Positions 1-64,000 of a stretch of DNA of 64,000 nt are shown one piece after another (position 1 is the stretch's first letter; the number at the start of each line of letters is the position of its first letter). A program made the translations under genes and the position numbers. Origin of the DNA: Siphonodentalium dalli (taxonomy: Eukaryota; Mollusca; Scaphopoda; Gadilida; Siphonodentaliidae); the NCBI GenBank assembly GCA_032622095.1, contig CP136068.1:127477989-127541988 (forward strand), in the 5' to 3' direction. The notes under the pieces were generated by a model, which searched no databases, was not told where the DNA came from, and was given only the letters and a program-made list of their open reading frames with translations.

Positions 1-3000
1 ATTGTATACGTGTGATGTATGTGGTGGTTGGTATCTGTTTGAGGAACTCGTTAATTTCGGATTCATTGTATACGTGTGGTGCATGTGGTGGTGGGTAACT
101 GTTTGAGGCACTCGTTAATTTCGGTTTCATTGTATACGTGTGATGTATGTGGTGGTTGGTATCTGTTTGAGGAACTCGTTAATTTCGGTTTCATTGTATA
201 CGTGTGATGCATGTGGTGGTGGGTAACTGTTTGAGGCAATCGTTAGTTTCGGTTTCATTGTATACGTGTGATGCATGTGGTGGTGGGTAACTGTTTGAGG
301 CAATCGTTAGTTTCGGTTTCATTGTATACGTGTGATGCATGTGGTGGTGGGTAACTGTTTGAGGCACTCGTTAATTTCGGTTTCATTGTATACGTGTGAT
401 GCATGTGGTGGTGGGTAACTGTTTGAGGCAATCGTTAGTTTCGGTTTCATTGTATACGTGTGATGCATGTGGTGGTGGGTAACTGTTTGAGGCAATCGTT
501 AGTTTCGGTTTCATTGTATACGTGTGATGCATGTGGTGGTGGGTAACTGTTTGAGGCAATCGTTAGTTTCGGTTTCATTGTATACGTGTGATGCATGTGG
601 TGGTGGGTAACTGTTTGAGGCAATCGTTAGTTTCGGTTTCATTGTATACGTGTGATGCATGTGGTGGTGGGTAACTGTTTGAGGCAATCGTTAGTTTCGG
701 TTTCATTGTATATTTGTGGTGCATCTGGTGGCGGTTGGTAACTGTTTGAGGCAATCGTTAGTTTCGGTTTCATTGTATACGTGTGATGCATGTGGTGGTG
801 GGTAACTGTTTGAGGCAATCGTTAGTTTCGGTTTCATTGTATACGTGTGATGCATGTGGTGGTGGGTAACTGTTTGAGGCAATCGTTAGTTTCGGTTTCA
901 TTGTATACGTGTGATGCATGTGGTGGTGGGTAACTGTTTGAGGCAATCGTTAGTTTCGGTTTCATTGTATACGCGTGGTGCATGTGGCGGTTGGTAACTG
1001 TTTGAGGCAATCGTTAGTTTCGGTTTCATTGTATACGTGTGATGCATGTGGTGGTGGGTAACTGTTTGATGCAATCGTTAGTTTCGGTTTCATTGTATAT
1101 TTGTGGTGCATCTGGTGGCGGTTGGTAACTGTTTGAGGCAATCGTTAGTTTCGGTTTCATTGTATACGCGTGGTGCATGTGGCGGTTGGTAACTGTTTGA
1201 GGCAATCGTTAGTTTCGGTTTCATTGTATACGTGTGATGCATGTGGTGGTGGGTAACTGTTTGAGGCAATCGTTAGTTTCGGTTTCATTGTATATTTGTG
1301 GTGCATCTGGTGGCGGTTGGTAACTGTTTGAGGCAATCGTTAGTTTCGGTTTCATTGTATAGGTGTGATGCATGTGGTGGTGGGTAACTGTTTGAGGCAA
1401 TCGTTAGTTTCGGTTTCATTGTATACGTGTGATGCATGTGGTGGTGGGTAACTGTTTGAGGCAATCGTTAGTTTCGGTTTCATTGTATACGTGTGATGCA
1501 TGTGGTGGTGGGTAACTGTTTGAGGCAATCGTTAGTTTCGGTTTCATTGTATACGTGTGATGCATGTGGTGGTGGGTAACTGTTTGAGGCAATCGTTAGT
1601 TTCGGTTTCATTGTATACGCGTGGTGCATGTGGCGGTTGGTAACTGTTTGAGGCAATCGTTAGTTTCGGTTTCATTGTATACGTGTGATGCATGTGGTGG
1701 TGGGTAACTGTTTGAGGCAATCGTTAGTTTCGGTTTCATTGTATATTTGTGGTGCATCTGGTGGCGGTTGGTAACTGTTTAAGGCAATCGTTAGTTTCGG
1801 TTTCATTGTATACGTGTGATGCATGTGGTGGTGGGTAACTGTTTGAGGCAATCGTTAGTTTCGGTTTCATTGTATAAGCGTGGTGCATGTGGCGGTTGGT
1901 AACTGTTTGAGGCAATCGTTAGTTTCGGTTTCATTGTATACGTGTGATGCATGTGGTGGTGGGTAACTGTTTGAGGCAATCGTTAGTTTCGGTTTCATTG
2001 TATATTTGTGGTGCATCTGGTGGCGGTTGGTAACTGTTTGAGGCAATCGTTAGTTTCGGTTTCATTGTATACGTGTGATGCATGTGGTGGTGGGTAACTG
2101 TTTGAGGCAATCGTTAGTTTCGGTTTCATTGTATACGTGTGATGCATGTGGTGGTGGGTAACTGTTTGAGGCAATCGTTAGTTTCGGTTTCATTGTATAC
2201 GTGTGATGCATGTGGTGGTTGGTAACTGTTTGAGGCACTCGTTAATTTCGGTTTCATTGTATACGTGTGGTGCATGTGGTGGTGGGTAACTGTTTGAGGC
2301 ACTCGTTAATTTCGGTTTCATTGTATACGTGTGGTGCATGTGGTGGTGGGTAACTGTTTGAGGCACTCGTTAATTTCGGTTTCATTGTATACGTGTGGTG
2401 CATGTGGTGGTGGGTAACTGTTTGAGGCACTCGTTAATTTCGGTTTCATTGTATACGTGTGGTGCATGTGGTGGTGGGTAACTGTTTGAGGCACTCGTTA
2501 ATTTAGGTTTCATTGTATACGCGTGGTGCATGTGGTGGTGGGTAACTGTTTGAGGCACTCGTTAATTTCGGTTTCATTGTATACGCGTGGTGCATGTGGT
2601 GGTTGGTAACTGTTTGAGGCACTCGTTAATTTCGGTTTCATTGTATACGTGTGATGTATGTGGTGGTTGGTATCTGTTTGAGGAACTCGTTAATTTCGGT
2701 TTCATTGTATACGTGTGGTGCATGTGGTGGTGGGTAACTGTTTGAGGCACTCGTTAATTTCGGTTTCATTGTATACGTGTGATGCATGTGGTGGTGGGTA
2801 AGTTTTTGAGGCACTCGTTAATTTCGGTTTCATTGTATACGTGTGGTGCATGTGGTGGTGGGTAACTGTTTGAGGCACTCGTTAATTTCGGTTTCATTGT
2901 ATACGTGTGATGCATGTGGTGGTGGGTAACTGTTTGAGGCACTCGTTAATTTCGGTTTCATTGTATACGTGTGGTGTATGTGGTGGTGGGTAACTGTTTG

Positions 3001-6000
3001 AGGCCCTCGTTAATTTCGGTTTCATTGTATACGTGTGGTGCATGTGGTGGTGGGTAACTGTTTGAGGCACTCGTTAATTTCGGTTTCATTGTATACGTGT
3101 GGTGCATGTGGTGGTTGGTAACTGTTTGAGGCACTCGTTAATTTCGGTTTCATTGTATACGTGTGATGCATGTGGTGGTGGGTAACTGTTTGAGGCACTC
3201 GTTAATTTCGGTTTCATTGTATACGTGTGGTGTATGTGGTGGTGGGTAACTGTTTGAGGCACTCGTTAATTTCGGTTTCATTGTATACGTGTGATGCATG
3301 TGGTGGTGGGTAACTGTTTGAGGCACTCGTTAATTTCGGTTTCATTGTATACGTGTGATGCATGTGGTGGTGGGTAACTGTTTGAGGCACTCGTTAGTTT
3401 CGGTTTCATTGTATACGTGTGGTGCATGTGGTGGTTGGTAACTGTTTGAGGCACTCGTTAATTTCGGTTTAATTGTGTACATGTGGTGTATGTGGTGGTG
3501 GGTAACTGTTTGAGGCACTCGTTAGTTTCGGTTTCATTGTATACGTGTGGTGCATGTGGTGGTTGGTAACTGTTTGAGGCACTCGTTAATTTCGGTTTAA
3601 TTGTATACGTGTGGTGCATGTGGTGATGGGTAACTGTTTGAGGCACTCGTTCATTTCGGTTTCATTGTATACGTGTGGTGCATGTGGTGGTTGGTAACTG
3701 TTTGAGGCAATCGTTAGTTTCGGTTTCATTGTATACGTGTGATGCATGTGGTGGTGGGTAACCGTTTGAGGCACTCGTTAATTTCGGTTTCATTGTATAC
3801 GTGTGGTGCATGTGGTGGTGGGTATCTGTTTGAGGCACTCGATAATTTCGGTTTCATTGTATATGTGTGGTGCATGTGGTGGTTGGTAACTGTTTGAGGA
3901 ACTCGTTAATTTCGGTTTCATTGTATACGTGTGGTGCATGTGGTGGTGGGTAACTGTTTGAGGCAATCGTTAGTTTCGGTTTCATTGTATACGTGTGATG
4001 CATGTGGTGGTTGGTAACTGTTTGAGGCACTCGTTAATTTCGGTTTCATTGTATACGTGTGATGCATGTGGTGGTTGGTAACTGTTTGAGGCACTCGTTA
4101 ATTTCGGTTTCATTGTATACGTGTGATGCATGTGGTGGTGGTTGGTAACCGTTTGAGGCACTCGTTAATTTCGGTTTCATTGTATATGTCTGGTGCATGT
4201 GGTGGTGGGTATCTGTTTGAGGCACTCGATAATTTCGGTTTCATTGTATATGTGTGGTGCATGTGGTGGTTGGTAACTGTTTGAGGAACTCGTTAATTTC
4301 GGTTTCATTGTATACGTGTGGTGCATGTGGTGGTGGGTAACTGTTTGAGGCACTCGTTAATTTCGGTTTCATTGTATACGTGTGGTGCATGTGGTGGTGG
4401 GTAACTGTTTGAGGCACTCGTTAATTTCGGTTTCATTGTATATGTGTGGTGCATGTGGTGGTGGGTATCTGTTTGAGGCACTCGATAATTTCGGTTTCAT
4501 TGTATACGTGTGGTGCATGTGGTGGTGGGTAACTGTTTGAGGCACTCGTTAATTTCGGTTTCATTGTATATGTGTGGTGCATGTGGTGGTGGGTATCTGT
4601 TTGAGGCACTCGATAATTTCGGTTTCATTGTATATATGTGGTGTATGTGGTGGTGGGTAACTGTTTGAGGCACTCATTAATTTCGGTTTCATTGTATATG
4701 TGTGGTGCATGTGGTGGTGGGTATCTGTTTGAGGCACTCGATAATTTCGGTTTCATTGTATATGTGTGGTGCATGTGGTGGTTGGTAACTGTTTGAGGAA
4801 CTCGTTAATTTCGGTTTCATCGTATACGTGTGGTGCATGTGGTGGTTGGTAACTGTTTGAGGAACTCGTTAATTTCGGTTTAATTGTATACGTGTGGTGC
4901 ATGTGGTGGTGGGTAACTGTTTGAGGAACTCGTTAATTTCGGTTTAATTGTATATGTGTGGTGCATGTGGTGGTGGTGGGTAACTGTTTGAGGCACTCGT
5001 TAATTTCGGTTTCATTGTATACGTGTGGTGCATGTGGTGGTGGGTATATGTTTGAGGCACTCGTTAATTTCGGTTTCATTGTGTACGTGTGATGCATGTG
5101 GTGATGGGTAACTGTTTGAGGCACTCGTTAATTTCGGTTTCATTGTATACGTGTGGTGTATGTGGTGGTGGGTAACTGTTTGAGGCACTCGTTAATTTCG
5201 GTTTCATTGTATACGTGTGATGCATGTGGTGGTGGGTAACTGTTCGAGGCACTCGTTAATTTCGGTTTCATTGTATATGTGTGGTGCATGTGGTGGTGGG
5301 TATATGTTTGAGGCACTCGTTATATTCGGTTTCATTGTATACGTGTGATGCATGTGGTGGTTGGTAACTGTTTGAGGAACTCGTTAATTTCGGTTTCATT
5401 GTATATGTCTGGTGCATGTGGTGGTTGGTAACTGTTTGAGGCACTCGTTAGTTTCGGTTTCATTGTATATGTCTGGTGCATGTGGTGGTTGGTAACTGTT
5501 TGAGGAACTCGTTAATTTCGGTTTCATTGTATACGCGTGGTGCATGTGGTGGTTGGTAACTGTTTGAGGCACTCGTTAATTTCGGTTTCATTGTATATTT
5601 GTGGTGCATCTGGTGGCGGTTGGTAACTGTTTGAGGCACTCGTTAATTTCGGTTTCATTGTATACGTGTGGTGCATGTGGTGGTGTGTATCTGTTTGAGG
5701 CACTCGTTAGTTTCGGTTTCATTGTATACGTGTGGTGCATGTGGTGGTTGGTAACTGTTTGAGGCACTCGTTAATTTCGGTTTAATTGTGTACATGTGGT
5801 GTATGTGGTGGTGGGTAACTGTTTGAGGCACTCGTTAGTTTCGGTTTCATTGTATACGTGTGGTGCATGTGGTGGTTGGTAACTGTTTGAGGCACTCGTT
5901 AATTTCGGTTTCATTGTATACGTGTGGTGCATGTGGTGGTGGGTATCTGTTTGAGGCACTCGATAATTTCGGTTTCATTGTATATGTGTGGTGCATGTGG

Positions 6001-9000
6001 TGGTTGGTAACTGTTTGAGGAACTCGTTAATTTCGGTTTCATTGTATACGTGTGGTGCATGTGGTGGTGGGTAACTGTTTGAGGCAATCGTTAGTTTCGG
6101 TTTCATTGTATACGTGTGATGCATGTGGTGGTTGGTAACTGTTTGAGGCACTCGTTAATTTCGGTTTCATTGTATACGTGTGATGCATGTGGTGGTTGGT
6201 AACTGTTTGAGGCACTCGTTAATTTCGGTTTCATTGTATACGTGTGATGCATGTGGTGGTGGTTGGTAACCGTTTGAGGCACTCGTTAATTTCGGTTTCA
6301 TTGTATATGTCTGGTGCATGTGGTGGTGGGTATCTGTTTGAGGCACTCGATAATTTCGGTTTCATTGTATATGTGTGGTGCATGTTGTGGTTGGTAACTG
6401 TTTGAGGAACTCGTTAATTTCGGTTTCATTGTATACGTGTGGTGCATGTGGTGGTGGGTAACTGTTTGAGGCACTCGTTAATTTCGGTTTCATTGTATAC
6501 GTGTGGTGCATGTGGTGGTGGGTAACTGTTTGAGGCACTCGTTAATTTCGGTTTCATTGTATATGTGTGGTGCATGTGGTGGTGGGTATCTGTTTGAGGC
6601 ACTCGATAATTTCGGTTTCATTGTATACGTGTGGTGCATGTGGTGGTGGGTAACTGTTTGAGGCACTCGTTAATTTCGGTTTCATTGTATATGTGTGGTG
6701 CATGTGGTGGTGGGTATCTGTTTGAGGCACTCGATAATTTCGGTTTCATTGTATATATGTGGTGTATGTGGTGGTGGGTAACTGTTTGAGGCACTCATTA
6801 ATTTCGGTTTCATTGTATATGTGTGGTGCATGTGGTGGTGGGTATCTGTTTGAGGCACTCGATAATTTCGGTTTCATTGTATATGTGTGGTGCATGTGGT
6901 GGTTGGTAACTGTTTGAGGAACTCGTTAATTTCGGTTTCATCGTATACGTGTGGTGCATGTGGTGGTTGGTAACTGTTTGAGGAACTCGTTAATTTCGGT
7001 TTAATTGTATATGTGTGGTGCATGTGGTGGTGGTGGGTAACTGTTTGAGGCACTCGTTAATTTCGGTTTCATTGTATACGTGTGGTGCATGTGGTGGTGG
7101 GTATATGTTTGAGGCACTCGTTAATTTCGGTTTCATTGTGTACGTGTGATGCATGTGGTGATGGGTAACTGTTCGAGGCACTCGTTAATTTCGGTTTCAT
7201 TGTATATGTGTGGTGCATGTGGTGGTGGGTATATGTTTGAGGCACTCGTTAATTTCGGTTTCATTGTATACGTGTGATGCATGTGGTGGTGGGTAACTGT
7301 TCGAGGCACTCGTTAATTTCGGTTTCATTGTATATGTGTGGTGCATGTGGTGGTGGGTATATGTTTGAGGCACTCGTTACTTTCGGTTTCATTGTATACG
7401 TGTGATGCATGTGGTGGTTGGTAACTGTTTGAGGAACTCGTTAATTTCGGTTTCATTGTATATGTCTGGTGCATGTGGTGGTTGGTAACTGTTTGAGGCA
7501 CTCGTTAGTTTCGGTTTCATTGTATATGTCTGGTGCATGTGGTGGTTGGTAACTGTTTGAGGAACTCGTTAATTTCGGTTTCATTGTATACGCGTGGTGC
7601 ATGTGGTGGTTGGTAACTGTTTGAGGCACTCGTTAATTTCGGTTTCATTGTATATTTGTGGTGCATCTGGTGGCGGTTGGTAACTGTTTGAGGCACTCGT
7701 TAATTTCGGTTTCATTGTATACGTGTGGTGCATGTGGTGGTGGGTATCTGTTTGAGGCACTCGATAATTTCGGTTTCATTGTGTACGCGTGGTGCATGTG
7801 GTGGTGGGTAACTGTTTGAGGCACTCGTTAATTTCGGTTTCATTGTGTACGCGTGGTGCATGTGGTGGTGGGTAACTGTTTGAGGCACTCGATAATTTCG
7901 GTTTCATTGTGTACGCGTGGTGCATGTGGTGATGGGTAACTGTTTGAGGCACTCGTTAATTTCGGTTTCATTGTGTACGCGTGGTGCATGTGGTGGTGGG
8001 TAACTGTTTGAGGCACTCGATAATTTCGGTTTCATTGTGTACGCGTGGTGCATGTGGTGGTGGGTAACTGTTTGAGGCACTCGATAATTTCGGTTTCATT
8101 GTGTACGCGTGGTGCATGTGGTGGTGGGTAACTGTTTGAGGCACTCGATAATTTCGGTTTCATTGTGTACGCGTGGTGCATGTGGTGGTGGGTAACTGTT
8201 TGAGGCACTCGTTAATTTCGGTTTCATTGTATACGTGTGGTGCATGTGGTGGTGGGTATCTGTTTGAGGCACTCGATAATTTCGGTTTCATTGTATACGT
8301 GTGGTGCATGTGGTGGTGGTGGTGGGTAAATGTTTGATGTGCTCGTTAGTTTCGGTTTCATTGTATACGTGTGGTGCATGTGGTGGTGGGTAACTGTTTG
8401 AGGCACTCGTTAATTTCGGTTTCATTGTATACGTGTGATGCATGTGGTGGTTGGTAACTGTTTGAGGAACTCGTTAATTTCGGTTTCATTGTATACGTGT
8501 GGTGCATGTGGTGTTGGTGGTGGGTAAATGTTTGATGTGCTCGTTAGTTTCGGTTTCATTGTATACGTGTGGTGCATGTGGCGGTTGGTAACTGTTTGAG
8601 GCACTCGTTAATTTCGGTTTCATTGTATACGTGTGGTGCATGTGGTGGTGCGTAACTGTTTGAGGCACTCGTTAATTTCGGTTTCATTGTGTACGTGTGG
8701 TGCATGTGGTGGTGGGTAACTGTTTGAGGCCCTCGTTAATTTCGGTTTCATTGTATACGTGTGGTGCATGTGGTGGTGGTGGTGGTGGGTAACTGTTTGA
8801 GGCACTCGTTAATTTCGGTTTCATTGTATACGTGTGGTGCATGTGGTGGTGGGTAACTGTTTGAGGCACTCGTTAATTTCGGTTTCATTGTATACGTGTG
8901 GTGCATGTGGTGATGGGTAACTGTTTGAGGCCCTCGTTAATTTCGGTTTCATTGTATACGTGTGGTGCATGTGGTGGTGGTGGTGGTGGGTAACTGTTTG

Positions 9001-10000
9001 AGGCACTCGTTAATTTCGGTTTCATTGTATACGTGTGGTGCATGTGGTGGTGGGTAACTGTTTGAGGCACTCGTTAATTTCGGTTTCATTGTATACGTGT
9101 GGTGCATGTGGTGGTGGGTAACTGTTTGAGGCACTCGTTAATTTCGGTTTCATTGTATACGTGTGGTGCATGTGGTGGTGGGTAACTGTTTGAGGCACTC
9201 GTTAATTTCGGTTTCATTGTATATGTCTGGTGCATGTGGTGGTGGGTAACTGTTTGAGGCCCTCGTTAATTTCGGTTTCATTGTATATGTGTGGAGCATG
9301 AGATGATGGGTAACTGTTTGAGGCACTCGTTAATTTCGGTTTCATTGTATACGTGTTGTGCATGTGGTGGTGGGTAATTGTTTGAGGCCCTCGTTAATTT
9401 CGGTTTCATTGTATACGTGTGGTGTATGTGGTGGTGGGTATCTGTTTGAGGCACTCGTTAATTTCGGTTTCATTGTATACGTGTGGTGCATGTGGTGGTG
9501 GGTAACTGTTTGAGGCAATCGTTAATTCGGTTTCATTGTATACGTGTGGTGCATGTGGTGGTGGGTAACTGTTTGAGGCACTCGTTAATTTCGGTTTCAT
9601 CGTATACGTGTGGTGCATGTGGTGGTGGGTAACTGTTTGAGGCAATCGTTAATTCGGTTTCATTGTATACGTCTGGTGCATGTGGTGGTGGGTAACTGTT
9701 TGAGGCAATCGTTAATTCGGTTTCATTGTATACGTGTGGTGCATGTGGTGATGGGTAACTGTTTGAGGCACTCGTTAATTTCGGTTTCATTGTATACGCG
9801 TGGTGCATGTGGTGGTGGGTAACTGATTGAGTCACTCGTTAATTTCGGTTTAATTGTATATGTGTGGTGCATGTGGTGGTGGGTAACTGTTTGAGGCACT
9901 CGTTAATTTCGGTTTCATTGTATACGTGTGGTGTATGTGGTGGTGCATGTGGTGGTGGGTAAGTGTTTGAGTCACTCGTTAATTTCGGTTTAATTGTACG
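1..10000. repeat. 64-bp minisatellite array (about 156 copies)
   Basis: Head-to-tail copies of a 64-bp unit fill this stretch and continue past the left edge. The + strand is GT-rich, with a core like TGCATGTGGTGGTGGGTAAC followed by TGTTTGAGGCA and TCGTTAATTTCGG. Subtypes are regionally clustered: aatcgttagtttcgg units dominate up to ~2.2 kb, cactcgttaatttcgg units after that, and tcgataatttcgg units at 7.7-8.2 kb. A recurring variant (tatatttgtggtgcatctggtggcgg) appears near 710, 1098, 1290, 1742, 2002, 5590 and 7650. Some units carry extra gtg triplets (8.3-9.0 kb) or a 1-bp loss (9.5-9.7 kb). Because 64 is not a multiple of 3, overlapping repetitive ORFs arise in all frames. They are artefacts, not proteins. 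Confidence 0.98.
3388..7770. repeat. Higher-order tandem duplication inside the 64-bp array
   Basis: The ordered series of variant units at about 3,388-5,700 is repeated at about 5,701-7,770. Private markers recur in the same order: aattgtgtacatgtggtgtatg, a gtggtggtggttggtaacc unit, a catcgtatac unit, a tatatatgtggtgtatg unit and the tatgtctgg units. The offset between copies steps from 2,313 to 2,121 to 2,057 bp. These steps are exactly 3 and then 1 monomers, so whole 64-bp units were lost after the duplication. Confidence 0.85.
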
Positions 10001-10093
10001 TGGGTGTGGTGCACGTGGGGGCTTAACTGTTCGTGTACCATCGTGTGCTTTATGTGTGTTGTCGGGATTTATAGCCTAGTATATCATACAGGG

Positions 10094-10131
10094 GACCGGT
10101 AGCTCAGTTGGTAAGGCACATGGCGGATAAG
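10094..10131 (+). other. tRNA-like segment with an A-box (possible SINE head)
   Basis: TAGCTCAGTTGG at 10,100-10,111 matches the RNA polymerase III A-box consensus, and the preceding bases could form an acceptor-like stem. The D-stem is imperfect, and I see no B-box (GGTTCGANTCC type) or matching 3' acceptor strand at the right distance. This is therefore not an intact tRNA gene. It may be a degenerate tRNA-derived SINE head or chance. Confidence 0.3.
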
Positions 10132-10452
10132 GTTACTATATAAAAGTCATCCAGTGATTGCGAAGCTCTCGGAAGCTGATTCTAATCGCGGAGTTATCAT
10201 GCACACAGAAGCATTAAATTATTTGTGTATCTGGATACATTTGTCGGTTGCTTCTCGGGGGTCTGTTTCTACGCGCAGTGGAGTTATTTCGCGGTGAAGT
10301 GAACCCACTGAACCGTCTTTCCTCCACCCGTACACAGTTCTTAAAATGTCACGACATGACCTAACGGCTGAACCGGCGATAAGCCCCATTAAACAAGTAA
10401 TCGCGATGTGGGATGAACTAGTTTTGGTTATTATATTCCACAGGCACTCAGA

Positions 10453-11397
10453 ATGCAGGGTATCAAGAGACGGTGCAACGGATCAAACACAATAATCACG
10501 GGTCGTGTCACGCCGTCACTATGGCAACGTGCCAAATTTGCATATTGCCCGGTTCCCAAAATAGCAACGATGTTCTTCCAGTATCTTTCGCGGGAGCTGC
10601 AGCCAAGGTTCGGCGAGCGATGGAACAACTTCACAGAAAGCACATGGAGACATCCAGGTGTGTTCAGATTCATGTTCGTTCGTGAACCGTGGTCCCGGCT
10701 GTTGTCTGGCTACCTCGATAAAATCGTGCAGCCGTTGTTCGCAGACGAGAAGGACCCCATCTACAACGAACTCAACATAAACAATTGCTCCCTAGGAAAT
10801 GTGCCTACCTTTAGACAGTTTATACGTCATATAGTAAACCGTGCTGGAAATATATCTTCGCTGAATGGCCATTGGGCGCCAACGACTTGGTTGTGTGACC
10901 CTTGCTACTTCAGACCAACATTCATTGGGAAACTAGAAACCTTCGATTCAGATATAGCTTATATTGCCGATCGGATGGATTTCATAGAGGAATTGCACAG
11001 AAATATCGTTGTTCGGCGGAAGGTTGATTCGAATATGCTCATCCTCCCGATTTGGCGGAGATTCGATGACTATAACATGTCCCGCTGTACAAAACGATTG
11101 GACATCATGAAACGGACGTGGATGGCCAAACAGTACTCTGGTAAAGTAATGTCCACTGTGTCGTTTCCCGAGCAAGAGTTCAGACATATGGATCCTGTGA
11201 ATGGTAAATCTGCTATGAATATTTTCAAAAAATATAGCGTGAGGAATAAAGCGCAGAGATCCATACAGAGGCGAGCATATATACAAATGGCGTATGCCAG
11301 CATTCCACGTCACATGAAGGACAAGATTAGAGAAATATACGCGGATGACTTCACTTTGTTCGGCTACGATCCGGAACCGAGATTCATCTATGGTTGA
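10453..11397 (+). CDS. Carbohydrate sulfotransferase (CHST/HNK-1ST family 2), catalytic exon
   Basis: This exon encodes the catalytic domain of a Golgi carbohydrate sulfotransferase, a family that transfers sulfate from PAPS to glycans such as chondroitin/dermatan or HNK-1-type sugars. The PAPS-binding motifs are visible: a 5'-phosphosulfate loop CPVPKIATMFF (residues 32-42) and a 3'-phosphate motif FVREPWSRLLSGYLDK (75-90). Further family signatures are HW (140-141), a CDPC pair (148-151), IGKLE (158-162) and the C-terminal LFGYDPEP. Three N-glycosylation sequons lie at N9, N59 and N133. The 314 residues from the first Met are shorter than the roughly 350-420 of full enzymes, and the N-terminal signal-anchor helix is missing. 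A pyrimidine-rich tract ending in CAG at 10,443 is a plausible 3' splice site, so the exon probably starts at 10,444 (codons A-L-R before this Met) and the membrane anchor lies on an upstream exon, perhaps beyond the minisatellite. The exact glycan substrate cannot be told from the sequence. Confidence 0.9.
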   Translation: MQGIKRRCNGSNTIITGRVTPSLWQRAKFAYCPVPKIATMFFQYLSRELQPRFGERWNNFTESTWRHPGVFRFMFVREPWSRLLSGYLDKIVQPLFADEKDPIYNELNINNCSLGNVPTFRQFIRHIVNRAGNISSLNGHWAPTTWLCDPCYFRPTFIGKLETFDSDIAYIADRMDFIEELHRNIVVRRKVDSNMLILPIWRRFDDYNMSRCTKRLDIMKRTWMAKQYSGKVMSTVSFPEQEFRHMDPVNGKSAMNIFKKYSVRNKAQRSIQRRAYIQMAYASIPRHMKDKIREIYADDFTLFGYDPEPRFIYG

Positions 11398-11399
11398 TT

Positions 11400-11800
11400 T
11401 CATGCCACACCCATATTATTTATCATATTTATTATTAATGTATTCCCTCCATTCTGGAGACACAATGTACGCACAATTGCAATTTAAATTTACAGATATG
11501 AAAGTGAAATAATTAAATGTAAGTTATATACGCAAGTTTTTTTTATCGCTTGATACGTTCTCACCACATAATTAAGCTAACGTCACAAGCGTGTGGTTGA
11601 CACGGATGTATACATGTACACTCGATACATCGAGAACCAACTAGACTTAATTGGATTCGATGGGTTAAATTCCAGGTTATAGATTACGAGGAATATATTA
11701 TGCTGCAGCAGTGAATAAGCGAAAATTCGATGGCTCTTTATTATTATCACATGCGTACGGCCGTGAATTCAGTCCTTGATAATACATCATATATGGAAGT
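11400..11800. other. 3' flank of the sulfotransferase, no gene seen
   Basis: AT-rich DNA after the stop codon. There is no canonical AATAAA close to the stop; AATTAAA near 11,511 is a possible weak polyadenylation signal. No ORF or recognisable element was found. Confidence 0.5.
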
Positions 11801-12000
11801 GTCGGAGAGGCGGTATACTGGAAGTGTCAATTAAAGTACGAAGGACGTGTTTGAAAACTTTCCACGCAAATTGAAGGACAAGCTAGGTTAGGGATATATT
11901 ATTATATACTCTGATGACTTCGCTTTGTTCGGCTACGAGCCTACGATCCGAAACCGTATTGTCTATGTATGGGTATTCGTCTATGTATGGGTGATTTCGC
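11800..12000 (+). pseudogene. Decayed duplicate of the sulfotransferase 3' end
   Basis: The stretch matches the last part of the preceding sulfotransferase exon. Shared blocks include gaggcg/gagaggcg, ttccacg...aaggacaag, ctctgatgacttcgctttgttcggctacga (compare the functional LFGYD codons) and the tail attcgtctatg...ggtgattt (compare the stop-codon region). Frameshifts and in-frame stops (for example taggtta after ggacaagc) break it. It lies ~400 bp downstream in the same orientation, so a local tandem duplication is the simplest origin. Confidence 0.75.
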
Positions 12001-12570
12001 ACTCATTATATGGCGTAAAGACACTCCTCACATGTGTTAAACATTGTCAGTCTCTTACAGTTCGCAGGTGAACTAGCCTCGGATACCTGTATAAGGAAAT
12101 TCATATTAAATTACAACCTAGAGGTTGAGGTGCAAATAGAATCTCCACACTTGGAAAATTCGGTCTGGTTGAAGGGAGTCCTGCATATGGGATTTGTTAT
12201 GGAATTCTGGTCTGCTTTTGGGGGTGAGGTCAATTGGCAACTCCCAGTTAAACATCGCCTTGATTTTTTGCCTATACATGTATACATGTATACATTGTGT
12301 ATTAGCAATATTGATAACCAGTAATGTTCAAAATTCAACATTTGGAAATCATCATCTAGGAGTACTATTTTGGCACAGTCAACGACAAGACATGGATTAT
12401 TTATAATATTAAATTTCAGACAATATCTGCGTCTGATTTTGTCAGTTTTAATTTGCCGATAATTTTGGTAATCGGTCTCACAATTTACGGCAATCTTTTG
12501 ATGATGGCAGGGGAGTATAAGTATGTTATTAGTTACAACTAACATCCTCTACTTATGACTCATGTATTTA
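12001..12570. other. Intergenic DNA, nothing recognised
   Basis: Short ORFs on both strands overlap one another and show no family motifs. A small catgtatacatgtatac palindrome lies at ~12,278-12,294. Confidence 0.4.
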
Positions 12571-12571
12571 T

Positions 12572-14776
12572 TTAAAGGTCCTCATTTTAATATTCATTAT
12601 GACCTGACCTCGATTCTAACACTGAGCGGTGATTTGCTGTTTCTACTATGTCAGTCATGGAAAGGTCAGGTCACAATGAATATTAAAATTAGGAACTGTG
12701 TGACTTGACAATTTTTTTTTAAGTTGGAATTATCGACAGATTTCTCCTCTATCTAAATTGTTTACTGACAATGTGTTGATTTGTATGAGTAAATAAATTA
12801 TTAGCCGATAAGAAATCACTAAGTTCCAGATAATTAGTTGATCGTTTGACCGATTTTTAATGATAGTAAACTGTATGGGTGGTGAATTTAGAGACACATG
12901 TCGGCCATTGCTTGCTGAGCCGGATCAATCCTAAAAAATACACTCTCCGGAGACAATATTCGGTGGTTAAAATGTTATCAAATGCAACGTGTATGAATGT
13001 TTCTGATGGGAGTTTGTGGTATTTATTGAAAGATGAATTCTTTGCCGATCCATCCGTGTATATATCGTTATCATTACTGGGGTGAATGGGCTAAATTTGT
13101 GCGACTCCCGAGTGATGGTGAAACGTTGAATTTCTACAGTGACCCTTGTCTATATAATGTTCCATTAACGCGAAGAAGGCGCGTATATAGAGGCGGCGTA
13201 TATGGGCAGTGCAAAAGGGGGGTGGACGGCGGAGCGCGTTACAGCCCCCTGTGGTTTCCTTTTAAAAATAAATCCACAAGTGTACGACAGGGCTATCCCA
13301 CAGCCAAATTTGATCTGGAAAAACCCAACTCTACAGCAGCTAGTTAAATAAATTTCCCGCTCACAAAAATCCATTCCCCCATTCATTCACCAGTTTAAAT
13401 TATTTAGATATGATGTACAAATCAAATAAACGCGATGTCATCCTTTAATAACGTGTCGCATGCATCAGGTGCAGGTCATTCTCCAGTTACCTTCACCTTT
13501 ACCTTCACCACGGTGTACTCGCTCCCCGACTCTGGAACACATTTAGCTCCCTGATTCCTATAGAGGTATGGTGGTCAGTTTTATCTTGATTGTGAACCCA
13601 TGACTCATCTCATCTCATCTCAGCCAAATTGTTCATTGATCAACAGACATGGCATGAACATCTTCGAACATAAAACATTATTTATTGGTAGTTGCCTTCT
13701 TAATGTAAATAATCATTAAATTTCACAAATAAAGAATAACTAAGTCTCCTCTAATGATTTTGAGATATGATATCATGGATATATGAAGCTCACTTTTGAA
13801 ATTTGTTTTATTTTACAGTAGTTCTTGGTACCTGAAAACTTAAATTTTAAATATTTTTCATGCCATAAAAGTAAAGTAATTGAGGTTATAATTTCCAAAT
13901 GGTCGATGGTTCTTAAATATTGTGTCACAATAATCGCTTGTACCAAATTTCACAAAGAAATTCCTAACTAATTTTGAGAAAATCCATTTTGAAATACCAG
14001 GAAATTTTTAGCAAAACGTGCGTCTGACCCTTAACGGACAGACCATTTGAATACATGTGCAGTGGATAGCTATGATCGGACACATGTGAGATAATTAAAA
14101 TTCAACAATAAGTGTAATGATATTGGCTATATCTGTATAGTATAGACTTCACATGTTCATGACATGATTCACTAATCAAATAAAGGAAGTAATGTTTAAA
14201 GGCCCATTTAATTTTCGAGTCACCAATTAATTTTTACAGTGCCTTGAAACACAGGGGCCTGTAACGCGCTCCGCTGTCCGCCCCCCTTTTGCGATCGATC
14301 AAATATAGCTCATTCACACCAGTAATGCCACAGATATAACCAAGGATGTATCGGCGAAGAATTCATCTTTCAATCAATACCACAAACTCCCATCAAAACC
14401 ATTCATATACATAGCATTTGATAATTTTTTAACCACCGAATATTGTCTCCGAAGACCGTAAATTTTCATTTTGATCCGGCTCAGAACAAAATGTCGGAAA
14501 TCTTTCTTGTCGGCTAATAATTTATTTACTCATACAAATCAACAGATCGTCAGTAAACAATTTCTATAGAGGAGAAATCTGTCGATAATTCCAACTTTAA
14601 AACAAAAATTTGTCAAGTCACAAGTAGAAACAGCCAATCACCGCTCAGTGTTAGAATCGAGGTCAGGTCATAATGAATATTAAAATGAGGACCTCGATTC
14701 TAACAATGAGCGGTGATTGGCTGTTTCTACTATCTCAGTCATGGAAAGGTCATGAATATTAAAATTAGGAACTTTG
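12572..14776. mobile_element. Long inverted-repeat element (~2.2 kb), non-autonomous
   Basis: The left arm (about 12,572-13,260) reads in reverse complement in the right arm (about 14,262-14,690). Shared blocks include ggtcctcattttaatattcatt, the ttatcgacagatttctcctct block, gagtaaataaattattagc, gacaatattcggtggttaa, gatgaattctttgccgat and ggcggagcgcgttacag. About 90 bp of outer sequence (tgagcggtgatt...ggctgtttctac...aaaggtca) is also present as an extra direct copy at 14,692-14,776. The ~1 kb centre has no transposase ORF, so the structure is a fold-back or long-TIR element mobilised in trans, or the remains of nested insertions. Confidence 0.75.
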
Positions 14777-15090
14777 TGACACCAAATTCACCCTCTGGGG
14801 ACCTCACTCTGCTTCGGCCTCATCTTCTGGGAAGTATATATAGTTTCAAATTAACATTGTTTTTAGTTACTTTTTTCAATTCTGTGAAAGATAAAATGCA
14901 TAATCGAGGTGAATAACTGGTGAACATCACCAACTTCAACTGGATACCTTCAATGTGGTCCTAGATCTCCATAGCAGTTGAGGCAGAATAACGTTCACTG
15001 ATGATGAATTTGGTGATGCTAGCCCGACGTGCGGGATAGCGTCACTAAATTCACCCTCTGGGGACCCCATTCTGCAAATGGCAGACACAT
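14777..15090 (-). mobile_element. MITE, copy 1 of the caccctctggggacc family
   Basis: It is bounded by aaattcaccctctggggacc blocks at 14,785 and 15,049. The internal sequence (gcttcggcctcatcttctggg, tttagttac, ataatcgaggtgaa, agcagttgaggcagaat) matches the element at 27,441-27,890 in opposite orientation. It has no coding capacity. Confidence 0.7.
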
Positions 15091-15105
15091 TAATTCCAGA
15101 AGAAA

Positions 15106-15832
15106 ACAAGAATCCAATTTAAGAGCAGACCGTGGGTGGAATATGGTCACCACGGATCCATAGAATACGGCAGACAACATACTGCATTTGTGACTTATGT
15201 ATTATTTCTAAACATTCGTCGTTAACAAAGAAACTTCGGGACAAGTTGAAAATTTAGTTGTTTAACTTCGATGATATCGGAAAAAAGAAGTTATACCAGT
15301 CACTAAAATATTAGGACTGGCCGCATGCCAAATTATTAAGGGGGAGACGCACGTTTTGCATAAATCCAGCCAAAAATGGCAAGAGATTTTCAACAAAGAA
15401 TTTCTCTGGATGTATCTAGCAAAAAATCTTGAATTGTAGACTCTGTGAAATTATTAAGAGACAACATAAACAATGGATTTTAATACATGTGAGAGATTGA
15501 AAATATTATTTTCATTTTTTGCCCCTTTCGGTACCAAGAACTGCTAGAGTAATTAATAATTTCACACAAAACTCCAATCACCAAATAGCTTATTGTTTTG
15601 GCTGTATGAGAGGAGGCTTCATTTGTATCATATTGTGTTGCATTTTTGAAAAAAATAAATATTTTACAGAAGTTCTTGGTTCCTGAAAACAGTGAAAGTT
15701 TAAATATTGTTCATGCCATTAAAGTAAAGTAAATGAGGTTATAATATTAAAACAAGAATCCAATTTCAGAACAGAACGTGGGTGGAATATGGTCACCACG
15801 GATCCATAAAATACGACAGACAACATACTGCC
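15106..15832. repeat. ~80-bp direct repeats flanking a shared element core
   Basis: aagaatccaattt...cgtgggtggaatatggtcaccacggatccata...cagacaacatactgc occurs at ~15,106-15,185 and again at ~15,755-15,832. Between them lie blocks shared with the centre of the 12.6-14.8 kb element: agttcttggt.cctgaaaac...gccat.aaagtaaagtaa in direct orientation, and an agacgcacgttttgc block in inverse orientation. The arrangement could be a duplicated fragment of that element or a short internally deleted relative. Confidence 0.6.
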
Positions 15833-16227
15833 ACCGATCGCATTAGTCAAAACTCATAAATCATCAAGCGTACACCAGCATAAGAGGTATCGCTTTAATA
15901 ACCGTTTGGCGCGCTGTTTGGGTAGGAGTCAGTTAACTGATTGGATCAGATTGGCGATCCCATCTCTTATCACGGGTAATGACTGTTTGATTCGGGACCG
16001 GTTGTGGTTGATCATGATCTCGATGGGATGTTGTTATACTAATTTCTCTTTCAAAATTGATGAGCATCATCTTTTCTTCGCCGAGAATTGATATTAACTA
16101 TAAAGACGAGGAGCCACTTTGCTTGGTGTTTATTATAGCGTTGATGTGGTCGCTTAATCGTTCTGAGGTATGTAGCCCCCGATATACATGAGAGGTACAT
16201 GTACATGTACACCGAGTACCTACACAC

Positions 16228-17090
16228 TGCCTGGTATAGTCATGCTTCTTGTAGACACGATCCGGGCTTCTGGTATATAAGACTTGGGCTTCTGGTATAG
16301 ACATGATCCAGTTTTCAGCTATACAAGATCAGGGCTTCTGGTATACACGATCCAGGCTTCTGGTATACACGATCCAGGCTTCTGGTATACACGATCCGGG
16401 CTTCTGGTATATACGATCCGGGCTTCTTGTATACACGATCCGGGCTTCTTTTATTTACGATCCGGGCTTCTGGTATACAAGATCCGGTCTTCTGGTATTT
16501 ACGATCCGGGCTTCTGGTATACACGATCCGGGCTTCTTGTAGACACGACCCGGACTTCTTGTAGACACGACCCGGACTTCTTAAATTAGACCCGACCCGG
16601 GCTTCTAATAGACACGATCCAGGCTTCTAATAGACACGATCCAGGCTTCTAATAGACACGATCCGGGCTTCTAATAGACACGATCCAGGCTTCTAATAGA
16701 CACGATCCAGGCTTCTAATAGACACGATCCAGGCTTCTAATAGACACGATCCGGGCTTCTAATAGACACGATCCAGGCTTCTAATAGACACGATCCGGGC
16801 TTCTAATAGACACGATCCAGGCTTCTAATAGACACGATCCGGGCTTCTTGTAGACACGATCCGGGCTTCTTGTAGACACGACCCGGGCTTCTTGTGGACA
16901 CGACCCGGGCTTCTAATAGACACGATCCAGGCTTCTAATAGACACGATCCGGGCTTCTTGTAGACACGACCCGGGCTTCTAATAGACACGATCCAGGCTT
17001 CTAATAGACATGACCCGGGCTTCTTGTAGACACGACCCGGGCTTCTTGTAGACACGATCCAGGTTTCTAACAGACACGATCCGGATTTAT
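16228..17090. repeat. 22-bp minisatellite (about 38 copies)
   Basis: The unit is cttctaatagacacgatccagg (22 bp). Copies to about 16,540 are mostly of the cttctggtatacacgatccggg type, and copies from about 16,600 are mostly of the aatagac type, with cttgtagacacgacccggg mixed in. The repetitive ORFs on both strands result from 22 not being divisible by 3. Confidence 0.95.
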
Positions 17091-18029
17091 TTGGTTGTCG
17101 TTCATCCAGTGTGATCTCAAATATTTTCGGTGTTAAATGTCCTAATATTTCGTGCATGAACAAGTTGAACAAATAGGAGGTGGCGAGACTATAAACCGGC
17201 TGTAGATATACGTCCTTGGTCCCGCCTTCTCTATACGTGCATTAGTCCAGGAACATTAGGGTAAACTAAGGGAACAAAGTACCACTGAAGAGATTTGTTT
17301 CAGAATTTGTTGGCGAAAATGTTAAGAGAAACATACTAAAAGCCCCCAATAATCCGAGGTGAGCACTTTATGGTATAGCATGCAATTTCCATATAGGGTG
17401 CATATTTCAGTGAAATACAAAAATATGAATTTGGTCGGGCAGCGCTATATTATTAAATTCTTTCTGTTTATGGCGGTTTTAACGGATGTGATTATTTTAA
17501 CAGAATATTTATAAATTGTCGTTTTTCGGACTATCACTGTGACTGCGTCCCCCAATGGCCGTTATGTAAACAATACGCTTCGCTTGGTGACGTCACAACT
17601 GGTATCAACCGAGTTTGGTAACAGGCCCCTAGGTAAAAATACTAAAATACCAATATAGACTATCTATAATTGGTCGCTCAAGGCAAAATGTAATATAAAA
17701 AACGTGTCCAGTTCTCGGAAATTTCATCGCACCCCCCCCCCCCCCCACCCCTTGGGATGGAAATTTTAAACTGACGGTAATTTCAGTCCATAATTGGATG
17801 AAAAAAGTAACTTATATTTACACTAAATATTTGATGCAAAATTAATCTATTACAATAATTTCCACTTATTTTCGGTCTAAAATTTTCCGGCATGAAACTC
17901 CCAACTGTTGGACAGCGCAGACACCATACACTCTCTGTGTACCCATGTCCCTGATACCACCCTCTCTACATACGTGTATAAGTTGGTCGTCGTGCATCAC
18001 CAGTGCGGATTATCTGGAGAAGATAAATA
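17091..18029. other. AT-rich intergenic DNA with a C15 tract
   Basis: No convincing gene. A run of 15 C lies at 17,732-17,746. A TGACGTCAC-like palindrome lies near 17,588. Confidence 0.5.
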
Positions 18030-18430
18030 AATTTTAAAGATACATAATCCGAATTAACGCTCCTAAATTACTATTTCTTTGGCTTGGGGGGGGGGGGGTA
18101 AACATATTTGATTCCAGTCGAGGAACATACCCATCAAAGCTCAAAGTTACCAAATATTGATTTTATAAATCTGTTATTTTTCACCACCTGGGCCTAGCAA
18201 ATATTGAACGGGCCGACCGACATATTCTTGATACCAAATTGCTTTCAACAAAATGTTTGAACGTTTTGGAAGATTAAACACTAGAGTTGACAGTGGTTAG
18301 CCTTATTTTCTGGTAATTAATCATGCTGATAACTAAAGAGTCTTTTGAAGAAATATTGTTTTTGTTGTTGTTGGAATCTGATGATATGGGGACCATCGAA
18401 TCGGACTGTGTACATTAAGTATCCCACCCA
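18030..18430 (+). mobile_element. Dispersed repeat family R1, copy 1
   Basis: It shares ordered blocks with 53,795-54,245 and 59,445-59,905: attaacgctcc.aaattactat, atttgattc.agtcgaggaac, ccatcaaagctca, gtggttag, caattaatc..gctgataacta, and ggggaccatcgaatcgga.tg at the end. This copy has a G13 run (18,086-18,098) where the others have only GGGGG or GGG. No coding capacity. Confidence 0.7.
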
Positions 18431-18588
18431 CACCTCCACAGGTGTCCCACTGAGTAGTGCTTCTTCTATTGGATGGAAATTAATATATTACGATAATCTC
18501 AACTTATTTTCGGTCAAAAGAGTCCTGTCTCAGGCATTTATAACTGTTCAAGAATTTTACCACAATTGGGAGGTGGTGAGGAAGTAGA

Positions 18589-18866
18589 TTGTGCCACGAA
18601 TCTCTTATGTGTAATTAATTGAATTTTTATTGCGATATCGGCTCTCAAACGTCACAGAAAAGCATATAATTTAAACTTGGGACCTTCACATATAGTGAAG
18701 TACACAATTAAGAAACACATAATCATTGAGAAATATTTCTCTACGTTATTTTTTCGACTTTATAAGGTTCCCTGTCAAAACTTCAAAAAGTTCCCAGGTT
18801 TTGTACTGATGGAATATGATCTCTACGGGCGATAACCAAAGTAGAGATTCGTGGCATGATCTAGTG
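18589..18866 (+). mobile_element. TIR element family R2, internally deleted copy
   Basis: The ends are gtgccacgaatctct and agagattcgtggcatgatc. The interior (gcgatatcggctctcaaa, gaaatatttctc, cgactttataaggttccctg, aacttcaaaaagttcc, ctctacgggcg) matches the fuller copy at 32,351-32,865. Most of the left arm is missing here. Confidence 0.7.
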
Positions 18867-18925
18867 ACGAAGTTGTTGATGATAGACTGGTCCCTCAACT
18901 ACGAAACCTGAGTTACAGAGATATA

Positions 18926-19095
18926 CAGTAATGCTCTAAGTAATCGACCCCTTATATGGCTTGTTGCCATTCATCGGAAAGCTCTCGGGGGAGAGCTTTC
19001 CGATGAATGGCAACAAGCCATATTTCCGACTAAATCCTGAAAAGTTACCCATAATTCTGCTGTGGTTAAGAAGTAGATTACTTAGAGCATTACTG
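18926..19095. mobile_element. Palindromic pogo/Tigger-like MITE, copy 1 (left arm deleted)
   Basis: The TIR begins CAGTAATGCTCTAAGTAATC and the element is flanked by TA on both sides (18,924-18,925 and 19,096-19,097). The central palindrome tggcttgttgccattcatcg...cgatgaatggcaacaagcca is intact. The block aaccacagcagaattatggg to gatttagtcgg is present only in the right arm. CAGT-type TIRs with a TA target duplication are typical of the pogo/Tigger branch of Tc1-mariner elements. Confidence 0.8.
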
Positions 19096-19289
19096 TACTC
19101 AGTCTAGTAATAACTAGACCAAGGTTTCCTTACAGTCAACTCTCAACGTAAGTTGAAAGTAATGAAAATTAGGTCTGGATTTAATAAGACTGTACTGTAC
19201 TAATCCGACTAAATTTAATGTCCGTAAAATTCAGAAAAACTCCTTGCTGACTTGATAGAGTGTATTCAAGTATCTGAACGGTCATTATA

Positions 19290-19640
19290 TAATACTAGCA
19301 GGTTAGCCCGCCAATGGCGGCAATCGTCAGAAACATGACAATTTTGAATTTTTTTAATTAATTTTTTTAATTAATTTTTAATTTTTTTGTTTTTCAATAA
19401 GTAATTGTGCCTTTTTAATTTTTTAATTTAATGTTTATTTTTTTCAATTTTACCCGATTTGACCTTGAATTGATAATTTTCAAGGTCAAGGTCAGGTCGG
19501 GGTCACAATTTAACCCGTCCATGACACTTCCCGTAGGTAGCAAGTTTGAGCTCAATCGGTTCGAGTCTATAAAGGACACACACATTATATATCATTTGTG
19601 GGTACCCGTTTCAAGGTGAAGATCACCTCGGGTGGAAAAA
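19290..19640. repeat. Probable old retroelement 3' fragment
   Basis: It contains a gcaggttagcccgccaatggcgg hairpin, then (ttaatt)-rich DNA, then caaggtcaaggtcaggtc and gtagcaagtttgagctcaatcgg. A second piece with agtttggtctcgatcggtgcagccg lies at ~19,925-19,960. Phrases of this kind are common in 3' regions of invertebrate retroelements, but I cannot name the family. Confidence 0.4.
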
Positions 19641-20721
19641 AACTGACCCGATGAAAATCTCCCCCGTTCCTAGGAAGCCCCAAGTACGTAAGAATCACAC
19701 AACACGCTCATGTCTGGATACAGTCACGCTCACGCCCGGACCCAGACGTAAGAATCACATTACACGCATACGCTCTTTATCAACGACACTGCGGATACGA
19801 ACGCTCTTTAACTATCAACGCGATTAACCACACAGTGCCGTTTTTGTGACTGGAGTGGAGAACGGGTGCTCGGAGCTTCTCCAAAACGCCGTGACGACCA
19901 TTCCCGAGGAATTTTACCCTTAGATGGGAAGTTTGGTCTCGATCGGTGCAGCCGTTTTCGATACACATATATATTTATATACGTAGTTCTCAAAATATAT
20001 AGTAGAAGACAAGACAGAAACATCATTTCAAGGAGCGTTATACTCAAACACAAGATACCATAACCAGAAGCTACAGCTCAAGCTATGCAACAAAGATATT
20101 GGGAAATATTTCTTTAGTCAACGAAAAATTGTTGATATGGAATAGTTTGACAGCTATGGTTGTCAGTGTTGCAACACAAAGTGATGTGAAACACTCCGGT
20201 ATGGTGATAAAATAGAAATGGAGAATAATCTTGTTCAAAGTAGTAATTTTTACAAATATTATATCCAAATTGACAACACACACCCTCATTCTTATATATG
20301 AATTAAATGCAGTGACTTTCGATGGCGAATTCGTTTTCGTTAGTTCAGCGCCAATAGATGTGTCCCTAATCGAGTAGTAAATATTTACAATTGAGCGTAG
20401 TTCTGACGATGTTTCCTATGAAGTGGTACGGTCGATTTGCTTCAAATTTTCGACGATGTTAGTAGAATATTACATTCCTCTAGTTGTCATAGCGCCCGAA
20501 TACTAACTTATCAGTTTCACGCACCCGACCAAGTACATAATATGTCTTTAATTAACATAATTCAAAATGATGATTGATTCATACATGTATGTATACATAT
20601 ACCAACATAAATATGACTGTTATTGCTGACTTTAAATTGTTGTGATATTTTAGCATTACCAAAGGCAATACATTGGGAATAAAAGTCATTTGGTCCTCAT
20701 TAGATTGATATTGACATTGAT

Positions 20722-21033
20722 ATGATGATGATGCTGATGATTATGACGATTGTGATGGTGATGATTATGACGATGATGATTGTGGTGACGATGATGGTGA
20801 TGATGAAGATGGTGATGATTGTGGTGACGATGATGATGATGATGAAGATGATGACGATTGTGATGATGATGATGATGACGATGATTATGACGATGATGAT
20901 TGTGGTGACGATGATGATGATGATGAAGATGATGATGATTGTGGTGACGATGATGATGATGATGAAGATGATGACGATTGTGATGATGATGATGATGACG
21001 ACGACGATGATTATGATTATGATGATGATGATC
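20722..21033. repeat. (ATG/GAC)n trinucleotide microsatellite
   Basis: Compound gatgatgac/gattgtggt repeat. A segment of ~60 bp repeats at an offset of exactly 120 bp (20,821 and 20,941), which shows recent slippage or unequal exchange. The His-rich and Ile-rich ORFs are artefacts. Confidence 0.95.
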
Positions 21034-21156
21034 GAGATGTCGCTGTATATTTTGTTCATACATGTACATGATTTCTTCATTCTGTCCATCCGTTGTTTAT
21101 AATTTCTTGTTCTCAACATCCCTTCATGTCAAATTGAATCGGGAGAATAAAGTGTG

Positions 21157-21158
21157 AT

Positions 21159-21191
<33 letters not shown>

Positions 21192-21201
21192 GGCGAGAGA
21201 G

Positions 21202-21298
<97 letters not shown>
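21157..21298. repeat. (GA)n microsatellite
   Basis: Nearly pure GA dinucleotide, with a few ggcga and gcga interruptions at the 5' side. Confidence 0.97.
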
Positions 21299-21300
<2 letters not shown>

Positions 21301-21368
21301 GATACAGTAGAAGAAGGAGGGGGGGTACATATGAATCGTGCAATGAAGACATTAATGATAAAAAAATG

Positions 21369-21450
21369 TTAGGCCAATGCATTCTCTTATATATGCGAGG
21401 CGACCTATGGTCGACTCGCATATATAAGAGAATGCATTGGCACAGGGTAA
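21369..21450. mobile_element. Palindromic hairpin of the ccaatgcattctc MITE family, solo copy
   Basis: gccaatgcattctcttatat...gcgaggcgacc|tatggtcgac...gcatatataagagaatgcattggc forms a ~70-bp near-perfect hairpin ending in cacagggtaa. The same hairpin occurs at both ends of the full element at 28,362-28,811, and alone at 34,558-34,640. Confidence 0.8.
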
Positions 21451-24400
21451 AACAAATTGGGTTGTTGCGTGATAAAAATTATGCCAGTCTATTAGTAATT
21501 TGTTTTTTCAAACATCCTTTATTCCAACACAACAAACATAACAAATTGAGAGTATAGTTGACATAAAATTGTTGGTGCATGTTGTCGGAGATTTTCAAGC
21601 ATGTTATATCGGTTGGAAACGGAGACGACAGTAAGCTATAAGCGTTTTTGGTCGTTCCGCCCACTTAGAAAGATGATACCCAATATTCTTAAAATGGTAA
21701 TATGTATACACAATCTTGGTACAATGCTGTCGCATGAATACCCCACAAGACAGCAAGGTTCCAATATCTTGTACCTGGTCGTTGCTATTTGATTGGGTAT
21801 TTTGTGGCTGATTGATTATATGTTCGTTATAATGTATTGATATTGTATGATAGGTAGATGTGACGTCGGGAGGTGTGGAGAGTATATAATAGTAATATGC
21901 ATGCGTCAGGCGCCATGGGAGGGGGTCAATCACAATGACTGCTAATTGGTTACGTGGATGTTGCCGGTCATTTCAGACAACATTATATATGTACACCATT
22001 TTCATCGGTGATTATCTAAAGAAGACAAATAAATCTTAAGTATCTCGTCTCACGCCCTCTACAATTTACAGTTTATTGTTTTGAGCGGTTCTCGGTGGAT
22101 CAAGAGGAGATTAGAATACCTGACAACTGAACTGTTTTACTCCACAGCTTGGCAATAATGATTACTTTCTGAGTGCTCCCAATGCACTGGCTCTTGGCGT
22201 AAATTTACTTCTTATGATTCATTTAGAATGCCGAATTGTTTCGCCGGGTGGCACGTAGCACTCCAATGTATTGTCGGGTAGATCGTCTCTAGTTTCGGGT
22301 ATATAGATTATATACGTTGTTGTCTTGTGTTAGTTTATAATTGTCTTCTTGTACTGGGTTGTATTGTTGGTGCCACCGGCGGAGATATCACACTCTGGTA
22401 TAGGCAATATATTACGGGTATCCGCGAGTTTACATGCAGTTTACGTGGACTGAACCGGCGGATATATTATTCATATATCAATCCGTGATCACTATCTACA
22501 CGTACAACCAGTCGTGAAATATCAGCAGCTCAGAGACGGATATCAAAGCCAGCTGGATATCCGCGCCTCATCCGAATATGCAACAAACTGTCTGATATTA
22601 AAGTTTACCGATTACTCAGAAAGCATTCGAAGTGACACTGCTGTATCCCATACGGACACAGACATGGATTATACCGTGTTTCCAACTTGAACAACATAGA
22701 AGGTGAGATAAAATAAAGGTGATATCACATTATTATAAAGATAGATTCATGTATATATACGAATGTATGATATGTTAGCTCAGTATATACAAGAAAACCA
22801 ATGTCAGAAATGGTAACGCGCTCAAGATCATATATTATATACCCATGATTGTAATTATAGAATATAAAATATATTGGTTTCACGAATGACCAACTCATAA
22901 TTCCGTTAAAACAACTAATCCTTCAAATTATTACAACAACTATATACGACTTGTCACTGTAGGTTTCTCATGCATCTTACCAGAATTCCCAACTACACCT
23001 TTTACCGGACTCGGCCTCCGGGTCGCAGTTCGACTTTTAGTCCGTCCCAAAAATACCCATTTCTATAAATAAAACGCCCATGGCCCATGTATACCAAGAT
23101 CCAGCGAAACATTATACACGCGGAGCGCGAAATGATGTTTTAATTGCTTCGTCATGTGCGTGGACACATTTTCAATTTATTGAAATGGTCACGGATCGTT
23201 ACCAGTGCATGTGTTACGCGGTCGGAATGCCATATTGTAGGTGTCCCTATATACCTTGTGATATATATCTAGAGTTGTAACACTGTGTTGCATTCTGGCT
23301 GGATGGTTAAAAATGGGACGAACTTGCGTGGGACAAATTTGTCCGTTTCCTGTGGCCACATTTCACTTGTACGGACTCGGCATGTTTCCCATAATTGAGC
23401 CGAGCAGGAATTTAAAATCTGCTCCCAACGTGGAGAAACCGTAATCAAAACATAGCCCAAGTTTTCTTTGACGAAATCCAGCTTCTGATATCGAGTGAGA
23501 TTCTAGTTTACGCCGAGGACCATTCGCATTAGTCTTTTATCATTCATATCAGCGTGGAATGATATCCGAAAGAGTGACGTATTATAATGAAACCTTTAGA
23601 AATAAACATGCATTATATCATATTTTGTTTATAATTAAAAAAAAAAACCCGACGTCATCCGAAGTCTATTCGACAACATCAGAATTTTCACCGAAAACAG
23701 AAACTGTTTCGACTCGGTGACAGATCATATACGCACCCAAAACGACTAATACATAAACGCACGCAAAAACTTTTATTATATTGCTGTTAGAAAGTTTTTA
23801 AATGGTAAGCGCAGTAAGCGGTGTCATTATTGCCAAGTTAAACATTTATTACACTATATGTTTTTAAAACTTAATTTCCATTTAGCATGCTATTTTGCTT
23901 TCAAAGCGTGACCATGCTTGCTATTGTAAACAAACTTTACAAACCAGCACGACGGCATAAGGTGAGGTAAAACGAGTTCGTAATCTTTCGAAATTATTTA
24001 ATATTGTGATTAAACATGTCTTTTCACATTTAATTACCGCTTTAAATTGATAACTGTTCAGAACAAATGTCAAGTTTTCTACGGATCGAACCAGTTTATT
24101 GTGATATTTCAGTATACATTTATTGGTGGTTTTACGTGAGCGGGTCGCCAGCGCTTAAAGTCCGACATGGAACTCAATAGGAATGGGTCTCGGGCGTAAC
24201 TATCATCTCGCTCTGTACTGATATCGCTAGCTGGTTTACGTCCGACGATACTTGGGCTAGATCAAAACGATGCTCAAGGTATCCATGTTGATACCCAATT
24301 CGCACGAGAAACGAGAATAAGTGGACAACAATTTTGGATATGGGGTGGGGAGCTAGGTATCAATTGTTAAAACTCTGATACCAGCCATTAATAATAAGTG

Positions 24401-24912
24401 GCCGCGAGTATTTCTACAACTGGTCAACATGCAGGTTATATTGCAATGGAATCGCAAGGATATGTGTTCCGGTCCGCGACTATTGCGATTCGAAGAAGCT
24501 CCGTCATTGCTGGAATGCTTGATATGTTTATTCGCCATGTAACTTTCCAACCGAGCCACCAGAGCCTCCACACATGCAATGGGATATTTGCGCGATTGTT
24601 CGCACCTGATTCTTCAGAACAAATGCCCCGTATATATCAAAGACCACGGGTAGACAGACGTGCAGCTGTAGTGATTTCAAAAACACGTTTCCCTGTGATC
24701 AGTTTCAAATAAAGAATTCCAGACGCATCTGCGGTGAAGTTTACTAACACATGCTCTCGATATTTCAGCTAGAACGGATGTTGTGACTTACAATTTTTCG
24801 GTTCTTTTGAGGTTGTTTCTTTCCGACGCCATGTCCGACATTTTGATTCCTCATTCTATCCTCTTCGAAATACGAGAGAGGTTTCATAAAACTGATGGAG
24901 AGTGTTATGACT
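21451..24912. other. Intergenic or intronic DNA with no supported gene
   Basis: AT-rich DNA. The small ORFs lack motifs and mostly do not start at ATG. A possible splice donor (aag|gtgag) follows an ORF-poor stretch near 22,702, so a non-coding exon is possible but unsupported. A short block near 22,010-22,040 resembles one near 18,010. Confidence 0.4.
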
Positions 24913-26134
24913 ACACTCTAAATACTATTTGGAATTAGCTGGTTCTCCATGACATTTTTTGGCTGTAGAACCGATTTGTAACCCACTTGTGCACTGCCAA
25001 TATGAAGAACATTTGGTTCTAAATCCAATGATTTGGTGTTACAGGCCACCAGAAACCGAAAATTGGCCACCAAGAACAAACAAATCAGCGCGAGATGGCG
25101 TAACGAACCGCGACACGTTGATATATACAGAGCGCCATATTTTTTTTATTTTCAACGAAGCTGCAAACGTTCATATGAATAATCATTTTTACTTGTTTAC
25201 TCTTGAATGGAGACAGTGTCACAAGTACATGTACAAGAGTGGCTGACAGAATCTGGTCTGCCATAGTTGTTTGGAGGTTTTTTTAGAGGCGATTAATATG
25301 TTATTATAATAACTTACCATTTGTTATATATTATAACTGGTGCTGTTCAGTCTGTTGACTCGAAATTTCAGTCTGGTAAAACAATTGCATATTGACATGT
25401 ATATGTAGCAGATGGTGCTTTTCTGTTACCCCAAAGAGAGATAGCTATAATCTGATATGCACATCTCCATCCTTGATGCATATAATGGGACTTTCCTGAT
25501 ATTAATTTCAAGTTTTGAACCATTTGAATGTGAGACCGACTCTCGTGTTTGGATATTCAGATGGAATTTGGTTTAAATAACTCTTCAACGGCGGATCAAT
25601 ATCCAAGCAGTTTTTGTTGTGTAATTGGTAATATATAATTTTGTATTCAAGCCAAAGTTGGTCCACTTTCTTACATATAAATAACGATTGCTATTCGGGG
25701 AGTCTCAATAAATAATCATTTGGTTCTTCATTTGATTCTAAAGGAAAAACCATGCATTTGGGATTTAATTTGGTTCTAAAGGAAGAATCATTTGGCTAGC
25801 TCAGAACCTTCTGGTTTACTAATTGGTTTCATTTGTAACCAATAATCGTATTTAGAACCTACTGGTTACAAGCACGGAACTGAATTTCAGAACCATCGGT
25901 TCTAGTATTTGGCTACGAGCGAAGAATCACAAGTACTCAACAGTCGTGTTCAGAACCTACTGGTTAACAATTGGTTCATCGTGGGGAATCAAGAAAAGTA
26001 AATTTGGTTATATGCTGGTTCCAACTGGCCTAGAGCCAACTTGTTCTATCGCTATACCATTGCAATAGCCAACAGTTCTCTATACGTTGGTTACAAATAT
26101 GGGACAATATGAAGACATATATTTCTAAGAGTGT
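24913..26134. mobile_element. Candidate TIR element rich in AGAACC/GGTTCT motifs
   Basis: The ends are TACACTCTAAATA (left) and TATTTCTAAGAGTGTA (right), an imperfect terminal inverted repeat. The ends and the 25.7-26.1 kb part are packed with short palindromic modules such as cagaaccttctggttt, agaacctactggtt and cagaaccatcggttctag. The arrangement resembles ACACTCTTAGAA-type MITEs with repeated GGTTCT/AGAACC motifs. The middle (about 25,000-25,700) is unrelated and may be an insertion. Confidence 0.5.
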
Positions 26135-26810
26135 ACGTTTATGGTAGTATGTCATGAAATTATGAACACTTTCTAACTGTAACCGTGCTGTCATAACCAT
26201 AAAAGTCGATGTTAGAAAAAATAACTGAAACCGTTCTATTATACTCGGTCAAATACACACAAATTAAACACACTCTTCACGACAGCGAATAGAAAAACCT
26301 TAACCAATATCGCAAACTTCCTGCGCGAAGCCCAGCGTATGATGGACCCCCCCCCCCATGAGGCTTTATCTCACAATTCTGTACCACTTCTTTCGACCCC
26401 GCGCGCCCTGAGGAAAAACACCAGATCATGCGCCAATACATTTAGCTGAAATCCACACATAAACCCACTCAGCCCTCGTCCCACTCCTTGATACCGCCAA
26501 ATATAGTGATCCTATCCCATTGACCACCCCATGATATTACTATATACATTTGTCGCTTTAGCCTGCCACCCCCTTTGCTAACAATGACACGCATGCGAAA
26601 CATTCTATTGTACTCAAAATTGTGTGTTAATTGTGTCTCAATTATGTCTGCTATGTACATGACGACTTCAGTGAAATTAAATATATCTGTCTATCTTGAT
26701 CTTGATACCGTCACAACGGTTAAGGTACCAACTTTTTCAGTTTGTACCAACAACTTCAGTTAAAGATATATATACAGACACACAGTCAATTGGTTTTCTC
26801 GAGCAACCAC
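26135..26810. other. Intergenic DNA with a C11 tract
   Basis: No gene seen. A run of 11 C lies at 26,347-26,357. Confidence 0.4.
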
Positions 26811-27041
26811 ATGTATCCCCCAACTACATGTACCCCCCAATTACATGTATCTCCAACTATACATGTATATCCGACTACATGTATTCCCAACTACATGTAC
26901 CCCCAACTACATGCATGTATGCCCAATTACATGTATCTCCAACTACATGTATCCCCAACTACATGCATGTATGCCCAATTACATGTATCTCCAACTACAT
27001 GTATCCCCAACTACATGTACCCCCAACTACATGTATCCCCA
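26811..27041. repeat. Minisatellite of ccaactacatgtatccc units
   Basis: About 14 imperfect 15-17 bp units (ccaactacatgtaccc, ccaattacatgtatct, ccaactacatgcatgtatg). A longer super-unit including the catgcatgtatgcccaatt variant occurs twice (near 26,910 and 26,960). The overlapping ORFs are artefacts. Confidence 0.9.
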
Positions 27042-27440
27042 GCTGGCCGATTGCATATACGATTAGTGTGTTCGTTGTGATTAATCTGGTAGATCGCGAG
27101 AAGCGTGAATTTTACGACTACAGTTGTAATTCTTTTCGAGATTTGCGAAGCATCTCAATATAATTTATATATCCGTGTATGAAGCGTACACACACGTTCG
27201 TTAATACCAGTCTTCTTGTTGATATATATTTGTGCATGGTATATTGTATACAAAGTAGTCTTGGGATCCAATGGAATCCAAAGTCAGTGACACTGGTTGC
27301 CATATACCCACATGGCTCGTATGTTGTTTCTTCTTCAGCTGCCATCTCTTGTACACACACCTGTGTTGGTTACTCCTCGTGAGACTTTGAATAGCAGCAG
27401 GGCTGTGTTTGAACCCGCGATATATCTTATTCGTCAGAGT

Positions 27441-27890
27441 CTGAGATATTGGAAAGCCTGCAAATAGCGTGTCTGTCATTTGCAGAATGAGGTCCCCAGA
27501 GGGTGAATTTAGTGACGCTACCCCGCATAGCGGGCTAGCATCACTAAATTCACCATCTGGGGACCTCATTCTGCTTAGGCCCTCAACTGCTATGGCAGAC
27601 ATGGGATCAAATTGAACTTCCCAGTTGAAATTGGTGATGTTCACCCATTGGGTGCCTCGATTATGGATTTTATCTTCTGCAAATTAGGGGATATAGAAAC
27701 TTCCCAGATGGGAAAACGTAACTAAAAATAATGTTAATTTGATACCATAGATACTTACCAGAGGATGAGGTCTAAGCAGAATGAGGTCCCCAGAGGGTGA
27801 ATTTAGTGATGCGGGATAGCGTCACTAAATTCACCCTCTGGAGACCTCATTCTGTAAATGACAGACACGCTATTTGCAGGCTTGGATATT
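27441..27890 (+). mobile_element. MITE, copy 2 of the caccctctggggacc family (nested palindromes)
   Basis: The outer arms gcctgcaaatagcgtgtctg...cagaatgaggtccccagagg and their reverse complement lie at both ends. Inside each end is a second inverted pair around tagtgacgctaccccgcatagcgggctagc and gatgcgggatagcg, so each terminus is itself a hairpin. The ~200-bp core matches 14,777-15,090 in opposite orientation. Confidence 0.8.
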
Positions 27891-28361
27891 GGCTGAGCTG
27901 GCTCACACATGGAGTCACACATGTTTATAAAATGTCAAAAACATGCAATTGATGGTAAACACGTTGCATTAAACCAGTCTCAACACACACCGGAGTTGAA
28001 GGTTGGGTGCATTAAACAGATAATGGCTACATTTTACCACACCCTTTGCCGTGATTTCAGTAACAAGAGTATGACCACGGCCAATATGACTGCGAGACAA
28101 AACGACATGATATGTGAAAGATGTTCATAAATAAAAAACGTGATCAAACTGCCTCAGTGTACACTCGGCAATGGATCGTTCATGTATACCATTTGGGACT
28201 ATGAATTTAAAATACATCGAATTATCTCTGATGAACAACTTTCGTACCCAAATGTTTAGAAAATTGCTGGAGCTCGAACGTCAGTTTGTCATTCCACATT
28301 TTCTACGGTTGTGACGACAAGACAATGTGTTGATGCCAACACTCAGACGGAGATACATGTA
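27891..28361. other. No gene supported
   Basis: A short + strand ORF (27,909-28,130) opens with ATG GAG TCA but shows no domain or splice context. I see no repeats in this stretch. Confidence 0.3.
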
Positions 28362-28811
28362 TATGTCACCCGCCATATCAAATCCAGTCGTAAGTCGGGA
28401 TTTTTTTTACCCTGTGCCAATGCATTCTCTTATATATGCGAGTCGACCATAGGTCGCCTCGCATATATATAAGAGAATGCATTGGCCTAACAATTTTTTA
28501 TCACTTTTTTTTAAATAAATGTTTCTTACAATTTTTAGGACATAAAATAAAAAAACATCCATTACCCTGCAGGGAGCCCCACACATATATAGAAGCATAT
28601 AGAAGAGTGTCGTCTGCTCATGTTTGTCTGGGGCTCTGTATGGGTGAAATTATAAAATTGTTAAAGAATACAAGAAATAATTGTTAGGCCAATGCATTCT
28701 CTTATATATGCGAGGCGACCTATGGTCGACTCGCATATATAAGATAATGCATTGGCACAGGGTAAACAAAATCCCGACTTACGACTGGATTTGATATGGC
28801 TGGTCACATAT
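28362..28811 (+). mobile_element. MITE with subterminal hairpins, complete copy
   Basis: ~45-bp TIRs (tgtcacccgccatatcaaat...gtaagtcgggattt and its complement) enclose two copies of the ccaatgcattctc hairpin, one just inside each end. The ~170-bp core contains taccctgcagggagcccc and gtcgtctgctcatg. The same organisation recurs at 54,814-55,570 with the core inverted. The flanks are TATA-rich, and a TA-type target duplication is possible. Confidence 0.85.
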
Positions 28812-28912
28812 AGTCAACGAATGACTAACAACTTAAACGAAAGAAACAGATCTTGTTTCTCTTCCATATCCTGTATCACAAGCCATGGACACATTTATTC
28901 AGGTTGAACAAG

Positions 28913-29030
28913 TTGAGCCAGTTGCGCTAAAATAGTTTACTCATGTTCAGACAGTTGCGCTATAAAATAATCTACTCATGTTGAGCCAGTTGCGCTATAA
29001 AATAATCTACTCATGTTGAGCCAGTTGCCC
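28913..29030. repeat. 35-bp tandem repeat, about 4 copies
   Basis: The unit is gagccagttgcgctataaaa plus taatctactcatgtt. The first copy is diverged (gctaaaatagttt) and the last is truncated. Confidence 0.9.
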
Positions 29031-29955
29031 CAAAAACAATCGCCAAAATGTCTCGCTCCGACGTTCGTACTCAGATTTCATAAATTGTTGTATATACCTC
29101 GCTTGCCTTGTCTATAAGTTTCACGGAGAATATGCTAATTTTAATTTATTTGTTGTTCTATATATGTCTATCATGCCATTTATTATTCCTTTTCATGAAA
29201 ACAAAACAATACTAAGTCGAAGATTTAATTTAATAAAATTTCTTATGCATCAATTTGGAGATGAGTTGTTACCAGAGTATAGGTTATAATTGTGATAGTT
29301 ACGTTACGGGAACTGTGTTCCGATAGCGTATTGTGCGATAATCGCCAACCAATCCAACAGAAGTTAATATTCGAGTTAGAAAAGTTCAGCACGGTGTTCG
29401 AAGAGAAACGTTTACAAAACAGTGTTTGTGAGTTGACGATGCTGGTTGGGTGAGAGGCGACATTCGTTGTCACACACTCGACCACCAACAGTTAACTGAT
29501 GCATTGAAATACGACTCACACCAGATTCATAAACTATTATAGATATCTTGTGAATGCCAAAAAACAGATATAATATTAAAAATTACTTGACCTATTTCGA
29601 TCTGAAGCCATGGTAATTTGAATTGTATGTTGACAATTGATCGTCCCCCCCCCCCCGACAACGAATGCTATCTATTTTCACATGCTGGATATTCAAGGGG
29701 TACGTCTTTTCTCTCCGATGCGATCATTACTACGACAGAGCTTCTGATTGCAACATTGCAGATCGATATATCTAGCTGTCAGAGACGAAACCTATGTTAA
29801 TTACAAGCATGTCAAATTTCAACATCTAAATAGTTATTCTCACATAATCATACAAGTCACATTTCCTCCGCTTTACAGAATAAGCAATTCAACGCAACTG
29901 CGAAATATCACATGGCCATTCTGGTTTTGTAAATCACAGATTACGTATATAAGGG
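29031..29955. other. Intergenic DNA with a C12 tract
   Basis: No gene supported. A run of 12 C lies at 29,645-29,656. Confidence 0.4.
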
Positions 29956-29956
29956 T

Positions 29957-30041
29957 TAGAGCACAAGAATTGTTCTTTACCATAATAAATCGAGTCGAAG
30001 AGGATATTTATTCTGGTAAAGAACTATTCGCGTGCTCTGAT
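29957..30041. repeat. Imperfect ~85-bp hairpin
   Basis: ttagagcacaagaattgttc...taccataataaat pairs with atttattctggta...gaactattcgcgtgctctga. It is probably a small palindromic MITE. Confidence 0.65.
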
Positions 30042-30772
30042 TGACTTAGAGCACAATTGATCCCACATAATGCAATAAACTGGAAAAGTGCCGTTGAGCG
30101 TGTTTTGAGCACGACGCACAATCCGTTCGCTGACCGCGATTGGACACAATAGCCGGTTAGCCACGCCCAACATCGTGATTAACATGTACTGATCGCCGTT
30201 GATGTGAACAGATATGTCCGAAACAACACGGACTGGTCCCACTTTGAAGCGCCCGTGCGATTTGTCTGTTATGAGTTGTGTGCGCCTAACAATGAGATAA
30301 TCGATGAACTATTCCTTCGCCAGCCTTGGGAATTGGTGTGGTTTACCAAAAATCAGTGAACGATTGTAACAATGGGATTTTGCTCTAATATTATTTACGA
30401 GCGTGGTGATCATATACACATGGCACAGTAAATATACTTGTCAGCAATTGTTGCAACATAACATTTGGCTTTAGCTAAGGTACTGTTCAGACTAATTATC
30501 TGACATTTCCCAGCAATTAATACGAACCCTTCTGTACTTGTATTTGTCTTTACTGTTGTCTATCGTCTGCACATTTGTTCTGAAAACCCCTCCGAATGAA
30601 TAATATACCAATCCAATATATAGTGTTATAACTGAGTGGGATAATCCATTCAGTATAGAAATGGTCAAATCATTTCATGCTCAGCCCACTCACCCCACTG
30701 TCGCACTGTTTTGTCTTTAACTGTGCTTGCAGTTCGTACAGTATTTCCATTTCATTTCTCGTTAGTTCTTTG
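30042..30772. other. No gene seen
   Basis: AT-rich, low-information DNA. A tttacgagcgt block lies at 30,394-30,404. Confidence 0.4.
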
Positions 30773-31722
30773 TTAAGGACTTTGTCAACCCATTTCCCCC
30801 AAAATTTGATGGAGTAAAACTAACGGATTCTGTTCATTTATATTAGTAATCAGTACTAATCACATTAACCAAGTCAATGAATGCACCATTTTAAGAGTAT
30901 AATTCATGATGGATTATCTTAGAAAAACAAAATGTGAACTTTATAGAGGTTTTTTAAATTATTTTTTTCGAACCCAAATACAACAAACACAAAGTCCATA
31001 ACTAAGAAAAAATATGGGAATGTGTGCTGAACAATAAAAATATATTCATATTTACCAAGCATTCTTTGAAAAATATACTCAGAACCACTTGTTTACAAAT
31101 GGTAGATTAACTTTCTCAGTAATGCTGTCCAGAAGATTACACTTGATGGGTGGATTATAGGTCACCTTGTGCCCAGTGTTACTGGGAATGTTATCAGTGT
31201 GTGTGCCAGCCTGTGGCCACTTGACCATAAGGGATTATTCCATGATTGGTGACCTATTTAGTGGTTACAGGGTGGTCTGCTAAATTGAAGCTTAAGAAAT
31301 TATTTTGTTAACTCACCACTGTCAATAGTTAACCAATTGCTGCCAGCTCTCAGTTAACTTGAACCATGTTGGGGAAGTAATTCTGGCATTTGTTAACAAC
31401 TGGTTCTATGTAATGTTTTCAAAGAACACTTGGTAAATATGAATATATTTTTATTGTTCATCATTCTTCACAGTATTCACTACACATTTCCATATCTTTT
31501 TCTTAGAAATTGATTTCGTCTTTGTTGGATTTGGGTTCGAAAAAAATATTTTTTAAAACCTCTATAAAGTTCACATTTTGTATTTCTAAGATAATTCACC
31601 ACTAATTATACTGTTAAAATGGTGCATTGGTTTGGTTGCTGTGATTACTAATAAAAGTGAGCACAATCCATTATTTTGACTCCATTAAATTTGGGTTGAA
31701 ATTGGGTTAGCAAAGTCATTAA
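30773..31722. mobile_element. Long-TIR MITE (~950 bp)
   Basis: The left arm (30,773-31,075) and right arm (31,417-31,722) are inverted copies. Paired blocks include actttgtcaaccca/tgggttagcaaagt, gaatgcaccattttaa/ttaaaatggtgcatt, aaaatgtgaactttatagagg/cctctataaagttcacattt and aataaaaatatattcatatttacca and its complement. The arms are ~85% alike by eye, and no ORF lies between them. Confidence 0.85.
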
Positions 31723-32350
31723 AGTAGATGTACTGGTCATCGGTGACTAATATTTACGAGCGTTGATATTATTATTATTTTTTTTTTATTTTTTATTTTT
31801 TTATTGAATCAGTCAGATGATTAACATACATAATGAATGGTTGTACAAAATACAAAATATAGATAGATAATATTCATCTGATACATACATTCAGGCATAC
31901 ACTCATTCACTCGCTCACGCTTGCACTCTTACTTACATCAACGGGCATTCTGTGGCTCTAAACAGGCGATCGGGCAATGAGTTGGAGTTTTAATTCACGT
32001 TAAAACATGTTATTTTTATTTTTGTTTCGGTTTAGCACGACACTCACTGAAGGGTGACTATAATTTCTATAATTATAATTGAAGAGAGTAAGAGGTAGAA
32101 CGGAAACATAATTCTTAAAGGAAAAACCGCGAGTCTGATGAGCATATATCAAGAAATCTTTGCTTCATTTTTATTTATAGCGCTTTCTATCTGAAACCAG
32201 TTTTTCTCAAATTCTGCAATTTTCATATTACAACGAGCATTGAATTTGTCACATCTATACCTGTATTTGAGGGTTGTTATAAAAGATTTGATATTATAAT
32301 AGACATGCTAGATACAGTAACATATATGTCAGTTACAATATATTTATTAA

Positions 32351-32865
32351 GTAGATCATGCCATGAATCTGTACTCTGGCTAACACCCGTAGAGATCATA
32401 TTGCACTAGTAAAAAACCTTGGAACTTTTTGAAGTTTTGACAGGGAACCTTATACAGTCGAAAACATAACGCGGGAAATATATTTCTTAGTTATTATGCG
32501 TTCCTTGATAATGTGCTTCACAGTTGGGGAAGGTTCCAACTCGAACTTTCACCATTTATCCCCGATTTAAATACATTTGTGATCGATTTTGCTTTGCGTC
32601 GCTTACAACTGAGGAATTTCTCCTGGTTAACTAATTCATTGTTTAATGCGATATCGGCTCACAAATACAACGGAAAAGCATGCAATTTTGAATTTGGACT
32701 CTCACCTACAGTTATGCACATTATTAAGAAATATATAATAACTAAGAAATATATTTCCCGCGTTATGTTTTCGACTTTATAAGGTTCCCTGCCAAAACCT
32801 CAAAAAGTTCCAAGGTTTTGTACTCTACGGGCGTCAGCCAGAATAGAAATTTATGCCATGATCAA
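32351..32865 (+). mobile_element. TIR element family R2, fuller copy (514 bp)
   Basis: The ends are gatcatgccatgaat and its complement atttatgccatgatc. Arms of ~150 bp follow (cgtagagatcat, ccttggaactttttgaagtt, tgacagggaaccttata, cgaaaacataacgcgggaaa) and recur inverted at 32,745-32,850. It is related to 18,589-18,866. Confidence 0.85.
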
Positions 32866-33317
32866 CAACATAAGACCCTCTGGAATTAACTCATTTCATG
32901 CAATATGCCCATGCAGTTCCGTATCCATTATGTATTCTAGAATTTATATACATGTATATAAAAACAATTACGAGCGTGGATACTATAATATAGATTGATA
33001 AAGTAACATAATTATCAGTTGCAACAAAAGATTGTCTGGAATTAACTCATTTCATGCAATGCCCAGTTCCGAATCCATTATATATCTATTCTAGCATTTA
33101 CATATAAAAAAAACCAGTCGGCGTATAGTAAACACCTATATATCATTTCGTTGGCGAAGTCCTTGTGCTCGCGGTATCTCTACCCGTCTATATTCATCAT
33201 TTGAGAATTCCGCTCCCGTATATCAGTGTTATCTGTCTAGGGTGTTTTGTGCTGTAAGATCAGTAGAGGAAACATATGGTGCTTCTGTGGGGATGTAGAT
33301 AGGCAGGGACGTGGCGA

Positions 33318-33640
33318 CCATAGCCGTACGGGTCAAGGGTTGCAGCAAACCAAATGTTTTGAAGGCTCAACATTCGGGCAATTGGAAATATTTTCGGGCA
33401 AATTCGGGCAAATTTCAGCAAATTGAATAGTATTTCAATGGGAAATTGTGGCAAATTACAGTATTTTTCACATTTCTGTTCTAATTATACATATTTAAGG
33501 TTAATTTGAATCTATGTTCAGTTTGTTGTTATATTTATGTGTATATACATGGCATATACTACAAAACTCTGTTACAATCATGAATATATCATTTTTTTTA
33601 AATTCGGGCAAAAATTCTCACCCCGCGTCCGTACGGCTAT
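33318..33640. mobile_element. Candidate short TIR element (catagccgtacgg)
   Basis: CATAGCCGTACGGG at 33,318 and CCGTACGGCTATG at 33,628 are inverted. Between them attcgggcaaattcgggcaa motifs recur on both sides. This style of TIR and subterminal repeat is seen in hAT-like MITEs, but I could not find an 8-bp target duplication. Confidence 0.45.
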
Positions 33641-33978
33641 GTATGATGGCGACAGGGGTTTGGGCCCGGGTAGGGGTGTCCCAACAGTTGAAAAAATTAA
33701 TGTCCGACACATCATTAGTTGGACATTTCAGACTATAGTAGAAGGTTGAATTTGTTCTGATAGTTTGCTATTTCAATCAGTGTTTAGTGTGAAAATAGTT
33801 GTTTTTGGACCGAAAGTCGGATATTATCCTACTTTATTGGACTGAAATGGGAATAAATTGCAAATTTCCAACCGAAAAGAGTGTTATGTTCGAAAACATG
33901 GGATACCAGTTAGAAAATACCAACCAAGTGGGGGGATGCAACAAATAAAAATCTCACAAATTTCATCACAAGGTGAAA

Positions 33979-33992
33979 GGGGGGGGGGGGGG
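33979..33992. repeat. G14 tract
   Basis: A run of 14 G, one of five G/C homopolymers of 11 or more in the window. Confidence 0.95.
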
Positions 33993-34517
33993 TGCTCAAA
34001 TGAAAATCTCGAACATGGAAATCTCAGTCTGCTTCAAAGGGATGCAGTTTAAATTCCCAGATGGACACTACCACGTCCATGTGTGTACATATATGGTATG
34101 TAGGGACGTGTCTAGAGGGAGTTTGGTAGGGGTTATAAACTAAATTGTAAACCATCATAACAATAGCTGTGGACACACGTACCACAGTAGCAATGATATA
34201 GTATACGTCTGACAATTTATTATGGTGGAGTTTGGTGACAATTGTGTGACAATAAGTCTGTGCCATAGCAAGCCATGTTGCCCGCTGAGTTTCCGCACAA
34301 TGAGTTGACTGGACCAATTAACCCATTGCGTTTCACCAATGTTGATCTCTTCTCATTACGTTTTGCTACATTGCATTCTCTATTTTATATATAATTGCAC
34401 GATCGATCGTCCATAATTGTGTTTTACCGTGGTATTTCCTCATTCCCTCACATATCATGCACGTATAGTATTTTATTGATATGCTCTCACTACTTATATT
34501 AATTCCATGCGTATTAA

Positions 34518-34966
34518 CCCTTTGAGTGCCAGGTCCGATTTTTGTATCAACCCATATACCCTGTGCCAATGCATTCTCTTATATATGCGAGTCGACCATA
34601 GGTCGCCTCGCATATATAGGAGAATGCATTGGCCTAACAATTTTTCATCATTTGTTATTATATTTTAGAATTTTTTAGAATTTTAATAATTTTTTCTTAT
34701 ATTCTTTAACAGACTTATTTTGTAGGTTTAGTGCCAGGGAATCTTACGTTTTTCATGGGCATCAAACTTATTACTATGAATACTTGGTGATAGTTTTGAG
34801 TTATAACATGCCCCTAAGGTTTTATCCAGTTTGTTTTTAAATTCGTTATAGCATGCTTAAGCATACCCAAAAACAATTCAACCAAAAAAAAATAAAAAAA
34901 AATTTAGGGCCGATTTTACAGATCGTAAATTAGGGCCGATAAGATCGGCCCCTGGCACTGAAAGGG
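34518..34966. mobile_element. piggyBac-like MITE with TTAA target sites
   Basis: TTAA (34,514-34,517) precedes CCCTTTGAGTGCCAGG, and CCTGGCACTGAAAGGG precedes TTAA (34,967-34,970). A TTAA target duplication with CCCTTT-type TIRs is characteristic of piggyBac-superfamily elements. A gggccgat...gatcggcccc block lies inside the right end. Non-coding. Confidence 0.8.
34558..34640. mobile_element. ccaatgcattctc hairpin, solo copy nested in the piggyBac-like MITE
   Basis: accctgtgccaatgcattct...tcgaccataggtcgc...agaatgcattggcctaac. It is the same hairpin as at 21,369 and at the ends of 28,362-28,811. Confidence 0.8.
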
Positions 34967-35294
34967 TTAAGACAGTTCCCCAATTGCGTTTTTAATTTTG
35001 CGAAGTTTAGTTCTACGAATAATTCCGCTAACATTATCATGTGGGCCGATGAAGCTGTGAACTGCAGCTGAAAGAAATTAACTGGAATAAACAAAGCGAA
35101 CAATATACACAAGGAGCAAAACAAGGAAAAAGGCTGATCATAACGAACTTTGGAAGACTCATTGTGCGAATATGCAGCGGGCGACATGGCTAGCTATGGC
35201 ACATTAATTGTGACGAACAATTGTCACCAAACTCCACCATAAATTGTCACACCCACTATGACATAGCTACTGTGGTACGTGTGTCCGCAGCCAA

Positions 35295-35910
35295 TATTAA
35301 CATATATATTAACATTCTTGTTGTTGTCAGGAGTGAGTCAGACATGAATTTTCCAACAATTGAAACTTTTTACCAGAGTTCGATTTGTGGGTGAGACACT
35401 GAACACTCTCTGTTGCCACAACCCTGGATGCTACTTTGCTACGTTGCATATATGACATAGGTATATAGAAGGGGGCACTGTAAGTCACAACGCTATATAC
35501 TAGATTAAACGTATTGAGTAAAATGTTCATATACATGTAGACTGTAGACTTAGATGCCCACATAATAATCTTGGTCTTAATTTCCATTCCAACAACAGAC
35601 TCAAAACACAATATTGTTCATGAGCTGTGTCATCCAATAGAGGACCATATATATATTCCGCCAAAAATACGAACACGTAGCATTAAAGACCCATTTAACT
35701 TTTGAGTCACTGATTATTTTTTATAGTGCCTTGATATACGGTTTTAATAACAATCTATGCCATAAAATATAATTAAAATACTACAATTCATCACCATTTG
35801 GAACGTCTGTGTCTCAGAAGGTGCCAATAGAGTAATAGAACATAGCTGAATCATAGAAACATTTCACGCGTTTTGGCTCCCAGAATGCAACAGAATTCAT
35901 TCTTTAGTTT
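35295..35910. other. Intergenic DNA, with one dispersed block
   Basis: At ~35,688 taaagacccatttaactttt, gagtcactgattattttt and agtgccttgat resemble 14,195-14,240 and 54,755-54,790. This is a short dispersed repeat. No gene. Confidence 0.5.
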
Positions 35911-36365
35911 ATTATACCACCTGTTTTAAAAAAGGGGGTATACTGTCTTGCACCTGTTTGTCCGTCCGTGTGTCCGCGAATCCGTGTGTCCATGCGTTCG
36001 TCCGTACATCCGACCGCCCGATGTCTGTTCATGTCATACCTTGAACAATAGTCCTCGGATCTCAATAACATTTGGTATGGATGTTAACTAGAATGGGTAC
36101 ATTCAATAGAGGATTCATTGTTATGATCGAGTTTTCCATTCTAGAGTTATTGATCTTTGTTTATCTGGAAATGTTAGTGCATTGGTCCGACCTATGTCGG
36201 TTCATGCCATAATTTGAACAGTAATGCTCGGATCTCAATGAAATTTGGTATGGATGTTCATCACTATGAGGACATTCAACGGCGTGTTCAATAGTTTTGT
36301 TTAGGATTTTCGTTCTATAGTTATTCATCTTTGTTTATATGAAAATGATGATTTTTGTGTCCATC
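35911..36365. repeat. tataccacc...ggggtata dispersed repeat with two internal halves
   Basis: It starts attataccacctgtttt...aagggggtata, then a gtccgtccgtgtgtccgcg run. Two ~170-bp halves follow, sharing tgttcatg.cata..ttgaaca, cggatctcaat.a.atttgg and tatggatgtt. Repeats of this type are common in lophotrochozoan genomes. A related block, gagcttcc.ctttcaaatggtata, at 36,480 recurs at 55,870. Confidence 0.65.
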
Positions 36366-36564
36366 TATCTTAGTATATCAGTCATTGGTTATAGATATGC
36401 CCACACTAGGCGGTATGTATGCCAAAACAACATTTTCACAGTTTTTTACATCGAATAAGTTGAATATACAATGTTCTGGAGCTTCCGCTTTCAAATGGTA
36501 TATCATATGGCATATATTTTATATGCTGTTATCTGATTGGCTTAAAGAAAAATCATGGATTCCT

Positions 36565-36622
36565 AGATGTGTGAAATATAGCTAAAAGTACATCTGTACT
36601 TTTAGCTATATTTCACACATCT
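36565..36622. repeat. Perfect 27-bp-arm palindrome
   Basis: agatgtgtgaaatatagcta...gtac, loop atct, then the exact complement. The short loop makes a stable cruciform possible. Confidence 0.9.
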
Positions 36623-36639
36623 GGGATTTTTCTTAAAAG

Positions 36640-38960
36640 TGTTTCAATTCATCAAACTGTCTCAGATAGAAAAAAAACGAAAGCCGATCAGAAAGTCACA
36701 CAAATCCTCAATTCAGGTAAATTCCTGAAGAATTACACCCCTGTATAACGTAACCCCCTCCAATGTATAAACTGTTTGGGTGAGCGCGAGATGAGTAAGT
36801 TGAGTGCGTTTATGATAAGCAGACCGATCTGTTCTCAATATAATAAACAGACTGTCGTGGACGGTGTGCGCAGTACGAGCTCTTGACTGGAATTATAGTT
36901 AATGACGATACCACAAGTATGTACTGTGAGTGTTCGTTCCGGAAAATTGCCCCGGTACAATTTTCCATCCTCCCCTCATTAAACGTTACCCCATTAAATT
37001 ACCATTAGTAATTTACCAAATTCGTTTCATCTGTTTTGTCAATTCCTCTGATATTAGCACAACACTTGCACTTAATAACTACATGTTGCAGCACAGAGGA
37101 GGCCATGGCACATCTAAGGGTCTATTCACGTTGTTGGAAGTCGCACGTGTGAGTTTTTGCTGCGAGTTTTGTGGTGCAGAGATGGCTTGTTTCTACATGG
37201 ACAAACTACATATTCACACATCTTCACAAAGAAAATACCTTCAATGATAGTTTTTGTTATGTACTGTTCATACAATATGCGTGGTGCACATTTCTTTTAT
37301 ACATAAATAAACATTGCACTAAGGTCCTTAATTACGACGTAATCGTGTACCATATAATACCCCTGGGCGGTAATTTGTCTAAGTGTATGTTCATAAACTC
37401 GAAAGTTTGCACGGTATACGGTTTGCAGGCATTAGTCATAGTAAACACTACGGTGCTAGAATATGAACGGGAACATGCATATGGCACAAAATTCCTTATA
37501 GCGCAAAAATGGCAAATACGTGTCCGAGGGGTGTATCTCATGCATGTCTCGACCGCCATCTCAATGGCAACACATGCATCTTTACCAAAGCTGTGAAGTA
37601 ACATTTCTGTAGTTCTCATGTAGCTGTGCTGTTGACATTTGCCTTCGAATACCCGTATGATTGTATTCTTGCGCGAATACTGCATGAAATATCCAGTAAT
37701 ATTTCGGTAAAGATTTAACGTAGTTATATAGCTGTGGTACATATGCATCTTTATGATCATATGTGTATGTTTCCTTTCATATTGTGGCACCATATCGTTT
37801 TTTCATACGACGAAATGTCTGCAAACTATAACGTGCAAACTTATGAGTGTGATCGTTCCCCAAATGTCTGCCGAGCGGATTTCCACTAGCGTGCGAGCAA
37901 AGCCTTATTGACTTCCTTCAATAGTAATATATTCAGTCAGAACATATTTCATGTTTTGCTGCCACGAAAATTTATCGTTGAATATGCATTTTTATCCATA
38001 CATTTTAAACATATTTTGAATATTCACCGGAATTTAAATAGTTCAAATATTTCTGCCATTTAAGGGTGCCGGGAAGACGGCCGTCATTGGCCACGGCATA
38101 TTATATCATGATATTTTCTATTGTGAGATAAAACATTTTCTTATCCTATTGGCCTGTATAATAAGTTTTAAGTGCATGTGCATGTCGGTATTAAGGGTTC
38201 CAAACCTCAATTTTCAACAACAATAACATGCTAATTTAATTCTAATTTAAAATCACTATCGTGGCTTTATTTCACTTAAAGTTAATGTAAAAATCCAATG
38301 TTCACACATATAAATAGACTAATAAATATACAACGAAGAGCTCTTTGTCGATTTACGCAGTCTTAAACTTCACTTCCCATCGCGGATAAATATAGTTCCT
38401 ATATTAATTCATTGATTTCCCTATAAGTATAATTTAAACACAAAACTGTTTTTTAATCATGATATATAATAACGAAAGGAAGGTTACTGATTCACGAGGA
38501 TTTGGACTTTTATATTAACGAAAGTATTCTGCCGGTATATAAGCACAATATGTAGGTGTGGTTCTCAAAGATGGGCATGGCCCCAATTAAGGTTTAAGCG
38601 TGAGTGTTTCTGTCCTTTCAGGTAAGGGTAATTACTCCAAGAGTTGGGGTATCAGGTGGCAAAAAACAAACAACGAAGGTCTGATATACCAAGATCCCGG
38701 TGCGCATGTAGCATATATAATATTATATTTTTACTAGATAATGGTACTGACCAGTCTGGAGTAAACTACATACCCACATATAAAAAATAGTGGGTCTCAC
38801 GACCTTTGTTCAGTTTTCATTTCCCAAACCCGGGATTCCTTGTATGTACAGCCAATCAATACTTACTCTAAGAAATGTGTGCGCCAATAAAAAACTATTA
38901 ACATTTCACGTGCTCTTGGTGTGGAAATTCCGAAGGTGTGGTTAAAGGTTGTTAAAAATA
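36640..38960. other. No gene supported
   Basis: Overlapping ORFs of 100-153 codons on both strands at 36.9-37.8 kb use non-ATG starts or lack motifs, and neither strand shows a clear coding signal. No repeats recognised. Confidence 0.35.
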
Positions 38961-38964
38961 GTAT

Positions 38965-40108
38965 CCAATTCAATTCAATTATTTATTCACTCAAATCGTC
39001 AAATATGACACAATTAGAGCTCGGTGGAATACAGTGCATATAATTTCTGTGCAAATTACAAAAGTGGTGCGCGTTGAAAATTACACATATTATAATAATA
39101 CAGTTGATTGAGAACAGCCCATGTTTGTGCAAATGTCGGATTTTAATGTATTACGTATATAGTATGCCTCAGGAGTTTTTGAATAAAATCAGGACCCTTC
39201 TAATGAAAAGAGATAGGTTTTTCAAGGTTTTATGTCGTTTACAGTTAAAAAGTTCACTTAATTTTATGGTATTTGGTCGACGATAATAATATTTGTCTAT
39301 GTATTTGACTCGCATGTCTTTTAAACACGGGCATTGCAATATTACGTGGAATTCGTCCCCTATATTTGTACCGCATAGAGTACATAGTCTATCGGAATAA
39401 TCTGAGTTAATCCATGAACCAGATTCGATTGGTAAGTGGTGGTTGCGGGTACGAAATTTCAGAAGTATTTGGACGGTGTCGTTTTTCACGAAAGAGAGGA
39501 ATTTCTCTTTGGTGAAGTCGTGTTTTATAATTCTGTAGAAGGCATACTTATTTGAATTACACATTGTACCTCTCCATTCTTGAATGAATTGGTCTTCCAG
39601 CCTACACTTGACCGACTTCTTAAATATGTCGAGACTAGATAATGTGTGATTGATCCATATACCCCCCATTCCAAGTTCATTTAACAGTTTATGCACATTT
39701 GCAATCCATGGGTTGTTAACGTTAGATGAGTTGTAATAAGTGAGTAATATATAATACAGTATAAATGGTAGCCTATTGCAGTTCATTTGTATAAGTTTTC
39801 CCCAGTACGTTAAATTTCTTAATTTGATTTTCATAGTGATGGGGAATATTCCCAGTTCCCCATAAACGAATGCTGAAGGTGTAGATTTTTTCAGATTAAG
39901 CAAAATTTTTAGAAACCATAGTTCTATTTTCTGGAAGCAGGATTGGTTTTCGAATGACCAAATCTCTGCTCCGTATGTTAGAATCGGGACAATTGATTTT
40001 TCGTAAACTTCGAGTGTGCTCTCTACAGTTAAGCTACTGGATCTCTTCTTATTAAGTAATGCGTACATCGCGTTTTTAGCTCTTTCGCAGCGCATGTTTC
40101 TATCGAGG
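38965..40108 (-). mobile_element. Older LINE, 3' part (C-terminus and 3' UTR)
   Basis: The - strand frame (coding to 39,169) gives the region downstream of the RT palm: AKNAMYALLNKK, GAEIWSFENQ, VYGELG and a C-terminal CX2CX8HX4C knuckle (CTLCGTNIGDEFHVILQC). These align with the + strand LINE at modest identity, so this is a different subfamily. The 3' end is gaataaataattgaattgaa, a short microsatellite tail at 38,965-38,980. The 5' continuation is at 44,035-44,292, beyond the inserted LINE. Confidence 0.9.
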
Positions 40109-43100
40109 CTTACGGAAGCGCCTGCATTACCCCGAGTTTCTGTCACTCTTAAAGGGGTATGACATAGTATGCCTGTCGGAAACGAAACTTTTTGCCGAGG
40201 AAACAGTTGATATTCCAAACTTTGAAATTATATCAAATGTATGTAAGCCAACTGTAAGCCATAGTCGCGCTGGTGGTATATTAATAGCTGCGAAAAAGTC
40301 CTCCAGTTTGTGTGCTAACACTATTAGCAGCGAGCTTCTTAACGTTTTGTGGGCTACAGTTTCGCTGCCTAAGCAAAATAGTGACATATGTCTGGTTATA
40401 GGGGCAGTGTATATACCCCCTGAAAATACAAAATATGCTAATAATAATTGGCATTCCGATCTGCAATTAGAGATCATTCGATTGCGCGAAATTAGCCCAG
40501 CCATTCTCCTAATGGGCGATTTTAACGCGCGAACCGCTTTATTAAACGACCATATTGTCGATAACAAAATCGCTCATGGCAGAGGGGTAAGTACCGTATT
40601 AGATGAGTATATGTTTGATGACGATTTCGAATCCGACATCTCCATACCGATGCGATCAAGCGAGGATACGGGAAAGCCCAACACATATGGATATAGATTA
40701 ATCGATACATGTAGCTTTACTAATATGTATATTGTAAATGGTCGAGTTGGCAAAGATAAGGGAATTGGAAAACGCACATGTAGAGATGCCAGCTTAGTTG
40801 ACTATGCAATAGCTTCTAAAGCTGCATTTGTACGTGTGTATGAATTTGAAATACTAGCATTTTCTTGTCTTTACTCAGATGTACACTGCGGTGTCAGCTT
40901 GGAATTTAAAGTACCATTAAAGACGATAACTCCCCCAAATGAATTACACGAAGACGAAGTATGTGGCCAGGTAATGAAACAAAAAATTAAGCCTTGGGAT
41001 GACACAAAAGCGCGTGAGTACATCAGCCGAGTTGAAACGCGTTCATCGGAGCTGGAATCCAAACTTGAAGTGGTTGAGAAATCTCCGACTCAGATTGGTG
41101 TTGATAACTTTTCAGAATATCTTGGTAGAATACTTACAGACGAGGCCGCTAACACTTTTGGCTCTTACAGCAATAACCATAAACCGCGACATATGAAAAC
41201 ATTGAAATGTAACAAGAAGTGGTTTGACTCAGAGTGTCGTCGTAAGCGCAAGGCATTCAATAGAGCCCGAAAGAAGTATTATGTATGCAAATCTTCATAT
41301 TATAGAAATAAATTGAGAACATCCAGTAAGGCATATAAACGAACTATGGATACAAAACGAGCTACGATGTTAGAAAAGTGCAACCAAGAATTGAGGGAAA
41401 TTCCGAAAAAGTCACCTGATTGTTTCTGGAAAACGTTTAAAAAGTTCACTACTGGTAACAACAGTGTGCGAGCAACACGCGATCCAATTGACCTTGAAAA
41501 GTTATTCTGCCATTTTAAAACACTGAATGAACATAAAAGCAGTGACTCTAATTTATCAGCCTTAATAGAAAGTATGTATGACCTGAACAGTTACGACATT
41601 GACCTAAATTCGCCGATTTCAGTACACGAGATTCTAGATGGTGCTAAATCTCTGAAAATTAATAAAGCTGCTGGTGTTGATCAGGTATGTAACCGTTATA
41701 TTAAGTCCACAATAGATATTCTTCTACCTTTCTATTCTCGATTTTTCAATTTAGTACTAGATTCAGGTCTATTTCCAAATGTTTGGGGAACGGGTATGAT
41801 AATGCCTCTTTACAAGCATAAAGGATGTAGAAGCGACCCAAATTCTTACAGAGGCATCACTTTGCTGAGTTGTATTGGCAAACTATTCACCGGTGTTTTG
41901 AATCGACGCCTTGGAATTTATGTTGAGAGGAATAAATTGCTTAATGACAACCAGGCGGGGTTCAGAAAGGGTCGTTCAACAATAGACAACATTTTCGTTT
42001 TGTACAGCTTGACTGAGATTTATTTACGTGGAGGGAGGAAATTATATTGTACTTTTGTTGATTTCAAGAAAGCATTTGATACAGTTTGGCGAGAGGGTTT
42101 GTGGGTCAAGCTTCTGAGAACGGGAATCAACGGAAAGATATTCAATATAATCCGAAGCATGTATCGTGTTACTAAATCATGCGTTCTTAGTAATGCTCGT
42201 ATGACTGACTATTTTGTCTGTTGTACAGGGGTTAAACAAGGTGAAAACCTGTCACCCCTATTATTTTCTATCTATCTAAATGATCTTGAAGAGTTTTTGG
42301 AAAGTTGTGCTATAGACGGATTGAACTATCTTAATGATCGTATTTTTAGCGAACTGCAGACTTATCTGAAATTATGGTGCATCTTATATGCCGATGACAC
42401 CGTCTTGTTTGCGGATAATCCGCACGATATGCAACGCATCCTCGATGCGTTCTCAGACTACTCTGATTCATGGGAGCTCAAGGTAAACACTCAAAAAACC
42501 AAGATAATGATTTTCAGTAACAAAAAAGTTAGATCCTCTCCAACATTCACACTATCTAATGATAAACTGGAAATAGTTGAGCGCTTCCCTTATTTGGGCA
42601 TTGTGTTATTTTATAATGGCCGATTTTGCCAAGCAATCAAGTCGATAAAAATTAAATCGACAAAAGCTATGTACGGACTTCTGTCCAAGGTGAGAAATCT
42701 CCAAATTCCTGTAGATTTGGCGCTAAAACTATTTGACTACCTTATACAACCTATTTTATTGTATGGGTGCGAAATATGGGGCTTTGAAAATACCCGTGCT
42801 ATTGAAGCCGTTCACCTAAAATTTTGCAAGCTTTTGACAAACATGAAGATGAGCACACCAAATTATATCGTATATGGTGAACTGGGAAGATGGCCCTTGC
42901 GTATCGAAATTGAAAAGAGAATGATCGCATACTGGGGTCGTTTACTGAAGAAAGAGACATGCTTGCCACTTACTCTCTACAAGCTAATATTAGCTATTAA
43001 AGATGGAGGCAAAGATATACGATATATAAATACCATGAATGATATTTTTGTCCGCGCAGATTGCGAGGTTAGCTGGAAAACACAGTCACCAATTACAAAT

Positions 43101-44034
43101 GGTATGCTTCAAGCTATACATGGTAAACTACTGAACCAATTTGTATGTCAATGGAATAATGACATATCGAAATCCTCACGTGGAGAATTCTATCGTATGT
43201 TGAAGGAATCCCCATCACTTAATCGTTATTATATTGAACTTCCCTTCAATGTTATTATTCCTATACAGCGAATGCGTACAACGAATCACAGGTTGGGTGT
43301 GGAAACTATGAAATGGTCTAGATCTAAGACCAAATCAAAAGGGAAGTCACCAGATAGCTCATGTAAACTATGCGGTGCCACCATGTGCGATGAATTTCAT
43401 TTTGTAATGGTCTGTCCAGAATTAAATGAGCTTAGAGCTAAATACTTCGACAAATGGCAATTGACTAGCCCATCGAGAGACACTTTCTACAATTTATTGA
43501 ACTCTGACGACACGATAAAGCTCCGCAAACTGTCGACTTTCATCAAAATTGGATTGAACAAAATTCGATAACGGTTCCAACTGTTTGTTTTGTTTGTTTG
43601 TTTGTTTGTTTTTTTTTCTCCCACATAACTCACGCAGATATTAATATATACAACAAAATTTAATAGAACGAAACCTAATTGCATTTTTATAAATGTTGAA
43701 TAATTTGCTTTCAAATTTCTATTAAAATGCATTTAATAGTCTCATATTCTTATAAGCGAAAGTTCTGCTATACATTTAACAGTCCTTTTTTATGTTGTAA
43801 TTATTTAAGGAAGTACAGATAGTTTCACGCATATATATAATTGTATGTGTGTATGTATGCATAATTGTTGTTATATATTGGGTGTGATGATTGTTTTTCA
43901 GTATTTACTTTTGCATGTGTATTTTCAAATATTTGGACCGGAGTGTTCTCATTTGTACATAGTGTATTATATGTTTTCTCATGTACCAAATTACCAATTG
44001 GCTGGGAATAAAGCATTACTTACTTACTTAGAGA
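40109..44034 (+). mobile_element. 5'-truncated LINE inserted in the older LINE
   Basis: The left junction lies within tatcgagg|cttacgg, where the open frame enters the endonuclease domain (GLRKRLHYPEF). The right end is ggaataaagcattacttacttac, an AATAAA plus ttac-repeat tail as in several non-LTR clades. A (tttg)n run follows the stop codon (43,584-43,617). The target overlap is only ~3 bp (gag). Clade assignment among CR1/L2/Rex1/jockey-like groups needs a phylogeny. Confidence 0.88.
40110..43571 (+). CDS. LINE polyprotein: APE endonuclease plus reverse transcriptase
   Basis: The reading frame runs about 1,153 codons with no stop or frameshift. The 40,308 position sometimes taken as a start is TTG; the frame is open upstream to the insertion junction, where the first residues of the endonuclease are lost. 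Visible features in order: AP-endonuclease motifs DIVCLSETKL, GGILIAA and MGDFNAR; RT blocks AAGVDQV, SYRGITLLSCIGKLF, QAGFRKGRSTIDN, TFVDFKKAFDTVW and GVKQGENLSPLLFS; the catalytic YADD (42,387-42,398); and a C-terminal CX2CX8HX4C knuckle (CKLCGATMCDEFHFVMVC). The enzyme would nick target DNA and prime reverse transcription of its own RNA. The lack of disabling mutations suggests recent insertion, although the missing 5' end makes this copy unlikely to move on its own. Confidence 0.93.
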   Translation, partial: LRKRLHYPEFLSLLKGYDIVCLSETKLFAEETVDIPNFEIISNVCKPTVSHSRAGGILIAAKKSSSLCANTISSELLNVLWATVSLPKQNSDICLVIGAVYIPPENTKYANNNWHSDLQLEIIRLREISPAILLMGDFNARTALLNDHIVDNKIAHGRGVSTVLDEYMFDDDFESDISIPMRSSEDTGKPNTYGYRLIDTCSFTNMYIVNGRVGKDKGIGKRTCRDASLVDYAIASKAAFVRVYEFEILAFSCLYSDVHCGVSLEFKVPLKTITPPNELHEDEVCGQVMKQKIKPWDDTKAREYISRVETRSSELESKLEVVEKSPTQIGVDNFSEYLGRILTDEAANTFGSYSNNHKPRHMKTLKCNKKWFDSECRRKRKAFNRARKKYYVCKSSYYRNKLRTSSKAYKRTMDTKRATMLEKCNQELREIPKKSPDCFWKTFKKFTTGNNSVRATRDPIDLEKLFCHFKTLNEHKSSDSNLSALIESMYDLNSYDIDLNSPISVHEILDGAKSLKINKAAGVDQVCNRYIKSTIDILLPFYSRFFNLVLDSGLFPNVWGTGMIMPLYKHKGCRSDPNSYRGITLLSCIGKLFTGVLNRRLGIYVERNKLLNDNQAGFRKGRSTIDNIFVLYSLTEIYLRGGRKLYCTFVDFKKAFDTVWREGLWVKLLRTGINGKIFNIIRSMYRVTKSCVLSNARMTDYFVCCTGVKQGENLSPLLFSIYLNDLEEFLESCAIDGLNYLNDRIFSELQTYLKLWCILYADDTVLFADNPHDMQRILDAFSDYSDSWELKVNTQKTKIMIFSNKKVRSSPTFTLSNDKLEIVERFPYLGIVLFYNGRFCQAIKSIKIKSTKAMYGLLSKVRNLQIPVDLALKLFDYLIQPILLYGCEIWGFENTRAIEAVHLKFCKLLTNMKMSTPNYIVYGELGRWPLRIEIEKRMIAYWGRLLKKETCLPLTLYKLILAIKDGGKDIRYINTMNDIFVRADCEVSWKTQSPITNGMLQAIHGKLLNQFVCQWNNDISKSSRGEFYRMLKESPSLNRYYIELPFNVIIPIQRMRTTNHRLGVETMKWSRSKTKSKGKSPDSSCKLCGATMCDEFHFVMVCPELNELRAKYFDKWQLTSPSRDTFYNLLNSDDTIKLRKLSTFIKIGLNKIR

Positions 44035-44292
44035 GAAGGAGCAATTTCTATGGAAGGTAGTTCCTAAGTATGTATAATTTTTCACTGTTTCAATGTTATT
44101 GTTGCCGATTTTATAAATATTATTATGCTTTTTCTTGCAGTTTCTTCCAAATATTAGTACTTTAGTTTTTGTTACGTTGATATCTAGTTTCCACTGCTTA
44201 CAGTAGTTAGATAATTTGTGAAGGGCATAATGGAGATCGTCGGCTGAATGTGCCAGTAGGACAGTATCGTCCGCATATATCAGGGACGTCAT
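44035..44292 (-). mobile_element. Older LINE, RT palm fragment (5' part)
   Basis: The - strand frame gives LIYADDTVLLAHSADD, then WKLDINVTKTKVLIF and YTYLGTTFHRNCSFSL, which is the RT catalytic motif and the block after it. It stops exactly where the fragment at 38,965-40,108 begins in homology to the + strand LINE, so the two are one element split by insertion. The outer edge at ~44,292 abuts a tgacgtcatgacgtcat direct repeat. Confidence 0.88.
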
Positions 44293-44301
44293 GACGTCAT
44301 G

Positions 44302-44526
44302 TTATACCGGAAGAGAGAAATAATTTGTTCTAAGTCCAAGAAATCCACATAAATTGACATTTTTTATAATTTCAAGCAGATCTGTCTTTAAAATACATTT
44401 TATTTTGGAACCTGGATGCTGTTTACCTTTATTGTCGGTAAAACTATCGCCGAACGAAAACTCACAAACCCTGCAACTATTAATTCCGATTCTGAGAATC
44501 GGTTTCACATGGGTTGAAGCGGCCAT
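44302..44526 (-). CDS. Possible first coding exon, unrecognised protein
   Basis: A 74-codon - strand frame opens with MAAST in a strong start context (GtcATGG). It contains a CXXC pair (C18, C21) and is basic towards the end (GKQHPGSKIK). I do not recognise the family. A zinc-ribbon-like or CXXC-start module is one reading. A plausible donor (AAAG|GTAAAC, exon end ~44,427) would end the exon after residue ~33, and the remaining frame would then be intronic. The upstream DNA has promoter-like motifs. No downstream exon was found in the window, because the LINEs begin ~10 bp beyond the frame's stop. Confidence 0.3.
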   Translation of the reverse strand: MAASTHVKPILRIGINSCRVCEFSFGDSFTDNKGKQHPGSKIKCILKTDLLEIIKNVNLCGFLGLRTNYFSLPV

Positions 44527-44630
44527 GACGGCACTGGCACGTGACCATGTTTACACCTGCCAATCACGACTAATTTTACATTTATATTTAGCGCGATGTG
44601 ACGTAATTTGGCGGAAGCCCACAACCGTAC
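44527..44630 (-). promoter_or_regulatory. Promoter-like motif cluster
   Basis: Just upstream (on the - strand) of the candidate MAAST exon lie CACGTGAC (E-box/USF type), a CCAATCA box, TGACGTAA (CRE half/ATF) and TTTGGCGGAA (E2F-like). An ETS-like ccggaag and two tgacgtca sites lie on the other side (44,287-44,312). The cluster is denser than elsewhere in the window, but this is motif spotting only. Confidence 0.3.
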
Positions 44631-44639
44631 ATAAATGAA

Positions 44640-45030
44640 AAGTTGATGGGAGTACAATAGACTCAGTATCAGTATGAATCTGAGTGTACGTTTACAAAGA
44701 CTGGGTACTGACCCGACCATCCCTTGATTATACAATGAGTATAAAATTCAATTCGGTTAAGCGGGTGCCGGCATCTCTCGATATATATTATTAGGTATAT
44801 ATAATATAATTGTCGGTTCCAAACAACTTAACATGACACGTCTGATCCAAAAAGATAATTACCAGGAGTCGGCAGTTAAATATATCAATTTTCGCACACC
44901 ATAAGACATACATTAATAATCTATGCACAATACCAGCGACATGCTTATCGGCAAGACACACATACATACTATTCGTTGAAGGGTTGACAGGAAGACGGCC
45001 TTAAACAAAGGCCATCATGTCAATCCTGGC
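44640..45030. other. Intergenic DNA, nothing recognised
   Basis: A small hairpin (acggccttaaacaaaggcc) lies near 44,995. No gene. Confidence 0.4.
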
Positions 45031-45036
45031 AGGATG

Positions 45037-45039
<3 letters not shown>

Positions 45040-45083
<44 letters not shown>
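45040..45083. repeat. (TA)n microsatellite
   Basis: About 22 TA units, 28 bp before the left target-site repeat of the fold-back element. Confidence 0.97.
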
Positions 45084-45086
<3 letters not shown>

Positions 45087-45110
45087 TGTAACATTATTTA
45101 ATCTGAATAG

Positions 45111-45120
45111 CATTCTGACC
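45111..45120 (+). repeat. Left target-site duplication CATTCTGACC
   Basis: Abuts the left tip directly and is identical to 52,268-52,277. Confidence 0.75.
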
Positions 45121-45216
45121 GGTGTGACTAAACACCGCCCGGACCAGCCCGGACCAGCCCGGACCAGCCCGGACAAGCCCGGACGAGCCCGGACCAGCCC
45201 GGACCAGCCCGGACCC

Positions 45217-47635
45217 CCCATATGGACTATATGAGTGATTGTAAGGGCAATATTAGTGCAGGGGTGTCATGGAAACCCACTCAGGGTCGCTATTAACCCT
45301 CAAAATGCCGGCATCGGCGAAAATGTTCGCCGCGAAATGAAGCTAACAGCCCGGACCGCCCCTGCTGCGTCCAGGTGGGATTTTAGTATCCATACCTGTG
45401 CGGGGGTGTTAATGAAACCCAAATACGCACGGAGAGTGGTCAAGGTCAAACGGAAGTGCCGCTTATTAACCCCTAAACTTCCCAGATTCAGCCAGAATTA
45501 AAAAATTGCGCCCCCAATAAACAAATTCACAGCCCGGACCCCCTTAATGTCCTCGTACTTCTAATAACTCCTTACATATGTGTTGTGGAACTACCCTCGA
45601 CTAGACTCAAGAAGATTCAAGGGCGAGTCGCCCACGAATGCCTAGCAATTAACCCCCAAAATGCCGCCATCGCCGATTATGTTTACACATAACGACGCTG
45701 ACAGCCCGGACCATCCAAGTCCAGCCCGGACCCCCCATATGGACTATATGAGTGATTTTAATGGCAATATAAGTGCAGGGGTGTCATGGAAACCCACTCA
45801 GGGTTGCTATTAACCCTCAAAATGCCGGCATCGGCGAAAATGTTCGCCGTGAAATGAAGCTAACAGCCCGGACCGCCCCTGCTGCGTCCAGGTATGATTT
45901 TAGTATCGATTCATGTACGAGGGTGTTAATGAAACCCAAATACGCACGGAGAGTGGTCAAGGTCAAACGGAAGTGCCGCTTATTAACCCCTAAACTTCCC
46001 AGATTCAGCCAGAATTAAAAAATTGCGCCCCCAATAAACAAATTCACAGCCCGGACCCCCTTAATGTCCTCGTACTTCTAATAACTCCTTACATATGTGT
46101 TGTGGAACTACCCTCGACTTGACTCAAGAAGATTCAAGGGCGAGTCGCCCACGAATGCCTGGCAATTAACCCCCAAAATGCCGCCATCGCCGATTATGTT
46201 TACCCATAACGACGCTGACAGCCCGGACCATCCAAGTCCAGCCCGGACCCCCCATATGGACTATATGAGTGATTTTAATGGCAATATAAGTGCAGGGGTG
46301 TCATGGAAACCCACTCAGGGTTGCTATTAACCCTCAAAATGCCGGCATCGGCGAAAATGTTCGCCGTGAAATGAAGCTAACAGCCCGGACCGCCCCTGCT
46401 GCGTCCAGGTATGATTTTAGTATCGATTCATGTACGAGGGTGTTAATGAAACCCAAATACGCACGGAGAGTGGTCAAGGTCAAACGGAAGTGCCGCTTAT
46501 TAACCCCTAAACTTCCCAGATTCAGCCAAAATTAAAAAATTGCGCCCCCAATAAACAAATTCACAGCCCGGACCCCCTTAATGACCTCGTACTTCTAATA
46601 ACTCCTTACATATGTGTTGTGGAACTACCCTCGACTACACTCACGAAGATACAAGGGCGAGTCGCCCACGAATGCCTGGCAATTAACCCCCAAAATGCCG
46701 CCATCGCCGATTATGTTTACCGATAACGACGCTGACAGCCCGGACCCGCCCGGCCCAGCCCGGACCCCCCATATGGACTATATGAGTGATTGTAAGGCCA
46801 ATATAAGTGCAGGGATGTCATGGAAACCCACTCAGGGTCGCTATTAACCCTCAAAATGCCGGCATCGGCGAAAATGTTCGCCGTGAAATGAAGCTAACAG
46901 CCCGGACCGCCCCTGCTGCGTCCAGTTATGATTTTAGTATCCATACCTGTGCGAGGGTGTTAATGAAACCCAAATACGCACGGAGAGTGGTCAAGGTCAA
47001 ACGGAAGTGCCGCTTATTAACCCCTAAACTTCCCAGATTCAGCCAGAATTAAAAAATTGCGCCCCCAATAAACAAATTCACAGCCCGGACCCCCTTAATG
47101 TCCTCGTACTTCTAATAACTCCTTACATATGTGTTGTGGGACTACCCTCGACTACACTCACGAAGATACAAGGGCGAGTCGCCCACGAATGCCTGGCAAT
47201 TAACCCCCAAAATGCCGCCATCGCCGATTATGTTTACCGATAACGACGCTGACAGCCCGGACCCGCCCGGCCCATCCCAGTCCAGCCCGGACCCCCCATA
47301 TGGACTATATGAGTGATTGTAAGGCCAATATAAGTGCAGGGGTGTCATGGAAACCCACTCAGGGTCGCTATTAACCCTCAAAATGCCGGCATCGGCGAAA
47401 ATGTTCGCCGCGAAATGAAGCTAACAGCCCGGACCGCCCCTGCTGCGTCCAGGTGGGATTTTAGTATCCATACATGTGCGAGGGTGTTAATGAAACCCAA
47501 ATACGCCCGGAGAGTGGTCAAGGTCAAACGGAAGTGCCGCTTATTAACCCCTAAACTTCCCAGATTCAGCCAGAATTTAAAAATTGCGCCCCCAATAAAC
47601 AAATGTCCTCGTACTTCTAATAACTCCTTACATAT
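45217..47635 (+). repeat. 517-bp satellite, left arm (about 4.7 units)
   Basis: Each 517-bp unit contains three related ~172-bp monomers. Each begins cagcccggacc and carries a version of attaaccc..aaa.tgccg.catcg.cga..atgtt before the next one. Landmark spacings are 517, 517 and 527 bp. The 81-codon and 77-codon frames found in each unit start at GTG or TTG and shift frame between units, so they are not genes. Confidence 0.95.
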
Positions 47636-47704
47636 ACGTCTTGAGTCTAGTTGAGGGTAGTTCCACAACACATATGTAAGGAGTTATTAGAAGTACGAGG
47701 ACAT
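47603..47704. repeat. Central switch hairpin of the fold-back element
   Basis: Arms of 33 bp (atgtcctcgtacttctaata...catat and its complement) surround a 36-bp loop. The loop already reads in right-arm orientation, so the breakpoint is at ~47,636-47,640. The last left-arm unit lacks ~22 bp (ttcacagcccggaccccctt). Confidence 0.9.
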
Positions 47705-50700
47705 TAAGGGGGTCCGGGCTGTGAATTTGTTTATTGGGGGCGCAATTTTTTAATTCTGGCTGAATCTGGGAAGTTTATGGGTTAATAAGCGGCACTTCCG
47801 TTTGACCTTGACCACTCTCCGTGCGTATTTGGGTTTCATTAACACCCCCGCACAGGTATGGATACTAAAATCCCACCTGGACGCAGCAGGGGCGGTCCGG
47901 GCTGTTAGCTTCAATTCGCGGCAAACATTTTCGCCGATGCCGGCATTTTGAGGATTAATAGCGACCCTGAGTGGGTTTCCATGACACCCCTGCACTTATA
48001 TTGGCCTTACAATCACTCATATAGTCCATATGGGGGGTCCGGGCTGGACTGGGATGGGCCGGGCTGTCAGCGTCGTTATCGGTAAACATAATCGGCGATG
48101 GCGGCATTTTGGGGGTTAATTGCCAGGCATTCGTGGGCGATTCGCCCTTGTATCTTCGTGAGTGTAGTCGAGGGTAGTTCCACAACACATATGTAAGGAG
48201 TTATTAGAAGTACGAGGACATTAAGGGGGTCCGGGCTGTGAATTTGTTTATTGGGGGCGCAATTTTTTAATTCTGGCTGAATCTGGGAAGTTTAGGGGTT
48301 AATAAGCGGCACTTCCGTTTGACCTTGACCACTCTCCGTGCGTATTTGGGTTTCATTAACACCCCCGCACAGGTATGGATACTAAAATCCCACCTGGACG
48401 CAGCAGGGGCGGTCCGGGCTGTTAGCTTCATTTCGCGGCGAACATTTTCGCCGATGCCGGCATTTTGAGGGTTAATAGCGACCCTGAGTGGGTTTCCATG
48501 ACACCCCTGCACTTATATTGCCATTAAAATCACTCATATAGTCCATATGGGAGGTCCGGGCTGGACTTGGATGGTCCGGGCTGTCAGCGTCGTTATGGGT
48601 AAACATAATCGGCGATGGCGGCATTTTGGGGGTTAATTGCCAGGCATTCGTGGGCGACTCGCCCTTGAATCTTCTTGAGTCTAGTTGAGGGTAGTTTCAC
48701 AACACATATGTAAGGAGTTATTAGAAGTACGAGGAAATTAAGGGGGTCCTGGCTGTGAATTTGTTTATTGGGGGCGCAATTTTTTAATTCTGGCTGAATC
48801 TGGGAAGTTTAGGGGTTAATAAGCGGCACTTCCGTTTGACCTTGACCACTCTCCGTGCGTATTTGGGTTTCATTAACACCCCCGCACAGGTATGGATACT
48901 AAAATCCCACCTGGACGCAGCAGGGGCGGTCCGGGCTGTTAGCTTCATTTCGCGGCGAACATTTTCGCCGATGCCGGCATTTTGAGGATTAATAGCGACC
49001 CTGAGTGGGTTTCCATGACACCCCTGCACTTATATTGGCCTTACAATCACTCATATAGTCCATATGGGGGGTCCGGGCTGGACTGGGATGGGCCGGGCTG
49101 TCAGCGTCGTTATCGGTAAACATAATCGGCGATGGCGGCATTTTGGGGGTTAATTGCCAGGCATTCGTGGGCGATTCGCCCTTGTATCTTCGTGAGTGTA
49201 GTCGAGGGTAGTTCCACAACACATATGTAAGGAGTTATTAGAAGTACGAGGACATTAAGGGGGTCCGGGCTGTGAATTTGTTTATTGGGGGCGCAATTTT
49301 TTAATTCTGGCTGAATCTGGGAAGTTTAGGGGTTAATAAGCGGCACTTCCGTTTGACCTTGACCACTCTCCGTGCGTATTTGGGTTTCATTAACACCCCC
49401 GCACAGGTATGGATACTAAAATCCCACCTGGACGCAGCAGGGGCGGTCCGGGCTGTTAGCTTCATTTCGCGGCGAACATTTTCGCCGATGCCGGCATTTT
49501 GAGGGTTAATAGCGACCCTGAGTGGGTTTCCATGACACCCCTGCACTTATATTGCCATTAAAATCACTCATATAGTCCATATGGGAGGTCCGGGCTGGAC
49601 TTGGATGGTCCGGGCTGTCAGCGTCGTTATGGGTAAACATAATCGGCGATGGCGGCATTTTGGGGGTTAATTGCCAGGCATTCGTGGGCGACTCGCCCTT
49701 GAATCTTCTTGAGTCTAGTTGAGGGTAGTTTCACAACACATATGTAAGGAGTTATTAGAAGTACGAGGAAATTAAGGGGGTCCTGGCTGTGAATTTGTTT
49801 ATTGGGGGCGCAATTTTTTAATTCTGGCTGAATCTGGGAAGTTTAGGGGTTAATAAGCGGCACTTCCGTTTGACCTTGACCACTCTCCGTGCGTATTTGG
49901 GTTTCATTAACACCCCCGCACAGGTATGGATACTAAAATCCCACCTGGACGCAGCAGGGGCGGTCCGGGCTGTTAGCTTCATTTCGCGGCGAACATTTTC
50001 GCCGATGCCGGCATTTTGAGGGTTAATAGCGACCCTGAGTGGGTTTCCATGACACCCCTGCACTTATATTGTTATTAAGATCACTCATATAGTCCATATG
50101 GGGGGTCCGGGATGGACTTGGATGGTCCGGGCTGTCAGCGTCGTTATGGGTAAACATAATCGGCGATGGCGGCATTTTGGGTGTTAATTGCCAGGCATTC
50201 GTGGGCGACTCGCCCTTGAATCTTCTTGAGTCTAGTTGAGGGTAGTTCCACAACACATATGTAAGGAGTTATTAGAAGTACGAGGACATTAAGGGGGTCC
50301 GGGCTGTGAATTTGTTTATTGGGGGCGCAATTTTTTAATTCTGGCTGAATCTGGGAAGTTTAGGGGTTAATAAGCGGCACTTCCGTTTGACCTTGACAAC
50401 TCTCCGTGCGTATTTGGGTTTCATTAACACCCCCGCACAGGTATGGATACTAAAATCCCACCTGGACGCAGCAGGGGCGGTCCGGGCTGTTAGCTTCATT
50501 TCGCGGCGAACATTTTTGCCGATGCCGGCATTTTGAGTGTTAATAGCGACCCTGAGTGGATTTCCATGACACCCCTGCACTTATATTGCCATTAAAATCA
50601 CTCATATAGTCCATATGGGGGGTCCGGGCTGGACTTGGATGGTCCGGGCTGTCAGCGTCGTTATGGGTAAACATAATCGGCGATGGCGGCATTTTGGGGG

Positions 50701-52160
50701 TTAATTGCCAGGCATTCGTGGGCGACTCGCCCTTGAATCTTCTTGAGTCTAGTTGAGGGTAGTTCCACAACACATATGTAAGGAGTTATTAGAAGTACGA
50801 GGACATTAAGGGGGTCCGGGCTGTGAATTTGTTTATTGGGGGCGCAATTTTTAAATTCTGGCTGAATCTGGGAAGTTTAGGGGTTAATAAGCGGCACTTC
50901 CGTTTGACCTTGACCACTCTCCGTGCGTATTTGGGTTTCATTAACACCCCCGCACAGGTATGGATACTAAAATCCCACCTGGACGCAGCAGGGGCGGTCC
51001 GGGCTGTTAGCTTCATTTCGCGGCGAACATTTTCGCCGATGCCGGCATTTTGAGGGTTAATAGCGACCCTGAGTGGGTTTCCATGACACCCCTGCACTTA
51101 TATTGCCATTAAAATCACTCATATAGTCCATATGGGGGGTCCGGGCTGGACTTGGATGGTCCGGGCTGTCAGCGTCGTTATGGGTAAACATAATCGGCGA
51201 TGGCGGCATTTTGGGGGTTAATTGCCAGGCATTCGTGGGCGACTCGCCCTTGAATCTTCTTGAGTCTAGTTGAGGGTAGTTCCACAACACATATGTAAGG
51301 AGTTATTAGAAGTACGAGGACATTAAGGGGGTCCGGGCTGTGAATTTGTTTATTGGGGGGCGCAATTTTTTAATTCTGGCTGAATCTGGGAAGTTTAGGG
51401 GTTAATAAGCGGCACTTCCGTTTGACCTTGACCACTCTCCGTGCGTAATTGGGTTTCATTAACACCCCCGCACAGGTATGGATACTAAAATCCCACCTGG
51501 ACGCAGCAGGGGCGGTCCGGGCTGTTAGCTTCATTTCGCGGCGAACATTTTCGCCGATGCCGGCATTTTGAGGGTTAATAGCGACCCTGAGTGGGTTTCC
51601 ATGACACCCCTGCCATTAAAATCACTCATATAGTCCATATGGGGGGTCCGGGCTGGACTTGGATGGTCCGGGCTGTCAGCGTCGTTATGGGTAAACATAA
51701 TCGGCGATGGCGGCATTTTGGGGGTTAATTGCCAGGCATTCGTGGGCGACTCGACCTTGAATCTTCTTGAGTCTAGTTGAGGGTAGTTCCACAACACATA
51801 TGTAAGGAGTTATCAGAAGTACGAGGACATTAAGGGGGTCCGGGCTGTGAATTTGTTTATTGGGGGCGCAATTTTTTAATTCTGGCTGAATCTGGGAAGT
51901 TTAGGGGTTAATAAGCGGCACTTCCGTTTGACCTTGACCACTCTCCGTGCGTATTTGGGTTTCATTAACACCCCCGCACAGGTATGGATACTAAAATCCC
52001 ACCTGGACGCAGCAGGGGCGGTCCGGGCTGTTAGCTTCATTTCGCGGCGAACATTTTCGCCGATGCCGGCATTTTGAGGGTTAATAGCGACCCTGAGTGG
52101 GTTTCCATGACACCCCTGCACTTATATTGCCCTTACAATCACTCATATAGTCCATATGGG
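47641..52160 (-). repeat. 517-bp satellite, right arm (about 8.7 units, inverted)
   Basis: Same unit as the left arm on the - strand. Two unit types alternate between 47.9 and 50 kb: one with cggtaaacat and gggatgggcc, the other with gggtaaacat, ggaaattaagggggtcctggc and gtagtttcac. This gives a 1,034-bp dimer present at least twice, nearly identical. A unit at ~51.6 kb has lost ~10 bp (cacttatatt). Confidence 0.95.
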
Positions 52161-52267
52161 GGGTCCGGGCTGGTCCGGGCTGGTCCGGGCTGGTCCGGGC
52201 TTGTCCGGGCTGGTCCGGGCTGGTCCGGGCTGGTCCGGGCTGGTCCGGGCGGTGTTTAGTCACACCC

Positions 52268-52277
52268 CATTCTGACC
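52268..52277 (+). repeat. Right target-site duplication CATTCTGACC
   Basis: Separated from the right tip by one C. It reads in the same direction as the left copy, so it is a direct repeat and not part of the inverted repeat. Confidence 0.75.
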
Positions 52278-52281
52278 AATA

Positions 52282-52306
52282 AACTATCTATCTATCTATC
52301 TATCTA
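52282..52306. repeat. (CTAT)n microsatellite
   Basis: Six units immediately beyond the right target-site repeat. Confidence 0.95.
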
Positions 52307-52740
52307 CGCCCATCCATAAACAATTAAACCTACGATCGTGTTAGTTCTGTTTGTATATATGTTCGTGTATACTGTATTATATACATGTATATATTACACG
52401 CACTGTACTTACCACTGCAGTTAACCATACCATTACAATCACTGCATGGGGGTGGAACTTTATCCTAAATCAAGGCGTACAGCAACATTAACTGTATGTA
52501 ACTATTGTAATATGTACTATCGGATATACTAATTCAGAATTGGCCTGGAACCATGAATACAACTATAATCCATATTTATCCCACAGGGTTAAAGTGAAAG
52601 ACAACAACTGGAATGCGTTAAATAGCTATCTTTAGAAAAACATAATTATTTACAGGAAGCCGATACAATAAATGTTGTAGTAACAAATACAAACATGTGA
52701 GTGACAATTTTTTTGAGGCACAATAACCGCATATAGATGT
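52307..52740. other. Intergenic DNA, nothing recognised
   Basis: AT-rich, without ORFs of note. Confidence 0.4.
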
Positions 52741-52748
52741 AGGCCAAA

Positions 52749-52994
52749 ATGGCAGACATCAATCGAGTATTTATTCACAAACAAACAAAGAAAGGGGAGG
52801 GAGGGAGAGTTTTCAAAATTAGCGACCGCTTCACCGGTCAATTTATTGGAAAGAAAGTCAACACAACCGCTTCGCGCATGCCTTCCGGCATAAAATATAG
52901 TTCCCACGATTCTGCTCGGCGAATTATTCCAATTCGTAAACTAAATAGCATTACTGCCAAAATTCCTGTACTTTATAATTATGTTTTAATTTAG
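52749..52994 (+). CDS. Possible upstream exon, unrecognised (weak)
   Basis: An 81-codon ATG frame with a good start context (aaaATGG), beginning MADINRVFIHK, basic and hydrophilic, without a known domain. It lies ~210 bp upstream of the splice acceptor at 53,206 on the same strand and might supply the N-terminus of that gene, but I could not identify a convincing donor. It may equally be chance. Confidence 0.2.
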   Translation: MADINRVFIHKQTKKGEGGRVFKISDRFTGQFIGKKVNTTASRMPSGIKYSSHDSARRIIPIRKLNSITAKIPVLYNYVLI

Positions 52995-53206
52995 TTTAAG
53001 TACTTCGCAACATCAGTGTATAGCTTACTTATCTGAAATGCCATGCGTTATGGTGTAGTGATCTATGCCAGTGAAATATTTCGCTACCAAACATGTTTGC
53101 GTTTGTACACAATTTTGGTTTAAATTGAATAAATTCACGCTTCTGGTTAACCCTTTGGGGTAAAATACGTCGCTCTTATACGACCATGTTTTGTTATTGT
53201 TTTCAG

Positions 53207-53437
53207 GCTAAAGTTACTGAATTGTCGTGCCGTTGGAGGCTGATCTGTCAGCTAGTATTGATGTCTACCAACTACACCGGTATCACGGAGGATGACATTG
53301 ACCATTATGTGGTGGTGAAGCTAGCTCCATTGGTTGTCGTCATAACCGTCCTCATTCTTGTAACATGTGTGTTCAGCATGAAAATGTTTGCCAGATTCGC
53401 TGCGAAAAGCGAACCGGGAGGAGGAGACATGGAGTGA
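53207..53437 (+). CDS. Terminal exon of a small single-pass membrane protein
   Basis: A strong 3' splice site (gttttgttattgttttcag, ending 53,206) opens an exon whose frame runs to a TGA at 53,435-53,437. If translation starts at the internal ATG at 53,261 the product is 58 residues: an acidic N-terminus with an NYT glycosylation sequon and ITEDDIDHY, one transmembrane helix (VVVKLAPLVVVITVLILVTC), then a basic juxtamembrane part (MKMFARFAAK) and a glycine-rich end. This topology suggests an N-out small integral membrane protein. Upstream codons from the splice site are also open (AKVTELSCRW), so a longer spliced protein is possible. I do not recognise the family. Confidence 0.5.
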   Translation, partial: AKVTELSCRWRLICQLVLMSTNYTGITEDDIDHYVVVKLAPLVVVITVLILVTCVFSMKMFARFAAKSEPGGGDME

Positions 53438-53794
53438 AACTGCACGGTGATACGACACAATGAGTTTGAATTCCAATTCAGTTCGATCTTCAAAACACGA
53501 CGAATAGACGTTTGTGCTATTGGACATGAATGGGAGTATCATGCGATGGAAATGGAAGGAAATGAATACTCAAATGTAAACTGGAATCGCCATGCCAAAT
53601 GATTGCACGCGACGAAACAAAAGAAACGATATCGCCTGTGAGCTTCCAATACCTCGTATCGGCATTTTACAGGCGAGACAAAAAACTTCATAAAGTTGAA
53701 ATAGTCAACCCACCATTGGATGTTTTACATACTTGTGAATAACTTGTCTGCCGATGTATTGAACTTTTCTTTGATAATAATTGGCAAGGCATTT

Positions 53795-54245
53795 AAAGGT
53801 ACTCAATCCGATTTAACGCTCCTGAATTACTATTTCCTTGGCTTCGGGGGTAAACCAATATTTGATTCGAGTCGAGGAACTCACCCATCAAAGCTCAGAG
53901 ATATCGATTTTTGAAGTTTGTTATTTCAATTGTTTGTGGCCCAGAAACACGCCGTCAAATGGATGGTATGGGTCAAAAATGCGGATGAAGATGGATAACT
54001 CTAAAAACAAGTGGTAATACGGCCAAATTTCGTGAATACTCAAGTGATAATACGGCCATATTTCGTTGAATTTTTTTTGGATAAATAACACGTTTTGGGG
54101 AATTTGATACCATCGTTGACAGTGGTTAGCATTATTTTGTTGCAATTAATCGATTCTGATAACTAATTTTGAAGAAATGTTGTTGTTGTTGTATCTTGAG
54201 GATTTGGAGACCCTGTGGTCGGATTGAGTACCTTTAAGCAAAATC
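53795..54245 (+). mobile_element. Dispersed repeat family R1, copy 2
   Basis: Matches copy 1 (18,030) and copy 3 (59,445) from aatccgatttaacgctcctg through ttcgagtcgaggaact, gtcaaaaatgcggatgaagatgg and gttgacagtggttagcatta to ggtcggattgagtac. It contains an extra local duplication of gataatacggccatatttcg-type sequence. Confidence 0.75.
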
Positions 54246-54346
54246 TATCTTTAATTTCCCGTACGACATTTTGTAATTAGTACACCTCGTACCTGTTATT
54301 TGTCTCTATAGTTTAAATCTATAAATAGATTCAAGACATCGTATAA

Positions 54347-54631
54347 GAACAAAAAACACGAGCGCCGGAACAAAATTTAAGTGGACAAAACCTCGTATCG
54401 GAGGGGTCACGAGGCAAAACAAACACGGATTTCTCATTGGATGAGCGGCACAAGATAATTACCGAATCTGCATTACAAAAAATTCCCGCCAAAACTGCCG
54501 ATAGGAGGTCTTGGAAACTCACCGAAGATATCGAAAAAACAGAGAGAAACCGCTTTGATACAGTTTATTTTCATATGTTAAAAATGAACCCGAATGAAGA
54601 AGAACATGATTTTAAAATGAACCTGAAGTAA
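54347..54631 (+). other. Open frame of 94 codons without ATG start, unassigned
   Basis: A hydrophilic, charged frame (for example KIITESALQKIPAKTADRRS) open from just after a TAA. No donor, acceptor or domain was recognised. It could be an exon or a fragment of a mobile-element protein. Confidence 0.2.
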
Positions 54632-54813
54632 AGTGAAACGAAAACCCAATAAAAACAAGCGTCGTTCTGAGTGCACATACTGCGTGGAGCCCCGAAAGCA
54701 AACGAAGAGGATCGGAGAAATGTGGAGAACCGGAGTCTCTGAGAGAAAGAACTTCTTTAAAGGCTCACTTAATTTTCGAATCGCCAGATCACATTATATA
54801 TACAACATATTCC

Positions 54814-55570
54814 ATATGTGACCCGCCATATCAAATCCAGTCGTAAGTCGAGATTTTTTTTTTACCCTGTGCCAATGCATTCTCTTATATATGCGAGTCG
54901 ACCAAATATAAGAGAATGCATTGGCCTAACAATTTTTTACAATTTTAATAATTTTTTCTTGTATTCTTTAACAATTTTATAATTTCACCCATACAGAGCC
55001 CCAGACAAACATGAGCAGACGACACTCTTCTATATGCTTCTATATATGTGTGGGGCTCCCTGCAGGGTAATGGATGTTTTTTTTATTTTATGTCCTAAAA
55101 ATTGTAAGAAACATTTATTTAAAAAAAATGATAAAAAATTGTTAGGCCAATGCATTCTCTTATATTTGCGAGGCGACCTATGGTTTCTAAGGAAGAAACT
55201 GAAGTGACACCTGTCAATGCATGTGGTATCAAAACTAATGGTGATGTACATGTATATGCGACTTTTCTCTTTCCGAATTGGACGAGAGGGATGCCAATGA
55301 TTTCGAAGCATTCCATGTATAGTCCTTTAGTATAAGTATACATCTGGTGTTAAGTTTGTTGGCCTGGTTCGATAGCATGCAATTTCCAATGAACCTAGTC
55401 GTTGCCTAATACGTTGCCTAATACGCAAATGGTTGAGATGTGGGACACAACCGGTAAACCACATGGTTCCAGAGTTACCTATGGTCGACTCGCATATATA
55501 AGAGAATGCATTGGCACAGGGTAAAAAAAATCCCGACTTACGACTGGATTTGATATGGCGGGTCACATAT
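54814..55570 (-). mobile_element. MITE with subterminal hairpins, copy split by an insertion
   Basis: Same TIRs (tgtgacccgccatatcaaat and complement) and core (inverted) as 28,362-28,811. The left hairpin has lost its tip. The right hairpin is interrupted by 292 bp of foreign DNA (55,185-55,476). Confidence 0.85.
55185..55476. mobile_element. 292-bp insertion with 9-bp direct repeat ACCTATGGT
   Basis: ACCTATGGT occurs at 55,176-55,184 and 55,477-55,485, but only once in the uninterrupted family hairpin, so it is a target duplication. Positions 55,188-55,480 appear identical to 56,084-56,376 (offset 896 bp). The piece has no TIR, poly(A) or tRNA-like box. The + strand is open over ~45 codons (EETEVTPVNACGIKTNGDV...), so it might carry an exon. 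Confidence 0.75.
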
Positions 55571-55897
55571 TATATACCACTTGGAAGAGGAACCAACAAT
55601 ATGTATATGCTACCGGAATACGGAGCAGCTGTGGCCTAGGAGAGTCCACCAAGTGACAGAGATTCTCAGATTTCCTAGATTTCACCCTTTACTCACACCA
55701 GAATGCATCATAATTCAAAAATAAGAGATAGAGTTATTCCCCTTCCATGGAGAATATTAGACTGACAGTAGAGAACAGGTCGAACTTAAGCATATAACAC
55801 ACGTCGGTGCCTTAACAAAAATAACATGTTCACAGTTTATACGACGGATAAGTTGATAATATATGTTTTGGAGCTTCCTCTTTCAAATGGTATATAA

Positions 55898-56000
55898 TAT
55901 GGAATATGTTGTATATATTATGGAATATGTTGTATATATTATGGAATATGTTGTATATATTATGGAATATGTTGTATATATTATGGAATATGTTGAATAT
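55898..56000. repeat. 21-bp tandem repeat, 5 copies
   Basis: The unit is tatggaatatgttgtatata plus t, with the last copy tgttgaatat. It grew out of a block shared with 36,480-36,530, which has only one copy. Confidence 0.92.
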
Positions 56001-56080
56001 AACGTGATCTGGGCATTTAATCTGTATAAATTGAGGAATTATATGGAAGTGCGTTTTGTGTATACTTGAGTGGCGATAAT

Positions 56081-56372
56081 TCTTAAGGAAGAAACTGAAG
56101 TGACACCTGTCAATGCATGTGGTATCAAAACTAATGGTGATGTACATGTATATGCGACTTTTCTCTTTCCGAATTGGACGAGAGGGATGCCAATGATTTC
56201 GAAGCATTCCATGTATAGTCCTTTAGTATAAGTATACATCTGGTGTTAAGTTTGTTGGCCTGGTTCGATAGCATGCAATTTCCAATGAACCTAGTCGTTG
56301 CCTAATACGTTGCCTAATACGCAAATGGTTGAGATGTGGGACACAACCGGTAAACCACATGGTTCCAGAGTT
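56081..56372. repeat. Second copy (possible source) of the 292-bp segment
   Basis: Apparently identical to the insertion at 55,185-55,476 except at the first few bases. It is not flanked by a matching direct repeat here. Open + frames continue past its right edge to 56,544 (PFPEPGCLNTTNATD... with NTT and NAT sequons and paired Cys), so the right side could be an extracellular-protein exon. Not recognised. Confidence 0.6.
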
Positions 56373-56544
56373 ACCTTTCCCAGAGCCAGGCTGTTTAAAT
56401 ACCACCAACGCGACAGACCCCATCATGCAGGATGAGCATGTAGAATTAATATGCAACACGTATACATCTATCACCTATAAGGCGCAACAATGCACGCGTT
56501 CACTGTCACTCGTGTCTGGAAGTAAAATCAATTCTGGACTATAG

Positions 56545-57354
56545 CCAGGTTCAGCCATGTATACGAACTTGTAACGTGTGTTACTATGATGTTTCTATGG
56601 ACATTTACTTGGCGGTAAGAGTCACTTGTATGATTTAATGATGCGTCAAACGCTCACGTTTATAGACGTCGGCCCAACGTGTAGCAAAACAATAGTCGAT
56701 GGCGAAGCTGTCCACATTGCGACCACCGATACGCATTGGATGTAATCAAAATAAGTCTTTCCACACCGGAGAATCCCATTATCTCACTCCATGCCTAGTG
56801 TTGGTAGCCAATCTGGTTATTAGAAGGTTGGATTATTCCACTTGCTATATATATATATACAGGTTCCGTATTCTACACTACACGTCGGGTTCACAACTTC
56901 GAACTGGAATTACCGCGTACGCGTTGGCGACATGAGCACGTGAGTCAGGTGACGTTCCTGCCAATGGCAACACACGTTGCAAATTACACGTACATGTGAC
57001 TGAACCTGGCTATTTTATATTCGGAAACGTACATGGAAAACATAAGTTGTTTCGAAATTTCATATGAGGGTGTCGGGTTATGTGGTGAAGTGTTATAAAA
57101 AAGTGTTGCCAGGCAACTAAACTTAAAACAAATGATTATATTATCAGGTTATTGTTATTTGTAACCGAATTTGTTACATGTGTGATCCCCGTGCTTAATT
57201 CCGATAAAAGATAAACAGACTACATGGATTACATCTCATATTCTACCCACTCCAGCAATGATGACCGCCGTACGGCCATATTATATTAGTATAATACAAT
57301 CGTCACGCAGTATAATGTAAATATTTCACAAATAAGGAAAAAGCAACATAAATA
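56545..57354. other. Intergenic DNA, nothing recognised
   Basis: A short (TA)n lies at ~56,847. No supported gene. Confidence 0.4.
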
Positions 57355-57675
57355 TAACAAGAGCATCCTAGGGCGTGACAATATGCGCCCGTGGTAATTC
57401 CAACAAAGGTCCATAACTCTCTTGAAAATTGGAGGGCGGAACCTACATTCCAACTTGACATGTATTTTGCGCTAGTATAAACTCACGTACCACATTTAAT
57501 TCCAGCCAGTTTAGACTAACTAAAGCTATCATCCGGAAACTGAAATTTAGTGCAAATTCAAACTTGACCTGCATATTGGGCTAGTATACTCACATGCTAA
57601 ATTTCATTCCATTCAGAACTGACGGACGGACGACATGACGCGACGGACCAATTACATAATATATATATATATATG
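57355..57675 (+). repeat. Dispersed repeat with gacggacggac tail and (TA)n
   Basis: It runs from aacaagagcatcctagggcg through two related halves (aacttgacatgtattttgcgctagtat and aacttgacctgcatattggg) to a gacggacggacgacatgacg tail, then (ta)n. Confidence 0.6.
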
Positions 57676-57680
57676 TCTAA

Positions 57681-58482
57681 TTAAGGGTGGATACACACAT
57701 GCATGTAATCTCTGTAATTATCGTGTATTTGGCGTTTTACATGGATCATACAGACAATGTAATATGTGTCCACTGACAACCCAATCATTGTCGACGTGTT
57801 GACCCCACTGATTTCTAGTTCCAATTAAGTCGGAATGTAGAAAAGCCGTTATCTTGAACCGAGTCGCCAGGCCACTTAAAATAATTGTTCGTGGGATAAC
57901 ACATATGGTGGGCGTTCCATATGTAAATAATTACCAGTCCTCTTTTGATATTTATAGCAGTGGTGGATCAGGATTCCCCCGACTTGTGGCTATATGTGAT
58001 CCCCGACTTGCGGCTATATATGATCCCGAAAGCTACCAGACGGTGTGACTAACTCTGAGCTACTTAAGTAAAACATATTATATTGTACCTTCTTGTCCAG
58101 ATTATTCCGACCGATATACGTGTATTCAACTAAGTCCCTTACCGATTTGAAGCTTTCGAGACCCCATGCCAAACAAGCTTCATGGTCGAACATGTTCTGT
58201 ATGCCAGACGTGTCGCATCTCGTGTTCGTGAATTAATAAAATGCCAGATATCACACAGACTTGACTAATTTCCGCATCCGTAAGAGAAGACATGTTTTGG
58301 ATTGGCCTTAAATGTCCTGACAGCAGACAGTTTGACTTCGCTTATAACTACTCACTTTTCTGGACTGTTAACAACGAATTGCTCGCGCGTAGGTGATTAT
58401 TGTTGTCAATTATTGGCGTGGCCATGTAAAATACATGTATTTTACATACAGAGATTACATGCATGTGTGTATCCACCCTAAG
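57681..58482. mobile_element. TIR element (~800 bp)
   Basis: Left end taagggtggatacacacatg catgtaatctctgta; right end tacagagattacatgcatgt gtgtatccacccta. The arms are ~37 bp and nearly perfect. The interior has no transposase. Confidence 0.85.
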
Positions 58483-58541
58483 ACAAAACGGGCGTATAGT
58501 AAAAATGAATGTAGATTTTTGTAATAACCAAACTATATATA

Positions 58542-58732
58542 CAGTAATGCCCCAAATAATCGACTCCTTAACCACAGCAGAATTATAGGTAACTTTTCAG
58601 GATTTAGTCGGAAATATGGCTTGTTGCCATTCATCGGAAAGCTCTCACTGAGAGCCATATTTCCGACTAAATCCTGAAAAATTACCCATAATTATGCTGT
58701 GGTTAAGGAGTTGATTATTTAGGGCATTACTG
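58542..58732. mobile_element. Palindromic pogo/Tigger-like MITE, copy 2 (right arm shortened)
   Basis: CAGTAATGCCCCAAATAATC TIR, TA on both sides. The left arm is complete, but the right arm lacks ctttccgatgaatggcaaca agcc. Confidence 0.85.
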
Positions 58733-59024
58733 TACACACCCATTCATTTCTTATAGTATTATATGGCTTAACCCTGATTTATTTAAGCAAAACCAGCTTA
58801 TTCTTAAATGTTGTCTGGAATCGATCCACAATATGGAGCCTTTGAGTCTGTAGTTGCGCGTTCAAAATAATGTACCAAATTATTATACCAGACACATTTA
58901 GGTCAACACACATGTATGTGACGTCGGTTCGTTTTTTTATTGGGATAATAACAGGCATGATCCAATTTGCGATCGATCTACCAACGATAAGGATTAAGTG
59001 TAATACACTGGCTTTATAAATATT

Positions 59025-59456
59025 AAAGATGGACTGTCTCTTCCTAAATACATTTTATATAGTTTCCGGGTATAAAATAATATATATTAGTCGAAGACAC
59101 CTGTCCGAAAACGCTTCTATCAATTAATATTGATTTTATATCGACATGTTCTTATATGATGCGATAATCAATTGGGACATTTTTTCTTTACTATTTTTAG
59201 AACAGACCGCCATTAATCATTCAGGCAAAGTCAGATAGAGATAAAGTTCTCACACTTGAAATGCCCCGAACGTTTCCCCGAGCGGTAAACTGTCCCTAAT
59301 TGATCGTATATATTATACCAGGAAATTCGAAATAAAATAAATATTAATTGATAGAAGCGTTTCCGGACAATTGTCTTCGGTTCATATATATTGTTTTTTA
59401 CCCAGGGAACTATATACAACTTGTTATAGGACGAGCTAGACCATATTTAAAGATGA
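59025..59456. mobile_element. TIR element family R3, copy 1 (~430 bp)
   Basis: Left arm ttaaagatggactgtctctt, ccgggtataaaataatatat, acacctgtccgaaaacgctt, ctatcaattaatatt; the right arm is the inverse (aatattaattgatagaagcg, ccggacaattgtcttcgg, atatttaaagatg). The interior includes tactatttttagaacagacc. Confidence 0.8.
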
Positions 59457-59905
59457 ATATTCCGAATTAACGCTCCCAAATTACTATTGCTTTTGCTTCG
59501 GGTGTAACAAAAATATTTGATTCGAGTCGAGGAACACACCCATTACAGCTCAAAGTGGTCATATGTCGATTTTATAATTTTTTTTAATTTTTCGAGATGT
59601 GTAATTATAGGTAGCCTGGTAAAAAAAATCGTCAAGGCGACGGTCTCGGACCAAATTGCGGATGAAGATGGATAACTCTAAAATCAAGTGGCTTTGCGTT
59701 AGATATATTGACAATCCGGCCATATTTCGTTGAACAAAATGTTGATAAATGACATGTTTTGGACTATTTTATGCTATAGTTGATTGTGGTTAGGATTATA
59801 TTTGGGCAATTAATCGATTCTGATAACTAAAGGGCCATTTAAAAAAATGTTGTTTTTGGAATCTGATAATATGGGGACCATCGAATCGGATTGAGTACAT
59901 TTAAA
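59445..59905 (+). mobile_element. Dispersed repeat family R1, copy 3
   Basis: Same ordered blocks as copies 1 and 2. It abuts R3 elements on both sides, sharing the ttaaagatgga edge sequence, so R1 may be the interior of, or an insertion next to, an R3-type element. Confidence 0.75.
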
Positions 59906-60615
59906 GATGGATTATCTCTTTAAATAACAAATTTAAAATAGTTGCGTGTGTATAAAATAATAGATATGAACTGAATACCCCTGTCCGGAAAAGCTTTTAT
60001 TACATATCTATCAACGTAATTCGCATGATCGCATGAGTTTCCAGGTGTGTGATAATTCTCAAAATAGCACTAGTGCAATCTGTCGACGGAACTATTTCAT
60101 TCATGTTGTTAGACTGGTTCAAATTTAAAATAGTTGCGTGTGTATAAAATAATAGATATGAACTGAATACCCCTGTCCGGAAAAGCTTTTATCAAATAAT
60201 ATTTATTTTAATTCGGATATTAAATCGGGACCGTTTATGTTACTATTTTTAGAACAGACCATTCGGATGATACCATATTGCGATATAGAGCACTGGGCTG
60301 TTCCTATGGTACGCACCGAAAGTCAAATGTCCCAGATTGATTGTTTGTATTGTTTTGTTTCACAGATATAAGCGATAATGAGTATAATTGACGTCTATTT
60401 GTGAAAAAAATTGTACAATAAAATTTCTGGTCTTGGTAAACAGTAACCACTGTTGTTCGTTAGCTGAACAAACACGCCTTTTTAGACCAGAAGATATTCG
60501 AAATAAAATTAATATTAATCGATATAAGCATTTCCGGACAGGAGTCTTCTATTCAAATCTAATATTTTATACCCCGGTAACTATATAATACATGTTTACA
60601 AAGAGATAATCTACC
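59900..60615. mobile_element. TIR element family R3, copy 2 with internal duplication
   Basis: Left end ttaaagatggattatctctt, right end aagagataatctacctttaa. The block caaatttaaaatagttgcgt to ctgtccggaaaagcttttat occurs twice (59,929-60,000 and 60,119-60,191), which indicates an internal duplication or a second insertion. Confidence 0.78.
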
Positions 60616-60783
60616 TTTAAGGTTTGGAGCAGGCTAACTGATGAATAAACGTTTTAAGAATTTTCAAATGCGTCTACATATATATGGAAATGTCCGATGT
60701 CATGTCACTTGATACTGTATTACATATATTGTCTCTGTTTTCGAACATCACTTATGTATACATGTATATCAATGCTCAAAGAC

Positions 60784-61007
60784 GGTGTGGCTAAACACCG
60801 CCCGGACCAGCCCGGACCGCCCCTGTGGAGTATAGGGGTGATTTTAGTGTCAATATATTTTCAGGGGTGTCATGGAAACCCACTCACGCACGGACAGGGG
60901 TCGCGATCACACAGAAATGTCGCTATTAACCCTCAAAATGACGGCATCGGCGAATATGTTCGTCGCGAATGAAGCTAACAGCCCGGACCGCCCCTGTTGC
61001 GTATAGG
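60784..61007 (+). mobile_element. Single-ended relative of the fold-back element
   Basis: Starts with ggtgtggctaaacacc and gcccggaccagcccggacc, then a diverged monomer (ggggtgtcatggaaaccc, ctattaaccctcaaaatgac, ggcatcggcgaatatgtt) and a second cagcccggaccgcccctg. There is no inverted end, so it is truncated or a basal simple form. Confidence 0.8.
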
Positions 61008-61113
61008 AACCACAATTACAACAACATAATTTTTATAAAAACCCGCTTTCAAGACTACAAATACGTGCGCAAAAACATATAAAAGTCTGTAAAAAACATC
61101 AGCACTAAGAATA

Positions 61114-61326
61114 GAGTAATGCTCTAATTAATCGACCTCTTAACCAAAGCAGAATTATGGGTAACTTTTCAGGATTTAGTCGGAAATATGGCTTGTTGCC
61201 ATTCATCGGAAAGCTCTCGGGGAGAGCTTTCCGATGAATGGCAACAAGCCATATTTCCGACTAAATCCTGAAAAGTTACCCATAATTCTGCTTTGGTTAA
61301 GAGGTCGATTAATTAGAGCATTGCTG
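61114..61326. mobile_element. Palindromic pogo/Tigger-like MITE, copy 3 (complete)
   Basis: A 213-bp near-perfect palindrome with both arms complete, flanked by TA. The first base of the left tip is mutated (GAGTAATGC instead of CAGTAATGC). The centre is ctctcggggagag. Confidence 0.88.
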
Positions 61327-61329
61327 TAG

Positions 61330-62800
61330 CATGGATAAATAGATAAACTTAGTTCTTACATTAATTATTGATAGCTCTCAAATAACGAATTTTCACATGT
61401 TGAAACCTTTGTTATAAACAAAACTCTTACAGCTAATCGTGTAGAAAGTTCAAACATTTTAGACTGAATAAGATTTTCAGAATTGTTTTTAATGCTTTGA
61501 CCTTTTTAAATGTTTACCGCAAAATGTTCTATTAAACTTTGGTATCATATATTGGACAAATTTGACTTTTATCAATAATTTAACTTTTTACATAACAATT
61601 GTTTTGACACGCGAAATCTCATTGTTTGAGAATTACTATGCAAATAAGAATGAAGTCAATCTATTTTTGTTCATGTACTTGTTGATGATAGTTGTTTTAC
61701 GGACTTTTTCTGTTATTATTCTACCCTATGAACCCACTTCGAAGGCATTGAGTAAAACAGAAGGCAATCATCCAGTTTGAAGTGACCACTCTGCCCAGTA
61801 AAACGACAAAATTATGATACGTATTGCTGCAATACAATGAGATGAGGCTTTGACAAAATGGGAGAAGCGTACACAGGTTCTGATCCCCCGTTGAATTTGT
61901 TTCCACAAAATATAGAGTCTCTGTGTACTAAAAAATAATCAAGAAATTTATAATATCGAGAAATAATAACAGTAATTACGAAATTTGTAACAGCCAATTG
62001 TTCTTCAGTATTCCATGGATTGACCAATTGTGGTTAAATTGTATGGCTATGTGCCGCTTTAAATTAATAGTAAAGACACTACATGTGTACCCTTCCTCGC
62101 GTTTGGGCTATGTAATCTTCGGATTTTCGCCAATTTTTAGAAGCTGTATACATGAGATATGTGCAATAATACCACTTTTCTGACGATATTAAGAACTCCA
62201 GTGCTTAATATGTTCGCTCATTGAGTTCAACGCTGACCAGCCAACCCGCAGAATACATACTGGTCGATACCTATAACTGGGCGAAAAGTCTTCAGGAGAA
62301 TTTACCCAACAGTGCAACACACCAAACAAATCGAAACGGAAGCAAAACAATGCGATGATACCGAGCGTTAGAGGGGACTTTGACATTGTTATCACGCCTA
62401 TTCCTCTGAATATTAATGATCTAGCAACATAATCAGCGTTGACAGGTAGGATCAGGTAGTATCTGTGTAATTATCGTATTAAATCCGCCACACATTTTCG
62501 ATATATGCAATGGAATTCCGGAGACGCGAGAGTTATATGTTTGATGGCCATTGCGTAGGAAATCAATATTGTTGTATGCAGTGCATGGCGTGCAATGCGG
62601 TGAATCGCTGGTTGCCGACTACTATGTACGGGGCGTTTAATAGCTGTGCTATGTTTCGGTATTGGTAAAACCGCTGTGTTGACGCAATCATAACCCGACA
62701 TTGTTGGAACCCCAAGCAAATAATACGTCATGAAAATTATATGATGCAATTTATCTATGTGCGCATGGTTATATCACAGTATGACGGATATATAACTCAG
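61330..62800. other. Intergenic DNA, nothing recognised
   Basis: AT-rich. Short ORFs on both strands without motifs. Confidence 0.4.
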
Positions 62801-62802
62801 AG

Positions 62803-62913
62803 AAAGAGAGTTGTGAGAGGAGAGGGATGGGTGGGAAAGTGAAATAAAGAAGAGGAGAGGAGAGAGAAAGCGAGAAAAAGGAGAAAGAGGGAGGGAGAAA
62901 GAGAGAGAGAGAG

Positions 62914-62974
<61 letters not shown>

Positions 62975-63118
62975 GAGAGAGGATATTGCGAGAGAGACAG
63001 AGAAAGCATGGGAGCGATATAGAGAGTGCGATATAGATAGATGGGGAGCTAGAGAGCAAGAGAGAAAAAGAGAGAGAGAGAGAATCAGAGCGAGCGAGGG
63101 AGGGACAGAGATAGAGCG
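62803..63118. repeat. GA-rich low-complexity tract
   Basis: Degenerate (GA)n with ggag, gcga and gata interruptions. The purest part is at 62,900-62,980. Confidence 0.95.
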
Positions 63119-63129
63119 ATCCAAAGCGT

Positions 63130-64000
63130 CCTGTTCAAAAGGAAAGAGACTCCGGAAAGTTGGACACGTGTAAAGCTATATATATATACTCATACTATTC
63201 AGATTTCGAATTTAACACATATATATTATACTAATATTAATTGTTTGTGACACGTTCTTGTGATCAAATAATTATATCGGTATAACCAGGTATAACTGCA
63301 AGAAAGACACCCAACTTATGAATGGAACTGATACAAGAAGTACGATCGACATTTATTTAGCAGTGTCCATCTGTTCACACAAACCCTTTATTATCCCCAT
63401 ATCATTGAACAATGAATTCATGCTCTTTATTGTTATATACATGCTATAGGAATAAGGGACCTTTTTCGTCGCAGGCGATACTCTTGATACATGTATGTAT
63501 AGGTAATTTGCACATACCTTTTAAGTTACACTGAACGTAATAAAATCAAACAATGTACTATGGTATCGTTACACTATTACCAACACTATTGAACCTAACC
63601 ATATATACATTGTCTATGCATTTGAGATTCATCAGACAAATTTGTGCTTCACATTGATATATTTACACACTAAGTGTTGTCATCACTAAATCCAGCATTC
63701 TGATTGGTCGGCGCCCACGTGGCTAGTTGCAGTTATTTCTCGGTGAATGCATAACGCCTCATAACACCAAGCTAATAACACCATCGATACGTCATTAGGT
63801 TTGGAAAGACGAACGCGTAATGCTTTGGGCGCATTTTGACTCGCGCAGGATTGACTTAATACATCATCGGGTTTCAACATGAAGAGAAGTTGTTCCTATT
63901 AACTTTTGCCAAGGGTGCTAGTGGGTATTTTGGGCTGATCTTGTCACGATACACTTTTCGATTTAAATATATTTACAAAAGCGGCTTTTTCGCTAAATGT
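63130..64000. other. Intergenic DNA, nothing recognised
   Basis: No supported gene or repeat to the right edge. Confidence 0.4.

Follow-up and report, generated by a model that had tools for sequence, protein, structure and literature searches.

A probable Mutator-superfamily fold-back transposon with higher-order tandem-repeat arms in the genome of Siphonodentalium dalli

Inverted ends built of tandem repeats are found in the sea-urchin TU and Drosophila FB elements, a plan resembled in outline by the transposon family reported here. This family is new, the kind of element is known, and the nearest described systems are Tetris, Tm1 and Muta1. Tetris of Drosophila virilis resembles it in fold-back form, in long inverted ends with a variable number of tandem repeats (~220 bp in Tetris), in 8-10 bp target duplications and in copies without coding capacity (PMC4079207). 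For Tetris, an association of such arms with a satellite DNA has already been published (PMC4079207), whereas no free satellite array was seen in the sampled part of the present family. Tetris further has a flanking and a middle domain and is not known to have a transposase (PMC4079207); in the present family a three-monomer 517-bp unit extends to the 10-bp repeats, the middle is missing from 18 of 23 copies, and some relatives bear a transposase. Muta1 of Aedes aegypti, a MULE classed by its authors as a type 2 Foldback element, shares a tip that forms an imperfect palindrome, short tandem repeats in subterminal position, duplications of 8 or 9 bp, a two-exon transposase and many derivatives with varying repeat numbers; it differs in its 145-bp ends and 12-bp repeats, and the parts of its description consulted do not include 517-bp higher-order arrays (PMC5225508). 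In the Mutator/Foldback family Tm1 of root-knot nematodes the ends are likewise composite and include tandem repeats whose number varies, target duplications measure 8-10 bp, and the outermost motifs of the two ends are short and do not match each other; its repeats, however, are ~14 bp long, its end motifs 7 bp instead of one base, and its transposase is a FLYWCH-MULE of the Phantom group (PMC3169594). The transposases of that group carry a FLYWCH domain according to the same source, and a table in PMC6446971 allows for none. Plant MULEs with long ends in tandem are also Mutator-type, but have two or three end copies in place of long arrays and, in the portion of the paper used, are not described as fold-back (PMC3310237).

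The copy that we analysed occupies positions 45120-52267 (7.1 kb) of the window, by which we mean the whole 64,000-nucleotide stretch of S. dalli DNA under study (GCA_032622095.1, contig CP136068.1, 127,477,989-127,541,988), and is flanked by a direct repeat. With a probability of roughly 0.93, we regard it as a DNA transposon that belongs to the Mutator (MULE) superfamily, has fold-back ends and is non-autonomous. The layout given by the initial annotation (inverted tips, tip-proximal 10-bp repeats, 517-bp repeats that reverse once at ~47,636, and a bracketing direct repeat) was found in full in the window sequence (Table 1). The 517-bp unit consists of monomers A, B and C (142, 183 and 172 bp), and the motif GCCCGGACC begins both the 10-bp repeats and every monomer. 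Within the right arm, 48065-49078 and 49099-50111 resemble a two-unit tandem duplication, judging by alternating monomer identities. The tip seems to bear a weak likeness to a motif of monomers A and B. No transposase gene lies within the window copy.

Table 1. Features of the window copy of the fold-back element.
Feature	Position	Strand	Remarks
Left target-site duplication CATTCTGAC, 9 bp	45111..45119	+	
Terminal base C of the element (C-end)	45120..45120	+	Same + strand base outside both tips, 27/27 elements read
Left tip GGTGTGACTAAACACC, 16 bp	45121..45136	+	5-bp inverted repeat GGTGT/ACACC around 6 bases
Left 10-bp tip-proximal repeats GCCCGGACCA, 7.9 copies	45137..45215	+	
Left arm, ~4.7 units of the 517-bp A-B-C repeat	45207..47635	+	Last C partial
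Arm-to-arm junction, 3 bases	47636..47638	.	C monomer cut at position 48 vs inverted C cut at position 81
Right arm, ~8.8 units of the A-B-C repeat in inverted orientation	47639..52170	-	
Right 10-bp tip-proximal repeats, 8.9 copies	52162..52250	-	
Right tip, reverse complement of GGTGTGACTAAACACC	52251..52266	-	
Terminal base C of the element	52267..52267	+	G-end when read inward
Right target-site duplication CATTCTGAC	52268..52276	+	C at 52277 is a chance match

Exact copies of the tip number 881 (436 + 445) across the 2.23-Gb genome, compared with 0 for the pattern read backwards, and the window structure is thus not a product of chance. Among the first 100 tips on contig C1, 24 convergent pairs lie less than 12 kb apart, against a single pair of any other kind at such a distance. 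Target duplications of 8-10 bp were identified in 19 of the 27 two-tipped elements read (13 of 8 bp, five of 9 bp and one of 10 bp), window copy included, which agrees with the earlier expectation that copies have direct repeats of their own; when flanks were mixed between different elements as a control, duplications of at least 6 bp were found in 0/702 cases. These lengths fall within the range of 8-11 bp reported for target-site duplications of the Mutator (MULE) superfamily (PMC6446971). A clean duplication is absent in the remaining eight elements (L009, L012, L013, L014, L017, L019, L023 and L045), among which L019 has one with a single mismatch, an 18-bp repeat at L017 is offset by one base, and L013 and L014 are near-identical loci. 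No direct duplication is present at L009; comparison with an unoccupied LINE copy shows that its left flank carries an inverted piece of the target.

Outside each tip, all 27 elements have one extra end base, which is C on one side of the element and G on the opposite side. The same pairing of a C-end with a G-end holds in 27/27 convergent tip pairs on C1 (21 elements are common to both sets), and also in subfamilies with unlike arms. Because the extra base is universal in the elements read, we interpret the window duplication as the 9-bp CATTCTGAC followed by a chance tenth base. The direct repeat noted in the initial annotation is therefore real, its length being 9 bp and not the 10 bp proposed (8 bp is commonest in the family). 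The ten-base string CATTCTGACC is located at 45111-45120 and 52268-52277 and, with both strands checked, is absent elsewhere in the window; a ten-base match by pure chance was considered and rejected, the one extra end base accounting for 9 + 1.

Empty sites with a single target copy occur in the same assembly for three elements. Those of L010 and L021 contain one 8-bp copy each and were recognized by comparison with repeats in the window itself. For L039, taking out the element together with both end bases and one of the 9-bp copies lets a LINE reading frame continue, and the joined site (150 nt) has 40 matching places, 39 of them across the junction and four at 100%. No empty site was seen for the window copy, whose flanks are without a match in the sequences compared.

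A MULE-type gene between the same tips and arms, sought as the transposase bearing these ends, came to light in the interior of the longest close tip pair. At L049 it lies inside a 10.9-kb element with the 9-bp duplication CAAACATTA, in a stretch that scores 22.2 bits against Pfam MULE (cut-off 27.6). A 412-aa frame at L052 exceeds this cut-off (PF10551, 30.1 bits, 6.9e-7) and has matches below the respective cut-offs to Transposase_mut (PF00872, 1.3e-3) and NCBIfam IS256 (1.4e-5). The right flank of L052 predicted ATATTAAT as the target copy at the far end; genome-wide, this string followed by 0-2 bases and the tip has a single match, which lies 7.9 kb upstream of the L052 locus on its contig. 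This match is the far end of a 17,404-bp element with both ends and a target duplication, of which ~7.7 kb in the left part are unread. The L052 element has a MULE/IS256-type transposase between the ends that the window copy shares without the gene. Candidate D, D and E residues of a putative DDE catalytic triad were picked by eye, from known motifs, in GVDRTF, GSDEEKAL and NNNACESIN of the 412-aa frame. A PDB sequence search with this frame gave no match at E up to 1, and neither L052 frame matched FLYWCH, the domain of the Phantom group, at E up to 0.1; the family is not assigned to that group.

On C1, the four copies of the transposase with an identity of 94% or more are each located 1.0-7.5 kb from an exact tip (three fall in a stretch of 560 kb and are perhaps not independent), and 18 further C1 matches of 37-75% identity include none within 36 kb of an exact tip. 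Among 813 PF10551 candidates, 150 were scored and 86 of the matches compared with the tips then known, none being nearer than 16 kb. For the first transposase search, 20 loci were chosen from the 167 tips not followed by G; ten represent a subfamily with AAGCC repeats and ten have GCCCGG-type ends. In the AAGCC subfamily (11 loci, the ten plus L001), neither open frames, nor Pfam (four frames), nor a comparison with the transposase identified afterwards revealed a recognisable enzyme.

Since the same tips and arms surround a Mutator-type transposase in its relatives, the window copy is assigned to non-autonomous Mutator/Foldback elements. The claim of the initial annotation that a fold-back transposon inserted here as a unit is upheld by the duplications, the empty sites of three elements and the transposase of same-tipped relatives. 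The enzyme-bearing form consists of a tip, 10-bp repeats, an A-B-C array, a transposase gene (apparently of two exons), an inverted array and a tip. Its product would bind the tip and probably also the repeated GCCCGGACC motif, excise the element and reinsert it by cut-and-paste with an 8-10 bp target duplication. The window copy would descend from this form by loss of the middle, its left array being joined directly to the right. The route that fits this deletion best, to which we give about even odds, is excision followed by gap repair that was interrupted and then sealed by end joining.

The derivatives conform to the Foldback structural class, in which tandem repeats of varying copy number make up long inverted ends and the middle is short or absent. 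Opposite-direction monomers are present in both arms of 20 of 23 elements, and in 18 of these 23 the arms are joined with at most 8 bases between them; the 18 joins show 0-8 extra or 0-7 shared bases and fall at 18 different places, so that the junction differs in each copy examined. The fold-back form might instead have arisen by copying one arm into the other through hairpin or snap-back synthesis, a doubtful alternative that concerns the origin of the form only. Some junctions are indeed nearly symmetrical, as in L003 (A cut at 38, GGCC, A cut at 38). However, monomers diverge about equally between arms and within an arm (other arm/same arm: A 0.035/0.035, B 0.047/0.047, C 0.036/0.040), the two arms of an element differ in unit number, and L020 retains 1.1 kb of the 3' interior of the transposase element at 98% identity, all of which weigh against arm copying.

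Much less probable is a fold-back element moved by another superfamily, with the MULE gene as a mere passenger. Elements of the hAT and P superfamilies usually make 8-bp target duplications, so the commonest length here would suit them as well. Several superfamilies yield the fold-back form, and Galileo, a fold-back element, is P-type (PMC4079207). Against this reading, the MULE gene stands between the same tips and beside the same arrays in both the 10.9-kb and the 17.4-kb elements, duplication lengths vary from 8 to 10 bp as in Tm1 and Tetris, and neither L052 frame has a Pfam match to hAT, to P or to the THAP domain of P-type transposases at E up to 0.1.

The initial annotation also described the element as built from satellite DNA and saw in it a link between transposition and satellite birth. 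We placed 100 of the 1081 copies of the repeat (monomer B), on contig C1; 93 of these 100 stand beside transposon tips, and 18 of their 20 clusters adjoin an inward tip. Two clusters lack an exact tip; the one examined begins in 10-bp repeats and looks like a truncated transposon end. Judged from this part of C1, the A-B-C repeats probably belong to the transposon, and satellite birth is not supported. An ordinary satellite array with one inversion and chance direct repeats at its edges would fit the satellite-like arms with their three-monomer higher-order unit, and one cluster of at least 20 same-direction copies across 13.6 kb, but it is scarcely credible against the tips, the tip-adjoining clusters, the duplications (19/27 vs 0/702 in the mixed control) and the transposase inside the same ends, and for the family it is refuted by the three empty sites. 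Hundreds of related ends together with a few enzyme-bearing relatives make this a well-supported Mutator/Foldback family, unlike ordinary satellite DNA.

Animal MULEs are little described (PMC6446971), and Tetris-like fold-back families are known without their enzyme. With complete elements, derivatives formed by deletion, empty sites and the genes for a transposase together in one assembly, both the formation of fold-back arms and the reason for their satellite-like arrays become testable. Repeat finders could misfile such copies as inverted satellite arrays. A single 170-bp monomer occurs in diverged subfamilies, and higher-order repeats in other systems can usefully be compared with a transposon arm that has a trimeric unit here and one monomer in its relatives. 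We tentatively suggest, as an unlikely possibility, that a pairing rule of the transposase demands unlike ends in an otherwise palindromic element and that, alongside, selection for more transposase-binding copies drove the single monomer to the trimeric higher-order repeat. If such a rule, rather than plain inheritance, explains the C-end and G-end, a single base pair would distinguish left from right and forbid the joining of like ends, as the 12/23 rule in its most reduced form.

The layout proposed for 45111-52277 in the initial annotation, with inverted tips, 10-bp repeats and 517-bp arrays that reverse direction once, was borne out. Inward of each 16-bp tip lie the 10-bp repeats, followed by a three-monomer repeat in 517-bp units (A, 142 bp; B, 183 bp; C, 172 bp), with ~4.7 units in the left arm and ~8.8 in the right arm and the single flip of orientation at 47636-47638. 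Since the three monomers are mutually related (z-scores of 6.3-8.6 for their alignments, relative to 200 shuffles of the letters), the 517-bp unit is a trimeric higher-order repeat. Every monomer, as well as the 10-bp repeats, starts with GCCCGGAC, which occurs 25 times in the left arm, always forward, 38 times in the right arm, always reversed, and four times elsewhere in the window.

Coordinates of features in the window
Feature	Position	Remarks
Tandem array, 64-bp repeat	1-9998	~154 copies, 93% matches; may extend leftward
Open frame	10417-11394	sulfotransferase family match, PF03567, 8.8e-29
LINE-like open frame, 1163 aa	40080-43568	reverse transcriptase PF00078, 6.8e-38; endonuclease PF03372, 9.5e-6
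Left tip, 16 bp	45121-45136	inverted relative to right tip
Right tip, 16 bp	52251-52266	inverted relative to left tip
Second end	60784-61006	tip with one mismatch, 10-bp repeats, one monomer
Inverted repeat	around 61120-61325	arms ~100 bp, by eye; beyond the second end

The genome (2.23 Gb in 9 contigs) contains 881 copies of the exact tip and none of a reversed-letter control. The first 100 tips listed all fall on contig C1 and include 24 convergent pairs with a spacing below 12 kb (range 178 to 10,935 bp); just one further pair of neighbours comes within that distance. Two-tipped elements were read at 27 loci, comprising 21 of these 24 pairs, five loci with unusual tips and the window copy. 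The plus-strand base immediately outside both tips is identical in all 27 (12 C/C, 15 G/G), and matches in 342 of 702 combinations when ends of different elements are mixed. With this base counted as part of the element, perfect direct repeats flank 19 of the 27 elements, the window copy being among the 27 (13 of 8 bp, five of 9 bp and one of 10 bp); no direct repeat of 6 bp or more appears in 702 mixed-flank controls. The 10-bp target duplication given for the window copy in the initial annotation thus resolves into a 9-bp direct repeat and a C that belongs to the element itself. The eight elements with no clean direct repeat are L009, L012, L013, L014, L017, L019, L023 and L045; L013 and L014 are near-identical loci, L017 has an 18-bp repeat with a one-base shift, and L019 a direct repeat with one mismatch. 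The left flank of L009, compared with an unoccupied LINE copy, carries an inverted target piece (TAGTGAT versus ATCACTA) and no direct duplication.

Genome-wide, the base preceding the 881 tips is C in 464, A or T in 38 (28 T, 10 A) and, by remainder, G in 379. One C-end and one G-end, read inward, were found in all 27 convergent C1 pairs (24 below 12 kb and three up to 33 kb apart), G being assigned where C, A and T were all absent from the matches listed.

Empty sites with a single target copy were seen for three elements; the initial annotation had suggested looking for them in other haplotypes. Unoccupied counterparts of the repeats hosting L010 and L021 occur in the window (near 28491-28498 for L010, near 13661-13668 for L021), and each counterpart aligns over the junction with a single 8-bp target copy, the relative of L021 at a likeness of only about 76-81%. 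The host of L039 is a LINE, whose reading frame becomes continuous once the element is taken out together with its two end bases and a single 9-bp copy. When this rejoined site of 150 nt was searched, 40 of 44 candidate places matched; 39 of them cross the junction, four at 100% identity, and the remaining one is the right half of L039 itself. No empty site of the window copy was matched among the sequences compared.

Tips without a following G (167 of 881) mark further diversity: of 20 loci read there, ten have AAGCC-type 10-bp repeats and ten have GCCCGG-type ends, mostly diverged. L046, of the AAGCC type, has 185-bp repeats and, like L040, an 8-bp duplication; the C/G end rule holds in both and in L045. 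Within the L046 element (101-5118), the middle carries coding-looking segments in inverted orientation, present on either side, and is possibly captured sequence. The second end in the window belongs to a related, diverged subfamily of the GCCCGG type. Its monomer shows 72% likeness to A and 75% to B, a resemblance which suggests that the trimeric unit may have grown from a single monomer.

The transposase with these tips that had been sought is encoded inside a two-tipped element, L049 (a 10.9-kb C1 pair), the middle of which holds three open stretches of the gene beside A-B-C arrays; the element is flanked by CAAACATTA as a 9-bp duplication, and its end bases are C/C. With 150 of 388 candidate matches scored, six copies showed 94-100% identity to a 200-aa stretch from L049. 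Two of these are on C5 and C6, respectively. The four on C1 lie 1.0-7.5 kb from the nearest exact tip, three of them within 560 kb of one another, and for 18 further C1 matches among those scored, at 37-75% identity, an exact tip is 36 kb or more away. The ~570-kb interval C1:196275741-196846173 includes three transposase-bearing family copies and one long array. Three matches to the domain of Mutator-type elements (MULEs), spaced by ~5,080 bp at C1:214712637, 214717712 and 214722793, could be a tandem array from a different MULE family.

In the copy on contig C6 (L052), one open frame spans 478 aa and another 412 aa. The latter matches Pfam MULE above cut-off (6.9e-7) and, below cut-offs, Transposase_mut (1.3e-3) and NCBIfam IS256 (1.4e-5); the former had no match in the Pfam and NCBIfam profile search. 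The locus contains the right arm and right tip, the left end lying outside it. The target copy implied by its right flank, ATATTAAT, is followed within two bases by a tip at a single place in the genome, C6:122620057. Taken as the left end, this tip defines an element of 17,404 bp whose end bases are G/G, and the 10-bp repeats are present at that end together with monomers A and B. The element was read at that end and at L052, which lie ~7.7 kb apart.

In 18 of 23 elements the left arm runs straight into the right arm. No two of these junctions fall at the same position, and they have 0-8 additional or 0-7 shared bases (BLAST-defined edges, hence approximate). Other sequence separates the arms in L020 (1,017 bases), where it corresponds at 98% to the transposase element's 3' interior, and in L039 (595 bases), where nothing else matched among the sequences compared. 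No monomer was recognised in the left arms of L013, L014 and L015 among the 23, and L049 lacks the upstream gene part beside its left array. This pattern fits repeated, independent internal deletions. From what is known of such transposons in general, the likeliest route, to which we give roughly even odds, would be internal deletion through interrupted gap repair closed by end joining. Distances among 370 monomers of the 23 elements are 0.035 to the other arm and 0.035 within the same arm for A, 0.047 and 0.047 for B, and 0.036 and 0.040 for C, and repeats of different elements are slightly less alike (0.046, 0.056 and 0.047, respectively). The arms are therefore not fresh mirror copies, as likeness between arms is about that within arms and only slightly above that between elements.

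The exact 21-base core of monomer B has 1081 genome copies. The first 100 listed form 20 clusters, all on C1, and an inward exact tip lies within 6 kb of 18 of them (93 copies). One of the other two clusters, when read, starts inside the 10-bp repeats, as a truncated end would. The biggest cluster listed extends over 13.6 kb and numbers at least 20 copies, and a tip follows 3.8 kb past the last listed copy. These 100 placed copies show no free array.

A word-based search of the full text of openly licensed PubMed Central papers returned no prior report of the family. The tip of Muta1 from Aedes is an imperfect palindrome, its subterminal repeats measure 12 bp and its duplications 8 or 9 bp (PMC5225508); in Tm1 the duplications are of 8-10 bp and the extreme ends are asymmetric (PMC3169594); Tetris has 220-bp arm repeats and is the source of a satellite (PMC4079207). 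These traits are common to the present family, and they place it as a new member within the Mutator/Foldback kind. It is distinguished by trimeric arms of 517-bp units, by having no middle in 18 of 23 copies and by an end asymmetry of one base. The MULEs of metazoan genomes are described as little known (PMC6446971).
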